Part shown: positions 1 to 64,000 of the stretch, piece by piece
Layout of the letters: each line of letters begins with the position of its first letter
Numbering within the stretch: position 1 is the first letter of the stretch
Source: a virus
Reading direction: 5' to 3' (one strand)
Length of the DNA: 64,000 nt
IMG/VR virus record: IMGVR_UViG_3300019889_000014
Coordinates: 1 to 64,000 of that record
The notes under the pieces: generated by a model
What the model was told of the DNA's origin: nothing
What the model saw: only the letters and a program-made list of their open reading frames with translations
The model's database searches: none
Program-made: the position numbers and the translations under genes

Positions 1-25
1 CGCGATACCTGCGGACAGGAGCACA

Positions 26-760
26 ATGGAGAGGGAAATGAGCAAACGCGAGGATCTGCTGCGGCGCATCCGGGCTCTGATGGCAAAAACCACGGAGAAC
101 GGCTGCACCGAAGCGGAAGCCGCGATGGCTGCGGCCCACGTCGACCGGTTGATGGGCGAGAACGATGTCGATCTGACGGATCTGGAAGTGCGGGATCAAA
201 CCTGTATCCAGATCAAGGTTCCGACCGGCACCGGCAAATGGCATCCGGTCGAACAGGTCGTTGTCGCCGTGGCGAGTTTCACTGATACGAAGGTCTGGAA
301 GACTGAAGGCCGGCTGAACACGGACATCAACTTCTTCGGCCTGGCCACGGATGTCGAGATCGCGGAGTACCTGACCTACCTGTTCCGGCGTGCCTTGGAG
401 CGGGAAACCGCTGCTGTCGGCATGCTGGACTTCAACTGGCAGCGCATGACGAACCTGCAACGGGCGAATGCCCGCGAGAGCTTCGGCCTCGGCATGGCCA
501 AGCGCCTGTCGGAGCGGCTGAAGGAGCTGAAGTCCAAGCGGGACTGGACCACGGAACACGCGACGGGTCGGTCGCTGATCGTGGTCAAGGGCGCGGTTGT
601 GACGGAGCAATACGCGAAGCTGAACCTGAACCTGACCTACGGCGGGGGCAAGGCAATCCGCGACCCGAACGCCTTCCGGGACGGCCAGAAAGCCGGCGAC
701 CGGGTGACGATCCAGCAGGGTGTCGGTGACAGCTACGTGGCGCCCAAGGAAATCGCCTGA
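26..760 (+). CDS. DUF2786 domain protein
   Basis: A 244-residue protein whose N-terminal 45 residues match the DUF2786 pattern (LLRRIRALMAKT followed by TEAEAAMAAAHVDRLM), a helical domain common in phage and plasmid proteins. The rest resembles the region that usually follows it (DUF7168-like). The function is unknown; the family often sits among early phage genes. The first ATG has AGGAG four bases upstream. An in-frame ATG twelve bases later (MSKRED) is an alternative. It is the first complete gene and is followed by a strong hairpin. Family assignment is fairly secure. Confidence 0.85.
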   Translation: MEREMSKREDLLRRIRALMAKTTENGCTEAEAAMAAAHVDRLMGENDVDLTDLEVRDQTCIQIKVPTGTGKWHPVEQVVVAVASFTDTKVWKTEGRLNTDINFFGLATDVEIAEYLTYLFRRALERETAAVGMLDFNWQRMTNLQRANARESFGLGMAKRLSERLKELKSKRDWTTEHATGRSLIVVKGAVVTEQYAKLNLNLTYGGGKAIRDPNAFRDGQKAGDRVTIQQGVGDSYVAPKEIA

Positions 761-762
761 AT

Positions 763-784
763 GGAGGGGGCCGCGGCCCCCTCC
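763..784 (+). terminator. GC-rich hairpin after the DUF2786 gene
   Basis: Perfect 10-bp inverted repeat GGAGGGGGCC / GGCCCCCTCC with a 2-nt centre, three bases after the stop codon. There is no clear U-tract, so it may be a weak terminator or an mRNA-stabilising stem. Confidence 0.45.
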
Positions 785-886
785 CCTTCCCCCTCTCCCC
801 CCGCCTGATGACGGCCACGGTGACACCTGGCCGAAACCCCTGGGTCGCGGGAAGTCGAAAAACCCGTCTGCACAAGGAGAAAAACG

Positions 887-988
887 ATGTGGGAGACATT
901 GGCCTATGGCCTGCCGATCGTCGGCGCGGTCTGGAGCCTGGCGTACTGCCTGGCCGCCAGGAAGCGCAGCCGGAGGGCGAAGCCGTGA
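887..988 (+). CDS. membrane microprotein, 33 aa
   Basis: A 33-residue ORF starting at an ATG preceded by AAGGAG with 7-nt spacing. Residues about 5-24 form one hydrophobic segment (LAYGLPIVGAVWSLAYCLAA) followed by a very basic tail (RKRSRRAKP), which predicts an inner-membrane peptide with cytoplasmic C-terminus. Its stop overlaps the next start as TGATG, so the two are translationally coupled. It is similar in size and style to two other tiny membrane ORFs in this genome. No function is assigned. Confidence 0.6.
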   Translation: MWETLAYGLPIVGAVWSLAYCLAARKRSRRAKP

Positions 989-1404
989 TGGGCTCGACAA
1001 GAAGGCCATGGATCGTTCGCGGCGAGGCTGACGACAGCGCCGACGCGGACACCAAAGCCCTCGGCATCGAGCCGGCCGAGGAAGGGACCGAGGGTGGGGG
1101 CTGGCCCTACTTCCTTCGGGAAGACCGGGAATTCGAACCCGGCCACGGCCCCCATTGGATCGCGCACGGCATCCAGAACCTGTCCGATGCGCGGCTGCTG
1201 TGTCGGCTGGCCAACGCCGAGCCTGGCCCGGAGTTCGCCAGCTGGGCATTGGCCAAGGCGTACCTGGCCGAGCGGGACTGGCGCTGCATCAACGAAGCGG
1301 CGCACCGCTACCGCTCGGCCGACAACAAGCGGGAAGCGCGGATCTTCCCGATCACGCTGGGCCGGGCTCTTGTGATTGTGGACCTACCGGTCCCGCACGT
1401 GTGA
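988..1404 (+). CDS. hypothetical protein, 138 aa
   Basis: Start chosen at the ATG of a TGATG overlap with the upstream microprotein. The 138-residue product has an acidic N-terminal third and a helical middle (NLSDARLLCRLANAEP, FASWALAKAYLAERDW) ending in a short hydrophobic strand. No family is recognised. It lies in the early plus-strand run and is followed by a 10-bp hairpin, so it may end a transcription unit. Confidence 0.65.
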   Translation: MGSTRRPWIVRGEADDSADADTKALGIEPAEEGTEGGGWPYFLREDREFEPGHGPHWIAHGIQNLSDARLLCRLANAEPGPEFASWALAKAYLAERDWRCINEAAHRYRSADNKREARIFPITLGRALVIVDLPVPHV

Positions 1405-1412
1405 AATCGCGT

Positions 1413-1437
1413 GAGGGGCGCCAGCCCGGCGCCCCTC
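1413..1437 (+). terminator. hairpin after the 138-aa gene
   Basis: Perfect 10-bp stem GAGGGGCGCC / GGCGCCCCTC with a 5-nt loop, nine bases after the stop. The following bases CTCTTGG are only mildly pyrimidine-rich. Possible terminator. Confidence 0.4.
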
Positions 1438-1453
1438 TCTTGGGGAGGGAGCC

Positions 1454-1618
1454 ATGGTTTTCTGTGTCCTGATGTTCCTGATGACGGCTGTTCCGGTCGC
1501 CTGCCCCTCTGTCGCGGCGCAGCCGGTGCCACACCCTGGAGACCCGGTTGCGATAGCGCCGGCCTGCGCGCCTCGGCCCGGCCTGCGGCCTGGAACGCCG
1601 CGCCGGGAATGCAAATAA
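1454..1618 (+). CDS. small predicted secreted protein, 54 aa
   Basis: A 54-residue ORF with a good ribosome site (GGGGAGGGAGCC before the ATG). The N-terminus (VFCVLMFLMTAVPVACPSVA) is strongly hydrophobic and ends in a plausible signal-peptidase site near VAA-Q. The mature part is short, proline- and arginine-rich, with two cysteines. An export role is inferred from the signal-like segment only. Confidence 0.5.
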   Translation: MVFCVLMFLMTAVPVACPSVAAQPVPHPGDPVAIAPACAPRPGLRPGTPRRECK

Positions 1619-1747
1619 CCTCGCCTGACGAGGCCGCCTGACCAGCGGCCGAAACGGCGCCGTCCGACATCGGATGGCGTCTTCGCGAGAGGTCACGACG
1701 GCGACAACCGCCGCACACCCTCTGGCACTGCACGATGGAGAGCAAGG
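1619..1747 (+). other. intergenic stretch with three consecutive hairpins
   Basis: Three back-to-back inverted repeats: CCTCG/CGAGG (1619-1633), GGCCGC/GCGGCC (1632-1650) and CGCCGTCCG/CGGATGGCG (1658-1679, one G-U pair). The first two share two bases, so they exclude each other. The stretch ends with the recurrent ACTGCACGATGG block (1727-1738). It could be a structured leader of the next gene or a terminator array. Confidence 0.35.
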
Positions 1748-1948
1748 ATGAGTTGGAAACCCGAAGTGATCGCGGATGGGTCCGGCCAGTTTGTCGGCAA
1801 TCAGCTCCGTTTCGCCACCAAGGAGGAAGCGGAAGCCAATGCCGAGAGCCTGTCCAAGCGCTGGGTTCTGGTCCTGGACTGGCGCGCCACGGAGAGCACC
1901 GATCCGGTGAACTACGCCTGGCGCGACGGCACGCTGGTGTCCCTGTGA
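1748..1948 (+). CDS. hypothetical protein, 66 aa
   Basis: Compact 66-residue protein (MSWKPEVIADGSGQFVGN) with alternating strand/helix character and a central acidic helix (TKEEAEANAESLSKRW). It resembles the small early phage proteins built around a single strand-helix-strand module. GAGAGCAAGG precedes the ATG. Its stop overlaps the next GTG start. Confidence 0.65.
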   Translation: MSWKPEVIADGSGQFVGNQLRFATKEEAEANAESLSKRWVLVLDWRATESTDPVNYAWRDGTLVSL

Positions 1949-2103
1949 GCCGCCGGACGCGGGTGTCGGCCAGGCGCTACTCGGAGGAACGGGTGCGCAT
2001 GGCTCTGCGGGAGATGCACGAGACCGGCTTCGGGCGCATGTCGCGCTCGGAGCAGGCCGTCATCGTCTCGTATGAGCGGGGGCTGAGCCCATGCCCTACG
2101 TGA
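1945..2103 (+). CDS. small basic protein, 52 aa
   Basis: GTG start in a GTGA overlap with the preceding gene. The 52-residue product is basic (SRRTRVSARRYSEERVRM) with a helix ending in a cysteine-proline tail. The upstream frame is open further but carries no ribosome site, so the coupled GTG is preferred. No family recognised. Confidence 0.5.
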   Translation: MSRRTRVSARRYSEERVRMALREMHETGFGRMSRSEQAVIVSYERGLSPCPT

Positions 2104-2294
2104 CGCGGCACCATCGGCTCAAGCGCCCGCAGCTCGAGGCTATCAAAAAGCTCTGGCTGCGAAGCCCTGACGGCGAGACCAGCTACCGGATGTTCCGGAG
2201 CCGGTTCTACGACAGCCGGATGATGGGCTGCGTCATGGGCCGCTGGTGCGGCATGGACATCGGCATCGAGGCCGATGGCCACACCCACACCTGA
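2091..2294 (+). CDS. hypothetical protein, 67 aa
   Basis: Overlaps the previous gene by 13 bases. The 67-residue product starts MPYVTRHHRLKRPQLEAIKK and has a basic N-terminal helix and a Met/Cys/Trp-rich centre (MMGCVMGRWCGMDIG). No recognised domain. It is followed by a clear terminator-like stem. Confidence 0.6.
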   Translation: MPYVTRHHRLKRPQLEAIKKLWLRSPDGETSYRMFRSRFYDSRMMGCVMGRWCGMDIGIEADGHTHT

Positions 2295-2300
2295 CCGACG

Positions 2301-2331
2301 ACGGGCCGGTTCCCGACAGGGGCCGGCCCGT
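2301..2331 (+). terminator. likely intrinsic terminator
   Basis: Perfect 9-bp stem ACGGGCCGG / CCGGCCCGT with a 13-nt loop, seven bases after the stop and followed by TTCTGTCTG. Confidence 0.5.
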
Positions 2332-2364
2332 TCTGTCTGCGATCACAGAACGAGGGGAAATGAG

Positions 2365-3099
2365 ATGACGACGAGAGCAACGTACATCGTCGGCGACATG
2401 CTGTTCTACGCGCACCATGACGGCTATCCGACCGGCGCGGCCGAGCGGTTCGCCCGGATGATCGACGCCTGGTACGTGCCGACCGACAGCCACCTGATGG
2501 AGGCCGCGGAGCACCCTGCCGGTGGCCTGGCCTTCGCGTTCATCCGGGGCAACCTGGATGTGCAGCTGGCCAACAGCCTGAAGGACCACGGCGACGCCGA
2601 GTTCGCGTATGTCGTGGGCCAGCGGGAAAGCGGCAAGATCGAGGTCACGGTCCGGAGCCGGGAGAGCAAGGAACCGGATCGAGGTGAACTGTCCGAGTGG
2701 ATGGCGCACCAGCAGCGGAACCTTCGGAATGACCTGGCCACGTACTGGACAGACCACCCGGAGGATCGGCCGAACGACGTGAACGACGGCCGCTATACGA
2801 TCATGCAGCAAGCGGCGCTCGACGCAGCGGAAGCGATCCCGCTGATCGTCCGGATCGAGCGGCGCGAGCATGCCGGAACCGAGCCGCGGATCGTCTATGC
2901 GACGATCGACCAAGCGGCCCGGATCAAGCACCGGCACGCGGTCGTGGCGAGCCGCATGGGCGAGTTGGCCAGCCCTGATGGCAAGAAGGCCGAGCAGCGG
3001 CGCATGCGCGAGGTGTTCCTGGCGATGCAGGCCGCGATCACCCTGGCCGAGGCTGTCGGTCTGACGGCACCGAAGCTGGAGACCGCCGAAGCGAACTGA
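2365..3099 (+). CDS. hypothetical protein, 244 aa
   Basis: A 244-residue soluble protein with GAGGGGAAATGAG before the ATG. The N-terminal half has alternating strand/helix pattern (ATYIVGDMLFYAHHDGYPTG), including a histidine pair and an FAFIRGN strand. The C-terminal half is helical and charged. I do not recognise a family. It stands as a single-gene unit between two hairpins. Confidence 0.7.
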   Translation: MTTRATYIVGDMLFYAHHDGYPTGAAERFARMIDAWYVPTDSHLMEAAEHPAGGLAFAFIRGNLDVQLANSLKDHGDAEFAYVVGQRESGKIEVTVRSRESKEPDRGELSEWMAHQQRNLRNDLATYWTDHPEDRPNDVNDGRYTIMQQAALDAAEAIPLIVRIERREHAGTEPRIVYATIDQAARIKHRHAVVASRMGELASPDGKKAEQRRMREVFLAMQAAITLAEAVGLTAPKLETAEAN

Positions 3100-3101
3100 A
3101 G

Positions 3102-3123
3102 GGAGGGGGCGAAAGCCCCCTCC
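3102..3123 (+). terminator. hairpin with GAAA tetraloop
   Basis: Perfect 9-bp stem GGAGGGGGC / GCCCCCTCC closed by a GAAA (GNRA) tetraloop, directly after the 244-aa gene. Very stable. No U-run follows, so termination may be Rho-assisted. Confidence 0.5.
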
Positions 3124-3212
3124 TCCTATCCGCCTGACGAGTGCCTGGTCGGAAGCCAGGACGAAACCGGAAACGGTCGCGGGATCTTCCGCAATGCACA
3201 ATGGAGAGCACA

Positions 3213-3500
3213 ATGGATTACCGAATCGAGATCCACCCGGACGGGCGAAAGGTCGAGAAATTCGGCGAAAACGCCAAGGCGCCGACGCTGGAGGAAGCGC
3301 AGGCGTTCGTCGGGGGCTGGATCGAGATCCAGACCATCCGGCTCGAAGGCCAGTCCGCCCAGATGGTCTTGAACGAGGAGGGCAAGCTGATGGACCTCCC
3401 GGTCAACCACCTGGCGACAGCCCTGTGGCTGGCCCAGGGGCACGCCGACGCGATCGTTGGCCCGGTCCTGCTGCTGACCGGCAAGGCGAGGCTGAAGTGA
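3213..3500 (+). CDS. DUF3846 domain protein
   Basis: A 95-residue protein with the DUF3846 signature: an EEAQAFVGGWIEIQTI block, then MVLNEEGKLMDLPVNHLAT and a C-terminal ADAIVGPVLLL strand. This family is frequent in phage early regions and its role is unknown. The start is placed at the second ATG of a doubled leader; GGAG lies six bases before it, and the upstream ATG would only add MEST. It is coupled to the next gene through TGATG. Confidence 0.85.
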   Translation: MDYRIEIHPDGRKVEKFGENAKAPTLEEAQAFVGGWIEIQTIRLEGQSAQMVLNEEGKLMDLPVNHLATALWLAQGHADAIVGPVLLLTGKARLK

Positions 3501-4006
3501 TGGCCCGGCCGAAAGGTCCACCGGACCTGAAAGCCCTCGCCGACCTTGGCCTGAGCATGGCCGAGCAGACCATGCGGACCAAGGGCAGGCTGAAGCCGAG
3601 CCAGATCTATGCGGTCGACGGCGAAGCGAACCTCTACGTCATCGATTTCGAGATCGAGCAGTCGGCGATCCTGAAGGACATCTCGGCACTGAAACTGCGG
3701 GCGTTCTTCAAGGAAAAAAAGGTGGAGCGGTACGTCTTCGTCACCGAGGTCTGGTATCGCGTCGTCAGGACGAGAACACCGGAGGAAAGGCTCGCCGCCG
3801 CCAACAGTGTGCCGCCGTCCCAGGCGCCGGATCGGATGGAAGCGATCATCGCTGTCGGTCAGGACCGGCAGGGAACGGTCGAGTTGTGCCGGCCGATCCT
3901 GCGCACCGAGGGCGGGAAGTACCGGGGCCTCGGCGAGCCCGAGACCATGGGGGACGTGTCCGTCGGCCGGTTCGCCAACATGCTGCCACGGGACGCCCTG
4001 CAATGA
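3500..4006 (+). CDS. hypothetical protein, 168 aa
   Basis: Starts in a TGATG overlap with the DUF3846 gene. The 168-residue product begins with a basic, proline-containing helix and then has a predicted alpha/beta core (YVIDFEIEQSAILKDISALK, ERYVFVTEVWYRVV). No family recognised; the strand-helix-strand core could be a small enzyme or subunit fold. Its stop overlaps the next start. Confidence 0.7.
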   Translation: MARPKGPPDLKALADLGLSMAEQTMRTKGRLKPSQIYAVDGEANLYVIDFEIEQSAILKDISALKLRAFFKEKKVERYVFVTEVWYRVVRTRTPEERLAAANSVPPSQAPDRMEAIIAVGQDRQGTVELCRPILRTEGGKYRGLGEPETMGDVSVGRFANMLPRDALQ

Positions 4007-4224
4007 CCGACACCGATCTTGTCGGGATCATCAACACGAAGCTCAACGAGCTGCTGTCGGCCCTGATCCAGGTCCGCGGGGGCCAGGAGTTCGTGAAGTT
4101 CGCGGAGCAGTTGCGCGAGCGGTCCGCCAAGACGGCTGTGTTTGGCCTGAAGGGCTATCAGAACAGCGTGATCATGGACGCCGTCGCGGACGCAATTGAT
4201 CCGCCCAACGGAAAGGAAAGCTGA
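4003..4224 (+). CDS. hypothetical protein, 73 aa
   Basis: ATGA overlap with the gene upstream. The 73-residue, largely helical product (LVGIINTKLNELLSALIQVR) has a mixed charge pattern and no recognisable domain. Probably co-translated with its neighbours. Confidence 0.65.
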   Translation: MTDTDLVGIINTKLNELLSALIQVRGGQEFVKFAEQLRERSAKTAVFGLKGYQNSVIMDAVADAIDPPNGKES

Positions 4225-4225
4225 C

Positions 4226-4420
4226 ATGAAGAAAATCACCCTCCGAATGGAGGTCGACGACAAGGTCGAGCGGGCCGAGGTCGACAGCCTCTACGACGCC
4301 GGCAGCCAGGTGGCGTCGTTCATTCGGCACCTGGACCTGGAGAAGCACACCGACGCCGAGATCGGGATCACGGTGACGATCGAAGACAAGCCCGGCACTG
4401 GGTCGAGCGGGGAGTTCTAG
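4226..4420 (+). CDS. hypothetical protein, 64 aa
   Basis: Starts one base after the previous stop, with GGAAAGG upstream. The product is 64 residues with a beta-alpha-beta look (ITLRMEVDDKVERAEVDSLY, then DAEIGITVTIED). No family recognised. It is followed by an 11-bp stem with one mismatch. Confidence 0.65.
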   Translation: MKKITLRMEVDDKVERAEVDSLYDAGSQVASFIRHLDLEKHTDAEIGITVTIEDKPGTGSSGEF

Positions 4421-4432
4421 CCGAGCGCGCAA

Positions 4433-4462
4433 GGCCGCCCTGCCGGGAGGAGCAGGACGGCC
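4433..4462 (+). terminator. probable terminator
   Basis: Stem GGCCGCCCTGC / GCAGGACGGCC with one C-A mismatch and an 8-nt loop, twelve bases after the stop of the 64-aa gene. Confidence 0.45.
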
Positions 4463-4487
4463 CTCGCGACCGACTTCTTTGCAGATT

Positions 4488-4525
4488 TTGCAAACAACGG
4501 CCGCACAAGGAGAACTGCACAATGG
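4488..4525 (+). promoter_or_regulatory. leader with TTTTGCAAA and ACTGCACAATGG blocks
   Basis: The gap between the terminator and the next gene contains TTTTGCAAACAACGGCC (from about 4491) and ACTGCACAATGG (4514-4525), whose ATG is the start of the next gene. The same two blocks occur together in the immunity region near 16312-16377, so this is probably a regulatory leader. Confidence 0.4.
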
Positions 4526-4908
4526 CAAGAAGGTCAGAACGAACCGACCTCCTGAACCGGATTCAAACGCCGGTTCTGGTGGAGGACCGCACGGTCTGCA
4601 ACAGCTCCGGGGTCAGCATTTTCATGGCTGCCACATCACGCGAAGCTGAAGACCTGGCGTTCCTGATCAACACGGGTGCCGAGACGGTACGGAACTCCGC
4701 GCGGCCGGTGCGAATGCAGGCAGCATTCGTGCCGCGCGACGGCGATGCCGCCCACCGCAGCGGCCACCGGCTGGAGGACAACCCGTTCCCGGTCGACACC
4801 CGCGACCACGATCTATGGGACAGCGACTGGGAGTTCCGGCACGACCATTGCGGGCATAGCGCAGCAGATGCCCCCGGCGGGCGTCTCGACCCGGCGAGGA
4901 AGCGATGA
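4522..4908 (+). CDS. hypothetical protein, 128 aa
   Basis: AAGGAG lies nine bases before the ATG, which forms part of a recurrent ACTGCACAATGG block. The 128-residue protein begins with a charged helix, has a middle segment SREAEDLAFLINTGAETVRN and a His/Asp-rich C-terminal third (DTRDHDLWDSDWEFRHDHCG) that could bind metal. No family recognised. The stop overlaps the next gene by four bases. Confidence 0.65.
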   Translation: MARRSERTDLLNRIQTPVLVEDRTVCNSSGVSIFMAATSREAEDLAFLINTGAETVRNSARPVRMQAAFVPRDGDAAHRSGHRLEDNPFPVDTRDHDLWDSDWEFRHDHCGHSAADAPGGRLDPARKR

Positions 4909-5252
4909 CCGCCCCCTGGCGATACCAGCACGTCGGCGCCTACCTGGCCGCCGTGCGCCGGGCGCACGCCGCGCTGGCAGCGGGCAAGCGCATCCGGATG
5001 TGGTGGGGCGACTGGGAAGGGGTCGACCGCGCCGGGTTCCGCAAGGAATTCGTCGCGGCCCTGCACCGGCGCATCACCCGGAAAGTCGAGCCGGACCCGA
5101 GGGGCCGGAAAGACAGCCAGGAATACCGGACCGGCATGCTGCGGGACAAATACCGCCTGATCGACAGCGCCCGTCGCATCCGGATCTACGAGTTCGAGAC
5201 CGACGACTGCCGGCGCCGCTTCGGCGACCGGCTGGCAACCCGTGACGAATAG
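4905..5252 (+). CDS. hypothetical protein, 115 aa
   Basis: ATGA overlap with the gene before it. Basic 115-residue protein with several tryptophans (RMWWGDWEGVDRAGFRKEF) and many arginines, which suggests nucleic-acid contact, though no known domain is recognised. Confidence 0.65.
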   Translation: MTAPWRYQHVGAYLAAVRRAHAALAAGKRIRMWWGDWEGVDRAGFRKEFVAALHRRITRKVEPDPRGRKDSQEYRTGMLRDKYRLIDSARRIRIYEFETDDCRRRFGDRLATRDE

Positions 5253-5261
5253 GAGGCAACC

Positions 5262-5615
5262 ATGAGCGAAAACGAGGCCGCCATGGACCAGCTGGTTACC
5301 AAGCTGGTCCATGAACTGACGGCGACCATGCACCGCTGGGGTGACGAAGCCGAGGCCGCCGGCATGAACCCTGACGACCTCGGCCCGCTGAACATGGCCG
5401 GGCTGATCGAGATGGCCGGGCGCTTCATCGCCTATGTCGTGGCTCCGACGAGCTACGAGGACGTGAAGGTGAAGTTCGCGGAACGGCTCGACGAAGCCAT
5501 CGCCCGGCACGCGCCGGACGCCGCCGCAGCCCTCCGGACGCAGCAGACCATCGAGGGCATGAAAGCCAGATTGGCCGCCAGAATCCGGTCAACGCGGGAT
5601 GGTGGCACAGAGTGA
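5262..5615 (+). CDS. hypothetical helical protein, 117 aa
   Basis: AGGAGGCAACC precedes the ATG. An acidic, largely alpha-helical 117-residue product (AAMDQLVTKLVHELTATMHR). No family recognised. A GGCCCCCA/TGGGGGCC stem follows. Confidence 0.65.
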   Translation: MSENEAAMDQLVTKLVHELTATMHRWGDEAEAAGMNPDDLGPLNMAGLIEMAGRFIAYVVAPTSYEDVKVKFAERLDEAIARHAPDAAAALRTQQTIEGMKARLAARIRSTRDGGTE

Positions 5616-5623
5616 CAGAAATC

Positions 5624-5652
5624 GGCCCCCAAGCCACAACAGCCTGGGGGCC
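5624..5652 (+). terminator. probable terminator
   Basis: Perfect 8-bp stem GGCCCCCA / TGGGGGCC with a 13-nt loop just after the 117-aa gene; the following bases AGTCTAACT are weakly U-rich. Confidence 0.45.
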
Positions 5653-5666
5653 AGTCTAACTGCACA

Positions 5667-5747
5667 ATGGTGGCGCGAGCGCCACGCCGCAATGTCGGCT
5701 GCGCATCCGCCGAACACAAGCACCAAAAAAGAGGAGAAGGGAAATGA
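5667..5747 (+). CDS. possible 26-aa leader peptide
   Basis: A 26-codon ORF whose ATG lies in the recurrent ACTGCACAATGG block (5659-5670) and whose stop overlaps the start of the DUF5131 gene as ATGA. The product is basic (MVARAPRRNVGCASAEHK and onward). The clean coupling suggests a translated leader, but the gene downstream also has its own AAGAGGAGAAGG site, so this may be chance. Confidence 0.3.
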   Translation: MVARAPRRNVGCASAEHKHQKRGEGK

Positions 5748-6646
5748 CTGTCCTGAATTCGGGCATCTCGTGGTGTACCGGTACACTGAATCTGACGGTC
5801 GGCTGCGACAAGGTCTCACCCGGCTGCGACTTCTGCTATGCGGAAGCCCTGGTCCACAAGCTGTCCAAGACCTTCGGCCCGGAGCCGTTCTCGACGCTGC
5901 GGTTCCACCCGCAGCGGCTGCGCGACCTCCGGAAGTTCAAGCCGTTCTTGGGGCCTGACGGGCTGCTGTGCCCGGCGCTGGTCTTCGTCAACTCGCTGTC
6001 GGATTTCTTCCATCCCGGCATCCCGGACGACTTCATCCACACGGCTCTGGACACGTTCGAGGAACACCCGACAACGATCCTCCAGATCCTGACCAAGCGG
6101 CCCGTCAGGGCTCGCGAGGTGATCGTGCAGCGCTACAAGGGCCGAGGCGTGCCGGACAACCTGTGGTTCGGAACCTCCGTCGAAGACGATCGCGTGGCCG
6201 GGCGCCTGAACATCATGCGCAAGGCCAAGGACCGGGTCGGGGGCTTCACCCTGTTCGTGTCGATCGAGCCGCTGATCGGCCCGCTCGACCGCGTCGACCT
6301 GACCGACGTGGACTGGGTGCTGACCGGGGGCGAGTCCGGCAACCACTGCCGGGACATGGACTTCGGCTGGCTGGTGATGGCGCACATGAAAACGCGCCTG
6401 GCTGGGGGAGCGCTGCACTTCAAGCAGTTCGGCCACCCGCGGAACAACCCGCTGGTCCAGGAAGCAATGCGCCATGGCCGCATGTCGGCCACGGCCGCGT
6501 TCGACTGGGTGTGCAAACGGGGCCTCGAGCTGGCTCCCGAGGAGAAGGGTGGGGCGACCTATAACGGCGCCATCATCCGCGAGAAGCCGGCAGCGTATGA
6601 CCGGGTCAAGGCGAAGCTGAACCTGCAGCCGGCGCGGCTGCTGTGA
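5744..6646 (+). CDS. DUF5131 (phage Gp37/Gp68) family protein
   Basis: A 300-residue protein matching the phage Gp37/Gp68 family (DUF5131): N-terminal TLNLTVGCDKVSPGCDFCYA with cysteines at 21, 28 and 31, then ALVFVNSLSDFFHP, TILQILTKRP, NLWFGTSVED and VLTGGESGNHCRDMDF. The cysteine spacing (C-x6-C-x2-C) resembles but does not equal the radical-SAM CxxxCxxC cluster, and the family is thought to be related to that superfamily. The substrate is unknown. GGAGAAGG precedes the ATG. Family assignment is confident. Confidence 0.9.
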   Translation: MTVLNSGISWCTGTLNLTVGCDKVSPGCDFCYAEALVHKLSKTFGPEPFSTLRFHPQRLRDLRKFKPFLGPDGLLCPALVFVNSLSDFFHPGIPDDFIHTALDTFEEHPTTILQILTKRPVRAREVIVQRYKGRGVPDNLWFGTSVEDDRVAGRLNIMRKAKDRVGGFTLFVSIEPLIGPLDRVDLTDVDWVLTGGESGNHCRDMDFGWLVMAHMKTRLAGGALHFKQFGHPRNNPLVQEAMRHGRMSATAAFDWVCKRGLELAPEEKGGATYNGAIIREKPAAYDRVKAKLNLQPARLL

Positions 6647-6659
6647 AAGGAGGACGAGC

Positions 6660-6938
6660 ATGACGATTGACGACGCGATCCGCGAGCACGGCGCCCTCAA
6701 GGTCTACCTCGCCTGCGACGGCGGGCCTGGCTGCCCCGAGCGCATGGTAGCGCTCGGCCTGCCCGAGCCGCAGACCATGGACGATGTGTTCCAGGCGATG
6801 AAAGCCGCCTATGCCGCCATGACGCCGCAGGAGCAGGCCGAGGAGGACCGGCACGACGACGTTCGCGGCCGATACCTCGCCTCGGCCAGCAAAGCCGGCG
6901 TGGGGGCGCCGCGCATGCCACGAGGGAGAGACCGATGA
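6660..6938 (+). CDS. hypothetical protein, 92 aa
   Basis: AAAGGAGGACGAGC precedes the ATG. The 92-residue acidic product has a cysteine pair (YLACDGGPGCPERM) and a helical middle; the tail is glycine- and arginine-rich. No family recognised. The stop overlaps the XRE gene by four bases. Confidence 0.6.
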   Translation: MTIDDAIREHGALKVYLACDGGPGCPERMVALGLPEPQTMDDVFQAMKAAYAAMTPQEQAEEDRHDDVRGRYLASASKAGVGAPRMPRGRDR

Positions 6939-7315
6939 GGACCGTACCCAATCCCGAAGGCTTGCCGGCCATCGTCGGCCGGCGCATCCGGGAACTGCGA
7001 AAGCAGCGGCGCATGAGCCTGGAGGAGCTTGCGCAAGCCGTCGGCCGCGGCAAGGCCGCCGTCTCGCGCTACGAGCGCGCCGAGATGGCGATGACGCTGG
7101 AGATCCTGGCCTCGCTGGCGTCTGCCCTGAAGACCACGCCGGGCGCCCTGGTGGCCGGCGCGGAGCCGGAGTGCGAGTGCTTCGGCGAGAGCGGCATCTA
7201 TGCCAGCACGCATGTCCGCGACGGCCGCCTGCGCTGCGACCTGTGCGGGCGACCCGTGCGGACAGGCGCCGTCGATGCCATGACCGTTATCAACCGAGGA
7301 GGAGTGATCGGATGA
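6935..7315 (+). CDS. XRE-family regulator with C-terminal cysteine motif
   Basis: The 126-residue protein has an N-terminal Cro/CI-type helix-turn-helix (residues about 13-66: IRELRKQRRMSLEELAQAVG, then GKAAVSRYE). A C-terminal segment carries CEC and CDLCG motifs, which could form a small zinc site. It probably binds DNA; the target is unknown. It is embedded in an overlapping gene chain, so it is likely an early regulator co-expressed with its neighbours. Confidence 0.85.
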   Translation: MRTVPNPEGLPAIVGRRIRELRKQRRMSLEELAQAVGRGKAAVSRYERAEMAMTLEILASLASALKTTPGALVAGAEPECECFGESGIYASTHVRDGRLRCDLCGRPVRTGAVDAMTVINRGGVIG

Positions 7316-7725
7316 GATACATTGTCGTGTTCGACAAACGACACGGCTGGGCCGTCGCCCACTGGTGGTCGCAATCGCGGCGACCGGACGCGACGCTCCA
7401 GGAGGACGTGACCCCGACGTTCCTGGTCACCGGCGAATGGTCGGACAGCCATCTCACCGCCGAGAAGGAGGCCGACCGGCTGAACGGCGCAAAGGAGGCT
7501 GATCGAGTGACGAACCCGACCTTTGACGACCTGGAAAACGGGGATCTGTTCCACTGGGTAAGCGCTCGCGGGCCAGGCCGATTCCAGATGGAGAAGATCG
7601 ACGCGACGCACTATCGGCCGGTCACGGGGCCGAACGCCCTCGATATGTGTCCTGCCGGATCGATGGGCGACAGCCAGGTGATGCGAGCACGACCAGCTGC
7701 GCCCGAGCCGAAGGAGGCGAAGTGA
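7312..7725 (+). CDS. hypothetical protein, 137 aa
   Basis: ATGA overlap with the XRE gene, with GGAGGAG upstream. The 137-residue product begins MRYIVVFDKRHGWAVAHWWS and has a later DDLENGDLFHWVSARGPG segment. An in-frame GTG with AAGGAGG at 7507 could give a shorter second product. No family recognised. Confidence 0.65.
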   Translation: MRYIVVFDKRHGWAVAHWWSQSRRPDATLQEDVTPTFLVTGEWSDSHLTAEKEADRLNGAKEADRVTNPTFDDLENGDLFHWVSARGPGRFQMEKIDATHYRPVTGPNALDMCPAGSMGDSQVMRARPAAPEPKEAK

Positions 7726-7886
7726 GGAAGCCCACGATCTATGAAGTTCTGGTCACGAAACTCGGCCGCGTGCCGACGCATCGTGAACAGTGCGACGAGG
7801 TCGCGCGCATCCTGCGTGAGGCTCACATTGAGGCAGACCAGGAGCGCGCGGCAAACGGCACCATGCCGCATCAGCGGAAGAGGTAA
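7722..7886 (+). CDS. small protein, 54 aa
   Basis: GTG start in a GTGA overlap, with AAGGAGGCGAA upstream. The 54-residue product is helical and basic at the C-terminus (RVPTHREQCDEVARILREAH). No family recognised. Confidence 0.6.
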   Translation: MRKPTIYEVLVTKLGRVPTHREQCDEVARILREAHIEADQERAANGTMPHQRKR

Positions 7887-7893
7887 TCGAGCC

Positions 7894-8094
7894 ATGACAG
7901 AGAAGCGCCGTTGGTGGGTCGGTCTGCACCGGACCCTGCTGCAGACCGCCGAAGTGACCGTCGAGGCCGACACCAAGGAGGAAGCCGAAAAGCTGGCCTT
8001 GCAGCAAGCGGCTTCGGGGATAAGCGCCACTGAATGGATGGAGCCCAGGGTGAAAGAGACCACCGTGAATTACGCCGAGGAAGCGACCGACTGA
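7894..8094 (+). CDS. hypothetical protein, 66 aa
   Basis: A 66-residue product with strand-helix pattern (WWVGLHRTLLQTAEVTVEAD, then TKEEAEKLALQQAA), similar in style to the 66-aa gene at 1748. It is the last gene of the left plus-strand run: its stop abuts, with no spacer, the stop of the convergent minus-strand gene. Confidence 0.65.
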   Translation: MTEKRRWWVGLHRTLLQTAEVTVEADTKEEAEKLALQQAASGISATEWMEPRVKETTVNYAEEATD

Positions 8095-8487
8095 TCACCG
8101 CGGCTGGTCCTGAAACACGGTGATGATCCGCCGGAGGTCTTCGTCGTAGACTACGTACCGCATCGAGCCGTTGATGAAGACGGAGCAGGTTAGCCGGCTC
8201 CGTCCAAGGTGTTCGATGATCCCGGCCGTCGACTCTGGTCCAGAAGGTCGACGGCCGGTCTTCTCCTTTCGCCAGCGACGCAGCGCGAGCCGGATCGAAG
8301 CCTCGGCCTCGGCACGGGTTGCCTCATCCAGGTCGATTCCGTGGCGCTGCTGCGCCCGGTCGCTGGCATGCTGTTCCGCCCGATCGCGGGACCGGCGGTC
8401 CCGAGGTGCGTCGCTCAGGAAAATTCGCGCTGGAGGACGAGGCCGATGTACCTCATCCCCGCCCCGCTCTTGCCGACGGCCTGCCAT
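8095..8487 (-). CDS. hypothetical protein, 130 aa
   Basis: The start at 8487 is chosen for its GGTGGAG site 5 nt upstream; this makes it overlap the methyltransferase-like gene by 73 bases. A shorter product beginning near 8418 is possible. The C-terminal half (TRAEAEASIRLALRRWRKEK, then VFINGSMRYVVYDEDLRRII) looks like a small alpha/beta domain. The first 25 residues, in the overlap, look less protein-like. Last gene of the replication-side operon. Confidence 0.5.
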   Translation of the reverse strand: MAGRRQERGGDEVHRPRPPARIFLSDAPRDRRSRDRAEQHASDRAQQRHGIDLDEATRAEAEASIRLALRRWRKEKTGRRPSGPESTAGIIEHLGRSRLTCSVFINGSMRYVVYDEDLRRIITVFQDQPR

Positions 8488-9065
8488 CGCCGCTCCACCG
8501 TTGCATGCATCCGCCGGGTCAGGCCGGCGATGCACCGGTTGATGATCTCGTCCGAGCTGCGGGCAACGCCGGTCGCATGCGGGTGCATGCCGGCCAGGTG
8601 CGCCATCACCGTTGGCAGCCCGCGCAGCCGCATGTCGAGGCCGGACCCCTCGGTCAGCACCAGGCCGAGCCGTTCGCCCGGCAGCAAGGGCCGGCGCGCC
8701 GCCAGGATCATGCATTGCTCCCAGGGGGAGCCGTAGGCGTCGAAGTCGAAAATGGTGAACGGCGCCAGGTCGATCGAGCGCAGGACGCGCAGGTTGTCGG
8801 CGACGAAGGCAAGCCGGTCGTCCCGGTAGAACTGGAGATCGCAGCCGACATAGGAGGCGGCGCCCGCCCAGACGGCGTCATGCATCTCCCCTGCCCCGGC
8901 GAAGGCGTCGAAGACGTGGGCCTTGGCCGAGCCGACCAGGTCGAGCACGTTGGCCCGGATCGAGACCTTGGCGGCGCGCGCTGCTGGTGCGCTGTCGGTC
9001 TTCCGATCGCGGCGGCCCCGCTCGCCGGCCTCATTCGACCAGGTCCGTCGCTTGGCCGCCGTCAC
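8415..9065 (-). CDS. SAM-dependent methyltransferase-like protein (Trm1-like motif)
   Basis: A 216-residue protein with a Rossmann-type SAM motif I (HVFDAFAGAGEMHDAVW, residues about 50-66), an acidic second strand (YVGCDLQF) and FDFDAYGSPWEQ (106-117). The last resembles the DPFGSP catalytic-loop motif of the Trm1 tRNA guanine methyltransferases more than the DPPY motif of adenine methylases. Substrate unknown; nucleic acid is the likely guess. The start overlaps the ParB-like gene as ATGA. Inference: it may work with that protein, since ParB-like domains are often fused or adjacent to phage methylases. Confidence 0.65.
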   Translation of the reverse strand: MTAAKRRTWSNEAGERGRRDRKTDSAPAARAAKVSIRANVLDLVGSAKAHVFDAFAGAGEMHDAVWAGAASYVGCDLQFYRDDRLAFVADNLRVLRSIDLAPFTIFDFDAYGSPWEQCMILAARRPLLPGERLGLVLTEGSGLDMRLRGLPTVMAHLAGMHPHATGVARSSDEIINRCIAGLTRRMHATVERRWQAVGKSGAGMRYIGLVLQREFS

Positions 9066-9631
9066 AGCCCGGCCACCGTGCCGAGTTCGACGGTGATGCC
9101 CGGCACCTCGCGCATGACGGTCTTCAGCCGCTGCAGCGCCTCGGCCTGCGACGCCAGGGGGCCGCGCACCGAAACCCAGAACCGGTCCTGAACCTCGGAG
9201 GTCTCAACCTCCACGACCGGGATTTCGTCGGCAACGGCGTCGTCGAGGAGCGCCTGGGCCTCCTTGTCGTTGAAGCCGACCGCGAGCCAGTCCATTTCGT
9301 TGATCTCGCGCAGCAGATCGGCGACCCGGTCGCCGTCATGGGTCGACAGGTCGGACAGCCGGTTGTCGGCCAGCATGTAGGCATCGGCCGTCTTCTGGTC
9401 GGTGTCCCACAGCACCACGTCGATATCGGAGAAGCCGGCGCGCTGGGCCGCCTCCAGGATGCCATGGCCGGCGACGACCATGTGATTGGCCGCGCGCACG
9501 AGGATGGGTTTGACCTGGTTGAAGCGCAGCAGCGCTGCGGTCAGGCGCTGCATCTGCGCCTCGTCGTGCCGGCGCGGGTTGCGTGGGTTGGCCAGCAGAG
9601 CCGTGAGCGGGAGCCGCGTGGACTTGAGCAT
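9062..9631 (-). CDS. ParB/Srx-type nuclease-domain protein
   Basis: The 189-residue protein has an N-terminal ParB-like fold: PLTALLANPRNPRRHDEAQM, PILVRAANHMVVAGHGILEA and WDTDQKTADAYMLADNRLSD. This domain occurs in phage proteins near DNA methylases and is related to CTP-binding and nuclease ParB domains. The C-terminal third is a small alpha/beta tail. The start is the ATG of a TGATG overlap with the upstream HTH gene. Confidence 0.85.
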   Translation of the reverse strand: MLKSTRLPLTALLANPRNPRRHDEAQMQRLTAALLRFNQVKPILVRAANHMVVAGHGILEAAQRAGFSDIDVVLWDTDQKTADAYMLADNRLSDLSTHDGDRVADLLREINEMDWLAVGFNDKEAQALLDDAVADEIPVVEVETSEVQDRFWVSVRGPLASQAEALQRLKTVMREVPGITVELGTVAGL

Positions 9632-10263
9632 CACGCCTCGCGGGTGTAGGCGCGCCGCAGGGCGCGATCGAGGGCGACCAGGCCGTGTTGGACGTTGAGC
9701 AGCATCGTCAGCTCTTGGCCGGTCCAGCGGGTCGAGAGCAGAAAGCCGGGAAAGACGCCGAACACGGCGATGTCCCGGATCAGGTTCGGCACGTCCAGCA
9801 TCTTGAACACCCGCTGCCGGCGCTCCTGCGTGCCCTGGGCGGCCTCGCCGTAGCCGGAGCGGGTTCCGTCCAGCCGGCAGACCGTCGGGCCTGTGGGGAC
9901 GCGCAGCACCGCCGCGTAGAGCCAGGCGTAGTGGCACCCGGCATTGTGCTGGTCGAGGTCGATCAGGCGCCGGCCGAACAGGACGCCGAGGGGATAGGTC
10001 GACAGCACCGGGTCGGCGAAGCCCATCATCACGGCGCGCTTGGCCAGCAGCTGGGGCGAAGGCGACGCCGTCACCGTGGGCTGCACCCGATGGGCGAAGC
10101 GCCGCAAGGTCTCATAGGGGATCTTGAACCGGCGCTGCACCGAGCGCAGCGAAGCCCCCTCGGCCAGGGCCGCCAGGATCTTGTCGCGTTCGGGATGTCG
10201 GTCGAGGCCAGGCGACGGGCCGGGGCGGGTCGTGGGTTCGGCGAGGGCGAGCGCTGTCGACAT
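9631..10263 (-). CDS. HTH protein next to the putative origin
   Basis: A 210-residue protein whose residues about 27-55 (DKILAALAEGASLRSVQRRF, then PYETLRRFAHR) form a resolvase/terminase-small-like helix-turn-helix. The rest, including TGPTVCRLDGTRSGYGEAAQ, matches no family I know. It starts six bases downstream of a TACATT box, so it may be translated from a leaderless mRNA. Its position beside the GGGTTACA iterons makes it a candidate origin-binding protein, which is inference only. Confidence 0.6.
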   Translation of the reverse strand: MSTALALAEPTTRPGPSPGLDRHPERDKILAALAEGASLRSVQRRFKIPYETLRRFAHRVQPTVTASPSPQLLAKRAVMMGFADPVLSTYPLGVLFGRRLIDLDQHNAGCHYAWLYAAVLRVPTGPTVCRLDGTRSGYGEAAQGTQERRQRVFKMLDVPNLIRDIAVFGVFPGFLLSTRWTGQELTMLLNVQHGLVALDRALRRAYTREA

Positions 10264-10269
10264 GGCGTG

Positions 10270-10289
10270 AATGTACCCAGATTGGAGCC
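10270..10289 (-). promoter_or_regulatory. operator-like site A with -10 box for the HTH gene
   Basis: On the minus strand TACATT (10275-10270) lies six bases before the ATG. It overlaps GTACCC-AGATT-GGAGCC (10273-10289), one copy of the genome-wide operator palindrome. The -35 is weak. Confidence 0.55.
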
Positions 10290-10299
10290 AGTCGGCGAT

Positions 10300-10636
10300 G
10301 GAGTTACAAAAGCCGGGACGGCGTAACCCCGGTTGTCACCCCCTCCGTAACCCCGGAGCGGCACCTAATAAATAAATAAAATCAATATATTATATTATAT
10401 ATATATAGATAGGGTTACAGGGTTACAACGATATGCAGGTGTTTATATATATAGGTCTCGTTATCTCTCACACGGTCACTATATATATACCTCCTCGGAA
10501 GCTGTAACCCTGTAACCCCTCCCCCGGAAATTCCATCTAAGGCATTGATTCGTCTAGCAAAAAAGGCGGTTACAGAAGGGGTGACTTTGGGGTTACAAAA
10601 CCGGGCCGAAGGCCCTGAAACGGCCCAAAACAGGGG
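10300..10636. other. candidate replication origin: iterons flanking an AT-rich island
   Basis: An intergenic region in a GC-rich genome with an AT-rich core (about 10365-10490, runs of TATATA and AATAAATAAATAAA) bordered by GGGTTACA-type repeats in both orientations. These include a direct pair GGGTTACAGGGTTACA near 10413, an inverted pair TGTAACCCTGTAACCC near 10502, and single copies near 10302, 10322, 10346, 10568 and 10588. Similar variants (GTGAC, GTCAC) also occur. It lies between the HTH gene and the P-loop ATPase. The arrangement is that of an iteron origin with a duplex-unwinding element. Confidence 0.7.
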
Positions 10637-12454
10637 TCACAGCAGGTCGAGCGCGGCGTCCAAATCGAGGTGCGTGCCGCGCACCTGGAGCTTGCCCGAG
10701 GCGTCATGCGGCTTCGGAAAGCGCAGCCCGTTCTTCGACGGTTCGGCGAAGGGCAGCCGCTTCAGCTGGGGCGCCCAGTTGTCCGCCCACGGCGTGTCGC
10801 GGAAGATCCGCTTCAAGGCGCTGTGGTCGTTCGCCACCGTGATCACGTGGCTGTCAGCCAGTCCGGGCTCGGCCCGGATGCCGTTCCGGCGCAGTGTCAG
10901 GTCGGCGGACTCGGGCGCGATGACCTCGGTTTGCGTCTCCCGCGTGACCCGGCCGTTCACGTCCTCGATCTCGGCCCGGTCGATCCTGGTGTCACGGGTG
11001 ATGCCGGCGGCGATCATCGCCAGTTCGGCGATGCTGCGGGTGACGTGGCGAAGGTCGCTGGTCTCGACCGTGATCAGCGCCTGCAGCAGGTAGCGCAGGC
11101 AACTCTCCTCGTCCCGGTTGTTCAGCGCCTCCTCGATCTCGGACCATTCCTGCTGCTCGACGAACTGCTTGGCGGTTGCCGGCGTGATGGCCTCGTCGCT
11201 GTTCAGCGAATAGGCGCCGGCCAGGAGGGTGCCGATCTGGTCGCCGAGGCGGCGCTGGCCGAGGTGGACCGTGATGGCGTCGGCGAAAATCGCGGCGTTG
11301 GCGCGGATCACCGGGATCATCTTGACGGATCGGGCCAGGAAGGCGTCGCAGAACGCCGGGGTCAGCAGCGCGTCCATGTCGACGCTGAGCGCGTCCCATT
11401 GGCTGCTCGAGCTGCGCCGCTCGTCCTCGGTGAGGTTCGGTGCCGGCGTCAGCGTGAGGAAGCTGATCCGGCCGCGATCGGCCGCCGCCTTGATGCCGGG
11501 ATTGATGCTGACCAGGGCGAAGCAGCTGCGGAGCGTGAACATGCGGGCGATGCCGCCGGTCGAACCCTTCAGCAGCACGCCGGAATCGGACGATGAGGAC
11601 CGCATCATCTCCAGGATCAATTGGATGCGCTCCTGGGCGCCCTTGTCGTTGCTCTCGGCCTCGTCGAACAGGATCGGCAAGGCATCGTTGCGCATCTTCT
11701 GGCGCAGGCCAGGTTCGGTCGTCGCGCCCTGGACGTGGACGGCGCTCTGCCCCATCAGCGGCAGCATGAAGCGCATGGCGACCGTCGTCTTGCCGGTGCC
11801 GGAACCGCCGGTAACCCAGACGTGTGGCCGCCAGGCCAGCGCGCCGCAAATCGGGGCAATGGCGCAGAAGCCGGCCAGGAGATAGGCCGAGACCGGCTTC
11901 GCCCAGCGCAGGCGCCGCGCCAGCTTGATGACCTCGCGCGCCTGGGTGACGGGCATGAAGTTGACCGAGGGCGCCTTGATCGCGGCGCCGGCCTCGTAGA
12001 GGTAGTAGCTCTCCGCCAGATCGGCGAGCGGATGGATCTCGCCGTCGATCACGCATTGGTTGCCGAGATGCAGGATCGTCCGGCCGTGGTCGAACCAGGC
12101 GCCCCGCCCCCGCACCCGGTCGGGGTTGTAGACGCCCTGGCCGCGGCACTGGGCCATGAACTGGCTTGCCGCCGCGTCCCAATCGATCTTGGCGGTGCCC
12201 TGAGCGGCGTGGCCGAACTGACCATGCCAGAAGGACATCGGTGCCATCGACAGCAGGTTCAGCTTGCTGTGGTTCGACGCGGTCAGCTCGTGAACCTGCT
12301 TGGTCGACTCCGAATAGTAGAAGAACACGGCATGGTCATAGCCCAGCGGCCGGACCCGGCGCAGGGAGTTGATGTCGATGACCTTGGCGGAATTCGCGTC
12401 CTGCGCTGCGGCCTGGGTTGATGCGTCGGGCCCTTTGCGCGGCGTGCGTGCCAT
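10637..12454 (-). CDS. P-loop ATPase, probable replicative helicase
   Basis: A 605-residue protein with Walker A GGSGTGKT (residues 216-223) and Walker B ILFDEAES (261-268). A SINPG sensor-like motif and an arginine-rich segment follow. The arrangement recalls the DUF927/P4-D5 type helicase-ATPases of phages. The N-terminal 160 residues have no clear primase motif. Its place directly beside the iteron region and in the replication operon supports a role in initiation or unwinding. A promoter (site B) lies within the upstream gene. Confidence 0.75.
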   Translation of the reverse strand: MARTPRKGPDASTQAAAQDANSAKVIDINSLRRVRPLGYDHAVFFYYSESTKQVHELTASNHSKLNLLSMAPMSFWHGQFGHAAQGTAKIDWDAAASQFMAQCRGQGVYNPDRVRGRGAWFDHGRTILHLGNQCVIDGEIHPLADLAESYYLYEAGAAIKAPSVNFMPVTQAREVIKLARRLRWAKPVSAYLLAGFCAIAPICGALAWRPHVWVTGGSGTGKTTVAMRFMLPLMGQSAVHVQGATTEPGLRQKMRNDALPILFDEAESNDKGAQERIQLILEMMRSSSSDSGVLLKGSTGGIARMFTLRSCFALVSINPGIKAAADRGRISFLTLTPAPNLTEDERRSSSSQWDALSVDMDALLTPAFCDAFLARSVKMIPVIRANAAIFADAITVHLGQRRLGDQIGTLLAGAYSLNSDEAITPATAKQFVEQQEWSEIEEALNNRDEESCLRYLLQALITVETSDLRHVTRSIAELAMIAAGITRDTRIDRAEIEDVNGRVTRETQTEVIAPESADLTLRRNGIRAEPGLADSHVITVANDHSALKRIFRDTPWADNWAPQLKRLPFAEPSKNGLRFPKPHDASGKLQVRGTHLDLDAALDLL

Positions 12455-12471
12455 GGTCGTCTCCCAAAAAA

Positions 12472-13077
12472 TCAGACGCGCGAGGTCGGCCCGTCTCTGG
12501 CCTGGTCACGCCGTGAAACTCGACCGGAAATTCTACCGGGAGGCGGGACAGCAGGCGTCCCTCTCTCGGGTGGGCGGGTAGCATAGTCTGTACCCAATTT
12601 GGGCTCAATGTCGTCGGGGGCCACGTAGACGGTCAGGCTCTTGATCAGGGTGGTCCGCCACCAGGGCATCAACGGCACCGCGCCCTCGACGCCCGCGCGT
12701 AGGCAGTCCAGCAGCGAGCGGTAGACGGTCAGCGGCATATTCGTGCGGCAGGCTTCGTCGATGGCCCAGGGGTTGAACCAAGGCGACGCCCCCGACAGGG
12801 TGTAGCTCTTGCCGGGCTCGGCCGTGCGGAACGCCGTCAGGTCGAACAGGTCCGGCGACCAGCACTTCGTGTCGCCCCCGCAGACCGCGAGGATGACCGC
12901 CGGGTCGCCGCCCGGCGATGTCCAGAAGCGGCGCCGCACCGTCTGGATGCGGGCGACGCCGTAATCGATCAGGACCAGGGTTTCGTGAGCGACGCCACGG
13001 CGCAGCAGCCAATCCAGGTGGCGTTCCTTCAGCCGCTCTCGTGCCGCCTGCAGCTCGCGGAGGGCCAGGTCCGCCAT
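12472..13077 (-). CDS. hypothetical replication-region protein, 201 aa
   Basis: The start is set at 13077 (ATG with GAGG upstream); the longer TTG version would run back into the nuclease gene. The product begins with a charged helix (LRELQAARERLKERHLDWLL). It continues with a beta-rich core containing AVCGGDTKCWSPDLFDLTAF and a Trp-rich segment, then a proline/arginine tail. No family recognised. The tail codons contain the promoter and operator for the ATPase gene, so the C-terminus may be constrained by DNA signals. Confidence 0.6.
   Translation of the reverse strand: MADLALRELQAARERLKERHLDWLLRRGVAHETLVLIDYGVARIQTVRRRFWTSPGGDPAVILAVCGGDTKCWSPDLFDLTAFRTAEPGKSYTLSGASPWFNPWAIDEACRTNMPLTVYRSLLDCLRAGVEGAVPLMPWWRTTLIKSLTVYVAPDDIEPKLGTDYATRPPERGTPAVPPPGRISGRVSRRDQARDGPTSRV
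12580..12608 (-). promoter_or_regulatory. promoter with operator-like site B for the ATPase gene
   Basis: Minus strand: -35 TTGAGC (12608-12603), 17-bp spacer, -10 TATGCT (12585-12580). The spacer holds the palindrome GTACCC-AATTT-GGGCTC (12590-12606 on the plus strand). It lies inside the 3' end of the 201-aa gene, about 125 bases before the ATPase start. Confidence 0.6.
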
Positions 13078-13090
13078 CGCCGCCTCGGCG

Positions 13091-13435
13091 TCATAGGTCG
13101 AATCGTTCCGCAACGTCGTTGTCCCGTGCGATCAGGTAGAGGCCGCCAACTTCGGTGAAGCGGGCTTGGAACCGCTTCTGCTGAATGCGCTGCTGGCCTC
13201 GTTTGGCCTTGGTCTCGATGGAGAGGGCGCGGCCGATGACGGTGCCGACCATCTCCGGCGTGATCAGCACCGCCTCGACGCCGAGGATGTCGCCGGAGCC
13301 GGGGCACCCGAACCGGATGACCCGTTCCCCGTCCATCGACCGCCCCACGCCGGTGGGGTTGTTCCAGACCATGAGCCGGCGATTGCGGCCGATGCGCAGC
13401 AGGAGCTTCGCCTTGACCCTGCCTTCCGGCGTCAT
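13091..13435 (-). CDS. VRR-NUC family nuclease
   Basis: A 114-residue single-domain protein with the PD-(D/E)xK pattern of VRR-NUC: GCPGSGDILGVEAVL (Asp49) and LSIETKAKRGQQRIQQKRFQ (Glu74, Lys76), then an YLIARD strand. Such nucleases are thought to cut structured DNA such as Holliday junctions or flaps, and are common in phage replication modules. The start at 13435 (MTPEGRVKAK) fits the family length. It overlaps nothing important on its strand. Confidence 0.88.
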   Translation of the reverse strand: MTPEGRVKAKLLLRIGRNRRLMVWNNPTGVGRSMDGERVIRFGCPGSGDILGVEAVLITPEMVGTVIGRALSIETKAKRGQQRIQQKRFQARFTEVGGLYLIARDNDVAERFDL

Positions 13436-13448
13436 CGGCCGCGGGCCC

Positions 13449-14267
13449 TCAGACCGAGGACGGCAGCGAGCCGGCCAGCACCGTGATATCGAGCGTCTCG
13501 GCGATCTCGCCGACGATGCTGCCGAAGGCATCGTCCTGGACCCGGTCGGGCCGCACCAGCGCATAGCCGAGGGTCAGGCGCCCCTCATTCAGGCGATAGC
13601 GCAGCCGGGCCGTGACCTTGTAGGTCTCGCTGCCCTCGAACGGCTGCAGGCCGAGGACGAAGGTGTTCGGGATCGCGACCATCCCGGCCCCGGCCCGCGC
13701 CGTGTGGTTGTCCTCGAACGTGAACTGCTGCTCGCCGGTGTCCAGCCGGATGGCCGACTTGAAATTGACGTTGTTCTTGATGTGGAGGGTCTTGGCGATC
13801 TCCAGGATGGTGGCACCCTCCGGCTCGACGATGTCGGGCAGGTTGTCCTCGATGAAGCTGGCGAAATCGGTCTGCCCCATCTGCTGGCCGTTGTACTTGT
13901 TCCAGGTCAGCCACGGCTTGGTCGGCCGCAGATCGAAGGCCGCCCGGTGCTGGTGCCAGCCGGCGATGTCATCGTTGACGCCGTGACCGTCCAGAGCCGC
14001 CTCGATCTTGTGGTGCTCGATGTCGCCGACGACCAGCGAGTCCTCGGTCATATGCCGGCCGACATAGACCGCGAAGCTGGCCGCGTCGTGGAAGGCGAAC
14101 CTGCCGCGACGCCGCGCCGGATGAGCCGCGAAGGGCTCGAAATCGAAAATGTGCTCCTCGGAGCCTGGCGGAATCACCACGGCGACGCCACGACCATTGG
14201 GCAGATTGGTGCGCGCCGCGATGGCCTGGCCGGCGTCGATCGCGTCCTTGATGTCGTTCTCGCTCAT
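13449..14267 (-). CDS. DUF2303 family protein
   Basis: A 272-residue protein matching DUF2303 (YfdQ-like): AAFDLRPTKPWLTWNKYNGQ, MGQTDFASFIEDNLPDIVEP, then NNVNFKSAIRLDTGEQQFTF and VTARLRYRLNEGRLTLGYAL. The role is unknown; the family occurs in phages near recombination or replication genes. It overlaps its upstream neighbour by four bases. Confidence 0.88.
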   Translation of the reverse strand: MSENDIKDAIDAGQAIAARTNLPNGRGVAVVIPPGSEEHIFDFEPFAAHPARRRGRFAFHDAASFAVYVGRHMTEDSLVVGDIEHHKIEAALDGHGVNDDIAGWHQHRAAFDLRPTKPWLTWNKYNGQQMGQTDFASFIEDNLPDIVEPEGATILEIAKTLHIKNNVNFKSAIRLDTGEQQFTFEDNHTARAGAGMVAIPNTFVLGLQPFEGSETYKVTARLRYRLNEGRLTLGYALVRPDRVQDDAFGSIVGEIAETLDITVLAGSLPSSV

Positions 14268-14596
14268 TTGGCGGCCTCCTTGGGCTCATTGATGTCCTTG
14301 AGCAGCAGTTCCTGCTGGTACGGGTCTTTGCGGCTCAGGTTGTTGTCGGACGTGACGAAGAAGATCGACGCCGAGCGCTCGCCGGCCGGCGGCTTCATCT
14401 TGATCTCGTCCTCGACGATCACGGTTCCGGCGGCGACCTTGCCGGCCGGCTTGACCTTGATCCGCAGGACCAGCTCGCCGGCCTTGCCCTGCTCCTCGAC
14501 CGCAGCGACAAGTTCGTTGAGGGCATCGGACAACTCGGCATGGGTCTGGCCGTTCCGCTGTTCGGCCAGGAACTGATTGAAAGCCCGTGCGGTCAT
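14264..14596 (-). CDS. hypothetical protein paired with the DUF2303 gene, 110 aa
   Basis: The start at 14596 is chosen because GGAGGAG lies six bases upstream; an ATG four codons earlier sits in an ACTGCACATGG block without its own site. The product (ARAFNQFLAEQRNGQTHAEL and onward) has a helical N-terminus and a beta-rich half with LVLRIKVKPAGKVAAGTVIV. Small proteins of this kind regularly accompany DUF2303 genes in phages. Confidence 0.7.
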   Translation of the reverse strand: MTARAFNQFLAEQRNGQTHAELSDALNELVAAVEEQGKAGELVLRIKVKPAGKVAAGTVIVEDEIKMKPPAGERSASIFFVTSDNNLSRKDPYQQELLLKDINEPKEAAK

Positions 14597-14635
14597 CGTC
14601 TCCTCCATGTGCAGTGTGGCAAGGCCGGGACGGCG

Positions 14636-16033
14636 TCAGGCGCCGTACCGGTATCGGGAACGGGCGCGCTGTTTCCCGGCCCAGATGTGCTGCGCCCAGC
14701 CCGGCTTGTAGCCGCGGGCGCGTTCGATCTTCAGAAGGGCAGCCAAGTCCCGCGCACCGGCGAGTTCCCGCTTGCGGGCCGCCTCCTGGGCATCGGGGTC
14801 GATCTCGTGCAGGGTTCCGTCGCCCGCCGTGGGCAGCGCGATCGGCGGGCGGTAGCCGCATTCCGGGCAGGCTTTCAGGCGGCCCTCGAAGATGTGGTAG
14901 CACTGGCGGCACTGCTTCACGTCGATGTCGGCCTCGTCGTCGTTGGCCGTCTTCCGCTGAACCAAGCCGCCTTCAAGGGTCACGTCATCGTCGCGCAGCA
15001 GGCCGCCATGCATCTCCCAGGCGCCGGCATGGTCGAGCATGATGCAGTCGGTCTTGCCGGGGTAAGCCCGCAAGCCGCGACCGCCGGTCTGGACATAGAG
15101 GGTGCGCGACTTCGACGGGCGCCCCTGGATGATGCAGCTGACCGGCGGGAGATCGGTGCCTTCGATCAGGATGCCGACGTTCCACACCACCAGCGGGTCG
15201 CCGGCCTTGAGCCGTCCCAGGACGATCTTGCGCTGGTCCAGCGGCGTGCTGGCGTCGATGTGGATGGCCTCGATCCCGGCCTCGCAAAAAGCGGCAGCGC
15301 AATTTTGCGAGTGGCCGATGTTGACGGCGAAGCCGATGCTGGGCCGCCCGGCGGCGTGCTTGCGCCAGTGCGTGACCATGTCGCCGATCAGGTCGGCGCG
15401 GTTGCAGCGGGCGGCAAGCTCGTCCTCGACATAGTCGCCGTGGCGGGTGTGGACGCCGGACAGGTCGGGCGAAGACGGCGCGAAGATCCGGGGCCGCACC
15501 AGCCAGCCACGTTCGATCAGGTCGCTGATGCGGGCCATCCGGACCAGGACATCGAACATGTCGGCGAGGCCGCGACCGTCGCCGCGATAGGGCGTGGCCG
15601 TGGTGCCGAGCACCCAGGCGTTGGGATAGGTTTCGACCAGCCGGACATAGCCGGCGCCGAGGGCCCGGTGCGCTTCGTCGATGACGATGAAGTCGAACGG
15701 CTGCTCGCCGGCACCGCGCCAGCGCCAGGTGTCGAGCGACGTGACCTGGACCGCCGCCTCCGGCCGCCAGCGCGGATGCCGGGCCATGATGACGCCGTGG
15801 TCGATGCCGTAGTCGTCGAGCCGTTCGCTGGCCTGGTCGATCAGCTCCCGGCGATGGGCGACGACCATGGACCGCCGCTTCCGCAGCAGGGCGCTCAGGA
15901 TGATGTAGCAGAAGGCCGTCGTCTTGCCGGCGCCGGTCGGGGCCGCCAGCAGCACCCGGCGATGCCCGGCGGCATAGGCTGCGCGGGTCTTGGCGATGCC
16001 CTCATCCTGATAGTCGCGCAGCTCGGGCAACAT
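14636..16033 (-). CDS. superfamily 2 DEAD/DEAH helicase with zinc ribbon
   Basis: A 465-residue helicase: RDYQ near the N-terminus, Walker A APTGAGKT (31-38), DEAH (119-122), TATP (145-148), motif VI QTGGRGLR (315-322), then a C-terminal CRQC / CPEC zinc ribbon (Cys 375, 378, 389, 392). It probably unwinds DNA during phage replication or recombination. It is coupled to the Cro-like gene by TGATG and is the second gene of the leftward immunity-region transcript. Confidence 0.92.
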   Translation of the reverse strand: MLPELRDYQDEGIAKTRAAYAAGHRRVLLAAPTGAGKTTAFCYIILSALLRKRRSMVVAHRRELIDQASERLDDYGIDHGVIMARHPRWRPEAAVQVTSLDTWRWRGAGEQPFDFIVIDEAHRALGAGYVRLVETYPNAWVLGTTATPYRGDGRGLADMFDVLVRMARISDLIERGWLVRPRIFAPSSPDLSGVHTRHGDYVEDELAARCNRADLIGDMVTHWRKHAAGRPSIGFAVNIGHSQNCAAAFCEAGIEAIHIDASTPLDQRKIVLGRLKAGDPLVVWNVGILIEGTDLPPVSCIIQGRPSKSRTLYVQTGGRGLRAYPGKTDCIMLDHAGAWEMHGGLLRDDDVTLEGGLVQRKTANDDEADIDVKQCRQCYHIFEGRLKACPECGYRPPIALPTAGDGTLHEIDPDAQEAARKRELAGARDLAALLKIERARGYKPGWAQHIWAGKQRARSRYRYGA

Positions 16034-16242
16034 CAGGCCGCATCCTGCCGGGCCGTATAGAAGTCATTGGCGGTGACCGCCCCGTCGGTCAGGTCGATGA
16101 TCCTGGCCATGTATCCCGGCGCCGGGATTCGCTCCCCGCGCAGCCAGCGGTAGACCGTCGTCCGGCGGGATGCCCCGACCTCTCGGCGGAAGCGCTCGAC
16201 GGAGATTCCGTGCTGGTCGAGGTAAACCTTCAGGGGGTGCAT
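16033..16242 (-). CDS. Cro-like HTH repressor, 69 aa
   Basis: The start at 16242 (MHPLKVYLDQHGISVERFRR) is chosen because the ORF further upstream runs through the promoter. Residues about 3-50 form a Cro-type helix-turn-helix with TTVYRWLRGERIPAP. It is divergent from the CI-like gene and leads the replication operon, the position of lambda Cro. Only eight bases separate its TACATT -10 box from the ATG, so a leaderless mRNA is likely. Confidence 0.8.
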   Translation of the reverse strand: MHPLKVYLDQHGISVERFRREVGASRRTTVYRWLRGERIPAPGYMARIIDLTDGAVTANDFYTARQDAA

Positions 16243-16250
16243 GACCGCAG

Positions 16251-16278
16251 AATGTATCCAAAACGGGTTCATTCGCAA
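16251..16278 (-). promoter_or_regulatory. cro promoter with operator-like site C
   Basis: Minus strand: -35 TTGCGA (16278-16273), 16-bp spacer, -10 TACATT (16256-16251). The spacer and -10 hold GTATCC-AAAAC-GGGTTC (16254-16270), a copy of the operator palindrome. Confidence 0.6.
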
Positions 16279-16310
16279 GTCTGCTGATCGCTAAGGCGGC
16301 CCCAAGATTG

Positions 16311-16373
16311 GCCCTTTTGCAAAGCGGCCGTTTTGGGCACAATGCAAATAGATAAAATTGAATGGAACTGCAC
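16311..16373 (+). promoter_or_regulatory. CI promoter region with second operator-like site
   Basis: Plus strand: TTTTGCAAAGCGGCC, then CGTTTTGGGCACAAT (resembling the reverse of site C, CGTTTTGGATACATT) and a -10-like TAAAAT (16353-16358). The transcript would begin about nine bases before the chosen CI start. Two related operators facing opposite promoters is the layout of a lambda-type switch. Confidence 0.45.
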
Positions 16374-16991
16374 ATGGAAAACCGTATCAAAGAGTGGCGC
16401 AAGAACCGTGGCCTGACCGCCGAACAGCTCGCAACCATGCTCGGCACCGGCCGGTCAACCATCGTGAAGCTGGAAAATGGCCAACGCCGATTCACCACCA
16501 CATGGATGGAGCGGATCGCGAAGGAGTTGAAACTCACCCCGGCACAGTTATTATCATCTGATGCACTGAATCCCGTCGACCAGAGGATGGTATCCGCCCC
16601 CCTCATCGACTGGTCTTGTGCCTGGGAGTATGCCGGAACCGTGCCCAAACAACACCCTGCCGGCGCGTGGGAGAAGGCTGAGTTTGTGCCTTATCCACGG
16701 GACACGGTGATTGCGCTGGCGATAGCCGGCGACGACATGGACCGAATTGCTCCCAAAGGCTCGACCATCATAGTCGACTATGCGGACAAGACTCTCCGTG
16801 ACGGCGGCTGTTACCTGTTCGCTGTCGGGAACGAAGTCCGGTTCCGGCGGTATCGCGACTCGGGTGGTCCGCCGCGCTTCGAACCGGCGTCCACCAATGC
16901 CGAGCACCAGATTTTCTACCCGGAAAAGGCACAATCTCTGGCGATTGTCGGTCGGGTGGTGAAGGTCACCATCGATCTCGAACCTCTATGA
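16374..16991 (+). CDS. CI-like repressor with degenerate S24 domain
   Basis: The 205-residue protein has an N-terminal XRE helix-turn-helix (residues 2-60: EWRKNRGLTAEQLATMLGTG, then STIVKLENGQRR) and a C-terminal S24/LexA-type domain (VIALAIAGDDMDRIAPKGST, then YLFAVGNEVRFRRY). In active family members the first motif reads GDSM with a nucleophilic Ser; here residue 121 is Asp. The catalytic Lys position also appears to be Arg. It should dimerise and repress but not self-cleave. Divergent from cro. The ATG at 16374 is preferred over 16362 from promoter spacing. Confidence 0.85.
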   Translation: MENRIKEWRKNRGLTAEQLATMLGTGRSTIVKLENGQRRFTTTWMERIAKELKLTPAQLLSSDALNPVDQRMVSAPLIDWSCAWEYAGTVPKQHPAGAWEKAEFVPYPRDTVIALAIAGDDMDRIAPKGSTIIVDYADKTLRDGGCYLFAVGNEVRFRRYRDSGGPPRFEPASTNAEHQIFYPEKAQSLAIVGRVVKVTIDLEPL

Positions 16992-17027
16992 CGGGATCGT
17001 GACGGATCTAAAAGGGGCTCAGACCGG

Positions 17028-17060
17028 TTGACGGCTTGTGTCCGTTCTGGGTACAGTTTC
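17028..17060 (+). promoter_or_regulatory. exo-recT promoter with operator-like site D
   Basis: -35 TTGACG (17028-17033), 18-bp spacer, -10 TACAGT (17052-17057). The region holds GTACCC-AGAAC-GGACAC on the minus strand, a copy of the operator palindrome. Confidence 0.65.
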
Positions 17061-17086
17061 GTCCTCATCTCACGGAGGGCGGACGG

Positions 17087-18061
17087 TTGGCCTCGACCCC
17101 GATCAAGGACACGGATCATTGGCTGACGCTCCGGGCCTGTCACCTGGGCGCCTCCGAAAGCCCGGCCCTGTTCGGCTGCGGGTTCACGACCAAGTTCACC
17201 CTGTGGCATCAGAAGGCAGGCAACCTCCCACCCACTGATCTCAGCGACAACATCCGCGTTCTCTGCGGGCAGCACCTGGAAGACGGTGTTGCCCATATCC
17301 TTGCGAGCCTGCACGGCTGGGAGTTCGGCCGGCAGATCCGCAAGACCCGGCGCTACCTGACCAGCGACCGGGTCCCCTATCTCGGCGCCTCCCTCGACTA
17401 CGAGGTCCGCCTGGATGGCGAGGATTGGGTTCCGCTCGAAACCAAGATCGTCGATTACCTGATCTTCCGCGACGAGTGGATCAAGGACGGTTCGCTGTCC
17501 TCAGATCGCGTGCTGACCAATGTCGAGCCGCCGCCCTCCTACGACCTCCAGGTCCAGCACCAGCTGGCCGTCACCGACGCGCCGCACGGCTATCTCGGCA
17601 TCCTGGTCGGCGGCAACACGCCGTACCTGATCCGCCGGCCGCGGCACGACGGCATCATCGCCGCCATCGAGCAGGAGGCCATGGCCTTCAAGCTGTCGCT
17701 CGACGAGGGCCGCGAGCCGGCGCTGGTCGATGGCGACGACATCGAGGCGATCAAGGCGCTGTACGCCAAGGCCGAGCCGGGCGCGGTCGCCGACCTGTCG
17801 GCCGACAACGAGCTGCCGGAGATGCTGGACAAGTACCTCCGGGCCAGCGCCGCCTCCAAGGAGGCCGAGGACATCTGCAACCTGTTGAAGGCGCAGATCC
17901 AACACAAGCTGGGCGACGCGACGAGGGCCTATGCCACCGGGTTCAAGATCTCGTGGCCGGCCATCCGCATCGACGAAAAGTTGGTGCCGGCCAAGGTTCA
18001 GCCGGCCCGTGCCTATCGCGGGGGCCTGACGGTCACCCGCCTCAATCAGGAGGCTGCATGA
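17087..18061 (+). CDS. YqaJ-family phage exonuclease
   Basis: The start is a TTG with GGAGG ten bases upstream; the longer frame would read through the promoter. The 324-residue product has the YqaJ/lambda-exonuclease pattern: HLGASESPALFGCGFTTKFT, VLCGQHLEDGVAHIL (acidic), LGASLDYEV and the VPLETKIVDY strand with the catalytic E-x-K, then DLQVQHQLAVT. It would process double-strand ends for the annealing protein encoded next, to which it is coupled by an ATGA overlap. Confidence 0.9.
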   Translation: MASTPIKDTDHWLTLRACHLGASESPALFGCGFTTKFTLWHQKAGNLPPTDLSDNIRVLCGQHLEDGVAHILASLHGWEFGRQIRKTRRYLTSDRVPYLGASLDYEVRLDGEDWVPLETKIVDYLIFRDEWIKDGSLSSDRVLTNVEPPPSYDLQVQHQLAVTDAPHGYLGILVGGNTPYLIRRPRHDGIIAAIEQEAMAFKLSLDEGREPALVDGDDIEAIKALYAKAEPGAVADLSADNELPEMLDKYLRASAASKEAEDICNLLKAQIQHKLGDATRAYATGFKISWPAIRIDEKLVPAKVQPARAYRGGLTVTRLNQEAA

Positions 18062-19242
18062 ACACCGCCGTCGCACGCCAGGAGAGCCGCACGCTCCATC
18101 CCGTGGAGCGTTTCGAGCGCAAGCTGCAGTTGGCCAAGTCGCAGTTCCAGGCGGCCCTCCTCGGCTCCGAACTCGACCCGGAGCGGTTCATCCGGATTTC
18201 GCGGACCGCTGTCCAGCAGAACCCGGAGATCCTGGAGTGCGAGGAGGCGTCGATCTTCGGCGCCTTCATGACCGCGGCCCAGCTGCATTTCGAGCCGGAC
18301 CCGAACATCGCCCATGGCGACGTGATCGTCCGGAGGCGGAACGGCAAAAAGTATGCCGTCTGGCAGACCCGCTATGGCGGCTTCATCGAACTGGCCTGGC
18401 GCTCCGGCGAGTTGATGTCGCTGCAGGTCCATGTCGTCCATGAGAACGACAATTTCGAGCACGTCCAGGGCCTGAAAGAGGATCTGGTCCATGTGAAGGC
18501 CAAGGGCGACCGGGGCGAGTGGACGCACGTCTACTGCATCGCGAAGTTCAAGTCCGGTGGCCACCACATCGAGGTCATGAGCAAGGCCGAGGTGCTCGCC
18601 ATCCGCGACCAGTATTCCGAAGGCTGGAAGGCGTACAAGGCCAAGAAGATCCAGTCGACTCCCTGGTCGACCGCCGAGACCGAGCAGGCCAAGAAGACCG
18701 TGGTGCGCCGCGCCCGGAAATACTGGCCGCGTTCGATCAAGGACAACCGCCGCATGATCCAGGCCGACCGGCTGCAGGCCGTCGTCGAGGCTGGCGGCCA
18801 TGGCCAGATCGAGCACACCGGCGAGCTGATCTACAGCCTGCCGGATGAGGCCAGCCTGGAGGGTGACGAGCCGACGCGGTCGGAGCCCGAGGCCGAGCAG
18901 CAGGAGCCGGCGCAGAGCCGGTTGGACACCCTCGCCGCCAAGACCCAGGCGAAGAACCAGGCCAAGGCCGAGACCGTCGATCCCGAGACCGGCGAGATCA
19001 CCGAAGGCGAGACCGGCGGCGAGGATCTGTTCGGCGGCGGGTTGAACGCCGATGCCTGCGATCGGGTCCGGACTGACTTCGTCAACCTGATCCAGAAGGT
19101 GAAGACGGTCGCGCAACTGCAGAGCGTGATGGAGGCCGACGACAACGTCGACCTGCTGCACCAGCTGCAGGCGGCATCGCCGAGGGATTTCGCCACGGTG
19201 ATGAAGGCTGTCGATGAGCGGCGGGCTGCCTTCGCCAAGTGA
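18058..19242 (+). CDS. recT: RecT-family single-strand annealing protein
   Basis: A 394-residue protein with the RecT core in residues about 25-235: PERFIRISRTAVQQNPEILE, SIFGAFMTAAQL, YGGFIELAWRSGELMSLQVH and AETEQAKKTVVRRARKYWPR. A long charged linker rich in Glu and Gln then leads to a distinct C-terminal helical segment (DRVRTDFVNLIQKVKTVAQL). With the YqaJ nuclease it forms a recombination pair. The extra C-terminal segment is longer than in minimal RecT proteins and may recruit a partner. Confidence 0.9.
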   Translation: MNTAVARQESRTLHPVERFERKLQLAKSQFQAALLGSELDPERFIRISRTAVQQNPEILECEEASIFGAFMTAAQLHFEPDPNIAHGDVIVRRRNGKKYAVWQTRYGGFIELAWRSGELMSLQVHVVHENDNFEHVQGLKEDLVHVKAKGDRGEWTHVYCIAKFKSGGHHIEVMSKAEVLAIRDQYSEGWKAYKAKKIQSTPWSTAETEQAKKTVVRRARKYWPRSIKDNRRMIQADRLQAVVEAGGHGQIEHTGELIYSLPDEASLEGDEPTRSEPEAEQQEPAQSRLDTLAAKTQAKNQAKAETVDPETGEITEGETGGEDLFGGGLNADACDRVRTDFVNLIQKVKTVAQLQSVMEADDNVDLLHQLQAASPRDFATVMKAVDERRAAFAK

Positions 19243-19306
19243 CGTACCGGCCCCGCTCGGGAGGAAGTTCCCTTCCGCAGCCACCAGAGCGGGAACGCAT
19301 GTAAGT

Positions 19307-19340
19307 CCTCCCCCGGTGAAGGCCGGCGAGCCGGGGGAGG
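19307..19340 (+). terminator. probable terminator after recT
   Basis: Perfect 10-bp stem CCTCCCCCGG / CCGGGGGAGG with a 14-nt loop, 65 bases after the recT stop. No U-tract. Confidence 0.45.
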
Positions 19341-19361
19341 CGCTATCGCCAGGAGTGCGCG

Positions 19362-19733
19362 ATGGGACGACGGTTCGACGACATCAAGGTTGGGGACCAG
19401 CTGGTCGCGAGGCGCCGAGCCGAGCCGGCGCGTGGGCTGCCGTGCCTCCATTACCTGGTGACCGACCTCTGGTACGACCCGGTGCGGGGCCAGCAGCGCC
19501 GGTCCTCCGGCGAGATGGTCGCCATCCAGACGATCTGGTGGGACGGCACCCTGCGCGGGTCGAAATACGCCCACACGATCCGGGGCCTGGCCCAGGCCGG
19601 GCTCCAATTCGCTGACACCGATTTCCAGGGCAACGCCCAGGCGCTGACCGAGGCCCTTCACGACGGCTCGGTCATCAGCCTCGGCGCAGCCCGGCGCCGC
19701 AAGCACCCGGCGCCCTGGACCAAGTCTCTCTGA
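19362..19733 (+). CDS. hypothetical protein, 123 aa
   Basis: First gene after the exo-recT pair. The 123-residue product has a small beta-barrel-like N-terminal half (FDDIKVGDQLVARRRAEPAR, then CLHYLVTDLWYDP) and ends in a basic tail. No family recognised. AGGAGTGCGCG precedes the ATG. Confidence 0.65.
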   Translation: MGRRFDDIKVGDQLVARRRAEPARGLPCLHYLVTDLWYDPVRGQQRRSSGEMVAIQTIWWDGTLRGSKYAHTIRGLAQAGLQFADTDFQGNAQALTEALHDGSVISLGAARRRKHPAPWTKSL

Positions 19734-19748
19734 CCATAGGAGCACACC

Positions 19749-19940
19749 ATGGGTGAGATCGCGGATGCCATGCTGAACGGCGTGATGTGTGCGAGCTGCG
19801 GCGAGTTGTTCGGCGATGTTCTCGACGACGGATTCGAGGAGCCCGGATACCCGCGCTACTGCGACGGATGCGAGCCCCCAGGATACCCGCGCAACTCGGA
19901 CGCCGACGAGCCGCCGAAGCGGCGCCGGGCGAAGAAGTAG
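19749..19940 (+). CDS. zinc-ribbon-like small protein, 63 aa
   Basis: A 63-residue protein with CASC (15-18) and CDGC (39-42) motifs, a classic zinc-ribbon spacing, followed by a basic tail (PKRRRAKK). Two near-repeats GYPR flank the second pair. Probably a nucleic-acid or protein adaptor. TAGGAGCACACC precedes the ATG. Confidence 0.6.
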   Translation: MGEIADAMLNGVMCASCGELFGDVLDDGFEEPGYPRYCDGCEPPGYPRNSDADEPPKRRRAKK

Positions 19941-19949
19941 GAGGCCGAC

Positions 19950-20189
19950 ATGGACCGCACCCCGAACGCTGAGCGCGTCCGCGCCGGCTGCGCCAGCCTG
20001 ATGGAGCATTTCACCGCCGAGATTCTGAGCGAGCGGCTGACCGACGCCGAAGTTCTCGGCTGCGCAGCGACGGTTCTCGGCATCCTGCTGGCGCACACCG
20101 ACCTGGAGAATCGCGCCGCCGCCCGCAAGATGGCCGTCGAGGTCATCGACACCGTCATCAACAGCCGGGATCGGCCGAGGGCGGCATGA
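19950..20189 (+). CDS. hypothetical helical protein, 79 aa
   Basis: Starts nine bases after the previous stop, with TAGGAGGCCGAC upstream. The 79-residue product is mostly helical (CAATVLGILLAHTDLENRAA) and its stop overlaps the next microprotein. No family recognised. Confidence 0.6.
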   Translation: MDRTPNAERVRAGCASLMEHFTAEILSERLTDAEVLGCAATVLGILLAHTDLENRAAARKMAVEVIDTVINSRDRPRAA

Positions 20190-20269
20190 GGGACGCCGGC
20201 AATGTCATCGCCCTGACAGTGCTGTTCGCGGCCGGCATCGCCCTCGTCCTGTTGGCGCTCAGCCTATGA
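20186..20269 (+). CDS. membrane microprotein, 27 aa
   Basis: A 27-residue ORF made almost entirely of one hydrophobic helix (GNVIALTVLFAAGIALVLLA). It is held between two ATGA overlaps, with the 79-aa gene upstream and the zinc-ribbon gene downstream. The coupling on both sides and the codon choice argue that it is translated. Function unknown; comparable ORFs are at 887 and 32763. Confidence 0.6.
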   Translation: MRDAGNVIALTVLFAAGIALVLLALSL

Positions 20270-20823
20270 TCAGCACTCACGAAGGCCGCTCCTACACCGT
20301 CCGGAGCGAACTGGTCGACGGCAAGCACCGGGTCGGCTTCTACATGCGCTGCGCCTCCTGCGGCCGGGAGGAGGTGATGCACGCGGACCCGAACTCCCCG
20401 CCCGACATCATCGTCAAGAAGTTCGTCACCAAGGGCTGGCTGGCCAATGTCAGGAACGAGAAGGGCTGCTTCTGCCCGGAGTGCCTGGCGAAGCCGGCGA
20501 AGGAGAAACCCGAAGTGCCGGTGAAAGCGGAGATGCCGCGAGGCCCGACGCACGACCAGTTGAAGCGGATCGCGGAGCATCTGCGCGGGGTCTTCAACGC
20601 CGACGACGGCTACTACTTCGACGAGCTGAACGACCACAAGGCGGCCGACCAGCTGGGGGTGCCGTGGGGCTGGGTCCGCCAGGTGCGTGAACTGCTCGGC
20701 TTCGAGATCAGGGTCGACCCCGAGATCAAGGCATTGCGGGACGACCTGGCCGCCCTCGCCGAGATGATGCTGACCCTGGAGAAGAAGCTGGACGGTGTCG
20801 AAAAGAGGAGGCTCGCATCTTGA
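20266..20823 (+). CDS. zinc-ribbon protein with helical C-terminus, 185 aa
   Basis: The N-terminal 65 residues contain CASC (29-32) and CFCPEC, a zinc-ribbon pair. The middle (THDQLKRIAEHLRGVFNADD, then YYFDELNDHKAADQLGVPWG) looks like a winged-helix-type fold, and the end is a coiled coil (LAALAEMMLTLEKKLDGVEK). A DNA- or RNA-binding role is inferred. Coupled to its neighbours on both sides. Confidence 0.65.
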   Translation: MISTHEGRSYTVRSELVDGKHRVGFYMRCASCGREEVMHADPNSPPDIIVKKFVTKGWLANVRNEKGCFCPECLAKPAKEKPEVPVKAEMPRGPTHDQLKRIAEHLRGVFNADDGYYFDELNDHKAADQLGVPWGWVRQVRELLGFEIRVDPEIKALRDDLAALAEMMLTLEKKLDGVEKRRLAS

Positions 20824-20990
20824 TGGGCAATCGAGGCACACGCGGGGGCACGGAGTACGACGTGTTCCACCGCTACAGCCGGTCTCTCTACCACTGGAAC
20901 CCCGGCACGATCCGCTGGCTCAAGCGCCAGTTCTGGAAACGGCAGCGGCGCAACAGCCGCCGGACGCTCTCGACCACGGGAGACGCATGA
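20823..20990 (+). CDS. small basic protein, 55 aa
   Basis: ATG in a TGATG overlap with the zinc-ribbon gene. The 55-residue, Arg/Trp-rich product (WNPGTIRWLKRQFWKRQRRN) is probably a nucleic-acid or membrane-surface binder. No family recognised. Confidence 0.5.
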   Translation: MGNRGTRGGTEYDVFHRYSRSLYHWNPGTIRWLKRQFWKRQRRNSRRTLSTTGDA

Positions 20991-20991
20991 C

Positions 20992-21201
20992 ATGCCCGAC
21001 GACGAACAGGCCGTGATCGAGGCCCTTGCCGAAGCCTGGGCATCCATCGACGGGCGAGCGGTGAAGTTCAGGCAGGGCAAGACTGACCAGGCCGTCGAAG
21101 ACGAGTTCGGCCACTACCAGGGTTACATGGCCGAAGCTGCCGAATTGATCCGGCGCCTGGAGAAGCGGGGATACACGATTCGAGCCATTGGAGGCGAGTG
21201 A
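20992..21201 (+). CDS. hypothetical protein, 69 aa
   Basis: Begins one base after the previous stop. The 69-residue acidic-helical product (DEQAVIEALAEAWASIDGRA) has no recognised domain. The stop overlaps the next start as TGATG. Confidence 0.6.
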   Translation: MPDDEQAVIEALAEAWASIDGRAVKFRQGKTDQAVEDEFGHYQGYMAEAAELIRRLEKRGYTIRAIGGE

Positions 21202-21590
21202 TGCGCAACCTGCACTTCCTCAACCGCTACCGCGACACCAGCGGCCAGGTGCTCCAGATCTGGGACGGTGTCGGCGACCACAGCTGCGGCCTGTTCTTCG
21301 TGCCGTCGCCGATCGACGGCGCGCTGCTGAAAGTCCTCGCCACTGCCGACGGGGGCTGGGATCACGTCTCGGTCAGCCGGCCGACCCGGTGCCCGAACTG
21401 GCCGGAGATGGAGCAGGTCAAGCGGATGTTTTTCCGCGACGACGAGGTCGCCATGCAGCTGCATGTCCCGGTCGCCGACCACATCAACCACCACCCCTAC
21501 TGCCTGCACCTCTGGCGGCCCCACTGGGACTCAATCCCCCGGCCGCCCGCCAGCATGGTCGGGCCCAGCGCCGAGGAGGCTGCGCAATGA
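21201..21590 (+). CDS. DUF7694-like protein
   Basis: A 129-residue protein that I recognise as DUF7694-like: NLHFLNRYRD near the start, GGWDHVSVSRPTRCPNWPEM, QVKRMFFRDDEVAMQLHVPV and DHINHHPYCLHLWRPHWDSI. These proteins are common in phage accessory regions; the role is unknown. The conserved His and Cys residues suggest metal binding or catalysis. Confidence 0.8.
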   Translation: MRNLHFLNRYRDTSGQVLQIWDGVGDHSCGLFFVPSPIDGALLKVLATADGGWDHVSVSRPTRCPNWPEMEQVKRMFFRDDEVAMQLHVPVADHINHHPYCLHLWRPHWDSIPRPPASMVGPSAEEAAQ

Positions 21591-21883
21591 GCATTGTCGA
21601 TCAGAAGCGTTTCGAGGCGGTGATGGACGGCCTGTTCATCGAGATGGTCGACACCATCGAGATCATCCACACGCAGGATCTGCCGATCACAGCTCGAGCT
21701 GCGATGGCGACGCATCTGGCCTCCAACCTGGTGGCCTATGCCACGACCGCGCTGATGGCGGCGGGCTTCTGTGGGTCGTCCAACCAGGCGACCGCACACG
21801 TCTGCATGCAGATCGCGGAAATGGTCTGCCGGAGCGCCGAGGCGGCCGAGGCCGAGGAGCAGGAGGAGACCAGTGTCCACTGA
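21587..21883 (+). CDS. hypothetical protein, 98 aa
   Basis: ATGA overlap with the DUF7694-like gene. The 98-residue helical product (EAVMDGLFIEMVDTIEIIHT) ends in an acidic tail. No family recognised. Confidence 0.6.
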   Translation: MSIVDQKRFEAVMDGLFIEMVDTIEIIHTQDLPITARAAMATHLASNLVAYATTALMAAGFCGSSNQATAHVCMQIAEMVCRSAEAAEAEEQEETSVH

Positions 21884-22112
21884 CGAAGCCATCGTGGAGG
21901 AACCGTCGTTGGATGAACTCGCCGCCGCTGCGATGTCGGGCCAGCCGGCCGAGTGCCGCAGTGTCGTCGCCAGGCTCGGCGGTGGGCGCATCCTGATCGT
22001 CTTGCGCCTCCAAGAGGAGGGGCCGCCGGCCGCGCTGCTGGTGGATGCGGGCCGGGCACGGTTCGTGTCCAAGGCCATCGCCGCGCTGCTGGGGCCGGAG
22101 GACGAGGCATGA
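21873..22112 (+). CDS. hypothetical protein, 79 aa
   Basis: GTG start with AGGAGGAG seven bases upstream, overlapping the previous gene by 11 bases. The 79-residue product has an acidic helical half then a beta-strand pair (GRILIVLRLQEEGPPAALLV). No family recognised. Confidence 0.6.
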   Translation: MSTDEAIVEEPSLDELAAAAMSGQPAECRSVVARLGGGRILIVLRLQEEGPPAALLVDAGRARFVSKAIAALLGPEDEA

Positions 22113-22303
22113 CCGAGCCCATGTTCGACGACGACGCCATCCGGCTGGCGACGGAGCGCGCCTGCGGTGCGTTCCACCGCGCCTGGATCGACATGGACCA
22201 GGATGCCCGCGAGATCGCCCGGCAGCACATGCGACCGCGCATCCTCGCCGCCGTCGTCGTGTTCGAGGAGGTCGTTCGCCGGAAGCTGGAGGAAAGTCGA
22301 TGA
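22109..22303 (+). CDS. hypothetical protein, 64 aa
   Basis: ATGA overlap on both sides. The 64-residue product is helical and charged (DDDAIRLATERACGAFHRAW). No recognised domain. Confidence 0.55.
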   Translation: MTEPMFDDDAIRLATERACGAFHRAWIDMDQDAREIARQHMRPRILAAVVVFEEVVRRKLEESR

Positions 22304-22587
22304 TGAACCCTGACAGGATCGAGGAAGCCGTTGGCGGCGTGTACCAGCTGTCGGACGGCAAGCACTACTTCGTGGAGGGTGCCATGGCGAAGGCGATCAC
22401 CCGCCGGGTGATGATGACCCTGCCCGAGATCGATGCCGAGGTTGTCCGGCTGCGGCACACGCTGCTGGCCATCAACAAGGAGATCGACAGCCTGGCCGGT
22501 GAGCGGTTCGCCCCGCGCGTCATCAGCGCGCTCGCCCGGATCAAGCAGACGAGCCTCAACGCGCTCGGCATCGGGTACGAGGGGTGA
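22300..22587 (+). CDS. hypothetical protein, 95 aa
   Basis: Starts with tandem ATG codons in an overlap with the 64-aa gene. The 95-residue product begins with a short beta region (GGVYQLSDGKHYFVEGAMAK) and continues as a coiled-coil-like helix. Overlaps the J-domain gene by four bases. Confidence 0.6.
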   Translation: MMNPDRIEEAVGGVYQLSDGKHYFVEGAMAKAITRRVMMTLPEIDAEVVRLRHTLLAINKEIDSLAGERFAPRVISALARIKQTSLNALGIGYEG

Positions 22588-23156
22588 CCTCCGCCTATCC
22601 CCTGGTCTGGCCGGACGGCTTCCCGCGCTCGGCGCAGCGCGAGAAGGGCGGGTTCAAGACCACGCTGCCCAAGGCGTTGGACAACGTCCACCACTCGCTG
22701 AGCCTGTTCGGCCATGACTCGGGCAAGGCGGTGACCAACGTCGTCCTGTCGAGCAACGTGACGCTCGGCGCCTACCGGCCGGCTGACCCCGGCGTCGCCG
22801 CCTGGTTCTCGTGGGAGGGCCAGCAGATCTGCATCCCGGTCGACCGCTATACCACCGTCGAAAGCAACCTCCAGGCCATCCACCACGTGCTGGAGGCCCG
22901 GCGGGTCGAGCTGCGGCACGGCACCCTCGCCCTCGTCCGCGCCACGTTCCGGGGCTTCGCAGCGCTGCCGGCGCCGACGCCGCGCCGGCCCTGGCCCGAC
23001 GTGCTGCGGGTGCCGGTCGGATCGTCCCGCGAGCAGATCGAGGCCGCGTTCCGGTCCCTGGCGAAAACTGCACACCCCGATGTCGGCGGGTCGACCGACA
23101 AGCTGACCGAACTCACACGCGCCCGAGACGAGGCGCTGCAGGAGGGAAACGCATGA
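22584..23156 (+). CDS. J-domain protein
   Basis: GTG start coupled to the gene upstream. The 190-residue protein ends in a J-domain-like module (residues about 137-186): DVLRVPVGSSREQIEAAFRS then TAHPDVGGS with the HPD tripeptide at 164-166. Such domains stimulate Hsp70 ATPases. The N-terminal 130 residues carry an unknown domain (NVVLSSNVTLGAYRPADPGV). It could redirect host DnaK, which is inference. Confidence 0.75.
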   Translation: MTSAYPLVWPDGFPRSAQREKGGFKTTLPKALDNVHHSLSLFGHDSGKAVTNVVLSSNVTLGAYRPADPGVAAWFSWEGQQICIPVDRYTTVESNLQAIHHVLEARRVELRHGTLALVRATFRGFAALPAPTPRRPWPDVLRVPVGSSREQIEAAFRSLAKTAHPDVGGSTDKLTELTRARDEALQEGNA

Positions 23157-23398
23157 CCATCAGGTACGTGCCAGGACGCGGGATCACGGTGGGCACCACC
23201 CCGGAGATGACGTTCCAGTCCGAGGACGGCACCACGCACACCCTTGCCGTGGGCGAGTTCGCCGACATCATCCACCAGGGCCGGAACCTCCGCATCCACT
23301 ACACGGCGGGTGGCGTCAAGGTCGAGGAGATCAACCCGAAGGAGGCCGAGTTGAAGCGCACGGCCGCCGCCGTCGCCAAGGTTATGGGGTGGAAGTGA
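23153..23398 (+). CDS. hypothetical protein, 81 aa
   Basis: ATGA overlap with the J-domain gene. The 81-residue product is beta-rich (VGTTPEMTFQSEDGTTHTLA) with a short C-terminal helix. No family recognised. Confidence 0.6.
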   Translation: MTIRYVPGRGITVGTTPEMTFQSEDGTTHTLAVGEFADIIHQGRNLRIHYTAGGVKVEEINPKEAELKRTAAAVAKVMGWK

Positions 23399-24030
23399 CC
23401 GACCGCCCCATCACCTTCACGGCAGAGAACGTCGCTGCCATGCTGGCCGACAGGAAGACGCAGACCCGTCGGTTGGCCTGGCGAGCGATGCCGCGCCTGG
23501 TCTCGGCCCAAGGTGCAACCATCTGGCAGCGCGTCCGCGTTGGCGACCGATTCTGGGTGCGGGAGCCGTTCTATACCGACGCCTGCCATCTGCTCTATAG
23601 GGCGGACTCGACGATCTTCGGCGACGAAGAGACCAGCGAACCCGCCGCCGATCTGTGGTTCAAGGCCATCGGGCCGGGCTCCCCGACCCGACCCGCCAGA
23701 TGGCTGCCGAAATGGGCGAGCCGGTTGATCCTGCCCGTGACCGCCGTCCGGCGCGTCCCGCTCCAGGACATCACCGACGAGGACGCCATCGCCGAGAGTG
23801 TGCTGCAGGGCAACCTCGAAGGTCGAACCGTCTACGCCCACTTCGGCGCCTGGATGATCGACGACAAGGGCGTCTTGCATGTCCGTCTGTCCGCCGTCGC
23901 CGACACGCCGCGCCTGGCATACTCGAAGCTCTGGAACGAGCTGCACGGGCCGGGCGCCTGGGATCGCAATCCCGAGGTGATGGCGTTCACCTTCACCGTG
24001 CAACAGCAGAAGATCGCGGAGGCAGCATGA
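23395..24030 (+). CDS. ASCH-like phage protein
   Basis: GTG start in a GTGA overlap. The 211-residue product follows the pattern of phage ASCH-like proteins: PITFTAENVAAMLADRKTQT, RVGDRFWVREPF, RWLPKWASRLILPVTAVRRV and LWNELHGPGAWDRNPEVMAF. ASCH domains have a PUA-like RNA-binding fold, so RNA or nucleotide handling is possible. A GTG two codons earlier is an alternative start. Confidence 0.75.
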   Translation: MTDRPITFTAENVAAMLADRKTQTRRLAWRAMPRLVSAQGATIWQRVRVGDRFWVREPFYTDACHLLYRADSTIFGDEETSEPAADLWFKAIGPGSPTRPARWLPKWASRLILPVTAVRRVPLQDITDEDAIAESVLQGNLEGRTVYAHFGAWMIDDKGVLHVRLSAVADTPRLAYSKLWNELHGPGAWDRNPEVMAFTFTVQQQKIAEAA

Positions 24031-24461
24031 GTTACGTGAGTTACGTCAGGGATGTGGTGGCGGTCGTCAGGCGTCTGGCCGAGGCCAACAAGGTCGAGGC
24101 GCCTCTCAACGCCACGGTCGACCGGGACCTTCTGGATGTCGTGCTGGCAGCGGCCGAGCGCGCCGAGAAGGCCGAGGAGGAGGCCGAAGCCTGGCACCAG
24201 GAGGCCACCAACATGACGCACGTGGCCTTCGTCGATGCCGGCGCCAACTCGCCGGTGACGTGGCGGGATCGCGCCGAGGAGATCGAGGGTCTGGCCATGG
24301 GGCAAGCGTACCAGATCGTCGGCGCTCTCCTGGCGACGCGGGACGACCCGTCGCGCTGGCCGAGCGAGGCCGAGGAGGAGCGGGTGCTGAACTACCTGTC
24401 GGAAGGCAAGTACGACGACGCGTTCCTGCCGTGGCCGCGCGAGTTGAGGATCGACCAATGA
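24027..24461 (+). CDS. hypothetical protein, 144 aa
   Basis: ATGA overlap. An acidic, helix-rich 144-residue product with an Ala/Glu stretch (AAAERAEKAEEEAEAWHQEA) that may form a coiled coil. No family recognised. Confidence 0.6.
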   Translation: MSYVSYVRDVVAVVRRLAEANKVEAPLNATVDRDLLDVVLAAAERAEKAEEEAEAWHQEATNMTHVAFVDAGANSPVTWRDRAEEIEGLAMGQAYQIVGALLATRDDPSRWPSEAEEERVLNYLSEGKYDDAFLPWPRELRIDQ

Positions 24462-24664
24462 CCGACGATCAGGAGCAGCCGGGCTTTCACTATTTCCAGT
24501 GTCCCGACTGCGGCTTCGACAGCGTCCAGCCGGCGGACTATGACGGCACCGTCATGTGCCCGCTGTGCGCCAGCGACAGCTACCACAAGGTCGGCATGAC
24601 CCGCCGCGTGGCGCGGGCTTCCGACAAACCCGAAGGCCGGGACGCGCGGGAGGAAGCGCCGTGA
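24458..24664 (+). CDS. zinc-ribbon protein, 68 aa
   Basis: A 68-residue protein with CPDC and CPLC pairs 19 residues apart (FQCPDCGFDSVQPADYDGTV), a rubredoxin-type zinc ribbon, and a charged tail. ATGA overlaps on both sides. Adaptor role inferred. Confidence 0.7.
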   Translation: MTDDQEQPGFHYFQCPDCGFDSVQPADYDGTVMCPLCASDSYHKVGMTRRVARASDKPEGRDAREEAP

Positions 24665-25164
24665 ACCGCTCGGCGCGCCCGTTGATCGAACGGTGCTTCG
24701 TCCCTGCCCTGTTCGGCCGGGTCTGCTGGGAGCTTGCCCAAGACCCGGCCAGCAGGAACGACGACGCGAAGGGGTTCCGCACGCTGTTCGGCGACGCGGT
24801 CCGCTACGAGCTGCGGGGCATGTCGAGCGCCGAGCATGAACAACTCTGGCACCAGGTGCGCCGGGTGGTTCATGACGTGCTGCTGCCCCACAGCGGCCGG
24901 TCGCTCGCGACGACGTACCGCGCCGCCATGATGCTGACGCACGGTCTGATTGAGGATGGAGCCTGGTCGGTGCCCGAGGGTGGCCCGTTCGCCGACACCT
25001 ATGAACACCTGCTGGCTGTGGTCTACGAGTCCCGCGAGGAGAACGGCGAGATGCTGTTGGCCGTCAAGCGCTCCGCTGAGCGCATGGCCCGCACCATCCG
25101 CCGCGACCTGGAGCGACGCGGGTACTTCGCGGCCCGGCGAGCGAAGATGGAGGAGTCGGCATGA
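24661..25164 (+). CDS. hypothetical helical protein, 167 aa
   Basis: GTG start in a GTGA overlap. The 167-residue, almost entirely helical protein (VRYELRGMSSAEHEQLWHQV) has a basic C-terminus. No family recognised. It sits directly before the PrtN-like gene. Confidence 0.6.
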   Translation: MNRSARPLIERCFVPALFGRVCWELAQDPASRNDDAKGFRTLFGDAVRYELRGMSSAEHEQLWHQVRRVVHDVLLPHSGRSLATTYRAAMMLTHGLIEDGAWSVPEGGPFADTYEHLLAVVYESREENGEMLLAVKRSAERMARTIRRDLERRGYFAARRAKMEESA

Positions 25165-25454
25165 CCGGACTCTCGACCTTGTTCCTGCTCGGCATCCAAT
25201 ATGGCGGCGCGGCCATCGTCCCGTTGGAGACGGTTCGGAAAGATTATTTCCCGCATTTGTCGATGGAAAAATTGATCTGGAAATCCAATCGAGGCGAGTT
25301 CGATCTGCCGATTGTGTACCTTGAGAGAAGCGCCAAGACCGCCAAGGGCGTCGCGCTGCAAGACCTCGCCTTCTACCTCGACCGCCAGCGAGACGCCGCC
25401 CTGAGCGAATATGAGAAGCTCCACGGCCAGCCGTTCGACGCCACCCCCCGCTGA
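25161..25454 (+). CDS. PrtN-like transcriptional activator
   Basis: A 97-residue protein matching the pyocin activator PrtN family: TLFLLGIQYGGAAIVPLETV, KDYFPHLSMEKLIWKSNRGE, LPIVYLE and KTAKGVALQDLAFYLDRQRD. The family is named for the Pseudomonas pyocin activator and often lies next to integrases in prophages. Here it is the last gene before the candidate attP and int. It may act as a late activator or as an excisionase-like accessory protein; the sequence does not decide. Confidence 0.85.
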   Translation: MTGLSTLFLLGIQYGGAAIVPLETVRKDYFPHLSMEKLIWKSNRGEFDLPIVYLERSAKTAKGVALQDLAFYLDRQRDAALSEYEKLHGQPFDATPR

Positions 25455-25488
25455 TCCTCCCTAATCCTCCGTTCCCGGCAGCCTCTCG

Positions 25489-25650
25489 CTACATTTTTGC
25501 TACATGCTCCAGAAGCAGGCGCTGAAACCCCAGGTTCAGCGCCATTTTTTTGATCCGCCCCACCAGTCCATCATAGGTGCTGCGCACAACCTGTACCCCG
25601 CAGATTTGGCCGATTTCTGCGCTTTTCCACTTGGCCTCGACATCAAACAA
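25489..25650 (-). CDS. possible leaderless small protein, 53 aa
   Basis: A minus-strand ORF with a protein-like product (FDVEAKWKSAEIGQICGVQV, then LVGRIKKMALNLGFQ). A TTG codon lies exactly six bases after TACAAA of operator-like site E, matching the spacing seen at the HTH gene. An upstream ATG would extend it to 70 residues through the operator. It might be an excisionase- or repressor-type peptide divergent from int, but chance is possible. Confidence 0.3.
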   Translation of the reverse strand: MFDVEAKWKSAEIGQICGVQVVRSTYDGLVGRIKKMALNLGFQRLLLEHVAKM

Positions 25651-25656
25651 CCCTCG

Positions 25657-25676
25657 TTTGTACCCTATTTGGGTCC
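25657..25676 (-). promoter_or_regulatory. operator-like site E in the att/int region
   Basis: Palindrome GTACCC-TATTT-GGGTCC (25660-25676), the best dyad among the sites; the minus strand reads GGGTACAAA. The integrase start lies about 80 bases to the right. Confidence 0.5.
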
Positions 25677-25758
25677 TATTCCTTGCCATTCGCCGAGCCA
25701 TTTGCTACATTTTTTGCTACACGAAATCCGTGTAGCAATAGGACCGAAACGGACCCAA

Positions 25759-26886
25759 ATGGCATCAATCATGAAACGCAAGCGCAAGGATGGCACCTGG
25801 GCTTACCGGGCGCAAATCCGCATCATGGTGGACGGGACCGCCGTCTATCAGGAGACCAAGACCTTCGACCGGCAGGCCGCAGCCGTGGGCTGGGCCGACA
25901 AACGTGAGGAGGAGCTATCCAAGCCGGGCGCTTTGGACGAGCAGGAGAAGCGGACCGACCGGACCCTGGCCGAGATCATCAACCAGTACATCACCGATGT
26001 CGGCGCCGTGAAGCCGCTGGGCAAGACGAAGACCCGGTCGCTGAACGCGATCGGCCGCTCTTGGCTGGGCGCCCGCCACGCCTCCACCCTCACGTCGCAG
26101 GATTATGTCGACTACGCCAGCCGCCGCATCAAGGAGGATGGCATCGAGCCGCAGACTGTCGGGAACGACATCTCCTTCATCGGGTCCGTGGTCGGTGTCG
26201 CCGAGCCCGCCTGGAAAGATCCGCTCAGCCATGAGGAGTTGGCCAAGGCCAAGCGGGTGATGAAGAAGATGGGCCTGATCCGCCGCAGCCGGCAGCGCAC
26301 GCGCCGCCCGACTCTGGAGGAGCTGGATCTGATCCTGAAGTTCTTCATGGAGCGGCGCAAACCCCGGTCGAACGGGGTGCATATGCCGAAGGTCGTCGTG
26401 TTCGCCCTGTTCTCGACGCGCCGGCTGGGCGAGATCTGCCGCATCACCTGGCCGGATCTGATCCCGGAACGTCAGTCGGTCATCGTCCGCGACATGAAGA
26501 ATCCGGGCGAGAAGGAGGGCAATGACGTGGAGTGCTATTTCCCCGACGAGGCTTGGCGCATCGTGCAGAGCATGGAGCGGCGGGAGGGCGATGACCGCAT
26601 CTTCCCGTTCCACGAGGACACTATCGGACGGGCGTTTACCGATGTTGTCGCGATGTGCGGGATCGAAGACCTCCACTTCCACGATCTCCGGCATGAGGGG
26701 GTCAGCCGGCTATTCGAGATGGACTGGGATATCCCGCGAGTCTCCAGCGTGTCGGGGCACCGCGATTGGAGTTCGTTGAAGCGCTACACGCACTTGCGCG
26801 GCAGAGGCGACAAGTTCACGGGCTGGCCCTGGTTGGCGAGGGTTCTGGGCAGCAACGTCTTGCCATTCCGAGCCGCTGTCGGCTAG
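25759..26886 (+). CDS. int: tyrosine site-specific integrase
   Basis: The start at 25759 (MASIMKRKRKDGTWAYRAQI) gives a normal 375-residue integrase; the longer frame runs through attP-like repeats and is rejected. There is an N-terminal arm-binding strand set, then a SAM-like core domain (about 65-150). The catalytic domain has Arg222 (STRRLGEICRITW), Lys247, HDLRH (His308, Arg311), SGHRDWSS (His334) and Tyr343 (KRYTHL). All catalytic residues are present, so it should be active. Confidence 0.95.
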   Translation: MASIMKRKRKDGTWAYRAQIRIMVDGTAVYQETKTFDRQAAAVGWADKREEELSKPGALDEQEKRTDRTLAEIINQYITDVGAVKPLGKTKTRSLNAIGRSWLGARHASTLTSQDYVDYASRRIKEDGIEPQTVGNDISFIGSVVGVAEPAWKDPLSHEELAKAKRVMKKMGLIRRSRQRTRRPTLEELDLILKFFMERRKPRSNGVHMPKVVVFALFSTRRLGEICRITWPDLIPERQSVIVRDMKNPGEKEGNDVECYFPDEAWRIVQSMERREGDDRIFPFHEDTIGRAFTDVVAMCGIEDLHFHDLRHEGVSRLFEMDWDIPRVSSVSGHRDWSSLKRYTHLRGRGDKFTGWPWLARVLGSNVLPFRAAVG

Positions 26887-27410
26887 CTACAGTGCCAGTC
26901 GCGGTGGAGAGATATCTAAAATGCTACGCTTTCTGTCCTGCCGGACGCTCCGACGTTGACCCGGAATCGTGAAATTTTATTGTCAAACGACATTTTTCCG
27001 GCCGCCGGGGCTTGCCAAGTCCCCAAAATGGACACATCGTCAACGGCGGCCGGATCGGGTGGACCCCAAAAAGGGGCCGCCGACCGGCAGGACAGAAGTC
27101 GCGGGGGGAGCTTTTCAATCGAACATTTTCAGGCACACCATACCCACCACGGGATTCGCGCATGAGGTATCGTCCTTGGCTGGACACGCCGAACTTTGAC
27201 GTGGTCCACATTCGGAACCGGGGAGCGCCGGACCGGCATCCCCTTCTCGACTTGTCGCGGGAAGGGGGCACTCCAAGCGCCTCCTCCCGCCCCGGCTTCA
27301 ACCACAACGGAGGAGGCACTGAGATGGGCATCAATGGTTCACCCCACGGACCACACGGGCAACCAGGAATAGAGGTCCGAACCTTTCGTCCGCAACCACG
27401 GCAGGAAGGC
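26887..27410. other. 524-bp non-coding region after int
   Basis: Contains TTGACC followed by an AT-rich GAAATTTTATTG stretch (about 26956-26983), which may be a promoter, and a GGACCCC-AAAA-AGGGGCC palindrome near 27061 that loosely recalls the operator. Open frames through it use codons unlike the neighbours (GGT, TCA, ATA, TTT), so no gene is called. It is probably the control region for the three-HTH gene. Confidence 0.4.
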
Positions 27411-29225
27411 ATGACCAGAACGACAGACGACGACACCGCTCTCGGCTTGGCCCTGAAAAAGGCTCAGGACAAGAAGGACGAGGAGCGCAAAGCCAAACGG
27501 GACGCGAGGCGCCAACAGACACAGGACCGCTTGGAAATGCTCCAGGCGAAGTCGGCGCAAGAGCCGAAGCCGAAGAAGCCGGCGCCGCAGCGCCCCGCCT
27601 GGGACGGCGACGTTGAAGTCTCAACACCGCAACTCCAGGCCATCGCGAAGAAGATCGGCGCCCCTGGCACCGAGGAACGCCGCGAGCACATGCGCCGCAT
27701 TGGCCAGATCGCACGCGACCGGAAGTCGGGCGACCTCACGGAGGCCGAGCGCAAGGAACGAATGGGCCGGATCGCGAGGGGGGAGAGCCCGAGCGCCCCG
27801 CCGTCGCCGCCACAGCGCTACGTGGAGCCCAAGGCCACGCCCCCGGCTCCCCACGACCCCCGGCTGCTCAACGGCACCCTGGTGCCCTCTGAGCGCGTTG
27901 CAGAGCACATCAAGCTGAGCGAGGCAGCGCCCCAGCCCAAGCCGGTGGTGGAGCGCCCGCTGCAGGAGTCGTCCTTCCCGGTAGGCTGGGCCGAGATCCT
28001 GGAGAACGGCAGCCCGACCGCGATCCTGGCCACCCGGCAATACTCCCAGCTGAACGACGATGAGAAGGCCGCTTACCACCGCGCCAAGGGCAGGTACATG
28101 GAGGCGATCACAGCCGAGGCCGGCGTCCGCCACCGGCCCCGCCGCCCCCGGATGGCGCTCGACCTCATGTCGCCGTTGGGGCGGACGATCACGACGCTGC
28201 GCCTGGAGCGCGCCTGGACCCTGGCCGAACTGTCGAAGGCGTCGTCGGTGCCGGTGGCCTTCGTCTCGAAGATGCTGAACAAGCGCGCCGACAGCGTCCC
28301 GGATGACTATTTGGCGAAGCTCGCCAGTGCGTTCGGCATCGACGTGCGCGACCTGACGCATCCGGCCAAGCCGAAGGTGCGGGGCAATCGCGATATGACC
28401 CCGCCCGAGCGTCTGGCCTTCCTGATGGGCCGCGCCCATCTCGGCGTTGCTGCGCTCTGTCGATTGGCCGGCCTGAGCCCGTCGACCGTCCAGGCCGCGC
28501 TCAAGGGCACCCGGCCGATGTCGACCTGGACCGCCAAGAAGCTCGCCCCGATCCTGAAGACCTATCCCGCCAAGCTGATGTCGATCCCCACCACCACTGA
28601 GGCCACCCCGGAACCGCAGCTCGAGGACGAGATTGCCGAGGCCGCGGCGCCGGCCCCCGAGTCCGAGGCCGAGGAGCCGACTGTCTCGACCCTCGGTGCC
28701 AACATCCGCCGCCTGGCTCAGTCGATGGGCTTGAGCGATAGGAAGGTGGGACAGAAGGCCGGTCTGTGGCCTTCCGTCGTCCACGACATCCGCCACCGGC
28801 CGGGGCGCACGCCGAGCCACGCCACGCTGGTGAAGTTGGCGACCGCGCTGGACACTACGGTTGAGGGGTTGCTTGGCGAGCAGCCTGAGCCGGCCAGCGT
28901 CCCCGGATCGAGCATGGTCGTCATCGCCGACACCGCCTATGGCGAGATCGTCGAGGCCGAGGCCGTCACGTTCCTGCCGCGGATCGAGATCGAGAAGGGA
29001 GTCCCCGCCCCCTCCTCCTTCAAGCTCAGGCACGAAATGTACCGGTTCGACGAGTTGGTGAAGGGCGACAGCATCGTGGCCGAAGTGCCTTACGGCATCG
29101 AGTGGGGGGTCTTCTACAACCGCTTCTCGGTCATGGTCGCCAACGCCCAGCACAGGACTCAGCATTTGTATCACTACGAGGCCGCGCACGACCGGAGCCA
29201 TATCCGGCTCTGGCGCATGCTGTGA
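27411..29225 (+). CDS. large regulator with three HTH domains
   Basis: The start at 27411 is chosen from codon use and an AGGAAGG site; earlier ATGs at 27162 and 27324 are less likely. The 604-residue product has a highly charged N-terminus with coiled-coil potential (1-50). Three XRE-like helix-turn-helix units follow at about 258-315 (WTLAELSKASSVPVAFVSKM), 331-390 (VAALCRLAGLSPSTVQAALK) and 428-490 (LSDRKVGQKAGLWPSVVHDI). A 100-residue C-terminal domain includes RFDELVKGDSIVAEVPYGIE. I know no family with this architecture. It may be a multisite DNA-binding regulator. Confidence 0.7.
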   Translation: MTRTTDDDTALGLALKKAQDKKDEERKAKRDARRQQTQDRLEMLQAKSAQEPKPKKPAPQRPAWDGDVEVSTPQLQAIAKKIGAPGTEERREHMRRIGQIARDRKSGDLTEAERKERMGRIARGESPSAPPSPPQRYVEPKATPPAPHDPRLLNGTLVPSERVAEHIKLSEAAPQPKPVVERPLQESSFPVGWAEILENGSPTAILATRQYSQLNDDEKAAYHRAKGRYMEAITAEAGVRHRPRRPRMALDLMSPLGRTITTLRLERAWTLAELSKASSVPVAFVSKMLNKRADSVPDDYLAKLASAFGIDVRDLTHPAKPKVRGNRDMTPPERLAFLMGRAHLGVAALCRLAGLSPSTVQAALKGTRPMSTWTAKKLAPILKTYPAKLMSIPTTTEATPEPQLEDEIAEAAAPAPESEAEEPTVSTLGANIRRLAQSMGLSDRKVGQKAGLWPSVVHDIRHRPGRTPSHATLVKLATALDTTVEGLLGEQPEPASVPGSSMVVIADTAYGEIVEAEAVTFLPRIEIEKGVPAPSSFKLRHEMYRFDELVKGDSIVAEVPYGIEWGVFYNRFSVMVANAQHRTQHLYHYEAAHDRSHIRLWRML

Positions 29226-29235
29226 GGGGGCGGCG

Positions 29236-29577
29236 ATGAACGATGTCCCGCGCCGCATCCGGATCATGACGAACTGCCCGAACTGTGGCGGCACGTCGGA
29301 CGCCGATCCGGAGTTCGTGAAGGCTCTGGTCAACGCTGGCAAGCTCCGGGATGCCGAGGTTCACATCATCCGAGCCGAGGCCGCGTATCGGCGGCAACGC
29401 CGGCTGCGGAGCGGGACGATCATCTCCTTTGCCATCCTCGCCGGTGTGTCCGTGGCCAATGCCGGCTGGCTCTGGTTCAACCCGAGGCCGGTCGACCCGG
29501 CCGAACTGGTCGTCGCCAACATGATCATCGCGGTCGCGGCCTACTGCGCCGCCTACATTGCGTGGACCTGGAAATGA
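29236..29577 (+). CDS. membrane protein with N-terminal zinc knuckle, 113 aa
   Basis: The 113-residue protein has CPNCGG (14-19) and two predicted membrane helices (TIISFAILAGVSVANAGWLW and VVANMIIAVAAYCAAYIAWT). Overlaps the next start by four bases. Function unknown. Confidence 0.65.
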   Translation: MNDVPRRIRIMTNCPNCGGTSDADPEFVKALVNAGKLRDAEVHIIRAEAAYRRQRRLRSGTIISFAILAGVSVANAGWLWFNPRPVDPAELVVANMIIAVAAYCAAYIAWTWK

Positions 29578-29795
29578 GCAAGTGGCTGCTGTGGTCGAAT
29601 GAACGCCGCGCGTTCTGGCGCCGCGGTGGAGGCGTCACCCGCGATGTTGCCGAGGCATCGCGCTTCACCTTCGATATGGCCGCCACAGTTTGCGCCGCAG
29701 CAGCGCAGGCCGACGAACCGCTGATCAACATCGACGGGCACGAGATGCCGTGGCACGTGCCGATCGCCGCGCCGGAGGAGGAAGCCGATGGATGA
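29574..29795 (+). CDS. hypothetical protein, 73 aa
   Basis: ATGA overlap with the membrane protein gene. The 73-residue product starts SKWLLWSNERRAFWRRGGG and includes DVAEASRFTFDMAATVCAAA. No family recognised. Confidence 0.6.
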   Translation: MSKWLLWSNERRAFWRRGGGVTRDVAEASRFTFDMAATVCAAAAQADEPLINIDGHEMPWHVPIAAPEEEADG

Positions 29796-29958
29796 GACAG
29801 AGACGACGGAAGCGCTGGACATTGCCTGGCAGGCCGGCGCCGAGGCCATGCGGGATCGCATCGCCAGGCTGCTGTGGCTCGCCAACCAAGATGAGATCGC
29901 CACTGCGGTGCAACACACCCCCATCCCCAAACCGGGCCAGGCTCTGGACCCGCCATGA
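29788..29958 (+). CDS. small acidic protein, 56 aa
   Basis: GGAGGAGGAAGCCG precedes the ATG, which overlaps the previous gene by eight bases. The 56-residue product is an acidic helix (TTEALDIAWQAGAEAMRDRI) with a proline-rich tail. No family recognised. Confidence 0.5.
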   Translation: MDETETTEALDIAWQAGAEAMRDRIARLLWLANQDEIATAVQHTPIPKPGQALDPP

Positions 29959-30155
29959 TGAAGGACGAGGTTCTTGCCGCGCTGGATGCGACCATCGAGC
30001 AGCTGGAGGCCCATGGCTGGAAGGTCCACGGCTTCGCGCTGGCCAGGGGGGAGGATCTGGTCCTCCTCCGTGGCGATGGCGTGGTCGAGTACGTGGGATC
30101 TGAACCGTGGCCGCCCGAAGTGCTGGCCATCATGAAACAAGGGGAGGCGAAGTGA
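29955..30155 (+). CDS. hypothetical protein, 66 aa
   Basis: Tandem ATG start overlapping the 56-aa gene. The 66-residue product has helix then beta strands (KVHGFALARGEDLVLLRGDG). No family recognised. Confidence 0.6.
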   Translation: MMKDEVLAALDATIEQLEAHGWKVHGFALARGEDLVLLRGDGVVEYVGSEPWPPEVLAIMKQGEAK

Positions 30156-30355
30156 TGGATTTCGAGGAACGCTTGATGAATCTGATCGACGCCTGGGTCG
30201 CAGTCGGCGGCGATATGGATGAAGTGATCTCGGCGCTGGAACTGCGCCTGATGGCGCTCAAGGAGGAGCAGATGACCGAACTGCGCGCCGAGGTCTCCTA
30301 CCGAAAGCTGGTCGCCGAGGCTCTGGTCAAGCGCTCTGAAGGTGGCAAGCCGTGA
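30155..30355 (+). CDS. hypothetical helical protein, 66 aa
   Basis: TGATG coupling with the gene before. The 66-residue helical product (EVISALELRLMALKEEQMTE) is probably a coiled coil. No family recognised. Confidence 0.6.
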   Translation: MDFEERLMNLIDAWVAVGGDMDEVISALELRLMALKEEQMTELRAEVSYRKLVAEALVKRSEGGKP

Positions 30356-30729
30356 CCGACCCGACCCCGAACCCGGTCTTCGCCCGCAAGCTGGCCGACC
30401 TGGTCGAACTGGGCTACCGCCGCTCCGGCGTGCTGCTGTCGCTGCCGGGCACCGAGCCGGAGCAGCTCGTCGGCATCACCGAGTTCGGCAAGGTCGCGTG
30501 GTGGCCGACTTCGGCGCCCAAGCCCGATGACATGGTCGCCGCGCTGATGGAATGGGTCGCCCGCGAGGACAAGAGCCTGATCGGTGCCATTCAGCACATG
30601 GGGATGGCGGTTGGGACGATCCTGAAGATGCAGCAGGAAATCCGCAACCTGAGCGCCGATGTCGCGCACCACAAGCTCGTGGCCGACAGGCTGCTGGAGC
30701 GCGACTATCGGGGGAAGCAGGAGGAATGA
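30352..30729 (+). CDS. hypothetical protein, 125 aa
   Basis: GTG start in an overlap. The 125-residue protein has a beta-rich N-terminal half (RRSGVLLSLPGTEPEQLVGI) and a C-terminal coiled-coil helix (LKMQQEIRNLSADVAHHKLV). No family recognised. Confidence 0.6.
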   Translation: MTDPTPNPVFARKLADLVELGYRRSGVLLSLPGTEPEQLVGITEFGKVAWWPTSAPKPDDMVAALMEWVAREDKSLIGAIQHMGMAVGTILKMQQEIRNLSADVAHHKLVADRLLERDYRGKQEE

Positions 30730-30950
30730 GCGAGACCTGCAACTGCCCGTCCTGCGGCGCGGCCGGCGCGACCGTCTCAATCCGGCAGCAGGAGTTCGAC
30801 TACCGGGTGCGCGGGCACGATACCGTGACCCTGACCGTCCGGCTTCCGGTCATGATCTGCGAAGCCTGCCGCGAGATGTTCACAGATTGGCGCGCCGACG
30901 AGATCCGCGACGCCGCGGTTCGTGCTGATCGGCTGCGGAGGGGCCTGTAA
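30726..30950 (+). CDS. MqsA/YgiT-type zinc-finger protein, 74 aa
   Basis: A 74-residue protein with CNCPSCG and CEAC pairs bracketing a beta segment (DYRVRGHDTVTLTVRLPVMI). This is the N-terminal zinc domain of MqsA-type antitoxins, without the HTH half and without an adjacent toxin gene. Probably an orphan zinc-finger regulator. Confidence 0.7.
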   Translation: MSETCNCPSCGAAGATVSIRQQEFDYRVRGHDTVTLTVRLPVMICEACREMFTDWRADEIRDAAVRADRLRRGL

Positions 30951-31504
30951 TGGCTGACATCAAAATGCTGCGGGAGATGATCTCCGAGGCGGCGAACGCC
31001 CCGATCGACAAGTCCGACTGGGGCGACGGTCCTTGGCAGACCGAACCGGACACGGCTTTTTGGATCGACGAGCCGACCGGCTTCCCCTGCCATGCCATGC
31101 GTCACGTCTATTTTGGCTGCTGGTGCGGCTACCTGGGCCTGCCGCCGAAGCACCCGTGGTACAGCCTCAAGCGGCGCCACATCCCGCTGATCGGCCCGCG
31201 CGTGGTCAACGCTGACGGGTTCGCTCCCATCGAGCGCGGCACCAAGCCGGTCTACCGCTGGCTCGGCTTCGACTGCATGCACGGTGGCGTTGAAGGTGAT
31301 TTCGCGCCCGGCATGTGGGCGACGACGAAGGCCGCGATGCCGCATTGGGATTCGGACTATCTCGGCACGTACCGCACGCTCGATTGGGTCAAGGAGGGCC
31401 TGCAATTCATGGCCGCCCAGGCGAACGCGCCCGAGGAGTGGCAGGAGATCCGGCGCCGCCTGCAGGCTGCCGGGCTGTGGATCGACACCGAGGGGACCGA
31501 ATGA
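30950..31504 (+). CDS. hypothetical protein, 184 aa
   Basis: Overlaps its neighbours at both ends. The 184-residue protein is aromatic- and cysteine-rich in the middle (CHAMRHVYFGCWCGYLGLPP, WLGFDCMHGGVEGDF), which suggests metal binding. I do not recognise a family. Confidence 0.65.
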   Translation: MADIKMLREMISEAANAPIDKSDWGDGPWQTEPDTAFWIDEPTGFPCHAMRHVYFGCWCGYLGLPPKHPWYSLKRRHIPLIGPRVVNADGFAPIERGTKPVYRWLGFDCMHGGVEGDFAPGMWATTKAAMPHWDSDYLGTYRTLDWVKEGLQFMAAQANAPEEWQEIRRRLQAAGLWIDTEGTE

Positions 31505-31704
31505 TGGCCGAATTCTGCAATCAATGCGCCGCTGAGCTGGGCTTCCCGTCCGATTTCGTCGGGGTGACCAGCGAGGAAGCCTGGGCCGCTGGGCGCCCCG
31601 CTGTCGTGCTGTGCGAGGGCTGTGGCCCGATCCAGGTCGACCCGCAGGGCAACTGCGTGTCCGAGAACTGCGAAGGGCGGCACCGGCTGGAGGAGCCGCT
31701 ATGA
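31501..31704 (+). CDS. zinc-ribbon-like protein, 67 aa
   Basis: Tandem ATG start. The 67-residue product has CNQC and CEGC pairs and a final CVSENC segment. Likely zinc binding; no further assignment. Confidence 0.6.
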   Translation: MMAEFCNQCAAELGFPSDFVGVTSEEAWAAGRPAVVLCEGCGPIQVDPQGNCVSENCEGRHRLEEPL

Positions 31705-32273
31705 AGATCCCTGTGAAGCTCCGGGATGCGCGCAAGGACACGATGGCGGAAGCTGAACGGAGCCTTGCCCAGTTCGTCGCCGCTGGCCGGCATGACGAAG
31801 CGACGATGCTGCTGGCGTCGATCAGGGAAGCCGTCGTGCCCTGCGGCACTTGCACCGCCTGCTGCCGGAGCCCGGTCGAGGTCCGGCCGGACTGCGGCGA
31901 TAACCTGGCCGACTACGAAACCGGCATTTACGTGGACACCAGCGCGCCCAACGCGCCGGCCATGGTCACGCTGCTGCAAAAGCCGGATGGTGCCTGCTAT
32001 GCCCTCAAGGGCGGCCGGTGCTCGATCTGGAACAAGCGTCCGTACATCTGTCGGCAGTTCGATTGCCGCAAGATCTTCGCCATGCACACCAAGGAGCAGC
32101 GGCGCGATCTGGTGAATAAGAAATATTTCCACAAGGCCGTGATCGACGCTGGCAAGAAGCGCCTGCACACCCTGGAGAACGCTGATGAACTACGGGCCGC
32201 GGCGACCAGACTCAACTATGGCGCCCGAGGGATGGAATACATGGAGCAGAGCCGCGGGGTGAAGAAGCCGTGA
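31701..32273 (+). CDS. YkgJ-family cysteine-cluster protein
   Basis: A 190-residue protein with the YkgJ pattern: CGTCTACCRS (48-57), DGACYALKGGRCSIWNKRPY and ICRQFDCRKIF. The cysteines probably bind zinc or an iron-sulfur cluster. The role in phages is unknown. ATGA overlaps with both neighbours. Confidence 0.85.
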   Translation: MKIPVKLRDARKDTMAEAERSLAQFVAAGRHDEATMLLASIREAVVPCGTCTACCRSPVEVRPDCGDNLADYETGIYVDTSAPNAPAMVTLLQKPDGACYALKGGRCSIWNKRPYICRQFDCRKIFAMHTKEQRRDLVNKKYFHKAVIDAGKKRLHTLENADELRAAATRLNYGARGMEYMEQSRGVKKP

Positions 32274-32524
32274 TCGATTCGCCGTCAACGCCGCGCTTGA
32301 TGCACATTCTGATCGACACCGAATCTGATGTGTTCGAGGAGACGGTGGCCATCCTGCGCGAGCACTTCACCTTGAGCGTTGGGCAAGCCGTCAACATTGC
32401 CGGAACCTACGGCCTTGAAGTCGAGATAACGGGTCACGGCCTCGTCACTCTGCGCCGGCTGTTCGGTGACCGCCTGCATGAGGCGCCCTGGACGGCGCCG
32501 AAGATGGAGGAGCGGAAGCCATGA
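32270..32524 (+). CDS. hypothetical protein, 84 aa
   Basis: GTG start coupled to the YkgJ gene. The 84-residue alpha/beta product (HILIDTESDVFEETVAILRE) has no recognised family. Confidence 0.6.
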   Translation: MIDSPSTPRLMHILIDTESDVFEETVAILREHFTLSVGQAVNIAGTYGLEVEITGHGLVTLRRLFGDRLHEAPWTAPKMEERKP

Positions 32525-32766
32525 AGCAGATCGACAGCGTCTGGCTGGCCGTCGCCGAGCATCCCGACGAAGACATTGAGGGGATATGCGCCGTCCAGAT
32601 CGGCGACGAGTGGATGCCGCTGATCGCGGCCGACCCCGAGCGCCTGGAGTTCATCCGAGAGAAGGCTGCCGCCGTTGCCGCGATATCGGGTAAGCGGGTG
32701 AAGATCATCCGCCTGACCCAACGCGAGGAAGTCGAGATGTTCGACGGCCGGGGGGCGAAGCCATGA
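32521..32766 (+). CDS. hypothetical protein, 81 aa
   Basis: ATGA overlap. The 81-residue acidic alpha/beta product (SVWLAVAEHPDEDIEGICAV) has no recognised family. Confidence 0.6.
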   Translation: MKQIDSVWLAVAEHPDEDIEGICAVQIGDEWMPLIAADPERLEFIREKAAAVAAISGKRVKIIRLTQREEVEMFDGRGAKP

Positions 32767-32840
32767 CCGAGCGCGAGAGGTGGATGGCGGTGCTGTTCAT
32801 CGCCTGGTTCGTCTTCATGACGGTGCTGGTGCTGTCCTGA
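32763..32840 (+). CDS. membrane microprotein, 25 aa
   Basis: A 25-residue ORF held between an ATGA and a TGATG overlap. It has a charged start (MTERERW) and one hydrophobic helix (MAVLFIAWFVFMTVLVLS). Translation is likely from the coupling. Function unknown; compare 887 and 20186. Confidence 0.6.
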   Translation: MTERERWMAVLFIAWFVFMTVLVLS

Positions 32841-33121
32841 TGGCCAAGACCTTCGGCGACCTGGGGCTGCGCCCACGGGAACTCCAGGTGATCAAATGGT
32901 GCCTCTGGGCGCTGACCCAGGTCGAGAACGGGCACTACCTGTGCTCGCCCGGCCAGATCGCATCGGCCAAGCGGCTCGTTGCCAAGGGTTTCATCACCGA
33001 CGTGACCAGCGGGGCAGGGTTCATACCGCGCGTTCGCGGCGATGGCAGCGACGGGTGGTACGTGGTGAAGCTGACCGAGGAGAACATGGAGACCATGCGA
33101 AAGGAGGCGCCGAAGGCATGA
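32840..33121 (+). CDS. hypothetical protein, 93 aa
   Basis: TGATG coupling to the membrane microprotein. The 93-residue product looks like a winged-helix (LRPRELQVIKWCLWALTQVE, then SAKRLVAKGFITDV), with a final beta hairpin. DNA binding is possible. Confidence 0.6.
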   Translation: MAKTFGDLGLRPRELQVIKWCLWALTQVENGHYLCSPGQIASAKRLVAKGFITDVTSGAGFIPRVRGDGSDGWYVVKLTEENMETMRKEAPKA

Positions 33122-33456
33122 CGACCGAGGGGCCTCGATACAGCTACGTCCAAGGCATGAACCGAGCGGTCTACATCCTGGACGGCAAGCAGGCTATCGC
33201 CTGTGTCTATCGTGACCCGCAGACTGGCGAGGTTGGACAGGTTCGACGTGCCGACATGATCGTGACCATGCTTAACCGGCTTGCTCTGTTCGCCGCGCCT
33301 CCGGAAGGCACCATGGACCGCTTCGCCGAAGCCATCGGCGAGATGCTCGGCCAGTTCCGCGCCGTGGGCATGACCAAGGAGGCCATGGCCGAGGCGCTGG
33401 GCTTCGAGCTGGACGCCATCGCACATGAGATCGAAGCCGAGGAGGGAGAGTCATGA
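33118..33456 (+). CDS. hypothetical protein, 112 aa
   Basis: ATGA overlaps. The 112-residue protein begins with beta strands (SYVQGMNRAVYILDGKQAIA) and ends in a helical segment with HTH-like pattern (MTKEAMAEALGFELDAIAHE). No family recognised. Confidence 0.6.
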   Translation: MTTEGPRYSYVQGMNRAVYILDGKQAIACVYRDPQTGEVGQVRRADMIVTMLNRLALFAAPPEGTMDRFAEAIGEMLGQFRAVGMTKEAMAEALGFELDAIAHEIEAEEGES

Positions 33457-33905
33457 CCGACGACCTGATCTGGAGCGCGAACCGGGTCCGCGAGCTGCTG
33501 CAGCGGATTCACGGATACCTGGACGAGGAGGAGGCTGCGAAGCCGCCCCTTGGTCACCAGACGTACCACCCGCGCCACCCGACGACGATGCTGGCCGAGG
33601 CCGAGGACGTGATCGAAGACCTGGCCCTGCGCGCCGGGCTGTGGCCGCCGCCGCGCACCGTCCGCAAGACCGACTGGGACAAGGTCGAGGCGACGACCGA
33701 GGAGGAGATCGAACGCCAGATCAAGGAGGACGGCACCGAGCCGGAGTCGATGTTCCCTGACTGGTCACCAGAGAAGCACGTCGAGGCGGCGGCCCACCCG
33801 TCGATCACGTGCCCGAAATGCGGCCTGACCTCCTACAATCTGAACGACATCAAGCACCGGTTCTGCGCACGGTGCGGTTTCCATCAGGATTTCGAGCCAG
33901 GATAG
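33453..33905 (+). CDS. zinc-ribbon-terminated protein, 150 aa
   Basis: A 150-residue acidic protein. The last 35 residues hold CPKCGLTSYNLNDIKHRFCA then RCGFH, a complete zinc ribbon typical of phage proteins that recognise nucleic acid or RNA polymerase. The N-terminal part is helical. Confidence 0.65.
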   Translation: MTDDLIWSANRVRELLQRIHGYLDEEEAAKPPLGHQTYHPRHPTTMLAEAEDVIEDLALRAGLWPPPRTVRKTDWDKVEATTEEEIERQIKEDGTEPESMFPDWSPEKHVEAAAHPSITCPKCGLTSYNLNDIKHRFCARCGFHQDFEPG

Positions 33906-33909
33906 CCGG

Positions 33910-34641
33910 ATGCGCAGATACACCTATGCCATCGCCGACCTGCACGGACGAGCCGACCTCCTGGAGGAGGCGCTTGCCTCCATCGAAGCGCACGCGCCGT
34001 GGCCGAGCAAGGTCGTCTTCCTGGGCGACTACATCGACCGTGGCCCCAGCAGCCGCCAGATCATCGAGCGCCTGATGGGGGAGCCGCCGGCCGGCTGGAC
34101 CTGGATTTGCATCAAGGGGAATCACGAGGACATGGTGCGCCTGGTCCTGCGCGGCCAGGCCGACCTCGACTGGTGGATCGGCAATGGCGGCCGGCAGACG
34201 CTGGAGTCGTATGGGCACGAGCCGGGCGAGGAGTTGGACGCGACCATCATCCCGATCGCGCACCGGCACTGGCTCTACCATCTCCCGACGCTGCACATCG
34301 ATAAGCATCGGGTCTTCGTCCATGCCGGCGTCGATCCGATGGTCCCGCTTGGCCAGCAGGACGAGTTGACGCTGCTGTGGAGGCTCTACAACGACGACGA
34401 CGAGCGCGGCCACGGCAGCCGGCATGTCGTGCATGGGCATCACCAGTTCGCTCACGGCCCACTCCTCATGAAGGGCCGCAGCAACCTGGACACCTATGCC
34501 TGGCTGACGGGCCGGATCGTGGTCGCCGTTTTCGACGACGATGTCCCCGGCGGTCCCGTGGACCTCATCGTGATCGTCGGCGACCCGCACCCGGCGCGGG
34601 ACATGACCGCGCTGTTGGAGTGCGAACCAGAGGAGACGTGA
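33910..34641 (+). CDS. metallophosphoesterase (PPP-type phosphatase)
   Basis: A 243-residue calcineurin-like phosphatase: DLHG (10-13), GDYIDRG (39-45), GNHE (70-73), then VFVHAGVDP and VVHGHHQF. All metal ligands of the family are visible. It resembles the lambda-type serine/threonine phosphatase and diadenosine tetraphosphatase group. It could dephosphorylate host proteins or nucleotides. Confidence 0.92.
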   Translation: MRRYTYAIADLHGRADLLEEALASIEAHAPWPSKVVFLGDYIDRGPSSRQIIERLMGEPPAGWTWICIKGNHEDMVRLVLRGQADLDWWIGNGGRQTLESYGHEPGEELDATIIPIAHRHWLYHLPTLHIDKHRVFVHAGVDPMVPLGQQDELTLLWRLYNDDDERGHGSRHVVHGHHQFAHGPLLMKGRSNLDTYAWLTGRIVVAVFDDDVPGGPVDLIVIVGDPHPARDMTALLECEPEET

Positions 34642-34859
34642 TGACCAGCGCTGAAGACCCGCTATTCGTTCGGCAGCTCGAGGCTCAACTTTTCGCCTGC
34701 AAGACCACGGGCGAACGGACTGTGCTCTTGATGGCCTGGGTTACGGCTGGCGCCACGACGCTGGCCAACGAGAAGGGCCGCGCGTACACGCAGGTTCTCT
34801 TGAACAACCTGGCCGAATACATCGCCGACACCAGCCAGAATCCGGACTGGCCGACCTGA
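34641..34859 (+). CDS. hypothetical protein, 72 aa
   Basis: TGATG coupling with the phosphatase gene. The 72-residue helical product (KTTGERTVLLMAWVTAGATT) has no recognised family. Confidence 0.6.
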   Translation: MTSAEDPLFVRQLEAQLFACKTTGERTVLLMAWVTAGATTLANEKGRAYTQVLLNNLAEYIADTSQNPDWPT

Positions 34860-34875
34860 GCCACGGGAGATCGAC

Positions 34876-35157
34876 ATGCACACCAAGGACATCCTCGCCG
34901 CCGAACTGCGCAAGGCCGGCCTGAACGAAATGGCCGATCGCGCGGCGACCGGCTACTACCACGACTTCCTGTCGCCCCTGGCCGCGCCCTGCATGCAGTT
35001 GGCCGCCGACCTGGCTGATGCAGGCACGCCCGAGGCCATGGCCCTGCGCGCCCGGCATCTGAACGGCGAGTTCGATGCGACGATGGAGGAGTCGGAGGAG
35101 TGGGCCGCCGGTGCGGAGGGCCAGGCTGCGTTTGAAAGTCTGCTGCGGAAGGGGTAG
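34876..35157 (+). CDS. hypothetical protein, 93 aa
   Basis: ACGGGAGATCGAC precedes the ATG. The 93-residue acidic helical product (LRKAGLNEMADRAATGYYHD) is the last protein gene before the tRNA cluster, eight bases from the first tRNA. No family recognised. Confidence 0.6.
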   Translation: MHTKDILAAELRKAGLNEMADRAATGYYHDFLSPLAAPCMQLAADLADAGTPEAMALRARHLNGEFDATMEESEEWAAGAEGQAAFESLLRKG

Positions 35158-35165
35158 GATCTGCC

Positions 35166-35242
35166 AGCAGGATGGCGCAGCCCGGTAGCGCGTCAGGCTC
35201 ATAACCTGAAGGTCAGCGGTTCGAATCCGCTTCCTGCCTCCA
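35166..35242 (+). tRNA. tRNA-Met (CAU), initiator-like
   Basis: Full cloverleaf: acceptor AGCAGGA/TCCTGCC with an A1-C72 mismatch, D-stem GCGC/GCGC, anticodon stem TCAGG/CCTGA with loop CTCATAA, T-arm AGCGG-TTCGAAT-CCGCT, discriminator T and an encoded CCA. The unpaired 1-72 position and the D-loop AGCCCGGTA are initiator hallmarks. Initiators usually have C1-A72 rather than A1-C72, so formylation competence is uncertain. Confidence 0.88.
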
Positions 35243-35324
35243 GCCCGGTTGGCGGAATGGTAGACGCAGGCCCCTCAAGACGGCCCGCTTTGGCGTGGGA
35301 GTTCAAGTCTCTCACCGGGCACCA
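35243..35324 (+). tRNA. tRNA-Leu (CAA)
   Basis: Directly abuts the Met tRNA. Acceptor GCCCGGT/ACCGGGC, anticodon loop CTCAAGA (anticodon CAA), T-arm GGGAG-TTCAAGT-CTCTC, short class II variable arm CGC-TTTG-GCG, discriminator A and encoded CCA. The innermost anticodon-stem pair is a C-C mismatch. Confidence 0.85.
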
Positions 35325-35466
35325 GTTTTCGAGATGGGGTGCGCCGCAAGGCGCCGAGGAACCGGAGATAGCCGCGCCACCATGGCACTGACGCGGCGAA
35401 GGCAGCCGGGCCGAAGTGGGCACAGCCCAGCCCCGAGATGCTGCGGCACCGATCTCTCGGCGTCCG
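35325..35466. other. spacer between tRNA-Leu and the minus-strand tRNA-like element
   Basis: GC-rich spacer of about 140 bases with no supported gene, beginning with GTTTTCGAG after the tRNA-Leu CCA. Open frames through it look like translated tRNA context rather than proteins. Confidence 0.4.
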
Positions 35467-35537
35467 CGCCGGGACGGGATTTGAACCCAGCGTACTCGGC
35501 ATAAAGAGCCTAGGCGAAACCGCTTGCCTACCCGGCA
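35467..35537 (-). tRNA. degenerate tRNA-like sequence on the minus strand
   Basis: Minus strand: acceptor TGCCGGG/CCCGGCG pairs over 7 bp, the T-arm TGGG-TTCAAAT-CCCG is clear and a TAGGC/GCCTA D-like stem with GCGG loop is present. The anticodon arm pairs only as GGC/GCC around TCTTTAT, the connector is one base short, position 33 is not U in that reading, and no CCA is encoded. The anticodon cannot be assigned (UUU or UUA by different readings). Probably a decayed tRNA or a tRNA mimic. Confidence 0.4.
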
Positions 35538-35647
35538 ACGGAGTGCTTTTCACACCCGCAGCATCTGGCATTGTAGCATCTGCGGTGCTATACGGCCGCT
35601 ATGACCTACGCTCTGCGATACCGATCGAGTCGGTCCACCTTCTGATT

Positions 35648-35736
35648 GGAAGGGTGGCAGAGCGGTAATGCGTCAGCTTGCTAAGCTGTAGCCGGGGCCA
35701 GTCCCTGCGGGAGTTCGATCCTCCCCCCTTCCGCCA
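35648..35736 (+). tRNA. tRNA-Ser (GCU)
   Basis: Acceptor GGAAGGG/CCCTTCC, anticodon arm CAGC-TTGCTAA-GCTG (anticodon GCT), long variable arm, T-loop TTCGATC, discriminator G and encoded CCA. Confidence 0.9.
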
Positions 35737-35738
35737 AT

Positions 35739-35825
35739 GGAGGGCGCTGCCGGAATGGCTGGCAACTGGTCTTGAAAACCAGGGTGACGCTTGCGTTAGG
35801 GGTTCGATCCCTCCGCCCTCCTCCA
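35739..35825 (+). tRNA. tRNA-Ser (UGA)
   Basis: Two bases after the previous tRNA. Acceptor GGAGGGC/GCCCTCC, anticodon arm CTGGT-CTTGAAA-ACCAG (anticodon TGA), long variable arm, T-loop TTCGATC. The discriminator is T where bacterial serine tRNAs have G, which may weaken charging by SerRS. CCA encoded. Confidence 0.88.
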
Positions 35826-35834
35826 TCTCCCGTT

Positions 35835-35923
35835 GGGCGCCTTTCCCCTCACCGGGCTGTAAACCCGGCGCGTCGTCCGAGAGGGGTTGGCCGCGTGAGG
35901 TTCAAATCCTCGGGCGCCCACCA
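35835..35923 (+). tRNA. tRNA-Tyr-like (GUA) without a normal D-arm
   Basis: Acceptor GGGCGCC/GGCGCCC, perfect anticodon arm CCGGG-CTGTAAA-CCCGG (anticodon GTA), T-arm TGAGG-TTCAAAT-CCTCG, discriminator A and encoded CCA. Only ten bases (TTTCCCCTCA) separate acceptor and anticodon stems, too few for a D-arm, and the variable region is 27 nt. CCCCTC (35845-35850) is perfectly complementary to GAGGGG (35881-35886) in the variable region, so a tertiary helix could replace the D-arm. Confidence 0.65.
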
Positions 35924-36562
35924 TATACTGCGGTCGCCGCAGCGGCGTGGGAGCACCACGCGACGTTGCCGCCAGGGGACGCCCTGGCTCGCCCGCCAGC
36001 CGCCTTGTTGGCCGGGGTATATAAGTTGGGAGGCCGGGGGGAGCGAGATCCGGATGCTTTGCCCCCACACCCCTGTCCGGAGTAGCGACCGGCCTGTGGC
36101 TCTTGTATGGTGTGCTCGCCGTGGCGGCGTGGGAAGCAGACACGCGGCTCCAGGCGTGGCGGCCCAGACGCGCTCCGAGGCGGTGACGAAGCCCGAAGCC
36201 TGTCCACCCTGGCACCAGGGTGTCAAAATATCGGAAAATGGGCCTTGCCGGCGTAGCGCCCGGCCCGCGGCACACGAATTGGAGTCTAAATAGAATCCAA
36301 TAAGAATCCCATTTTAACCCGCTATTAACCCGGTTAAAACGGCTTGCGGTGACGGACCCGATACGGGTACATTCTCGGTGGCCCTCGGATGGTCTGGCCC
36401 CTTCTGCAACGTCCCCCCAAATCGCCGTTGCGGCTCCCAAGACCAGATCGCCGGGGGCGCCCTATCCCGGCGGTTGCGCCAGCAGCAGGTACGTCGGCCC
36501 TCAACCGGCCTCCGTATCTTTCCCAGCGCAGCCGCCGGGGCCAGCCCCCCTCCCCCACCCCG
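35924..36562. other. 640-bp region between tRNAs and lysis genes
   Basis: No supported gene: open frames on either strand are arginine/proline-rich shadows. It holds an AT-richer block around 36285-36340 with the dyad TTTTAACC / GGTTAAAA and repeated GGGTTAA on the minus strand, then operator-like site G. The rest is GC-rich with several small hairpins. This is where the leftward late transcript and the rightward early transcript should end, so terminators are expected, although none with a U-run is obvious. Confidence 0.45.
36344..36373 (+). promoter_or_regulatory. promoter-like element with operator-like site G
   Basis: Plus strand: -35 TTGCGG (36344-36349), 18-bp spacer, -10 TACATT (36368-36373). 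It overlaps GGACCC-GATAC-GGGTAC (36354-36370), a nearly perfect copy of the operator palindrome. No plus-strand protein gene follows, so the product may be an RNA antisense to the lysis genes, or the site may act only as a repressor-binding site. Confidence 0.5.
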
Positions 36563-36754
36563 TCAGCTCGGCTTGTTGGCCGGCGCCCAGTACACCACGA
36601 CGAAGCCGAGAACGGCGTTCGCCAGGCCGACAATCACGTATCCCCACCAGGGCATCTCGACCGTGGGTGGGACGATGATGGCCGTGGTGCCGACTCCGCC
36701 AACGCCGGCAGCGACCGCCCCGGCAATGGCCTTGCTGATCTTGGCGAGGTCCAT
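36563..36754 (-). CDS. putative holin
   Basis: A 63-residue protein with two hydrophobic segments (AIAGAVAAGVGGVGTTAIIV and YVIVGLANAVLGFVVVYW) separated by a short turn containing prolines, and a short polar tail. Size, topology and its place in the lysis cluster fit a class II holin. Last gene of the late operon. The assignment is by context rather than by family. Confidence 0.65.
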   Translation of the reverse strand: MDLAKISKAIAGAVAAGVGGVGTTAIIVPPTVEMPWWGYVIVGLANAVLGFVVVYWAPANKPS

Positions 36755-36756
36755 GA

Positions 36757-36942
36757 TCAGGTCTCCTTGATCTCGACGCTGCGGCTGCTGTGGATGCCGG
36801 TCGTCACCTCCTCGCCGCCGGCCAGTTCGGCGACCAGGGTGGTGACGGGCTCGCCGCCGTCCGGCGTGTCGACCGTGTAGACAGCGGCCTTGCGCTCATA
36901 GCCTTCGCCGTTGGTGTTCTTCACCGTGATCTGGATGGTCAT
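36757..36942 (-). CDS. hypothetical beta-rich protein, 61 aa
   Basis: A 61-residue protein (TIQITVKNTNGEGYERKAAV) that looks like a small all-beta domain. It lies between endolysin and holin genes. No family recognised. Confidence 0.6.
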   Translation of the reverse strand: MTIQITVKNTNGEGYERKAAVYTVDTPDGGEPVTTLVAELAGGEEVTTGIHSSRSVEIKET

Positions 36943-36945
36943 CGT

Positions 36946-37755
36946 CTATCTCCTGGGAGGCGTCGGCGCTTCCAGCAGCAGCGCCGCACGGGTGATGGGG
37001 CCTGCGATCCCGTCGGGGGTCAGGCCGTGGTCCTGCTGGAATGAGCGAATGGCTGCGGTGGTCTTCGGCCCCGGCCAGCCGTCAACCACGACGGGATAGC
37101 CGGCGAGCCCGAGCAGCGCCTGGATTTCGCAGACGGCGCCGCGCTGCACGCCCGAGAACACGTCGCGGGCCTGGCCGAGCTGGAGCGTGTAGGCCGCCAG
37201 CAGCTTGGTCTCGTACTTGTTGCGGAGGTAGGCCGGGCCGTTGTAGCGCCTGGCGAATTCCTTGAAGTCCTTCCGGCGCAAGGCGCCGACCAGGCCGGCC
37301 GAGCGGATGAAACGTGCGAAGGCGTGGATCTGCTCGTCCTCGCCCTCGCACATGTCGGCGACATAGGCTTCGATCGTCTCGTACCCGGCGAGGACGAAGT
37401 TGAACCCCATGATCTGGCCGAGGCCCCAGCTGCAGCTCTGCATGGCGGTGACCGGGCTCAGGTCCATGGCGAGGGCCAGCCGCTCATACTCGGCGGCGCC
37501 GCCCTCGTAGCCGCCGGCTGTCGGGCCTGAGATTTCCGGGGCGACCTGGTCGTACCGGCCGCTGGTCAGCCTGTGGAAGACATGGCGCTCGAACAGGATC
37601 TTGGGCCGTCCATCCGCCAGGAAGCCTTTGCCGGCCGCCTCGACCGTCACCACGGCCCGGACCACAGCTTCCTCGCATTCCAGGTCGTTGGCGATTTCGG
37701 CATAGATCGTCGCCGAGCGCGGCAGGGCCGCCCCCTCGAAACCGTCAGGGATCAT
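36946..37755 (-). CDS. endolysin: N-acetylmuramidase with peptidoglycan-binding domain
   Basis: The 269-residue protein has an N-terminal N-acetylmuramidase (DUF3380-type) domain: AVVTVEAAGKGFLADGRPKI with the probable catalytic Glu39, LFERHVFHRLTSG, QSCSWGLGQIMGFNFVLAGY and FARRYNGPAYL. A C-terminal peptidoglycan-binding repeat follows (residues about 205-262, VVVDGWPGPKTTAAIRSFQQ). It lacks a signal peptide, so it depends on a holin. It cleaves the glycan backbone at lysis. Confidence 0.92.
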   Translation of the reverse strand: MIPDGFEGAALPRSATIYAEIANDLECEEAVVRAVVTVEAAGKGFLADGRPKILFERHVFHRLTSGRYDQVAPEISGPTAGGYEGGAAEYERLALAMDLSPVTAMQSCSWGLGQIMGFNFVLAGYETIEAYVADMCEGEDEQIHAFARFIRSAGLVGALRRKDFKEFARRYNGPAYLRNKYETKLLAAYTLQLGQARDVFSGVQRGAVCEIQALLGLAGYPVVVDGWPGPKTTAAIRSFQQDHGLTPDGIAGPITRAALLLEAPTPPRR

Positions 37756-37782
37756 CGGTGTCTCGTCGTCAGGGGTTGCGGG

Positions 37783-38151
37783 CTACCGCTGCCCGAGAAT
37801 CCACAGCAAAACCATGGTGCCGGTGACCATGAAGGCCGCGACCAGGTAGGCGGCCACGCGCCGCCACAGGGACCACGATTCCCCGGCGAGGCTGCGCCGG
37901 GTTTCGTCCAGTTCTCGGAACGTGTCGAACGCCTTGGTTGTCTGCGCATCGCGCGCGACCGCCTGGTCGGCAAGGCGCTGCACCGCGAGGTTCAAGGTGT
38001 GCAGTTCCGTGGCGACCTTGGCGACCGAGCCGTTGATGGCCTCGAAATGCTTGTCGTGGCCGAGCAGCCGCGCCGCGATCGTGGCCGCAATCTCGCCCTC
38101 CTCCCGGCCCCGCTCGTAATCCGCGTTCTTGGGTCCGACGGGATCGGTCAT
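37783..38151 (-). CDS. lysis-region protein with C-terminal membrane helix, 122 aa
   Basis: A 122-residue protein with a long soluble helical part (EAINGSVAKVATELHTLNLA) and one C-terminal membrane helix (RVAAYLVAAFMVTGTMVLLW). It could be a spanin-like, holin or antiholin component; the sequence does not decide. Confidence 0.6.
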   Translation of the reverse strand: MTDPVGPKNADYERGREEGEIAATIAARLLGHDKHFEAINGSVAKVATELHTLNLAVQRLADQAVARDAQTTKAFDTFRELDETRRSLAGESWSLWRRVAAYLVAAFMVTGTMVLLWILGQR

Positions 38152-38155
38152 GGCG

Positions 38156-38695
38156 TTATTCCTGAACGGGGATGACGGTGACCGGCAGGCTGCCGCTGCT
38201 CCACACCTTGAGGTCGGGCATCTCGAAGGCGATGGTCGGCGTGGCGGTTTCGATCGCCACGAATTGCTGGAACGGCCAGCACCAGTTCCTGGGGATCGTC
38301 GTCAGCTTGATCCTGCCGCCGAGCGTCGCCGGGATCTGGACCAGGCTGGTCCGGCTGACATAGGTCGTACCGATCCGAGAGTCGCGCAGTGCTGGCGGGT
38401 CAACGTCCGGATCAATGATGACGGTCGGCAGCTGGATGATGCCCCCGACCTGGCCTTCGACGGTTCGGACGAGTTCGCCAGGGCAGTAGCGCCGCCGTGT
38501 GACGACCCATTGAAGGGTGAGAATGCGGGTCGCCGGGTCAAAGGCGCCGGCCTCCAGCCGCTCATAGACCACCGGCGGCGTGCGATCGGCCATCGCCAGC
38601 AGGATCAAGGCCGCGATGGCAACCAGCGGCCAGCCGATCATGATGACCATCCACCAGATCGGCTCGCGGTACCACGGGCTGCGCGTCACCCTCAT
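38156..38695 (-). CDS. membrane-anchored protein, 179 aa
   Basis: The start at 38695 (MRVTRSPWYREPIWWMVIMI) gives an N-terminal signal anchor (residues about 11-33) followed by a 145-residue beta-rich, presumably periplasmic domain. Lysis or superinfection exclusion is possible from context. No family recognised. Confidence 0.6.
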   Translation of the reverse strand: MRVTRSPWYREPIWWMVIMIGWPLVAIAALILLAMADRTPPVVYERLEAGAFDPATRILTLQWVVTRRRYCPGELVRTVEGQVGGIIQLPTVIIDPDVDPPALRDSRIGTTYVSRTSLVQIPATLGGRIKLTTIPRNWCWPFQQFVAIETATPTIAFEMPDLKVWSSGSLPVTVIPVQE

Positions 38696-38697
38696 GA

Positions 38698-38994
38698 TCA
38701 GGCACCCCGCTTGATGATCATGTTCCACATGGTCAAGACGAACGCGCCGATGCCGCTGGAGCCGATGATGCCCAGCAGCCAGACGGCCGGCCGCAACTGC
38801 TCCTTGGTGGCGCAGGCCGACACGTCCTGGCGAAGGTCGGCGATGTCGGTCTTGATCTGGGCCGTGCCGATGCGGCTCTCGGTTTCCAGGATCGTGACGC
38901 GCCGGCTCAGTTCCTGCAGCTCACGCACCACGTCCCGAAATTCAGACTGGTCGCTCGCCCGGCGCATCGGCCGGTCGTCGTCGCGGTCAGGCAT
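38698..38994 (-). CDS. coiled-coil protein with C-terminal membrane helix, 98 aa
   Basis: A 98-residue protein: Asp/Arg-rich start, a coiled coil (FRDVVRELQELSRRVTILET), then a C-terminal hydrophobic helix (AVWLLGIIGSSGIGAFVLTM). It resembles small phage proteins near holins that carry a haemolysin-like coiled coil. Probably lysis-related. Confidence 0.6.
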   Translation of the reverse strand: MPDRDDDRPMRRASDQSEFRDVVRELQELSRRVTILETESRIGTAQIKTDIADLRQDVSACATKEQLRPAVWLLGIIGSSGIGAFVLTMWNMIIKRGA

Positions 38995-39010
38995 CGCCGT
39001 TATCCGTCCT

Positions 39011-39820
39011 TCACCGGCCCCGCGCCGCCCGAACCTGGTCTGCAGCCGCGGCCATGGAGAAGCAGTCGGCGTTGGTCAGGACACGGTCGTAGAGTGCGAT
39101 GCACTCGACCATCAGGTCCGCCTCGGCGAAGACGGTCGAGGGCGAGCCGGCAACCAGCTTCATGGTCGCGTCAACGACCGCACCGGAGTTGGTGATCATG
39201 CCGGTGGTGTTGATGGTCGCGCTGTAACTCGCGATCTGCACCCCCGCCTGGTAGCCCCGAACCTGCAGGCTGGTGCCGGTCAGCGACGCGAACCACGAGG
39301 CCGCTTCGGTGTACTGATAGGTCGCAGCCGCCGAGAGGCTGGCGGGCGCCTGCTGGGCAGAATTGATCGTGTAGCGGAAGTTCGGGCTGATGGGGTCGGC
39401 CGAGGTCGGAAGCGTCGCGCCCTTGGTCGCGTAAACCGTGAACCCGCGCGCCGTGTACTGGTCGGCCGCCATGAGCGGCGAAACCCAGGTCGTCACGCTG
39501 TCGTGGCTGGTCGGGATGTCCACCGTCAGGTGGACCATGAAGGTGAACGGCAACGTCAGGTCGACAACGTCTGCGGTCGGCAGGTACGTGTTGCCGCGCA
39601 GCCGGACGCCGCCGTTGGTCAGCAGGGTTCCCGCGCTGTGGCCGCTCGCGCCGGCAACAATCGCCGTGGTGGCGGTGGCCGAGCCATAGTTGGCGATCGA
39701 CGCGAGGGTGTCCGACCCGTCGATGAAGTGCAGATGAATGAGGCCAGCGGTCGAGAATCCGCGCGGCCCGTCGAGCGGCAGGGACGTGTCGTCCGAAGCC
39801 GCAGCGCCGATGATCTTCAT
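39011..39820 (-). CDS. LamG-like tail protein, 269 aa
   Basis: The start at 39820 overlaps the upstream gene by four bases; the longer frame back to 40885 is an antisense-like artefact. The product has a concanavalin/LamG-type beta-sandwich pattern, with PFTFMVHLTVDI early and the typical closing motif VECIALYDRVLTNADCF. Such domains bind sugars at the tips of phage tails. It is the last structural gene and follows the esterase-like fibre. Confidence 0.7.
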   Translation of the reverse strand: MKIIGAAASDDTSLPLDGPRGFSTAGLIHLHFIDGSDTLASIANYGSATATTAIVAGASGHSAGTLLTNGGVRLRGNTYLPTADVVDLTLPFTFMVHLTVDIPTSHDSVTTWVSPLMAADQYTARGFTVYATKGATLPTSADPISPNFRYTINSAQQAPASLSAAATYQYTEAASWFASLTGTSLQVRGYQAGVQIASYSATINTTGMITNSGAVVDATMKLVAGSPSTVFAEADLMVECIALYDRVLTNADCFSMAAAADQVRAARGR

Positions 39821-42180
39821 GCTCCGATGACCTCCAAGTCCTGGAATGCGTTGAGCGGGTTCGGCAGCGGGTAATGCGTCCCGACCCGGCCGACGCTGTA
39901 AGTGCTGTCCAGGAACGTCAGCGGGGACTTGGCGCTGTCGCTGTCGAAGACGTTCCCGTAAGCGACGGTGCGGGCGATCGCGACCGAGTTGCCGACGAGG
40001 AAGGCCGTCGCCGGGGTGACGGTGGAGCCGAACTCGGCGGTGACGTTCTCGCCGGTGATGACGGTCTGGCTGCCGGTGTAGGCGACCGTGCGGCCGATCC
40101 AGGTTTTCGGCGTCCCGCTCGTCATGTTGAGCACGAGGAAACAGCCCTCGTTGAGGTGCTGCTGGATCTGGGAGCGGATGTCGCCCGCGAAGGCCAGTTC
40201 CTTCGACGCCCTGCCATTCGGCAGCGTGGCCCCGTCCCGCCAGTCCGCGACCGGCAGGCTGAGCGCCTTCTGATCCCGGAGCCTCGCGCACTCGACCTTG
40301 GCGCCGGCCGGAACCGCCGACGCCAACTTCAGCCTGATGGTGTCGGTGTCCACCACGGTCACGCCGGTCACCGCCGGGCCTTGGACCTGTGCAGTGCCGG
40401 AGCCCGTCATGCACCGGAAGCCGGCGTAGCAGAACGGCGCGGTGTTCAGCGGCCAGAACGTCGTGTCGAGCCGAATGGGCGGACACGGCACGTTGAAGAC
40501 CACGTCGATCTCGTCGGTCGAGACCTTGCGGGCCAGGATCGCCCGCAAGGAGACGTTCTGGTCGCGGCGGACGAGGAAGCGGTACATGTTCTTGCCGGCC
40601 AGCGACCCCCACCACCTCTCGCCGTCCGCCGCCAGGTGAACCTCGCTGCCGTGAACCACGAGGCCGCCGGACGTGTAGCTGCTGTTCTTGCCGGACGGGA
40701 CGAAATAGGTCGGGCCAACCGGGACGATTTTGTCCGGGCTGGTCGCCGCCGCCACCATCTGAGCCTGGCCGACGATGGTGCCGCCGGTCTGGTAGACGAA
40801 CACCGGAAGGCGTCCAGCCTGGCCAGTGATGACGCGGGCATCGGCGTCGTAGTCGTCCGCAAGCTGAGTGAAAGCTGCCGCCCACGCCGGAATGAAGTCG
40901 GCATAGGCCATGGGGCTGTCGGCGTCGTTGAACTTGAGGTCGTTGTCCGCCTCGCCCTGGAGGAAGACCATGCCCAGCTCGGCGAAGGTCTTGCCGTTGG
41001 CGACCGCATAGGCTTTCGCCCGGCGGATGTCGTCGATCATGGTGTCGTAATACAGGCCGGTCGGATCGTTCTGATGGGCCTTGTCGAGTTCGTACAGGCG
41101 TCGCCCGCCGCGGCCCGCGAACGAGATAAGGATCTCCGGGCCGGAGTCTCGGCTCACGCCGCTGTTCGGCCCCACCAGCTGGTCGCGCAGTGCCGCCACG
41201 ATGGCCGAGGCAGCCGTCTCGCCAACGGCGCCGTCCTGGGCCTCGTGCAGATCCACAACCTCGAATTCCGACGCCGGTCGGGCCAGCGGAGTGAGCGCAT
41301 AGGCGTCCAGTTTCCAGGTCCGGACGCTGCGGATGAACATGCGGCCACGGTGCCCGGTCGGGCTCGTGGTCAGCGGCGGCAGGGACTCCGACCCCTCCCC
41401 CAGCGACTGGCCGTAGAGCGTGATGTGCAGCACGTCGGCCGCCAGGGGGTTCGCGGCACCGCTCGACGCGGCGAAGGGGTTCACGTCCTTGGTTCCGGAC
41501 GCCGACAGCCGGAACTTCACCCGGCCATTGGAGGTCAGCACCTCGTGCAGGATGTCCGGTTCGCTGGTCGGCATGATCTGGACGCGGTTGTCGGCCAGAC
41601 CGATCCGCATGCCCTTGAACAGGTTCAGATAGCTGTCATCGCTGAACCCGCCGAGCGACCGCCCCGTCCCCGACGCAAACCGCAGGATCATCCGGAGGCC
41701 GTCGATGAACTCGATCAGGTTCGGGATGATCTTCTCGGCGATCGGCGCGAAAGCATCGACTTCCACGTCCAGGGCTTCGACCTGGTCGAGGAGGGCGTCA
41801 TACTTGCTATCGGCGATCTTCACCCAATGGTCGCCCGGCCCGGCCGGGTCGTACCGCCATTCGCCGTTGATGTTGCCGCCGACATCGGAGGGGTCGTCGG
41901 TGACCCGCCGGATCGTGCCCGTGGGCGGCACGGTCGGGGCAGCCGCCACCATGCCCGACTTGGTCGCAAAGCCGAGCACGCCCGAGGCCGCCGCCTCCTG
42001 CAGCTCGTTCAGGTAGGCCGTCAACAGGACCGAGGACGTATCGCTCCTGGTAACGTGCATCTGCACGGCCAGCTGGTCCGCGAGCACAGCCGAGAGGATG
42101 TTGACGCTGACGCCGGCATCGAGCGCCCGAATGCGGTCAACAACGGTGGCAAGCGGGAGATCGGTTTCCCGGATCGACAT
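39817..42180 (-). CDS. tail protein with SGNH/sialate-esterase-like domain
   Basis: A 787-residue protein. The N-terminal 240 residues are fibre-like, with coiled and beta segments. From about 250 there is an SGNH hydrolase of the sialate-O-acetylesterase type: ITLYGQSLGEG (Ser259), FAGRGGRRLYEL, VFLQGEADN (408-413) and VHGSEVHLAADG (His515). The C-terminal 250 residues are beta-rich. It probably removes acyl groups from host surface polysaccharide during adsorption. Confidence 0.85.
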   Translation of the reverse strand: MSIRETDLPLATVVDRIRALDAGVSVNILSAVLADQLAVQMHVTRSDTSSVLLTAYLNELQEAAASGVLGFATKSGMVAAAPTVPPTGTIRRVTDDPSDVGGNINGEWRYDPAGPGDHWVKIADSKYDALLDQVEALDVEVDAFAPIAEKIIPNLIEFIDGLRMILRFASGTGRSLGGFSDDSYLNLFKGMRIGLADNRVQIMPTSEPDILHEVLTSNGRVKFRLSASGTKDVNPFAASSGAANPLAADVLHITLYGQSLGEGSESLPPLTTSPTGHRGRMFIRSVRTWKLDAYALTPLARPASEFEVVDLHEAQDGAVGETAASAIVAALRDQLVGPNSGVSRDSGPEILISFAGRGGRRLYELDKAHQNDPTGLYYDTMIDDIRRAKAYAVANGKTFAELGMVFLQGEADNDLKFNDADSPMAYADFIPAWAAAFTQLADDYDADARVITGQAGRLPVFVYQTGGTIVGQAQMVAAATSPDKIVPVGPTYFVPSGKNSSYTSGGLVVHGSEVHLAADGERWWGSLAGKNMYRFLVRRDQNVSLRAILARKVSTDEIDVVFNVPCPPIRLDTTFWPLNTAPFCYAGFRCMTGSGTAQVQGPAVTGVTVVDTDTIRLKLASAVPAGAKVECARLRDQKALSLPVADWRDGATLPNGRASKELAFAGDIRSQIQQHLNEGCFLVLNMTSGTPKTWIGRTVAYTGSQTVITGENVTAEFGSTVTPATAFLVGNSVAIARTVAYGNVFDSDSAKSPLTFLDSTYSVGRVGTHYPLPNPLNAFQDLEVIGA

Positions 42181-42198
42181 GCTCGGTTCTCCGCTGGC

Positions 42199-45100
42199 TC
42201 AGGTGAGGGTGGTCCAGCCGGACTTGGCCTGGATCACGGTGTTCGAGGGCTTCGCCGTGCCCCACTTCACTTGCTCGACGACCCCGTTCAGCGGCGGGGT
42301 GACCGCGAGGCTGACGGTGATCTTCACGGGCGTGGTGGTCGGGACCGCGCCGGCCACGTCGGTGACCGTCGCCAGGCCGTTGGCGCTGAAGCCAAAATCG
42401 CCGGCCTTGTAGCCGTAGATGCCCGAGGTCATGTTCGTGGCCGTCACCGCCTGGGACGCCAGGCCGGTGGCCGCGGCCCCGACCTGGGTCAGGCCGCGCA
42501 TGGCCGTGGTCGTGGTGAACTGGATCAGATTCCCATCGCTGATGGTCGTCTGGATCGACCCCACGACGATGCCGCTGTTGGTCGTCCCGACCGCCACCTT
42601 GGCGCGGGCTCCGAAGTACCCTTCGGTCGAGTTGAAATCGACGCCGGCCGTGTGCTGGATCAGCGGCGCGCTGCGGGACGCGGTCGCCGCGTTGGTGATG
42701 ATCGGAGCGGTGTCGAACGCCCCGTTCTCGAACTGATTCAAGATGAAGTAGATGTCGGCCCCGGCCGGCGCCGCGATGCGCATCTGCTCGCCGATGGCCG
42801 CCGCCGTGCGGCTGCCGCCCACGCGGACATACGGCGTTGAGGCACCGAAGCTGACCGCCGTGGCGCCGCCGATCTCGATGCGCCCGGCCGAGCCGCGATA
42901 GACAATGGAGCCGCGGCAGGCACCGACGGCGGCGATGGTGCCGCTGATCGTGGCGAAGGCGTCGGCGACGCCGGCAGAGTTGTTCAGCCGGTAGACGAAA
43001 CCGTTGATCGTGGTGGCCGTCAGCAAGGCGCCCAGGGTCGTGCCGGCGCCCATCGCGGCGCTGTCGTCCACCCTGGTCAGCGTGGCCGCCGCATCACCGC
43101 TCAGCGTCATGCCGGTCAGGTCGGTGGGGTTCGCATTCCTGTTCGAATTGCGGTTGGTGCGGTTTTCCCACAGCTCGAGGCCACGATCGCAGACCGGGGC
43201 CGCGTTGGCGGCGATGGGATGCAGCGTGCCATCAGCGTTGGTGACGATCTGCGCCGAGGTCGTGATGATGTCGAAGATGCCGGCCAGGGTTGAGCCGACC
43301 CCGTTCAAGCGGTAGTTGCCGCCCTTGAAATCGGCGTGGATGCTGGCATCCGGGTCGTACCAGACGACGGTCAGCGTGATCGCGCTGGAGTCCACCGAGG
43401 TCTGCCCCGAGATGGTCTGCCGCGCCGTGATGCTGCGGGCACCGCCCGCCAGGCTGGCCAGGGTCGCCGTCCAGTTGCCAGACCCATCCGCCGAGACGGT
43501 CGTGTTGAGCACGCCATCGGCATAGACGCCGACCGAGGCCGAGGCCGTGGAGGTGCCCGCGACGACGGGGTTCGTGTTGCCGATCGTCGCCGAACTGGTC
43601 GAGATTGCCGGGGCCACCGGGATGATGTTCAGCGTCAGCGTGGTGCTGGCCGGCGAGGTGTGCGCCGCCGTGTCGGTCTGCTTGGCCGTGATGGCGTAGG
43701 AGCCGATCGCCAGGGCCGTCAGATCCACGGTCCAGGCGCCGCCAGTGACGGTGACCGGCGCCGCCGCAGGTGTGCTGCCAGCGCGGAAGACTTGCAAGGA
43801 ACACCCGGTCTCGCCCGTGCCGTTGATGGTCGGCGTCGTGTCCGTGGTGGACAGCGGCGACGAGGTGCTGATGACCGGCGCCGAGGGCGTGACCGTGTCC
43901 ACCGTGACCGTGATCGGCGCGCTCGGATCGCTCGGCTGGCCGGCCCCGTCATAGGCAATCGCCGTGATCGTGTACGTGGCGTCCAGCAGGGTCGGCAGCG
44001 TCAGTGACCAGGCGCCGAGAACAACCGCCGCCGTGCCCTGGTCGACGCTGTTGGCGAAGACATGGATGGTCGTGGTCGGGTCCGCCGTGCCCGCGATGGT
44101 GGGCGTGTTGTCGCTGGTGATCTGCGACAGCGTCGTGATGATCGGCGGGTTCGGCGCGACGCCGCCCGGCAGATCGATCACGACCAGGAGCGGCGTGCCC
44201 TCGATCAGGGTCGAATTGACCGAGACGATGCCGAACGTGTACGTGCCGGCGACCTGGGGGATGGTCGTCTCCAGCGGCGAGCTGGAGAGCGTGCCGGTGT
44301 GCAGCGGCGTCAGATCGGCCCAGGCGTGGCCCGCACCGATGCCGAGCTTGTAGCGGATGCGGTAGCCGAGCAGATCGGGCGGCGGGCCGTCGGCCTCCGG
44401 GTCGCTGACCACCCAGTGGTACTGCCGGGTCTTCGACGCCAGCTGGACATAGGTGAAGGAGTCGATCGTCGGCGGCGGCACCGTGCGGACCTGCACCACG
44501 TGCTCAAACGGCGGCGAGGTCCAGGCCGAAGCGATGCCGTCGCGGCTCAGGGCCCGCGCCCGGATCTCGATCAGATCCTCGAACACGTAGCCCTGGAGGG
44601 CGACGCTGTTGACGCCGCCGACCAGGTTCTCCGTCTGCCATTGCGTCGTGCCCTGGTAGCGGTGCTGGATCTGGAACGACGCGGTCGGGACCGGCCCCCC
44701 CTGCCCTGCCGCGACGCCGACCGTGACCGGCGAATAGACCGAGCCGTCGTCGGCGACGACTTGCTGCGAATTGCCGGAGCTGACGGCGATAATCTGCGGC
44801 ACCGCCGGCACCGTGTCGTCGGGATAGGGCGTCCGCGGCACCCAGACCGGCACGTCGATGTCGTCCGCCTCCTCGATGTAGGGCATGGCCTCATCGACGG
44901 CGGTCACCTTCGCGAGGTGGTCTTCTGTCGGCTCGATCGCCTTGACGACCAGGCGGTGGGTCTCGAAATTCACCAGGCCGAACATCCAGAGGTCGCCGAC
45001 CGAGGGCGACGCTCCGGCGCCGGTCAGGGTGAGGGTCGTGAACCGGCCCGCCAGGCTCTCGACATCCCGCACCAGCGTGGACCCGTCCGGCCGGCGGAAG

Positions 45101-47136
45101 CGGATGACGTAGCTGGCCACCCCATCCATTTCGGCGAAGTCGTCCAGCAGGATCACGGCGCCGTCGACCGCCTTCACCCGCCCCGCAGCGATGCCCCAGC
45201 GGGTGACATTGGACTGGACCAGGGTCAGGTCACCACGGTTGACCCGCAGGCTCTCCCAGGCTGTCGAGAAGGAATACGTATCCGCCCGCGCCTGCAGCTC
45301 GCGGAACCGGCGCTGGCCCTCCGTCCAGACCTTGCCCGCGTCGGTGACGCCTCGGAACTCGATGGTCTCGAAGTTGGTCGCCAGTTCCGGCGTCACGCCC
45401 TCGCGGTAGATGATCCGCTCGTCCTGCCCCCAATCGAACTCTCGGTCGACGAACCGGCAGCGCCAGGCGTCCGGGATCTCGCGATACGTCCGCTCGACCT
45501 GGAAATCCCAGGAGTTGCGGTCGGTGAAGTGATCGGCGGCGACGGCTTGCGCCCGATCCTGGATCACGCTCCACTTGCCGTTCGGCCGCGCCGGGTTCGC
45601 CCGCCCGACCGTGGCGATATCGGTCAGGGTCTCCAGCACCGAAGACTGGGCATCCCGGACCATGTTGAACTCCAGCCCCTTGGCGAGGCAGGCGCCATGC
45701 CAATCCTGGAGCGTCACGAGGTCGATCTGGCTGTCCATGCGGGGCAGCGCATTGGCCGGGTGCTGGAGCGTGTACCGGTAGAGCGACGCGGGATTGGAGG
45801 TCTCGACATCGTCCACCCAAGCCGAGCCGTTCCAATCCTTGCAGCGCGACGTGCAGATGGCCGTCAGGTTGTCGATGATGCCGTTCAGCTGGCCCTGGGC
45901 CTTGATCCGCAGCGCCAACAGGGCCAGCGGCTTGGCGAAGGTGAACGGCACCTCGTGACGGATGGTCCGGAGCGCCGTCCAGATCTGGGATTGGGTTTCG
46001 CTGTCGTCGTTGGTGCAGCGCAGGCGAACGTCATACTGGCCGCGAGTGACCGACCAAACCTTGCCAATCCGGAAGGGATCTTGCTTCTTTTCTTCAATAT
46101 CAAAGGTTCCGAAGTGAATCCAGTCAATCGCGCCGACTTCGCGGTACTCGACTTCAATAACCGACGAGGTTACTTTCGGCTTTCCTTTGGAACTGAACTT
46201 GACGAGACCTTGCGGATAGGTCCAATCGATACTGATCTCGTCGCAATCGGGGTCGGTGCGCTGGACAACAAACGGGTCGCCTTCTGGCATCTCGATGGAC
46301 AGGGACTGTTCGAGAACCTGGCCGGGGTAGAGCGTGATCGGCGCGTCACCTGGCAGGCCCTCGCGCAGCTCCATCTGCACGTCGTCGTAGTCGGCCAGGA
46401 GCGTGTTGCCGATCCGGATGTCCTCGATCCGGATCGGGCCATAGCCGAACACGAAAAGCTGGCGGAGCCACTGGTCGTTGCCCGAGGCTTCCGTGTAGGA
46501 CCGGGCCGCATAGAGCGGCGCGAAGCGATGCCGGCCGAGCATGACCGGGATGGCGCCCCAAGGCGACGCTGAGTTCCGGCCGCCGCCGATCGAATAGGTC
46601 GTGCTCGGCTGCCGGGTCGAGAGGCTGGGCGCGCTGATCGGGATCAGCGCGTTGAGCAGCAGGTTGCCGGCAAAGGCGAGGCCGGCGGTGATCAGCGCCG
46701 TGGTCGCCGCCAGGGTCGCAGCAGCAGCAGCAGAGGCCGTGCCGGCGGCAACCGCCGCTGCCGTCAGCGGCAGCAGCGCGCCGGCCAGGTACGGCGCCGC
46801 AAAGGCCACCGCGACCACGATGGCGATGCCGATCAGGATGCGGCCGATATTGCCCTGCGGCACCAGGATGAAATCGACAGTGACGCCGGCCTTGGGCTTG
46901 ACCAGGTGCCAGAGGTGCGACGGCACTTCATGCTGGCCGATCCGCGCCGAACCATGGCTCCGCAGGATCGGGTCGATGGTGTCGCCGTAGGCCATGGCGA
47001 CCAGCTCGGCGAGCGTCTTGCCGACCGGCGCCATGATCTCGACGCGATCGAGCACCAGCGGCGACCGGCGCGAGATGACACGGATACGGGGGTCGATCGC
47101 CTCGGAGAGGTCGATCCGGAAATCGCCGTCGGGCAT
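42199..47136 (-). CDS. tail tip protein J-like with Ig-like domains
   Basis: A 1645-residue protein. The N-terminal 110 residues and the next hydrophobic stretch (AAVAAGTASAAAAATLAATT) match the TipJ/J-type tail tip proteins of siphophages. A fibronectin-like segment comes near 900, then three bacterial Ig-like repeats (about 1000-1270, each with a motif like TPTIAGTADPTT or TPTINGTGETG). The C-terminus is a beta-rich receptor-binding region. It follows the NlpC/P60 gene, the lambda K-I-J order. Confidence 0.88.
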   Translation of the reverse strand: MPDGDFRIDLSEAIDPRIRVISRRSPLVLDRVEIMAPVGKTLAELVAMAYGDTIDPILRSHGSARIGQHEVPSHLWHLVKPKAGVTVDFILVPQGNIGRILIGIAIVVAVAFAAPYLAGALLPLTAAAVAAGTASAAAAATLAATTALITAGLAFAGNLLLNALIPISAPSLSTRQPSTTYSIGGGRNSASPWGAIPVMLGRHRFAPLYAARSYTEASGNDQWLRQLFVFGYGPIRIEDIRIGNTLLADYDDVQMELREGLPGDAPITLYPGQVLEQSLSIEMPEGDPFVVQRTDPDCDEISIDWTYPQGLVKFSSKGKPKVTSSVIEVEYREVGAIDWIHFGTFDIEEKKQDPFRIGKVWSVTRGQYDVRLRCTNDDSETQSQIWTALRTIRHEVPFTFAKPLALLALRIKAQGQLNGIIDNLTAICTSRCKDWNGSAWVDDVETSNPASLYRYTLQHPANALPRMDSQIDLVTLQDWHGACLAKGLEFNMVRDAQSSVLETLTDIATVGRANPARPNGKWSVIQDRAQAVAADHFTDRNSWDFQVERTYREIPDAWRCRFVDREFDWGQDERIIYREGVTPELATNFETIEFRGVTDAGKVWTEGQRRFRELQARADTYSFSTAWESLRVNRGDLTLVQSNVTRWGIAAGRVKAVDGAVILLDDFAEMDGVASYVIRFRRPDGSTLVRDVESLAGRFTTLTLTGAGASPSVGDLWMFGLVNFETHRLVVKAIEPTEDHLAKVTAVDEAMPYIEEADDIDVPVWVPRTPYPDDTVPAVPQIIAVSSGNSQQVVADDGSVYSPVTVGVAAGQGGPVPTASFQIQHRYQGTTQWQTENLVGGVNSVALQGYVFEDLIEIRARALSRDGIASAWTSPPFEHVVQVRTVPPPTIDSFTYVQLASKTRQYHWVVSDPEADGPPPDLLGYRIRYKLGIGAGHAWADLTPLHTGTLSSSPLETTIPQVAGTYTFGIVSVNSTLIEGTPLLVVIDLPGGVAPNPPIITTLSQITSDNTPTIAGTADPTTTIHVFANSVDQGTAAVVLGAWSLTLPTLLDATYTITAIAYDGAGQPSDPSAPITVTVDTVTPSAPVISTSSPLSTTDTTPTINGTGETGCSLQVFRAGSTPAAAPVTVTGGAWTVDLTALAIGSYAITAKQTDTAAHTSPASTTLTLNIIPVAPAISTSSATIGNTNPVVAGTSTASASVGVYADGVLNTTVSADGSGNWTATLASLAGGARSITARQTISGQTSVDSSAITLTVVWYDPDASIHADFKGGNYRLNGVGSTLAGIFDIITTSAQIVTNADGTLHPIAANAAPVCDRGLELWENRTNRNSNRNANPTDLTGMTLSGDAAATLTRVDDSAAMGAGTTLGALLTATTINGFVYRLNNSAGVADAFATISGTIAAVGACRGSIVYRGSAGRIEIGGATAVSFGASTPYVRVGGSRTAAAIGEQMRIAAPAGADIYFILNQFENGAFDTAPIITNAATASRSAPLIQHTAGVDFNSTEGYFGARAKVAVGTTNSGIVVGSIQTTISDGNLIQFTTTTAMRGLTQVGAAATGLASQAVTATNMTSGIYGYKAGDFGFSANGLATVTDVAGAVPTTTPVKITVSLAVTPPLNGVVEQVKWGTAKPSNTVIQAKSGWTTLT

Positions 47137-47543
47137 CAGGCTTCGATCAGCCGATAGAACCCGACGACGCGCAGCCGGAACTCAGGGTCCGTCCAGCGCT
47201 GGACGCGGGACGTGCTGTCGGCTTCGATGTGCAGCATCCGGCCGGGCGCCACGACCAGGCCGACATGGACCGGCCTGGTCCCCTCGCGCAGCAGGATGAA
47301 ATCCCAGGGCAGCACGTCCGGCTCGGCGACCGGCGCGAACATCGCCTCGATCTCGGCGTCGATCGCGCGCTGGATCGCGACCCGGTCGAGGACGTTCGTG
47401 TAGTCGTGGTGGAAGCTCTGGAGCAGGATGGCGCGCTTCTCGGCGTATGCGAGCCGGCACAGCCCCCAGCAGTCCACACCCTTCCGGTCCCTGCCCTTTT
47501 CCATCCAGGGCAAGCCGAGGTAGTCGTCCGACCAGTGCGCCAT
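47136..47543 (-). CDS. NlpC/P60-type tail protein (lambda K-like)
   Basis: A 135-residue protein with the NlpC/P60 pattern: GKGRDRKGVDCWGLCRLAYA (catalytic Cys), REGTRPVHVGLVVAPG (His) and MLHIEADSTS. It is the peptidase half of lambda K and probably opens the cell wall during entry or assembles the tail tip. The start overlaps the DUF1833 gene by one base. Confidence 0.9.
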   Translation of the reverse strand: MAHWSDDYLGLPWMEKGRDRKGVDCWGLCRLAYAEKRAILLQSFHHDYTNVLDRVAIQRAIDAEIEAMFAPVAEPDVLPWDFILLREGTRPVHVGLVVAPGRMLHIEADSTSRVQRWTDPEFRLRVVGFYRLIEA

Positions 47544-48067
47544 CAGAACAGCGTCGGGAAGGCGCCAGGGGTGAAGGTGCCAGCCGGGAACGGCTCGGTC
47601 GCGAAATTGTCCATCGCCAGGTCGATCTGGACGATCTCCGCGTTGAACGTGGCCTTGGTCGTCTGAAGGTCATCCCAGGCGACCTCGACGATATCGGGCG
47701 TGGACGACAGGACGCATTCGATCAGGACGAATGCCGGCGTCGGCACCAGCTGGAGCAGATCACTCACCCGATGCACGTCCTCCTGGAGTCCTTCAATTGA
47801 GATGTTGTCGAGCACCAGGCGCGCACGCGGCGCCGCCTGGTCCTGGTCGTCGGGCATCACGGCGCTGACCGGGATGAAGACGAATTGGTTGCCGCGGCTC
47901 ACGGTGCCGTAGATCAACGGGTCTTCGGACAAGCGCTGCGTCGGGTCCGTCGAGATGCGGATCGGCTCGACCAGCGACGGGTGCGTGAAGGTGATCAGCA
48001 CCACCAAGACCTTGTCGCTCTCCTGCGCGAAGATCGCTTCGCGCAGGGTGATCGACAGCGTCCTCAC
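47543..48067 (-). CDS. DUF1833-type minor tail protein
   Basis: A 174-residue protein matching the DUF1833 pattern: ITFTHPSLVEPIRISTDPTQ, SEDPLIYGTVSRGNQFVFIP and APRARLVLDNIS. Members are minor tail proteins next to tip proteins. Coupled to the 141-aa gene by ATGA. Confidence 0.85.
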   Translation of the reverse strand: MRTLSITLREAIFAQESDKVLVVLITFTHPSLVEPIRISTDPTQRLSEDPLIYGTVSRGNQFVFIPVSAVMPDDQDQAAPRARLVLDNISIEGLQEDVHRVSDLLQLVPTPAFVLIECVLSSTPDIVEVAWDDLQTTKATFNAEIVQIDLAMDNFATEPFPAGTFTPGAFPTLF

Positions 48068-48489
48068 GGCATCCCCTCCAGGCTCATCGCAGCCTGGAAG
48101 ACGACGGGTCCGTTCGCCGTGTAGGTCGGCGGCTCGACCATCCGGACGATGATCTTGTAGCCGGTGACGATCTCTTCCCCGGTCTCGGTCGTGATGTCCT
48201 CGCCGATCAGGGTCGTCAGGGTCGTCTCACCCTCGCGCGGGTGCGGGAACCAGAACGGCCACAGGCCGCCGTCCAAGGTCTCCATGAAGAAGTCGTCGAG
48301 GATGTGGAGTTGCCAGCCCTGCAGCATCACGTTCGCCGTGAACGGCCGGACCCCGCCGCTGGTGTATTTGCGGAGGATGGCCGGGCCCTTCTGCGGCTGC
48401 GACCGGAGGATGTTGTTGGGCGGCTTTTCCGAATAGCCGTCGACCAACACCCTCTGAGGGAGGGTGAGCGGCCAGGTCATGGTTGGCAT
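48064..48489 (-). CDS. minor tail protein, 141 aa
   Basis: A 141-residue protein with WPLTLPQRVLVDGYSEKPPN at the start and DDFFMETLDGGLWPFWFPHP in the middle. Its position between tape measure and DUF1833 genes, and the style, correspond to the phage minor tail proteins of the lambda M/L position. TGATG coupling with the tape-measure gene. Confidence 0.75.
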   Translation of the reverse strand: MPTMTWPLTLPQRVLVDGYSEKPPNNILRSQPQKGPAILRKYTSGGVRPFTANVMLQGWQLHILDDFFMETLDGGLWPFWFPHPREGETTLTTLIGEDITTETGEEIVTGYKIIVRMVEPPTYTANGPVVFQAAMSLEGMP

Positions 48490-51400
48490 CAGCGTCCCCG
48501 GAGAGCCGGCGTCGCGCCGTAGGTCTGTTGCATGCTCTTGGCCATCGGCGAGCCACGCCGACCAAGTTCGGACGCAGCGGCGTTGCCGATAACCGCGACG
48601 ATGTCGACGCCGCCGGACGAGTTGCGGGTCTCCTGCTGCCGGACCTCGGAACCGGTGTGGTTCTCGACCGTGAAGTTGTTGACCACAGGCTGAGCCGCTG
48701 AGCCGGGGCTGTTCCCGTTCGCGGCGTTGTCCCGGTGCCGCGGATCGCGCCGGGTCAGGATCTCCTCGCCGCGCAGGACGACCGCCGCCATCTCGTCGCC
48801 GGCCAGGCCGCCGTTGTGGTAGCGCGGCGCGTTCGCGAACAGCGACATCGGCAGGTTCCGGTGCCGCGCCGACTGCCCGACGATGCCGCCAGCGTGGTAG
48901 TAGGCGGCGTCGGACGAGCCGATATAGGGCGAGGTGCTGGTGCCGATTGTGCCGGACGAGGCCCCGCCACCGATCAGTGACCCGAAGAACTGCCCGACGG
49001 CGCTGAAGAAGCCGCCACCGCCACCGGCGCCACCCATCTCCTTGGACACCGCCTGGATGCCCTGAAGGATCGCCGACAGGACGCTGCCGAAGCCGGAGAC
49101 GAAGATGTTCGACGACGCGGCCATGCCGTTGGCCAGGCGCCCCAGCACGCCGCCGAACGTATCGCTGAAGGTGTTGGCGTTGGCCGCGATCTTGGTGGTC
49201 GCATCCGCCATCGTGTCGGCACCGGCGCCGCCGAGGGGGGCGCTGGTGCCGATGCTGCCGTTGATCGGCGCGTCCGGCCGGTTCGGGATCATCGAGCCCG
49301 GAACGCTCTCCATGTTGACGGTGGCCGACCCGATCGACAGGGTCGCCGTCCCGACCGTGGCGGTGATCCCGTTCGACAGGGCCTTGGACAGGTCGATGTT
49401 GCCGTTGGCTGCCGTGATGTCGTTGGCGGGCTTGACCGGCTCCTTCGGCTTGTTCCCCATGATGTCGCCGAGGATGCCGCCGATATCGGACACGGTCGGG
49501 TCGTTGCCGCCGAACAGCGAATTCTTCAAGGGATTGAGGATCGTGAACTTGATCAAGGCCTGCATGACCTCGGACAGCACGCCCTCGGTGATCGACTGGA
49601 AGTTGATCGCCGCCGACTCGCCCTTGGTGAAGGCTTCGGTGATCGACTCTCCGATCCGGTCGAACGCCTGTTCGAACACCCCGGAGATGGCGGCAGCCGC
49701 CGCCTTCTGGCGTTCCAGCGCGGCGTTCACGCGCTCGGCGCCCTCGACCTGGGTCCGGAAGCTCTCCGCGATCTTGGCGGCATCGGGGATGCCCTGGTCC
49801 TGCAGCTGGTTCCGGATCTCCAGCAGCCGGATTTCGGTGTTGATCGCCGACTGCCGGTCGCCCACCGTCGAAAGCTCGAGCTGGGCTCGCTCGGTGTCGC
49901 GCTGCAGGCCCTCGCGGATCTGCATGGCCTGGGACGCAGCAACGTTGGCGTCCTTCAGGTCATAGGTCGTGTTGACCAGCGCCGTCAGTTCCGCCCGCTG
50001 GGCCGGGGTGATCTTCTTGCCCTGCAGATCGGAGACGGCGTTGTACCGCTCGGTCGCCCGCTCGGCCGCCGCGACCGCGCCGGCACCCTCCTGGTAGGCC
50101 GTCGCCAAGCGCTGCTGGGCCTTCAGCTGGTCCATCAGGTTGCGCTTGAGTTCGGGGAACGGGTCCGCCTTGGCCTTCGCGTCCGGGTCTTCGCCGCCAA
50201 CCTGCAAGCCATACGGCCGAGGGAGCGGGATCGGCGGGAAGCTGCCGTCGATCATCTGCGGCGTGCCGACGTTCTCGGGCCGTTTCGCGAAGGCGTTGGC
50301 GGGGTCGCTGCGGCGCGATTCCAGCGCAGCGGCGCGCATGATCCCGGCCCACACGTCGCTGAAATAGGTGCCGAGGGCGTCGATCCATTTGACGAGCGGG
50401 TCGTAGACGACGCGCTTCGCCCAATCCGTGGCGATCTGGGCGCCGTCCTTCAGCATGGCGGTGACTTCGCCGACATAGTCCTTGTTGAGGTCTTCTCCGG
50501 CCGCCTTCCACGCCTCCAGGATGGTCGCATTGGCCTCGGCGAGCGGCTTCGTCAGATCGGGCGGCTTGATGTTCGCAATCGCGGTCCCAAGCTGCGTAAT
50601 GGCCGTGATCGGGTCGGACCAGTCCTGACTCGTGAGGGCTTTCGCGAGTTCCGCCAACGGGCGGCTCAGCTCGTCGTAGATGCCCTTGCCGAAGGCGCCC
50701 AGCGCCGCGAGGCCGCCAAGCATCAGGTCGATGCCGGCCATGAACAGGCCGACGATCGTGTTGACCACTGACTTGGTGTTGTCGGTGATGGCCTTGCCGG
50801 TCGCGGTCCAGATTCCACCGATCTTGTTGCCGAGATCGGTCCAGGATTGCAGCAGGTAGTCGATCAGCTCCTGCGTCCGCTGGACTTCCGCCTTCTGCTC
50901 CGCCGAGAGGCTATTCGAGAACCCAGCCGGCAGGGCACCTCCGCCGCCGGACATCGCGTTCGCGGCCTGCGTCCGCAGCTTCGCTTGGGCCGCCCCGACC
51001 CCAGGATAGCGCGGCTCCTCGCCCATCAGGGTGCCGGTAAAGCTCGGGTCGCCAGGCGCGCGCCGGGGCGCCACGAAGATGGCGAGCATATCGCGCAGGT
51101 TCGTCTCGGCGCCGGCCGACTCGATCTTGATCTTGGCCAGCTTGTCCGAAATCTCGTCGAGGATGGCGGTCGCACCGGAGGCGACGCGCGGCATCACCTT
51201 TTCCCAGTGCTCGAACCCGTCCGACAGCTCGTACAGCGCCACGCCCAGAGCGACGGCCACGCGCAGCAGCGTGTAGAACACGTTCGCCGACATCGCGGTG
51301 TTCAAGGCGATGATGGCGAGCCGCAGATCGTTGACGAACCGCACCAGGCGCAGCGCCAACATGATCTTCATGATGCCGATGACCAGGTCGAGGTTCCTGC

Positions 51401-52304
51401 CCATCCAGAGCGCGGCATCGGCCGCCATCCGGATGCCGACCGCGAGGGCTTCGGCAAACTTCACCCCGGCCTGGAACGCCTCCGGCGACTCCAGCAGATC
51501 CGCCAAGCTGTTGACCGTGTTCGCCAGGGTCATGGTCGCCCCGGCCGCCTGGCTGACCGTGCCGACATAGCGCAGCATGGCATTGTGGACGACGACCATG
51601 GCGCCATCGACGGTCAGCGGCAGCAGCTTGAATTCCTCGTCGATCTGCTTGCTGACCGCGAGCAGGGTCGTGGCGAGGGTGCGCGAGCTGAGCCGGCCTT
51701 CGGCGGCCATCTTGTAGAGTTCGTCGCGGGTGATGCCGAGCTTCTCGGTCAGGGCGATGGCGATGCGCGGCATGTTCTCCAGCACCGACCGGAATTCATC
51801 GCCGCGCAGCGTGCCGGACGCCAGAGCCTGGGATAGCTGCAGCACGCCGCCCCGGACCTCGGACGCCGCCGCGCCGCCAATCACGAGGGCTTTGTTCACC
51901 GTCTCGGTGATCCGGAGCATCTGCTCCTGGCTGAGCTTCAGTTCCTTGGTGTTCTGGGCGAGCCGGACGTACAGCTGAGCCGTGCCCTCCAGGCCGGAGC
52001 GGCTGCGCTGGGCGACCTGGTACAGCCGCTCCTGAACGGCAATCGCCTCCTCGTGCGAGGCGGTGACCAGGTTGATGCGGCCCTGCATCCGCGCCCACGC
52101 GTCGGCGTATTGGATCAGCTTGACGGTCCCGAGCGCCGCAGCGAGGCTCAGGATCGCGCCGGTCAGGCCGCCAAAGGCACGGGTAGACCGGATCGCCTGG
52201 GCCTCGGCCCGACCGCCCGTCCGCGTCAGGTTGTCAAGACGACCCTCCGCTTCCCCCAGCGCCGTGGTGTTGACGAGGATGTCGAGGCGGGCGACTTCCG
52301 CCAT
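48489..52304 (-). CDS. tail tape-measure protein
   Basis: A 1271-residue protein with the tape-measure domain at residues about 65-260: ALGTVKLIQYADAWARMQGR, VAQRSRSGLEGTAQLYVRLA, SEVRGGVLQLSQALASGTLR and GDEFRSVLENMPRIAIALTE. Two or more hydrophobic stretches and long helical regions follow, with a Gly-rich C-terminus. The length would set a tail of a few hundred angstroms to about 190 nm by the usual 1.5 angstrom per residue rule. The N-terminus overlaps the end of the GT frame. Confidence 0.95.
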   Translation of the reverse strand: MAEVARLDILVNTTALGEAEGRLDNLTRTGGRAEAQAIRSTRAFGGLTGAILSLAAALGTVKLIQYADAWARMQGRINLVTASHEEAIAVQERLYQVAQRSRSGLEGTAQLYVRLAQNTKELKLSQEQMLRITETVNKALVIGGAAASEVRGGVLQLSQALASGTLRGDEFRSVLENMPRIAIALTEKLGITRDELYKMAAEGRLSSRTLATTLLAVSKQIDEEFKLLPLTVDGAMVVVHNAMLRYVGTVSQAAGATMTLANTVNSLADLLESPEAFQAGVKFAEALAVGIRMAADAALWMGRNLDLVIGIMKIMLALRLVRFVNDLRLAIIALNTAMSANVFYTLLRVAVALGVALYELSDGFEHWEKVMPRVASGATAILDEISDKLAKIKIESAGAETNLRDMLAIFVAPRRAPGDPSFTGTLMGEEPRYPGVGAAQAKLRTQAANAMSGGGGALPAGFSNSLSAEQKAEVQRTQELIDYLLQSWTDLGNKIGGIWTATGKAITDNTKSVVNTIVGLFMAGIDLMLGGLAALGAFGKGIYDELSRPLAELAKALTSQDWSDPITAITQLGTAIANIKPPDLTKPLAEANATILEAWKAAGEDLNKDYVGEVTAMLKDGAQIATDWAKRVVYDPLVKWIDALGTYFSDVWAGIMRAAALESRRSDPANAFAKRPENVGTPQMIDGSFPPIPLPRPYGLQVGGEDPDAKAKADPFPELKRNLMDQLKAQQRLATAYQEGAGAVAAAERATERYNAVSDLQGKKITPAQRAELTALVNTTYDLKDANVAASQAMQIREGLQRDTERAQLELSTVGDRQSAINTEIRLLEIRNQLQDQGIPDAAKIAESFRTQVEGAERVNAALERQKAAAAAISGVFEQAFDRIGESITEAFTKGESAAINFQSITEGVLSEVMQALIKFTILNPLKNSLFGGNDPTVSDIGGILGDIMGNKPKEPVKPANDITAANGNIDLSKALSNGITATVGTATLSIGSATVNMESVPGSMIPNRPDAPINGSIGTSAPLGGAGADTMADATTKIAANANTFSDTFGGVLGRLANGMAASSNIFVSGFGSVLSAILQGIQAVSKEMGGAGGGGGFFSAVGQFFGSLIGGGASSGTIGTSTSPYIGSSDAAYYHAGGIVGQSARHRNLPMSLFANAPRYHNGGLAGDEMAAVVLRGEEILTRRDPRHRDNAANGNSPGSAAQPVVNNFTVENHTGSEVRQQETRNSSGGVDIVAVIGNAAASELGRRGSPMAKSMQQTYGATPALRGR

Positions 52305-53069
52305 CAGTCTTCCCCGCCGCCTGAGTCTGCAGCCATGCCAGATCCAGCCGCTTGATCGCCTCGATCTCCCATGGCTGCAGCCGGATGCCGGTTAGCCGGG
52401 CCCATGCTTCCAGGTCCGCGAGGATGAGAGGTGACGGTCCGAAGCCGCCCGAGCCGCGCCATTCGTGCAGGCTGAGGAACCAGCCATAGACCCGCTCGCC
52501 GCCGTAAGGGATCGGCACCGCCTCCAGGTCGGGCAGAGACCGGCCGGTTTGGCGCAGATACTTTTCGAGGTGCGCCCGGCGCGTGTTGCCGTCTGGAGTT
52601 GCGACATGAAGGCGGAATTCACGGACGGCGAAGTCGACCAGTTCATCGGTCAGATCGGCGCGGACGGCTTCAAAAAATTTGACCGGGCCATGAAGAAGCC
52701 GAACGCCTGTTCAAAGGTCCAGGGCGCCCGTTCGAACAACTCCTTGACGGCTTCGACCGAATACTCGATCAGGCCGTCGTCGCCCGGAACGTTGTCCAGT
52801 TCGACGATGACTTTTGCCATCATGTCCTTGTAGACAGCGGTCTCGAATTCGAGGTTGCGGCGCTGACGGTTCCGGAGCTTGCCCGCCTCGATCTTCTCGG
52901 CCGCCTTCTGCTGCAGCTTCTGAGCCTTCTCGCCATCGGCGCCGAGGATCTTGAACCGGATGGGCTTGCCGTTGTGGGTCAGATCTTCGCCGTTCGTCGG
53001 ATGCTCAAGCGGCATCCACACGCCCTCGTCGGACAGGGTGACGGTATCAATGTCATAGATGCTGGTCAT
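52234..53069 (-). CDS. tail assembly chaperone GT fusion (-1 frameshift product)
   Basis: Reading from the G start at 53069, a -1 slip on AAATTTT (52680-52674) joins the G frame to an open frame ending at 52234. The joined part continues FEAVRADLTDELVDFAVREF, then a protein-like T domain including LILADLEAWARLTGIRLQPW. This T domain otherwise has no good start (the first in-frame ATG is at 52518). The position between tail tube and tape measure, and the frame relation, match lambda G/GT. Confidence 0.8.
52650..53069 (-). CDS. tail assembly chaperone G-like
   Basis: The start at 53069 (MTSIYDIDTVTLSDEGVWMP) has GAGG upstream; the longer frame has an Arg/Gly-rich extension that is not protein-like. 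The 139-residue product has a beta-rich first half and a helical second half (DMMAKVIVELDNVPGDDGLI), ending in FLKPSAPI just after the slippery site. It would bind the tape measure during tail assembly. Confidence 0.85.
   Translation of the reverse strand: MTSIYDIDTVTLSDEGVWMPLEHPTNGEDLTHNGKPIRFKILGADGEKAQKLQQKAAEKIEAGKLRNRQRRNLEFETAVYKDMMAKVIVELDNVPGDDGLIEYSVEAVKELFERAPWTFEQAFGFFMARSNFLKPSAPI
52674..52680 (-). promoter_or_regulatory. -1 ribosomal frameshift slippery site
   Basis: Minus strand A-AAT-TTT in the zero frame, followed by TTG. This fits the X-XXY-YYZ pattern with perfect re-pairing in the -1 frame. It lies eight codons before the G stop and leads into the T frame. A second slip on the T-run is possible. 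Confidence 0.75.
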
Positions 53070-53215
53070 TCCAACCTCGTCAGGAGGGTTGTGGCGGCGC
53101 GGAGAGGTGGGCGGCGCAGTGCCGCCTGACCCGGTGCCGCGCCGCCCTGGCCGCTCGCGAGAACGGCCACCCGCCACGGTCGCGCCCCGCAGCGGATCGC
53201 GTTGTCGAGCCAGGC
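53070..53215 (-). other. 146-bp spacer between tail tube and chaperone genes
   Basis: GC-rich spacer with inverted repeats GGCGGCGCAGTGCCGCC and GGCCG-N10-CGGCC. It may be a processing or attenuation structure that uncouples high tail-tube expression from chaperone expression. No gene is supported. Confidence 0.35.
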
Positions 53216-54166
53216 TCAGGTGCCCGTGCGCTCGATGGTCATGGTGGTGTCATCGGTCTCGTCGTAGATCGCCCGGAACGGGGCGTTGATCTCGATCGGG
53301 CCGGACTGCGGCGGGTCCATGTCGCCGGCATTGATCTTCACGCGGTTGAAGGCGAAGCCCATGAAATCGGTGCCGTTCAGGTCGTCGAGCCGCAGCCGGA
53401 TCTCCACTTCGGTCTCGTTGAAGAAGGCCGAGTAGACCGGGCTGTCGTCCTCCAGGAAGGCCGTCAAGGTGCCCTCCACCACCGCCCTGCCCTCGAACAC
53501 GTCCGGGCTGAACTTCGACCCGACGACCGGCACGACCGACCGGTTGTTGTTGATCGTCAGCTGGATGCCGGTGACCACGCCGATCGCCGTTCCCTCGAAC
53601 AGCAACTCGCCCTCGAAGGACGAGAACGGGTCATGCGACGGCGCCGCAGCCGGGACGCCGAGCGTCGTGTTGAGCATGTCGGTGAAGGACATCCCGACGA
53701 AATCCATGGTGCCGCCGACCATGCCCTCCGGCGGGATGTTCAGCTGAATGCGGTTGACGGCGCAGCCGCGCAGGATCTGGTAGCGGGCAATGTCGGTGAA
53801 CCGGCGCTCGAACGAGAAGGTCTGCACGTCGGCCGCGCCGAGCTTCAGCACCTGGGTTGCCCCGGTGAAGATCGGCGTCACGCCGGCCGCCGCCCAGGCG
53901 CCAGCCAGGCCGCCCTCCAGCATGTCGTCGAAGGCGCCATGGCTCAATTCAAAGCCGAACGAGCCCTGCACCTGGTTGAAGCCGTGCCGGAAACTGACGG
54001 TCTGACGGTCCGGGCGAACCTCCTGGGATTCGAACGTGTTCTTGGCGCCGTTCAGGTTGCGGGTGGTGACCCGAAGGGCCTTCATGCTGGGCGTGACCGG
54101 GGTGACGCCTCGCGTCACCTCGGCGACGTAGCTGGTGCCGACCTTGGCGCCGGAAGCGATGGACAT
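53216..54166 (-). CDS. major tail tube protein
   Basis: A 316-residue protein of the phage tail tube type: GAKVGTSYVAEVTRGVTPVT, MKALRVTTRNLNGAKNTFES, VSFRHGFNQVQGSFGFELSH and VTGIQLTINNNRSVVPVVGS. It forms the helical tube of the non-contractile tail. It is preceded by a hairpin and GGAGGATAGGCG. Confidence 0.88.
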   Translation of the reverse strand: MSIASGAKVGTSYVAEVTRGVTPVTPSMKALRVTTRNLNGAKNTFESQEVRPDRQTVSFRHGFNQVQGSFGFELSHGAFDDMLEGGLAGAWAAAGVTPIFTGATQVLKLGAADVQTFSFERRFTDIARYQILRGCAVNRIQLNIPPEGMVGGTMDFVGMSFTDMLNTTLGVPAAAPSHDPFSSFEGELLFEGTAIGVVTGIQLTINNNRSVVPVVGSKFSPDVFEGRAVVEGTLTAFLEDDSPVYSAFFNETEVEIRLRLDDLNGTDFMGFAFNRVKINAGDMDPPQSGPIEINAPFRAIYDETDDTTMTIERTGT

Positions 54167-54188
54167 CGCCTATCCTCCAAATGCAAAA

Positions 54189-54209
54189 GGCCCGCCAAAA
54201 AGGCGGGCC
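54189..54209 (-). terminator. hairpin upstream of the tail tube gene
   Basis: Perfect 8-bp stem GGCCCGCC / GGCGGGCC around AAAAA, followed on the minus strand by TTTTGCAT. It has the form of an intrinsic terminator but lies between two co-directional late genes, so it may act as an attenuator or mRNA-end stabiliser. Confidence 0.65.
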
Positions 54210-54234
54210 CCTGGGCAGCCGGCGTTGCGGCCGA

Positions 54235-54648
54235 CTATGGGTAGCTGTGGGCTCGGTATCCGACCGACACGGGCACGGCGTACCAGTCGACGCCGGGGAT
54301 GGCGGGGTGGTCCTCCGCGTAGTCGATCTCGATGTTCAGACCGCCCGAGTGCAGCACGGTGCCCGGCCGGAAGTGGGCAATCACCGCATCGGCGATGACG
54401 TTGGCCGGGCCGGCGCCGGGCGGGTCTTGCTCGGTGCCGGGGATGTTGACGCTGACCTGGTAGATGCCGAGGTGGCGGACCATCAGCGGTTCAAGCGACG
54501 TGATCACGCGGCTCGACGCCGGCAGCAGCGCTGACCGGAGCCAGGGCGTGTTCCGGTTCGGCACGAAGATGATGTTCTCCCAGGCGACGTTGCTGGCCTG
54601 GAAGGTTTTCAGATGGCCGTCGAGGGCGGCCTGGATTGATCCCCTCAT
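54235..54648 (-). CDS. tail terminator protein (DUF4128-like)
   Basis: A 137-residue protein with the DUF4128 pattern: NVAWENIIFVPNRNTPWLRS, HLGIYQVSVNIPGTEQDPPG and an IADAVIAHFRPGTVL segment. Members cap the tail tube (lambda gpU-like). ATGA overlap with the preceding gene. Confidence 0.85.
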   Translation of the reverse strand: MRGSIQAALDGHLKTFQASNVAWENIIFVPNRNTPWLRSALLPASSRVITSLEPLMVRHLGIYQVSVNIPGTEQDPPGAGPANVIADAVIAHFRPGTVLHSGGLNIEIDYAEDHPAIPGVDWYAVPVSVGYRAHSYP

Positions 54649-55076
54649 CGCGTCTGGCGGAGGATTCCCAACCCGAGGGCGTTGTATTGGCCGGCAACTT
54701 CACGAACGGACAGCCGCGCCATGCCGTGCAGCGCCTGCTGGGAATGACCAAATTCGAGCGCTTCGATGTAGGGGAGGCTGTTGCAGAGGTAGGCCACATG
54801 GCCGGCCTTCATCTTCGAGACCAGCGCCGTGATCGCGGCGATGGTCTCCTGGCCGTCTGGGGACTTCTTCTCCCAGTCGAAGCCGTCGCGGCCGGCACCG
54901 AAACTCGGCAGCCAATTGCCGCGAGCGCGTCCGGTGTCAACCGGGGTGCGCAAGACCACCTTGACGAACACCTCCAAGGTGATCTTGCGTGCAATCAAGG
55001 TCAGGCTGAGCTTGGTCCTCTCCGCGAAACGGGTCAGGTCCAGAGTGAAGCTCTGGCCCCGAGGGTGGAGTGCCAT
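54645..55076 (-). CDS. tail completion (HK97 gp10/Z-like) protein
   Basis: A 143-residue protein: VVLRTPVDTGRARGNWLPSF is the typical gp10/Z motif, then HVAYLCNSLPYIEALEFGHS. It joins tail to head. Position between connector and tail terminator genes fits. Confidence 0.85.
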   Translation of the reverse strand: MALHPRGQSFTLDLTRFAERTKLSLTLIARKITLEVFVKVVLRTPVDTGRARGNWLPSFGAGRDGFDWEKKSPDGQETIAAITALVSKMKAGHVAYLCNSLPYIEALEFGHSQQALHGMARLSVREVAGQYNALGLGILRQTR

Positions 55077-55082
55077 TTGCTC

Positions 55083-55274
55083 TCAGTGCAGCCGGATCAG
55101 ACCCGGCTCAAGCGCATAGGAAGACACGTCGACGCGGGCCCAGGACTTACCGTCCATAGGCTCGGCCAAGTAGATCAAAGCGTGCTTCGGCCTGCCGTTC
55201 TTGTCGGCCGTCACATTCGTGATGACACCACCATGCTCGCCGTCGAGCACGACGCGGTCTCCAACGGCTATCAT
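55083..55274 (-). CDS. small head-tail region protein, 63 aa
   Basis: The start at 55274 in an ATGA overlap is preferred to a start six codons earlier. The 63-residue product (MIAVGDRVVLDGEHGGVITN) is an all-beta, KOW/SH3-like small domain. Function unknown. Confidence 0.65.
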   Translation of the reverse strand: MIAVGDRVVLDGEHGGVITNVTADKNGRPKHALIYLAEPMDGKSWARVDVSSYALEPGLIRLH

Positions 55275-55639
55275 CGGATGACCAATTCCCATGCGAAGGC
55301 ACCTCCCGAGCTAATATCGTTTACAAGAATTATGTCGTATGTCCGGCCACTGACTCCGAGGCGGTCTGTCGGCTCCGGGGCAACGGTCAGATCAAAAGCA
55401 TAGGCATATTGGTCGGACGGCTGCACCTCCAGATTTCCGGAGTACCGGCCGGTAGATATGGGGGCTGACGAGATCACGACTCGGCAGGGGTAGTCGGTGA
55501 CGGTCCTGCCAGCGGTCTGCGTCATAGGATCATATGTCCCGGCAACGACTCGGGAGACCGTTGCAGGACGAACAAAATCACCGAATTTTGGCAGGAATGT
55601 TTCGATTTTGTTGCGAAAATAGGCTTGCGTAATAGGCAT
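55271..55639 (-). CDS. head-tail joining protein, 122 aa
   Basis: A 122-residue protein (ITQAYFRNKIETFLPKFGDF) with VVAGTYDPMTQTAGRTVTDY, in the usual place of a stopper or joining protein. Family not pinned down. Confidence 0.65.
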   Translation of the reverse strand: MPITQAYFRNKIETFLPKFGDFVRPATVSRVVAGTYDPMTQTAGRTVTDYPCRVVISSAPISTGRYSGNLEVQPSDQYAYAFDLTVAPEPTDRLGVSGRTYDIILVNDISSGGAFAWELVIR

Positions 55640-56236
55640 CTATGCCCGCTCCAGGTGCAGGATAGCCGCGCCGTCTCCGGCACCGCCCAGCAGGTACGGC
55701 CGGAGCTTCAATTCCAGCTTCGGGAACCGGGTCGTCTGGTCGCGGATGGTGCCCTCGTTGTCGGTGTAGACGATGGCGCTCTCCAGCGGCCCGACGACGA
55801 TCTTCTCCGACTTCACCCGGCCGGGGCCGACCGGGTCGAGCGGCGGCAGCAGCGGGTCGACCGCGCCGGTCGCCGACAGGGCGATGATCGCCGTGGCCTC
55901 GCGCACCGGGATCGGGACCAGGTCCGAGGGGATCACGATGCCGGACGACTTGGTGATGATGTTCCAGTATTCGGGCTGGTCGCCCTCGATCACGACGTAG
56001 CGGCGCGGCCAGTCCAGAGCCTGGATCGCCGGCCAGGTGCGCTGGCCCTGCCACTTGCCGTTGAACATCTCGCCGATGTAGGCCGTGGCCCGCCGCAGCG
56101 CGATTTCCTTGGTCTCGGTCGTGTAGCCGACCCAGGCCGAATTGCCGAATTTCAGGTGGTATGAGTCCGCATCGGCCACGCTGATGTAGCTCTCGGCGTT
56201 GGCCTTGCCGGTGCCGTCCTCGACGATCAGCGCCAT
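55640..56236 (-). CDS. head-tail connector, DnaT-like
   Basis: A 198-residue protein with MALIVEDGTGKANAESYISV, ADADSYHLKFGN, EIALRRATAYIGEMFNGKWQ and GQRTWPAIQALDWPR. This is the putative DnaT-like adaptor family that acts as a connector in siphophages. The similarity in name to DnaT reflects annotation history, not priming. Confidence 0.85.
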   Translation of the reverse strand: MALIVEDGTGKANAESYISVADADSYHLKFGNSAWVGYTTETKEIALRRATAYIGEMFNGKWQGQRTWPAIQALDWPRRYVVIEGDQPEYWNIITKSSGIVIPSDLVPIPVREATAIIALSATGAVDPLLPPLDPVGPGRVKSEKIVVGPLESAIVYTDNEGTIRDQTTRFPKLELKLRPYLLGGAGDGAAILHLERA

Positions 56237-56239
56237 GGT

Positions 56240-56452
56240 TCAGGCCCTGTTCGCTTCAACCCGGCCGAGGAGGTCGACCAGCGTCATGCCCTTGGTCACC
56301 GTGATCCGGGCGCACATCGGGCAGACCTGGCCGTCTGGGCACTTCTCCCAGTCGCCACGGCAGACCGTCAGGATGTCGCCCGGATCGGCGCCGACCAGCG
56401 CATAGGCCAGAGCGTCCTCCCGCGTGGGGAAGACGCTCGTGTCCAGGTCCAT
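56240..56452 (-). CDS. hypothetical protein with cysteine pair, 70 aa
   Basis: A 70-residue protein with a CRGDWEKCPDGQVCPMCARI segment carrying four cysteines, probably a zinc site. It lies between the Ala/Glu-rich protein gene and the connector gene. Function unknown. Confidence 0.65.
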   Translation of the reverse strand: MDLDTSVFPTREDALAYALVGADPGDILTVCRGDWEKCPDGQVCPMCARITVTKGMTLVDLLGRVEANRA

Positions 56453-56453
56453 G

Positions 56454-56777
56454 TCAGCTTCGGGTCGTGCGGTTCGCGTTCCGCGCGGCTTCGTCGGCCT
56501 TGGCCTTCGCGTCCGCCCTCGCCTGAACCTCGGCCCTGGTCTTGTCCTCGCCGGACGCCTTCTCCTTGGCCGCCTTCTCAGCCGCCTCGGTCTCGGCCTT
56601 CTCGGCAGCTTCCTGCTGCGCCACCTGGGCCTTGGCCGCCTCGACCTGGTCGTCCGTGGTCAGGAAGTTGGCGTCCTTGTAGCCCCGCATCCGAGCGTTG
56701 GCCTCGGCCGGCGAGCCGGCTTCAACCACGATCAGCCGGCCCGAGATGTCGTGGAGCGTCATGAGATTGGGCATCAC
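56454..56777 (-). CDS. low-complexity Ala/Glu/Lys-rich protein, 107 aa
   Basis: A 107-residue protein with a short ordered N-terminus (LMTLHDISGRLIVVEAGSPA) and an Ala/Glu/Lys-rich single long helix. It may be a head decoration or assembly helper. The terminator of the capsid gene lies just upstream. Confidence 0.65.
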   Translation of the reverse strand: MMPNLMTLHDISGRLIVVEAGSPAEANARMRGYKDANFLTTDDQVEAAKAQVAQQEAAEKAETEAAEKAAKEKASGEDKTRAEVQARADAKAKADEAARNANRTTRS

Positions 56778-56800
56778 CCGTCTCCTCTGGAATCAACAAA

Positions 56801-56829
56801 ACCCGCCGCAGCACCAGGCTGCGGCGGGT
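56801..56829 (-). terminator. intrinsic terminator after the major capsid gene
   Basis: Perfect 11-bp stem ACCCGCCGCAG / CTGCGGCGGGT with a 7-nt loop and TTTTGTTG on the minus strand. The classic form is complete, so partial termination after the capsid gene is likely, limiting downstream head and tail genes. Confidence 0.85.
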
Positions 56830-56834
56830 CCGGA

Positions 56835-57950
56835 TCAGTCGTCGATCTTCACGCCGAGGCGCGGGTCGATCGCCTTCGCACCGACCAGGAGGTCGAGCGA
56901 GATGGTGTCGACCTTGGAGTTCACGTCGTAGCCCTGCACGACGCGGATGCCCATGCCGTTGCCGCGGATGTAGCCGGCGCTGGCCGCACCCTGCGGCAGT
57001 TCCAGCGGGACCACAGCCAGGGCGAAGGCGTTCGGGTGGAACGCGATGGCCGAGGTGCCGGAGCCGGCGCCAAAGGTGATCGCCGCACCATCGGCGAAGC
57101 CGCCGGCCGGCGCCTGCGGCGCGAACGCCACAACCGCCACGGCGCCGGTGCCGTCGACCGTGTACGTGTTGGTCACGGTGAAGGTGCCGACCACGCCGGC
57201 CACCGTGAACGCCGTGCCATTCGGCAGCAGGCCGGCCGCAGTGGCGCCGTCGATCGCCATGGCCTGGGCGCCGGCCGCGACCGCGCCGTTGATGGCGGGC
57301 ACGCCGCCCGGCCCGACCGCCTTGCCGATGTTCTGGCTCATGTACCAGTCGATGCCCATGATGTGGCCCAGCGAGGCGTTGCGCAGGGCCTGGCCGCCAT
57401 CAGCGCGGGTCGCGGCGTTGTGGACGGCGTCGATGCCCATCATCGCGGCCTTGATCTTCGGGCTGACGATGGAGTTGCGCGGGGCCACCGGCACCCGGTT
57501 CTCGTTCAGCGCCAGGTCGATCAGCGCCAGGTCGTTCAGCGTGGTCATGCCGGCCACGGTGACGATGCTGGTCAGCTGGGTCGCCTTCGACAGCAGGTAG
57601 CGGTCGACGCCCTCGGCAATGGCCAGCATCGCCGGCTGGACCAGCTGGGTGGAGAAATCTTCCAGCTCGAGGGTCCACTGCTTCGAGGTGACCTGGAAGG
57701 TCACGTCGAAATGCTTCTCCAGCACCAGCGGGATGCCGGTCTCCTGCGCGTTCTGGATGACGACCGCGCCGGTGAATTCCTGGGCGGTGAAGGTCGCCGG
57801 CTTGCGCACGGTGATGGTATCGCCGACCTTGGCGCCGGTGAATTCGGTGACGTAGTCCCGATACACCAGCTGTGCGGCCACGAGGTTGCTCTGGAGCACC
57901 ATCAGCGCTTCCTGCGCAATGATGCTCGGCGTCAGAAAGACGTTGGGCAT
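56835..57950 (-). CDS. major capsid protein (P22-coat-like)
   Basis: A 371-residue protein with the P22 coat pattern: VFLTPSIIAQEALMVLQSNL, VGDTITVRKPATFTAQEFTG and LVLEKHFDVTFQVTSKQWTL near the start, then FHPNAFALAVVPLELPQGAA and VQGYDVNSKVDTISLDLLVG at the C-terminus. It forms the capsid shell. A scaffold-like gene lies directly upstream and a strong terminator directly downstream. Confidence 0.92.
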   Translation of the reverse strand: MPNVFLTPSIIAQEALMVLQSNLVAAQLVYRDYVTEFTGAKVGDTITVRKPATFTAQEFTGAVVIQNAQETGIPLVLEKHFDVTFQVTSKQWTLELEDFSTQLVQPAMLAIAEGVDRYLLSKATQLTSIVTVAGMTTLNDLALIDLALNENRVPVAPRNSIVSPKIKAAMMGIDAVHNAATRADGGQALRNASLGHIMGIDWYMSQNIGKAVGPGGVPAINGAVAAGAQAMAIDGATAAGLLPNGTAFTVAGVVGTFTVTNTYTVDGTGAVAVVAFAPQAPAGGFADGAAITFGAGSGTSAIAFHPNAFALAVVPLELPQGAASAGYIRGNGMGIRVVQGYDVNSKVDTISLDLLVGAKAIDPRLGVKIDD

Positions 57951-57971
57951 GTCGGAACTCCAGGGGAAGGA

Positions 57972-58006
57972 GGGATGGGCCGGGTCTCAAGCGCCGGGGC
58001 CATCCC
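57972..58006 (-). promoter_or_regulatory. imperfect hairpin in the capsid gene leader
   Basis: GGGATGG / CCATCCC with an inner partial stem, between the scaffold and capsid genes. Probably an mRNA structure that stabilises the capsid message or sets scaffold-to-capsid ratio. Confidence 0.35.
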
Positions 58007-58021
58007 CACTCCCGGCAGCAG

Positions 58022-58807
58022 CTACCGCGACTGCGCTCCCCTGGACTCCCGCCACTTCGCGTATTCGACGGGGTTCATTTTCGCGACCTGATCCGGCGTG
58101 ACAGAGCCGCGCTGGCCGCCGCCATCGGTGCCGCCGCCACCCTTGGGTGCGGGCCACCAATGCGGTGCCTTCTCGCGCATGCTGGTCAGCCATTCCTCCA
58201 GCGTCATCGGGCCATCAGCGCCGACGCTGTCGTCCTTCGGGTACGGCTTGCCCTCCTTCACGGTGAAGGCGACACGACCACGGAAGACGGCGTCGTCTAC
58301 GGCTGACGGAAGCAGGCCGAGATCGGCTGCGGCTTTGCGCAGGCCGCCATCAAGAACAAGTACGGAGATCTGCTCGGCCAGGCCGGAGATTTCCTTGTCC
58401 TTGGCGGCAACGGTCTCGGACAGCTTCGTTTTCTCGCGGGAGAATCCATCCTGGAGGGACTTCGTCTTCTTGTTGACGTAGCCCTCGATGTCACCCTTCG
58501 CGAGGAGCTTGGAGTCCTCGTCCTTCTCCATCCGCTCGACGAGCGACCGGACGGTTTCGGGATCAACGTCTCCAAACTTGCCCAGCGCCTCGCGCGCCGT
58601 CTTGACCTCGCCGAGCAGTTCGTCGCGCTTGGCGGCGAGCGGCTTGGTCGCATTCTCGACGGCGGCGCGGACCAGCGCCTGAATCTCTGGATTGTTCGGA
58701 TCGAGTTTCGGAGCCGGGTCGCCGCCGCCGCCTCCTGTGCCGCCGCCTCCGGCGGGGTCATCAGCGGGCGCAAGCAGTTGCAGGCTCAATGGGGAGCGTA
58801 GGTACAC
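58022..58807 (-). CDS. capsid scaffold protein
   Basis: A GTG start with AGAGGACGGCT upstream gives 261 residues. The product is Gly/Pro-rich at the N-terminus, highly helical and charged in the middle (ATKPLAAKRDELLGEVKTAR, FSREKTKLSETVAAKDKEIS), and ends in a Gly-rich linker plus a basic helix (VEYAKWRESRG). This is the form of phage scaffolds. Its position before the capsid gene supports the call. Confidence 0.85.
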   Translation of the reverse strand: MYLRSPLSLQLLAPADDPAGGGGTGGGGGDPAPKLDPNNPEIQALVRAAVENATKPLAAKRDELLGEVKTAREALGKFGDVDPETVRSLVERMEKDEDSKLLAKGDIEGYVNKKTKSLQDGFSREKTKLSETVAAKDKEISGLAEQISVLVLDGGLRKAAADLGLLPSAVDDAVFRGRVAFTVKEGKPYPKDDSVGADGPMTLEEWLTSMREKAPHWWPAPKGGGGTDGGGQRGSVTPDQVAKMNPVEYAKWRESRGAQSR

Positions 58808-58832
58808 AGCCGTCCTCTGGTCGGTTGTGGGC

Positions 58833-58865
58833 GCCTGAAAGGCAGCTCTGCTGCGGGTTTCAGGC
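58833..58865 (-). promoter_or_regulatory. extended hairpin before the scaffold gene
   Basis: GCCTGAAA / TTTCAGGC (8 bp) with an inner CAGC/GCTG pair, 26 bases before the scaffold start. It could be a leader structure or an attenuator. Confidence 0.4.
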
Positions 58866-58891
58866 CGAAATTGGACCCCAGAAATGCGAAA

Positions 58892-58920
58892 CGCCCGACA
58901 CCGCCTCTGGCGGCCGGGCG
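58892..58920 (-). terminator. strong hairpin between the moron cassette and the scaffold gene
   Basis: CGCCCG-aca-CCGCC-tct-GGCGG-c-CGGGCG, followed on the minus strand by TTTCGCATTTC. It has the form of a terminator for transcripts coming from the right, and it would also lie just downstream of the minus-strand promoter at 58947-58975. Confidence 0.65.
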
Positions 58921-58946
58921 TATCTCCGGAAGTACAACGTGACCCG

Positions 58947-58975
58947 AGTTAGACCCAAATTGGGTACAAAGTCAA
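58947..58975 (-). promoter_or_regulatory. promoter with operator-like site H
   Basis: Minus strand: -35 TTGACT (58975-58970), 17-bp spacer, -10 CTAACT (58952-58947), facing the scaffold-capsid genes. The spacer holds AGACCC-AAATT-GGGTAC (58951-58967), a copy of the operator palindrome. A plus-strand TACAAA box could also serve the macrodomain gene, but its -35 is poor. Confidence 0.55.
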
Positions 58976-59045
58976 CAATCCTGCCCCAGGTCTTGTGTCC
59001 CGGAACTGTAATCGGGCAGGCTATGGGGCAACCAAGGGGGACGTG

Positions 59046-59498
59046 ATGGGATTCAAGTACCTGCCAGGCCAGAATATCGTCGATGACGACGCCGAGCTGC
59101 TGGTCAACACCGTGAATTGCGTCGGGGTCATGGGCAAGGGTGTCGCCCTCGCTTTCAAGACCCGCTGGCCGGGGATCATGGCGCCGTACAAGGCCGAGTG
59201 CCGGATGGGCCTTCGTCCCGGCGCCTGCCCAATCCATCGCCTCCCCGGCGGCCGGCATTGGGCCGCCCTTGCCACCAAGGATCACTGGCGCGACCCGAGC
59301 CGCATCGAATGGGTTGGCGCCGGCCTCGCCGTTCTGGCCGGCAGCGCCAAGGTCATGGGCATCAAATCCATCGCCCTGCCCCCGCCAGGCTGCGGCAACG
59401 GTGGGCTCGACTGGCGCCAGGTCGAGCCCATCGTGCTCGCGGTCTTGTCCGGCTTCGATGTCCGGATCTATGCCGAGCCGGCTACCGCAGCAGGGTGA
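59046..59498 (+). CDS. macrodomain protein, DarG-like
   Basis: The start at 59046 has AAGGGGGA upstream. The 150-residue protein is one macrodomain: LLVNTVNCVGVMGKGVALAF (18-37), LATKDHWRDPSRIEWVGAGL (75-94) and SIALPPPGCGNGGLDW (108-123). The TKDHWR block, with Lys78, aligns with the catalytic-lysine region of DarG, which removes ADP-ribose from thymidine in DNA. It stands alone, without DarT. It lies on the plus strand inside minus-strand head genes and is convergent with the next small membrane gene. Confidence 0.88.
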   Translation: MGFKYLPGQNIVDDDAELLVNTVNCVGVMGKGVALAFKTRWPGIMAPYKAECRMGLRPGACPIHRLPGGRHWAALATKDHWRDPSRIEWVGAGLAVLAGSAKVMGIKSIALPPPGCGNGGLDWRQVEPIVLAVLSGFDVRIYAEPATAAG

Positions 59499-59664
59499 CG
59501 CCCGGCAGCAGGCTCAGCAGGTAGAGCAGCAGCACGATGATGACCAGGACCATGATCGCGGTCTTGATCCATTGGTCGATCGGCAGGGTTCGGACCAGCC
59601 ACATGATCAGGCCGGCGATGATCAGGATGACGATGAGGTTGATCAGCAAGGCAACCGGGAACAT
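59482..59664 (-). CDS. small two-helix membrane protein, 60 aa
   Basis: The start at 59664 has GGTGGAG upstream. The 60-residue product consists of two hydrophobic helices (LLINLIVILIIAGLIMWLVR and AIMVLVIIVLLLYLLSLLPG) split by a short polar loop. It resembles the Thivi_2564-type small membrane proteins. The 3' end overlaps the macrodomain gene by 17 bases in convergent orientation. Holin-like or exclusion role is speculative. Confidence 0.7.
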   Translation of the reverse strand: MFPVALLINLIVILIIAGLIMWLVRTLPIDQWIKTAIMVLVIIVLLLYLLSLLPGVTLLR

Positions 59665-59681
59665 TCTCAGTCTCCACCGAG

Positions 59682-59714
59682 GGGTTACGGGACGGGTTAC
59701 GCGGGGGGTTACGG
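59682..59714 (+). repeat. three GGGTTACG repeats upstream of the GNAT-like gene
   Basis: GGGTTACG at 59682, 59694 and 59707, spaced 12-13 bp, ending two bases before the GNAT-like start codon. The unit matches the GGGTTAC core of the putative origin iterons. Confidence 0.7.
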
Positions 59715-59715
59715 G

Positions 59716-60153
59716 ATGGTTTGCGGACACGAGGTCGTGACCGAGGTCGCCGCGCTGATGCGGCGGCTGGACGAGGTCATCGTCGAGGCTGAGGCCGACG
59801 CCGAACGTGGTGAGCGTCGCCTGGTCGTCCGGCGCGAGATCCGCACCGATCACGTCCGGCTCTATGTCCGTGTTGGCCTGCGCGGCGTACCCGATTCCCG
59901 GTACGCGGCCCGAGCGCTGAGCCTGGTCGACATCACCATCGACGAGGACTACCGAAGCCGCGGCATCCTGCACCTGACCATGGCCTGGCTGGAGCAGCGG
60001 CGGGTGTTCGACGGGATCTACATCGAGAATGTCTTCAACGACCGGCTGGTCGCGTTTCTGCAGCGCCGGGGCTACCAGTCGTTTCCGGCATCCGTGGCGC
60101 CGATCGCCGGGTCGTGGTGGCGCCGGCATCCGCCTACAACCCCGCCCGCTTGA
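59716..60153 (+). CDS. GNAT-like acetyltransferase
   Basis: The start at 59716 is chosen because the upstream part of the frame is antisense to the membrane gene and shadows the macrodomain gene. The 145-residue product has the GNAT motif A form (LVDITIDEDYRSRGILHLTM, where Q/RxxGxG/A is weakly kept) and a motif B-like end (IENVFNDRLVAFLQRRGYQS). A modified acetyltransferase is likely. Its 3' end overlaps the convergent MuF-like gene. Confidence 0.65.
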   Translation: MVCGHEVVTEVAALMRRLDEVIVEAEADAERGERRLVVRREIRTDHVRLYVRVGLRGVPDSRYAARALSLVDITIDEDYRSRGILHLTMAWLEQRRVFDGIYIENVFNDRLVAFLQRRGYQSFPASVAPIAGSWWRRHPPTTPPA

Positions 60154-61255
60154 ACGCATCGGCTTCACGGGCGCGCAGCTGGTCGAGCGTGTATTCCTTC
60201 CCCGAATAGTCGACGAAACTGTCCATCGACAGCTTGCCGTCCAGGTACAGCTTGGCCCTGGTCGGCCCGAGGACTTCGCGGACGAAATCGACCGGCTGGG
60301 TTCGCAGCCAGTCGTTGTAGGACAGGTCGCCCGGCACCTGCGTGATCAGCCTGTCGCGCTGGTCCTTCGGGATCTTCGACACCGGGACCGTCGCCCGCAC
60401 TGCGGGCCGCTCGCCCGGCCCGATCTCCGGGATGTCGAGGCCGAGTTCCCGCCAGGTCTTCAGGACCGGGACCGTGGTCGACCGGCAGCGCCGATGGGCC
60501 GGCGGCCGAGGTCCGTGGCCGAGCGGGTAGATCTTGCCGTCGCGCGACCGGCACACCGCCGAGGTCCGGCCGTCCAGGGTCGACACCCAGCGGACGGCTT
60601 TGATCAGGTCGGCGTTCTCGCGGTAGACCAGTTCCCGCGCCGACGACGCGACGCCGTTGACCGCCGTCCGGACCAGGTTCTCGACTTCGCTGTAGGTCCG
60701 GTTCAGCCCCTCCTCTCGGATGCGCCGGATGATCTGCGGCGTGGTCTCGCCGGTGACGTAGCCTTCCCGGATCGCGGCGATGACGCGGGCGCCCTCGGCG
60801 TCCGTCATGGCGTTGATCTCGTCGCGCAGCAGCCGCCCGATGAACGGCCGGTTCGACACCGCCGCCCGCAGCTGGGCCGGCGCCACCATCGCCACGTCGA
60901 GGACGATGCCGAACCCGGTCGCAAGCTGGGCCGCCTGGAACGTGCCCTCATAGGCCGCCAGGTCGCGCAGCGCCGCCGTCAGGTCGCCGTTGAGAACGTC
61001 ACGGGTCGACTTCTGGAGAGCCTGGATCTCCTCGCGCAGCGCCTGCAGCCGCTGGGTCGTCCAGTTCGGCGTCGGGATCTCGGCCGCATCCCTCGCCGTC
61101 AGGGCTTCGAGGCGGGCGCGGATTTGGCTCGCGAGGCGACTGTCGGCGGCGTGTAGCAGCTTCAGGACGCGCCGGAGCGTGCCGGCGCTGTACCGGAGCA
61201 GGTACACCATGTGGCGGGCGGCCACGTCGATCGCCAGCGCCTCTTGCGGCGTCAT
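60134..61255 (-). CDS. MuF-like head morphogenesis protein
   Basis: A 373-residue protein: a helical N-terminal portal-associated part, then the MuF-type domain (LVRTAVNGVASSARELVYRE, VSTLDGRTSAVCRSRDGKIY, GPRPPAHRRCRSTTVPV). MuF proteins are minor capsid proteins packaged with the head. Follows the portal gene as usual. Confidence 0.9.
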   Translation of the reverse strand: MTPQEALAIDVAARHMVYLLRYSAGTLRRVLKLLHAADSRLASQIRARLEALTARDAAEIPTPNWTTQRLQALREEIQALQKSTRDVLNGDLTAALRDLAAYEGTFQAAQLATGFGIVLDVAMVAPAQLRAAVSNRPFIGRLLRDEINAMTDAEGARVIAAIREGYVTGETTPQIIRRIREEGLNRTYSEVENLVRTAVNGVASSARELVYRENADLIKAVRWVSTLDGRTSAVCRSRDGKIYPLGHGPRPPAHRRCRSTTVPVLKTWRELGLDIPEIGPGERPAVRATVPVSKIPKDQRDRLITQVPGDLSYNDWLRTQPVDFVREVLGPTRAKLYLDGKLSMDSFVDYSGKEYTLDQLRAREADAFKRAGL

Positions 61256-61258
61256 GGA

Positions 61259-62737
61259 TCACGCTCCGGCCGCCGGCTGCGCGGGCTCTGCCGGCGCCGC
61301 CGGGTCGCCGCCGTCCAGGAGCGCCGCCTCCTCCATCGCCTGGTCGAACTCGGCCTGGAGGGTTTCCGCCTCCATGACCGGATCGAAGCCGTCCGCCAGG
61401 AAGCCGCGGCGCATCAGCTCGGCGAAGAACGTCTCCCGGCTGATCTCGCGGGCACGGCGCATCGCCAGGATCTGGTCGATGTCCTTGCCCTCCTCCTCGG
61501 TCAGGTCGAAATCCTTGAAGATGTCGACCGAACCGCCGGCCTCGTACTTGCCGCCGAGCCACATCGAGGTGAAGCCCAGTCCCGCCTCGGTCTGGTCGGA
61601 CAGCTTGGTGACCATCAGGCCCAGCTGGCTGCGCTGGCTGGCCGCGTCGATCTCGGACGCCGTCGCGGTGATCGACGTGATGCGCGGGCGCAGCAGCTCG
61701 AGGCCGAGGACCGCCATCCGATCTTCGATCGCCAACAGGTCTTCCTTGCCGGCGTTGATCGCGGCGCCCTGGTGCTCGACGAAGCTGATCTTCGCCTGCG
61801 GGTCCGACGACCGGATCATCCGGGTCGGCCCGATCTCGACCGCCTGGATGTCGTCCTCGGTGAAGCCGGCCGCGAACAGGATCGGCACCCGCGCAATCGA
61901 CAGGATGCAGCGCTGGTCGGACGAGGACTGCCAGTGCTCGACGTTGAGCCAGGCCAGCTCCATCAGCGGCGGCTCACCGATCAGCGGATCGCTCGACGAG
62001 CCGTACACCGTCGAGCACAGCGGCACGACGCCGAGCGACGACGGCGCCTCGGAATAGAGCGACCACACGTCGTCGGAGGACTTGCGCCAGACCTGGACCC
62101 GGTAGGGCTCGACCACCCGCACCTGGTGGATGACCTCCTCGCCGAACGGGCCGTTGTCCTCGCGGACGCATTCCCGGTAGCGGATCTGGGTCAGCCTGGG
62201 CGAGCCGTCGCCCTCGGCCCAGCGCCAGCCGATCAGGTCACGCGGATGGATATGCACCCAGTACGGCCGGGCTCCCTCCCGCTCCGCATCGGCCAGGGTC
62301 GCCCCCTCCCCGAGCTGGGGATAGCTGACCAGGAAATGCGAGGCGCCGTGCGAGCACAGCGTCCGGAACTGCCGGGCCATGAACACGGAGAGGTTGTTGC
62401 CTCGCCGGTCGATGTTCTCGGCCAGGGCCGTGATGTTCGCCGGCACGTCCGGCCCCGACGTGATCGACCGCTGGAACGGCCGGGCCGCCACCGCATTGAC
62501 GGTGCGCTTGTAGGCCGCGAACAGGAACGTCGACTTCAGCCGCCGGGCGAAGGCACTGGCCGCCTCCTTCGGGAACGGCGGCAAATAGATCTCGGCCGCG
62601 GCACGCATCGCTTTCGTGCCGCCAAGCAAGGCGTCGATCATCTCCCAGTCTTCGCAGGCGTCGGTATATGCCTGGATCGGCGTGTTCACGTCGTCGTGTT
62701 CGGGATTCAACCGATCGGACACGGTCGTCGGGGGCAT
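61259..62737 (-). CDS. portal protein (DUF4055-like)
   Basis: The start at 62737 (MPPTTVSDRLNPEHDDVNTP) gives 492 residues. The sequence matches DUF4055-type portals: YKRTVNAVAARPFQRSITSG, FVEHQGAAINAGKEDLLAIE and LEMMELGLQ-like segments (RMAVLGLELLRPRITSITAT, DAASQRSQLGLMV). It forms the dodecameric DNA channel. It lies between the 177-aa gene (next to terminase) and the MuF-like gene. Confidence 0.9.
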   Translation of the reverse strand: MPPTTVSDRLNPEHDDVNTPIQAYTDACEDWEMIDALLGGTKAMRAAAEIYLPPFPKEAASAFARRLKSTFLFAAYKRTVNAVAARPFQRSITSGPDVPANITALAENIDRRGNNLSVFMARQFRTLCSHGASHFLVSYPQLGEGATLADAEREGARPYWVHIHPRDLIGWRWAEGDGSPRLTQIRYRECVREDNGPFGEEVIHQVRVVEPYRVQVWRKSSDDVWSLYSEAPSSLGVVPLCSTVYGSSSDPLIGEPPLMELAWLNVEHWQSSSDQRCILSIARVPILFAAGFTEDDIQAVEIGPTRMIRSSDPQAKISFVEHQGAAINAGKEDLLAIEDRMAVLGLELLRPRITSITATASEIDAASQRSQLGLMVTKLSDQTEAGLGFTSMWLGGKYEAGGSVDIFKDFDLTEEEGKDIDQILAMRRAREISRETFFAELMRRGFLADGFDPVMEAETLQAEFDQAMEEAALLDGGDPAAPAEPAQPAAGA

Positions 62738-62799
62738 GTCTGTTCTCAATCGAGGCGAGAACACGGGCGCGAACCGGGTCCAGGCGGGTTGATGACGTG

Positions 62800-63333
62800 T
62801 CAGGTTGCTTTCAGGGGCGATTCCTTCGGCAGGAGGGACCGGTGGATGATGGCCCAGCCGCGGGTTGAGCCCGGAGACCACCAGGACGGAACCTCGGCAT
62901 AGACGAACCGGGCATCTTCGGGCGCCGGGTCGTCGCTATAGGGGTGTGTGACCAAGACGGAGTTGTGCCAGCTGCCGCATCCCTTGGTCCCGGCCCGGCG
63001 AAACCAGAACAGATGATCGATTCCTGGCGACAGATCCGGCCAGCGCATCTTGTCGGGTTTGCCCGAAACCTGCGGGCCGTAAGGGTTGGTGAACCGCCAC
63101 AAATCCAGAAATGACGAGCTGATGTACCTCCACTCGCCGCCCAGCAAGGCCGGGAGCCCAGTCTCGCAGAATATCTCGACGGCCCGGACGCGGGCCTCCT
63201 CTTCCTGCCGGAAGAATCCTTGCCATTCAGGGTCTTGAGTGGACGGCGTCCGGGCTCCGAGGAGCTGCTGATGCTGCGCCCACCGTATCTCCGTCAGGAT
63301 CGGTGCCATCTCAGGGATTTCGAGCATCGGCAT
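62800..63333 (-). CDS. hypothetical protein next to terminase, 177 aa
   Basis: A 177-residue protein with an N-terminal charged helix and Trp-rich C-terminal half (LFWFRRAGTKGCGSWHNSVL, PSWWSPGSTRGWAIIH). It is translated between terminase and portal genes. No family recognised. A start at the second Met (MLEIPEMAP) is possible. Confidence 0.65.
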   Translation of the reverse strand: MPMLEIPEMAPILTEIRWAQHQQLLGARTPSTQDPEWQGFFRQEEEARVRAVEIFCETGLPALLGGEWRYISSSFLDLWRFTNPYGPQVSGKPDKMRWPDLSPGIDHLFWFRRAGTKGCGSWHNSVLVTHPYSDDPAPEDARFVYAEVPSWWSPGSTRGWAIIHRSLLPKESPLKAT

Positions 63334-63341
63334 CGGTCTCC

Positions 63342-64000
63342 TCAGAAGGGCATGGACAGGGTTGCCGTCCGGCTGACGTTCGAGGTCAGCAGGTAGCGGG
63401 TGTCGTCCGCCGCGTGATCCTCGGCGTCCGTGTCAATATCGTCGGGTTTTTTCAAGTCCCGTTGCAGGACTGGGACAGTCCTGATCCAGTGTTCGCAGGT
63501 ATCGAACACGTACAGGCCCGGCAATTCCAAGTAACGGTCGATGGAATTACTGAGACGTTCCCGCATCAGAGCCCAGCCAGGCACGCGGGAATTGTCCGCC
63601 CGGTTGAACACCATGACATGGCCGGCCTTGCGGGCGCCGTCCCGCATCTGGTCGTAGATCGACGGGCCGCCCTCGGTGCGGTAGATCGACGGGTCCGCGA
63701 CGCAGCCCGACCACTGCTTGCCGTAGCTGCGCTGGGCGATGCCGGCGCCGAGCAGCGCGTTATCCAGGCGCAGGCCGACATTCGGCTTGATCCCGCCGCG
63801 CTCGTCCTCCTGGCACGTGTACCACTCGGACACCCGGATCGTGCTGCCGCGCGGAAAGTACCCGCCGTCCGGCGCCTCGGTGCCATCCGAAATCGCCCAG
63901 ATCCCCAGGCTCGCCGGCTTCGCCGAGCCCCAGTCGAACGACCGCCGGAGCCGCCAGGTCTTCGGGATCTGGAACGGCTTCAGCACATGCCGCTGCGGGT
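63342..64000 (-). CDS. terL: large terminase subunit, C-terminal part (cut by the window edge)
   Basis: A frame open to the window edge. The visible 219 residues include HVLKPFQIPKTWRLRRSFDW, the nuclease-domain start, GSAKPASLGIWAI (first Asp in FDWG), a VADPS strand and a final DIDTDAEDHAADDTRYLLTS segment. The N-terminal ATPase lies outside the window. The apparent GTG start at 63986 is an internal codon. With the portal gene it packages DNA. Confidence 0.92.
   Translation of the reverse strand, partial: PQRHVLKPFQIPKTWRLRRSFDWGSAKPASLGIWAISDGTEAPDGGYFPRGSTIRVSEWYTCQEDERGGIKPNVGLRLDNALLGAGIAQRSYGKQWSGCVADPSIYRTEGGPSIYDQMRDGARKAGHVMVFNRADNSRVPGWALMRERLSNSIDRYLELPGLYVFDTCEHWIRTVPVLQRDLKKPDDIDTDAEDHAADDTRYLLTSNVSRTATLSMPF

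Follow-up and report, generated by a model that had tools for sequence, protein, structure and literature searches.

A stand-alone DarG/TARG1-type macrodomain carried as accessory cargo by a probably temperate phage: a possible counter to DarT-type ADP-ribosylation of DNA

Phages commonly carry macrodomains as accessory genes without an explained function, and predictions in the literature favor small-molecule targets over a simple anti-DarT idea. A survey found macrodomains in phages of every size class (~4.5% of the small, 40% of the medium, and 56% of the jumbo ones), noted that their genes can sit among virion genes, and argued that the proteins target mostly small ADP-ribose derivatives, while a few may counter DNA ADP-ribosylation (PMC9503650). 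DarG, TARG1, and SCO6735 each cleave thymidine-linked ADP-ribose from DNA (PMC9411070). The macrodomain of Thermus aquaticus DarG (TaqDarG) by itself rescues from DarT, and this rescue is abolished by K80A; the K80A protein is inactive and N22A is impaired (PMC5179494). Of the known anti-DarT factors, AdfB is a DarT-binding protein of 77 aa for which no enzymatic activity is predicted, and AdfA is believed to work in the same way (PMC11481870). We analyzed a macrodomain gene in a 64,000-base stretch (the window) of a phage record from IMG/VR that is 64,022 bases long. Relatives of its product were found in 227 of 50,697 phage records, every one less than 60% identical. Given this count and the published survey, the gene type is not new, and the same holds for the idea that it opposes DNA ADP-ribosylation. 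The present analysis adds evidence of its accessory nature from comparison with a sister phage, and places it not among DarG antitoxins but in a rare clade that is DarT-free and partly SLOG-fused. Because the DarG active site is kept, the toxin-binding half is absent, and some relatives are fused to SLOG domains, the gene is a compact case that pits both ideas against each other.

The macrodomain ORF begins with ATG and is preceded by a good ribosome-binding site (AAGGGGG). An alternative GTG start at 58995 would give a protein of 167 aa; however, homologues align from residue ~3-10. The product matched Pfam Macro above the family cut-off (E = 2.9e-10), PADLOC DarG (E = 1.2e-46), and PHROG 335, annotated as "phosphatase" (E = 6e-32), to which it belongs as a phage-encoded single domain. 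Only positions 8-141 of the 329 in the DarG profile were matched, so the protein lacks the second half of DarG; it stops at residue 150, straight after the macrodomain, and the C-terminal domain with which DarG binds and blocks DarT is absent. By sequence, the best PDB matches were two DarG macrodomains, 5m3i from M. tuberculosis (E = 8e-30) and 5m31 from T. aquaticus (E = 2e-25). Structure prediction, which had been proposed as a check, yielded an AlphaFold2 model (pLDDT 95.8, pTM 0.90) with 5m31, 5m3i, and 5m3e as the top Foldseek matches (TM 0.88-0.89), followed by DarTG of Thermosipho and then TARG1, with SCO6735 also ranked; the nearest structures were thus DarGs and not those of non-DNA families. 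Among the scanned ORFs of the window, none matched DarT, KptA, 2H, RNA ligase, NADAR, SLOG, or sirtuin. The original prediction of a phage-encoded stand-alone macrodomain of the DarG type was therefore borne out by profiles and model alike.

The active site was mapped through an alignment with 5m31, using the TaqDarG residues that bind ADP-ribose or had been tested for activity, namely Asn8, Leu9, Thr20, Asn22, Lys29, Val31, Gln34, Thr79, Lys80, His82, Trp83, Gly117, Gly119, Asn120, and Gly121 (PMC5179494). The phage equivalents, in the same order, are Asn10, Ile11, Thr22, Asn24, Lys31, Val33, Ala36, Thr77, Lys78, His80, Trp81, Gly115, Gly117, Asn118, and Gly119. Thirteen of the 15 positions are identical, the changes being Leu9 to Ile11 and Gln34 to Ala36; Ala36 is the single clear active-site change, and relatives vary widely at this position. 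All catalytic residues of TaqDarG are kept, and most of those that contact ADP-ribose are kept as well. The TKDHWR and GCGNGGLDW blocks and the likely catalytic Lys78, all noticed earlier from the sequence, are present, and Lys78 coincides with the catalytic lysine of TaqDarG. The phage protein is an ALC1-like macrodomain with equivalents of Lys80, Asn22, and the GxGNGG loop, the combination that marks DarG. It is very probably an ADP-ribosylhydrolase, and its sequence gives no reason to doubt catalysis.

These results leave more than one candidate substrate. Because DarG, TARG1, and SCO6735 span the class and all cleave thymidine-linked ADP-ribose, this linkage is the best single guess. Alternatively, the macrodomain could de-ADP-ribosylate protein or RNA modified by another host transferase, such as a protein-directed ART or a CmdT-like RNA transferase. 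TARG1 and SCO6735 act also on protein Glu/Asp-ADP-ribose, and TARG1 acts on phosphate-linked ADP-ribose at RNA or DNA ends (PMC9411070, PMC11833690); however, DarG is described as inactive on protein and the phage protein is nearer DarG than TARG1, and we regard this alternative as unlikely. Many homologues, for example that of phiEco32, are annotated as "phosphatase" or "Appr-1-p processing", which would suggest an enzyme that processes Appr-1''-p, a by-product of RNA repair. Those names derive from old family labels, though, and this role, which we find hardly credible, was rejected on the grounds that its partner genes (KptA, 2H, RNA ligase, and polynucleotide kinase) were not found among the scanned ORFs of a record that may lack its ends.

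The macrodomain gene is oriented opposite to the flanking minor-head and scaffold genes (Table 1). The membrane-protein gene is convergent with it and overlaps its 3' end by 17 bases, and the GNAT-like ORF in the same gap had no Pfam or PHROG matches. We compared this region with contig L048, a sister phage whose coat, scaffold, and minor head proteins are 79%, 80%, and 83% identical, respectively. The flanks of the macrodomain site are 80.5% and 83.5% identical in DNA, and the 80.5% identity breaks off at window position 58975, which leaves 71 bases to the start codon of the macrodomain gene. The head genes of L048 are intact and its GNAT-like ORF lies in the same gap in the same orientation, and both the macrodomain gene and the membrane-protein gene are missing. 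Because it is absent from L048 despite flanks that are ~80% identical, the macrodomain gene is accessory (moron-like) cargo, in agreement with the earlier view of an opposite-strand moron inside head genes. A conserved cargo slot holding the same gene across related phages was considered and rejected, as distant head-module relatives carry other content. In one such relative (L053:3223-8226), the minor-head homologue is a polyvalent protein of 1,667 aa with long added domains.

Table 1. Features at and around the macrodomain gene (window coordinates)
Feature	Position	Strand	Basis or remark
Major head (coat) protein, P22 type	56835..57950	-	Pfam PF11651 E = 1e-37; PHROG 283 E = 3e-69
Head scaffold protein	58022..58807	-	PHROG 206 E = 7e-37
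Near-palindrome ACCCAAATTGGGT, candidate operator	58953..58965		Upstream of macrodomain gene; aligned with ACCCAGATCGGGT in L048
Stand-alone DarG/TARG1-type macrodomain	59046..59498	+	150 aa; sequence profiles, AlphaFold2, Foldseek
Asn24 codon (TaqDarG Asn22, substrate positioning)	59115..59117	+	Invariant in 50/50 aligned sequences
Lys78 codon (TaqDarG Lys80, catalytic lysine)	59277..59279	+	5m31 alignment; invariant in 50/50
GCGNGGLDW loop gripping ADP-ribose, residues 115-123	59388..59414	+	Alignment
60-aa membrane protein	59482..59664	-	PHROG 23151 E = 6e-4; absent from L048
GNAT-like ORF, same gap as macrodomain	59716..60153	+	By eye; 42% identical counterpart in L048
Minor head/head morphogenesis protein (Mu F-like)	60134..61255	-	PHROG 241 E = 8e-122

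Scans for sigma-70 promoters and terminators around the macrodomain site found none. Near-palindromes of the kind listed in Table 1 number 12 within the window against 6.8 expected, which is not clearly above chance. Seven GGGTTAC/GTAACCC repeats lie in an intergenic region at ~10.3-10.6 kb (window 10323-10590), and three GGGTTAC repeats with 12-base spacing lie directly upstream of the GNAT-like ORF (59682-59712); these repeats are perhaps operators of one phage regulator. The phage also encodes a tyrosine integrase, RecT, YqaJ, and repressor-like HTH genes, and is probably temperate. No terminase was recognized among the scanned ORFs, and given this and its length, the record may be incomplete. 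When the host was sought through a prophage search, the best coat-protein match was 38%, in 1 of 385 genomes. Morons are often expressed in lysogens, and with an integrase and repressor-like genes in the same phage, the macrodomain could serve the lysogen as an antitoxin-like gene expressed from the prophage that shields the host or the prophage when DarT-type toxins or competing elements come in. However, relatives are also found on plasmids, so a general mobile-element role fits equally, and we consider service to the lysogen very unlikely.

The seven closest relatives, 58-66% identical, belong to Alphaproteobacteria and their plasmids: three are on Sphingomonadales plasmids, two on Microvirga contigs, and one each on contigs of Croceicoccus and Camelimonas. 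DarT adjoins none of the seven. Most bacterial homologues at 40-50% identity adjoin DarT; 83 DarTG rows were included in the first tree. A tree of 64 rows placed the phage protein and its seven relatives in a DarT-free clade of 8 with support of 100/91, and this clade contains none of the DarTG antitoxins. Forcing the phage protein together with alphaproteobacterial DarGs cost 85 log-likelihood units and was rejected (p-AU 0.0009), the group for this AU test having been picked only after the first tree had been seen. The idea of a DarG descendant tied to DarT was not supported, and a DarG that lost its DarT is not supported by the tree or by the AU test. At E <= 0.001, no DarT was found in four genomes with the closest chromosomal relatives, and two true-DarG comparison genomes were positive; selection by DarT was therefore not directly seen. 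Within the class that holds the closest relatives, 385 genomes were sampled and 19 of them had DarT, so this defense is within reach of the likely hosts. A denser sample of ~600 genomes of two orders added no clade members, which indicates that the clade is rare. A scan of IMG/VR for DNA resembling ATK[DE]HWRDP, made for further viral members, gave three contigs (L205-L207), of which L205 and L207 are the same as L019 and L005, previously placed outside the clade.

Several loci with macrodomain-like genes had features of their own. In Microvirga tunisiensis (L091:6709-7284, minus strand), a small protein that is ADP-ribosyltransferase-like by eye (FHTTPVGAIETIRTSGLEPRD) adjoins the stand-alone macrodomain gene; it had no Pfam or PHROG matches and was not used as evidence. 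In Sphingobacterium phlebotomi (L101:7602-9041), a single ORF of 479 aa matches both DarT and macrodomain profiles, with a short DarT part, and is possibly a DarT-DarG fusion or a frame-shifted pair. Viral contigs L171 and L175, and also L173, which is cut at the contig end, have DarT-profile ORFs of ~440 aa, twice the usual length, adjoining DarG-like genes.

Two of the plasmid relatives (63-64% identical), Erythrobacter aureus WP_115418205 and Sphingosinicella WP_129393031, are fused to an N-terminal DprA-like, phage-type SLOG domain (PHROG 768, E = 4e-52 and 3e-46), and the Croceicoccus relative has a long C-terminal extension with no assigned domain. The plasmids with the two fusions (408 kb in Erythrobacter and 347 kb in Sphingosinicella) have a common neighborhood of ClpX, RNase H, the SLOG-macro fusion, and many small genes, which looks phage-plasmid-like. 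Since the clade is separate from DarTG antitoxins, has no DarT partners, and includes such fusions, small ADP-ribose signals are as much indicated as DNA marks. Instead of acting on DNA adducts, the macrodomain could degrade or capture a soluble molecule that NAD-based defenses (Thoeris-like, RES-type, or others) derive from NAD as a signal or toxin, for example ADP-ribose 1''-phosphate or an isomer of cyclic ADP-ribose. Nucleotides of this sort are ligands or substrates of SLOG domains, and a joint action of Macro and SLOG domains of phages against small ADP-ribose signals has been predicted (PMC9503650). The absence of DarT from the examined genomes of the clade is consistent with this, as is the presence, ~2 kb from the Camelimonas copy, of an Xre/MbcA antitoxin recognized by Pfam and of a toxin gene that by eye looks like RES. 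However, the active site is of the DarG/TARG1 type, no SLOG/DprA gene was found in the phage window, and the RES link comes from a single locus. The SLOG link makes a small NAD-derived signal a serious alternative, albeit one that we consider somewhat improbable.

The reading that we tentatively prefer, and to which we give a little short of an even chance, is that the protein is an active ADP-ribosylhydrolase used in counter-defense, its most likely target being the thymidine ADP-ribosylation of DarT-type enzymes or the mark of a similar DNA-directed transferase. A host ADP-ribosyltransferase defense would mark the phage DNA after infection, most likely with the thymidine mark of DarT2-type toxins. 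The single-domain DarG/TARG1 (ALC1-like) enzyme, brought along as accessory cargo and expressed in time, would then strip ADP-ribose from the phage DNA with Lys78 as the catalytic residue, and could thereby protect against DarTG. Erasure of the mark is proposed rather than blocking of DarT because the protein lacks the C-terminal domain of DarG. We counted for this reading the DarG-nearest structures, the kept residues, the rescue by the TaqDarG macrodomain alone, the cleavage of thymidine-linked ADP-ribose by DarG, TARG1, and SCO6735, the presence/absence pattern between the sister phages, the occurrence of DarT in the sampled genomes, and the lack of KptA, 2H, RNA ligase, NADAR, SLOG, sirtuin, and DarT matches among the scanned ORFs. 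Counted against it were a clade without DarTG antitoxins, the rejected grouping with alphaproteobacterial DarGs, the SLOG-macro fusions, whose architecture PMC9503650 connects with soluble ADP-ribose signals, the DarT-free genomes of relatives, and the view of that paper that small molecules are the usual targets of phage macrodomains. Taken together, the original prediction of a possible anti-DarT protein stands with regard to the DarG-type fold, the intact residues, the stand-alone form, and the moron-like location, but not with regard to DarG descent, and stand-alone macrodomains are common in phages rather than special to this one. A broader suggestion, possible but doubtful, is that the DarT-free clade is a dedicated anti-ADP-ribosylation counter-defense family, that is, an enzymatic, mark-erasing anti-DarT factor unlike the binding-type AdfA and AdfB, coupled in some members to a SLOG sensor.

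Compared with known systems, the phage protein is like DarG of DarTG2 (TaqDarG and MtbDarG; 5m31, 5m3e, 5m3i) in fold, catalytic Lys, Asn, and GxGNGG loop, at ~40% identity, but DarG has the C-terminal DarT-binding domain and an adjacent darT, and belongs to another clade. SCO6735 and TARG1 (ALC1-like) are stand-alone like the phage protein and cleave thymidine-ADP-ribose, but are only 19-25% identical, and SCO6735 lacks the catalytic lysine that the phage protein has. The stand-alone phage macrodomains of PHROG 335 (phiEco32 gp37, phiKZ-like phages, and Erwinia jumbo phages) share the profile and the single-domain form, yet are less than 50% identical among the matches listed and have a different gene neighborhood where seen; the phiEco32 gene, for example, adjoins a sigma factor and metabolism genes. 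Such macrodomains fall in several places in the trees. The SLOG-macro fusions of the Sphingomonadales plasmids belong to the same clade and have a macrodomain that is 63-64% identical, but carry an N-terminal SLOG domain that the phage protein lacks. AdfA (T4/RB69 group) and AdfB (ICP1 Gp145) have the role proposed here, that of a phage counter to DarTG, but are not described as macrodomains (PMC11481870), unlike the phage protein.
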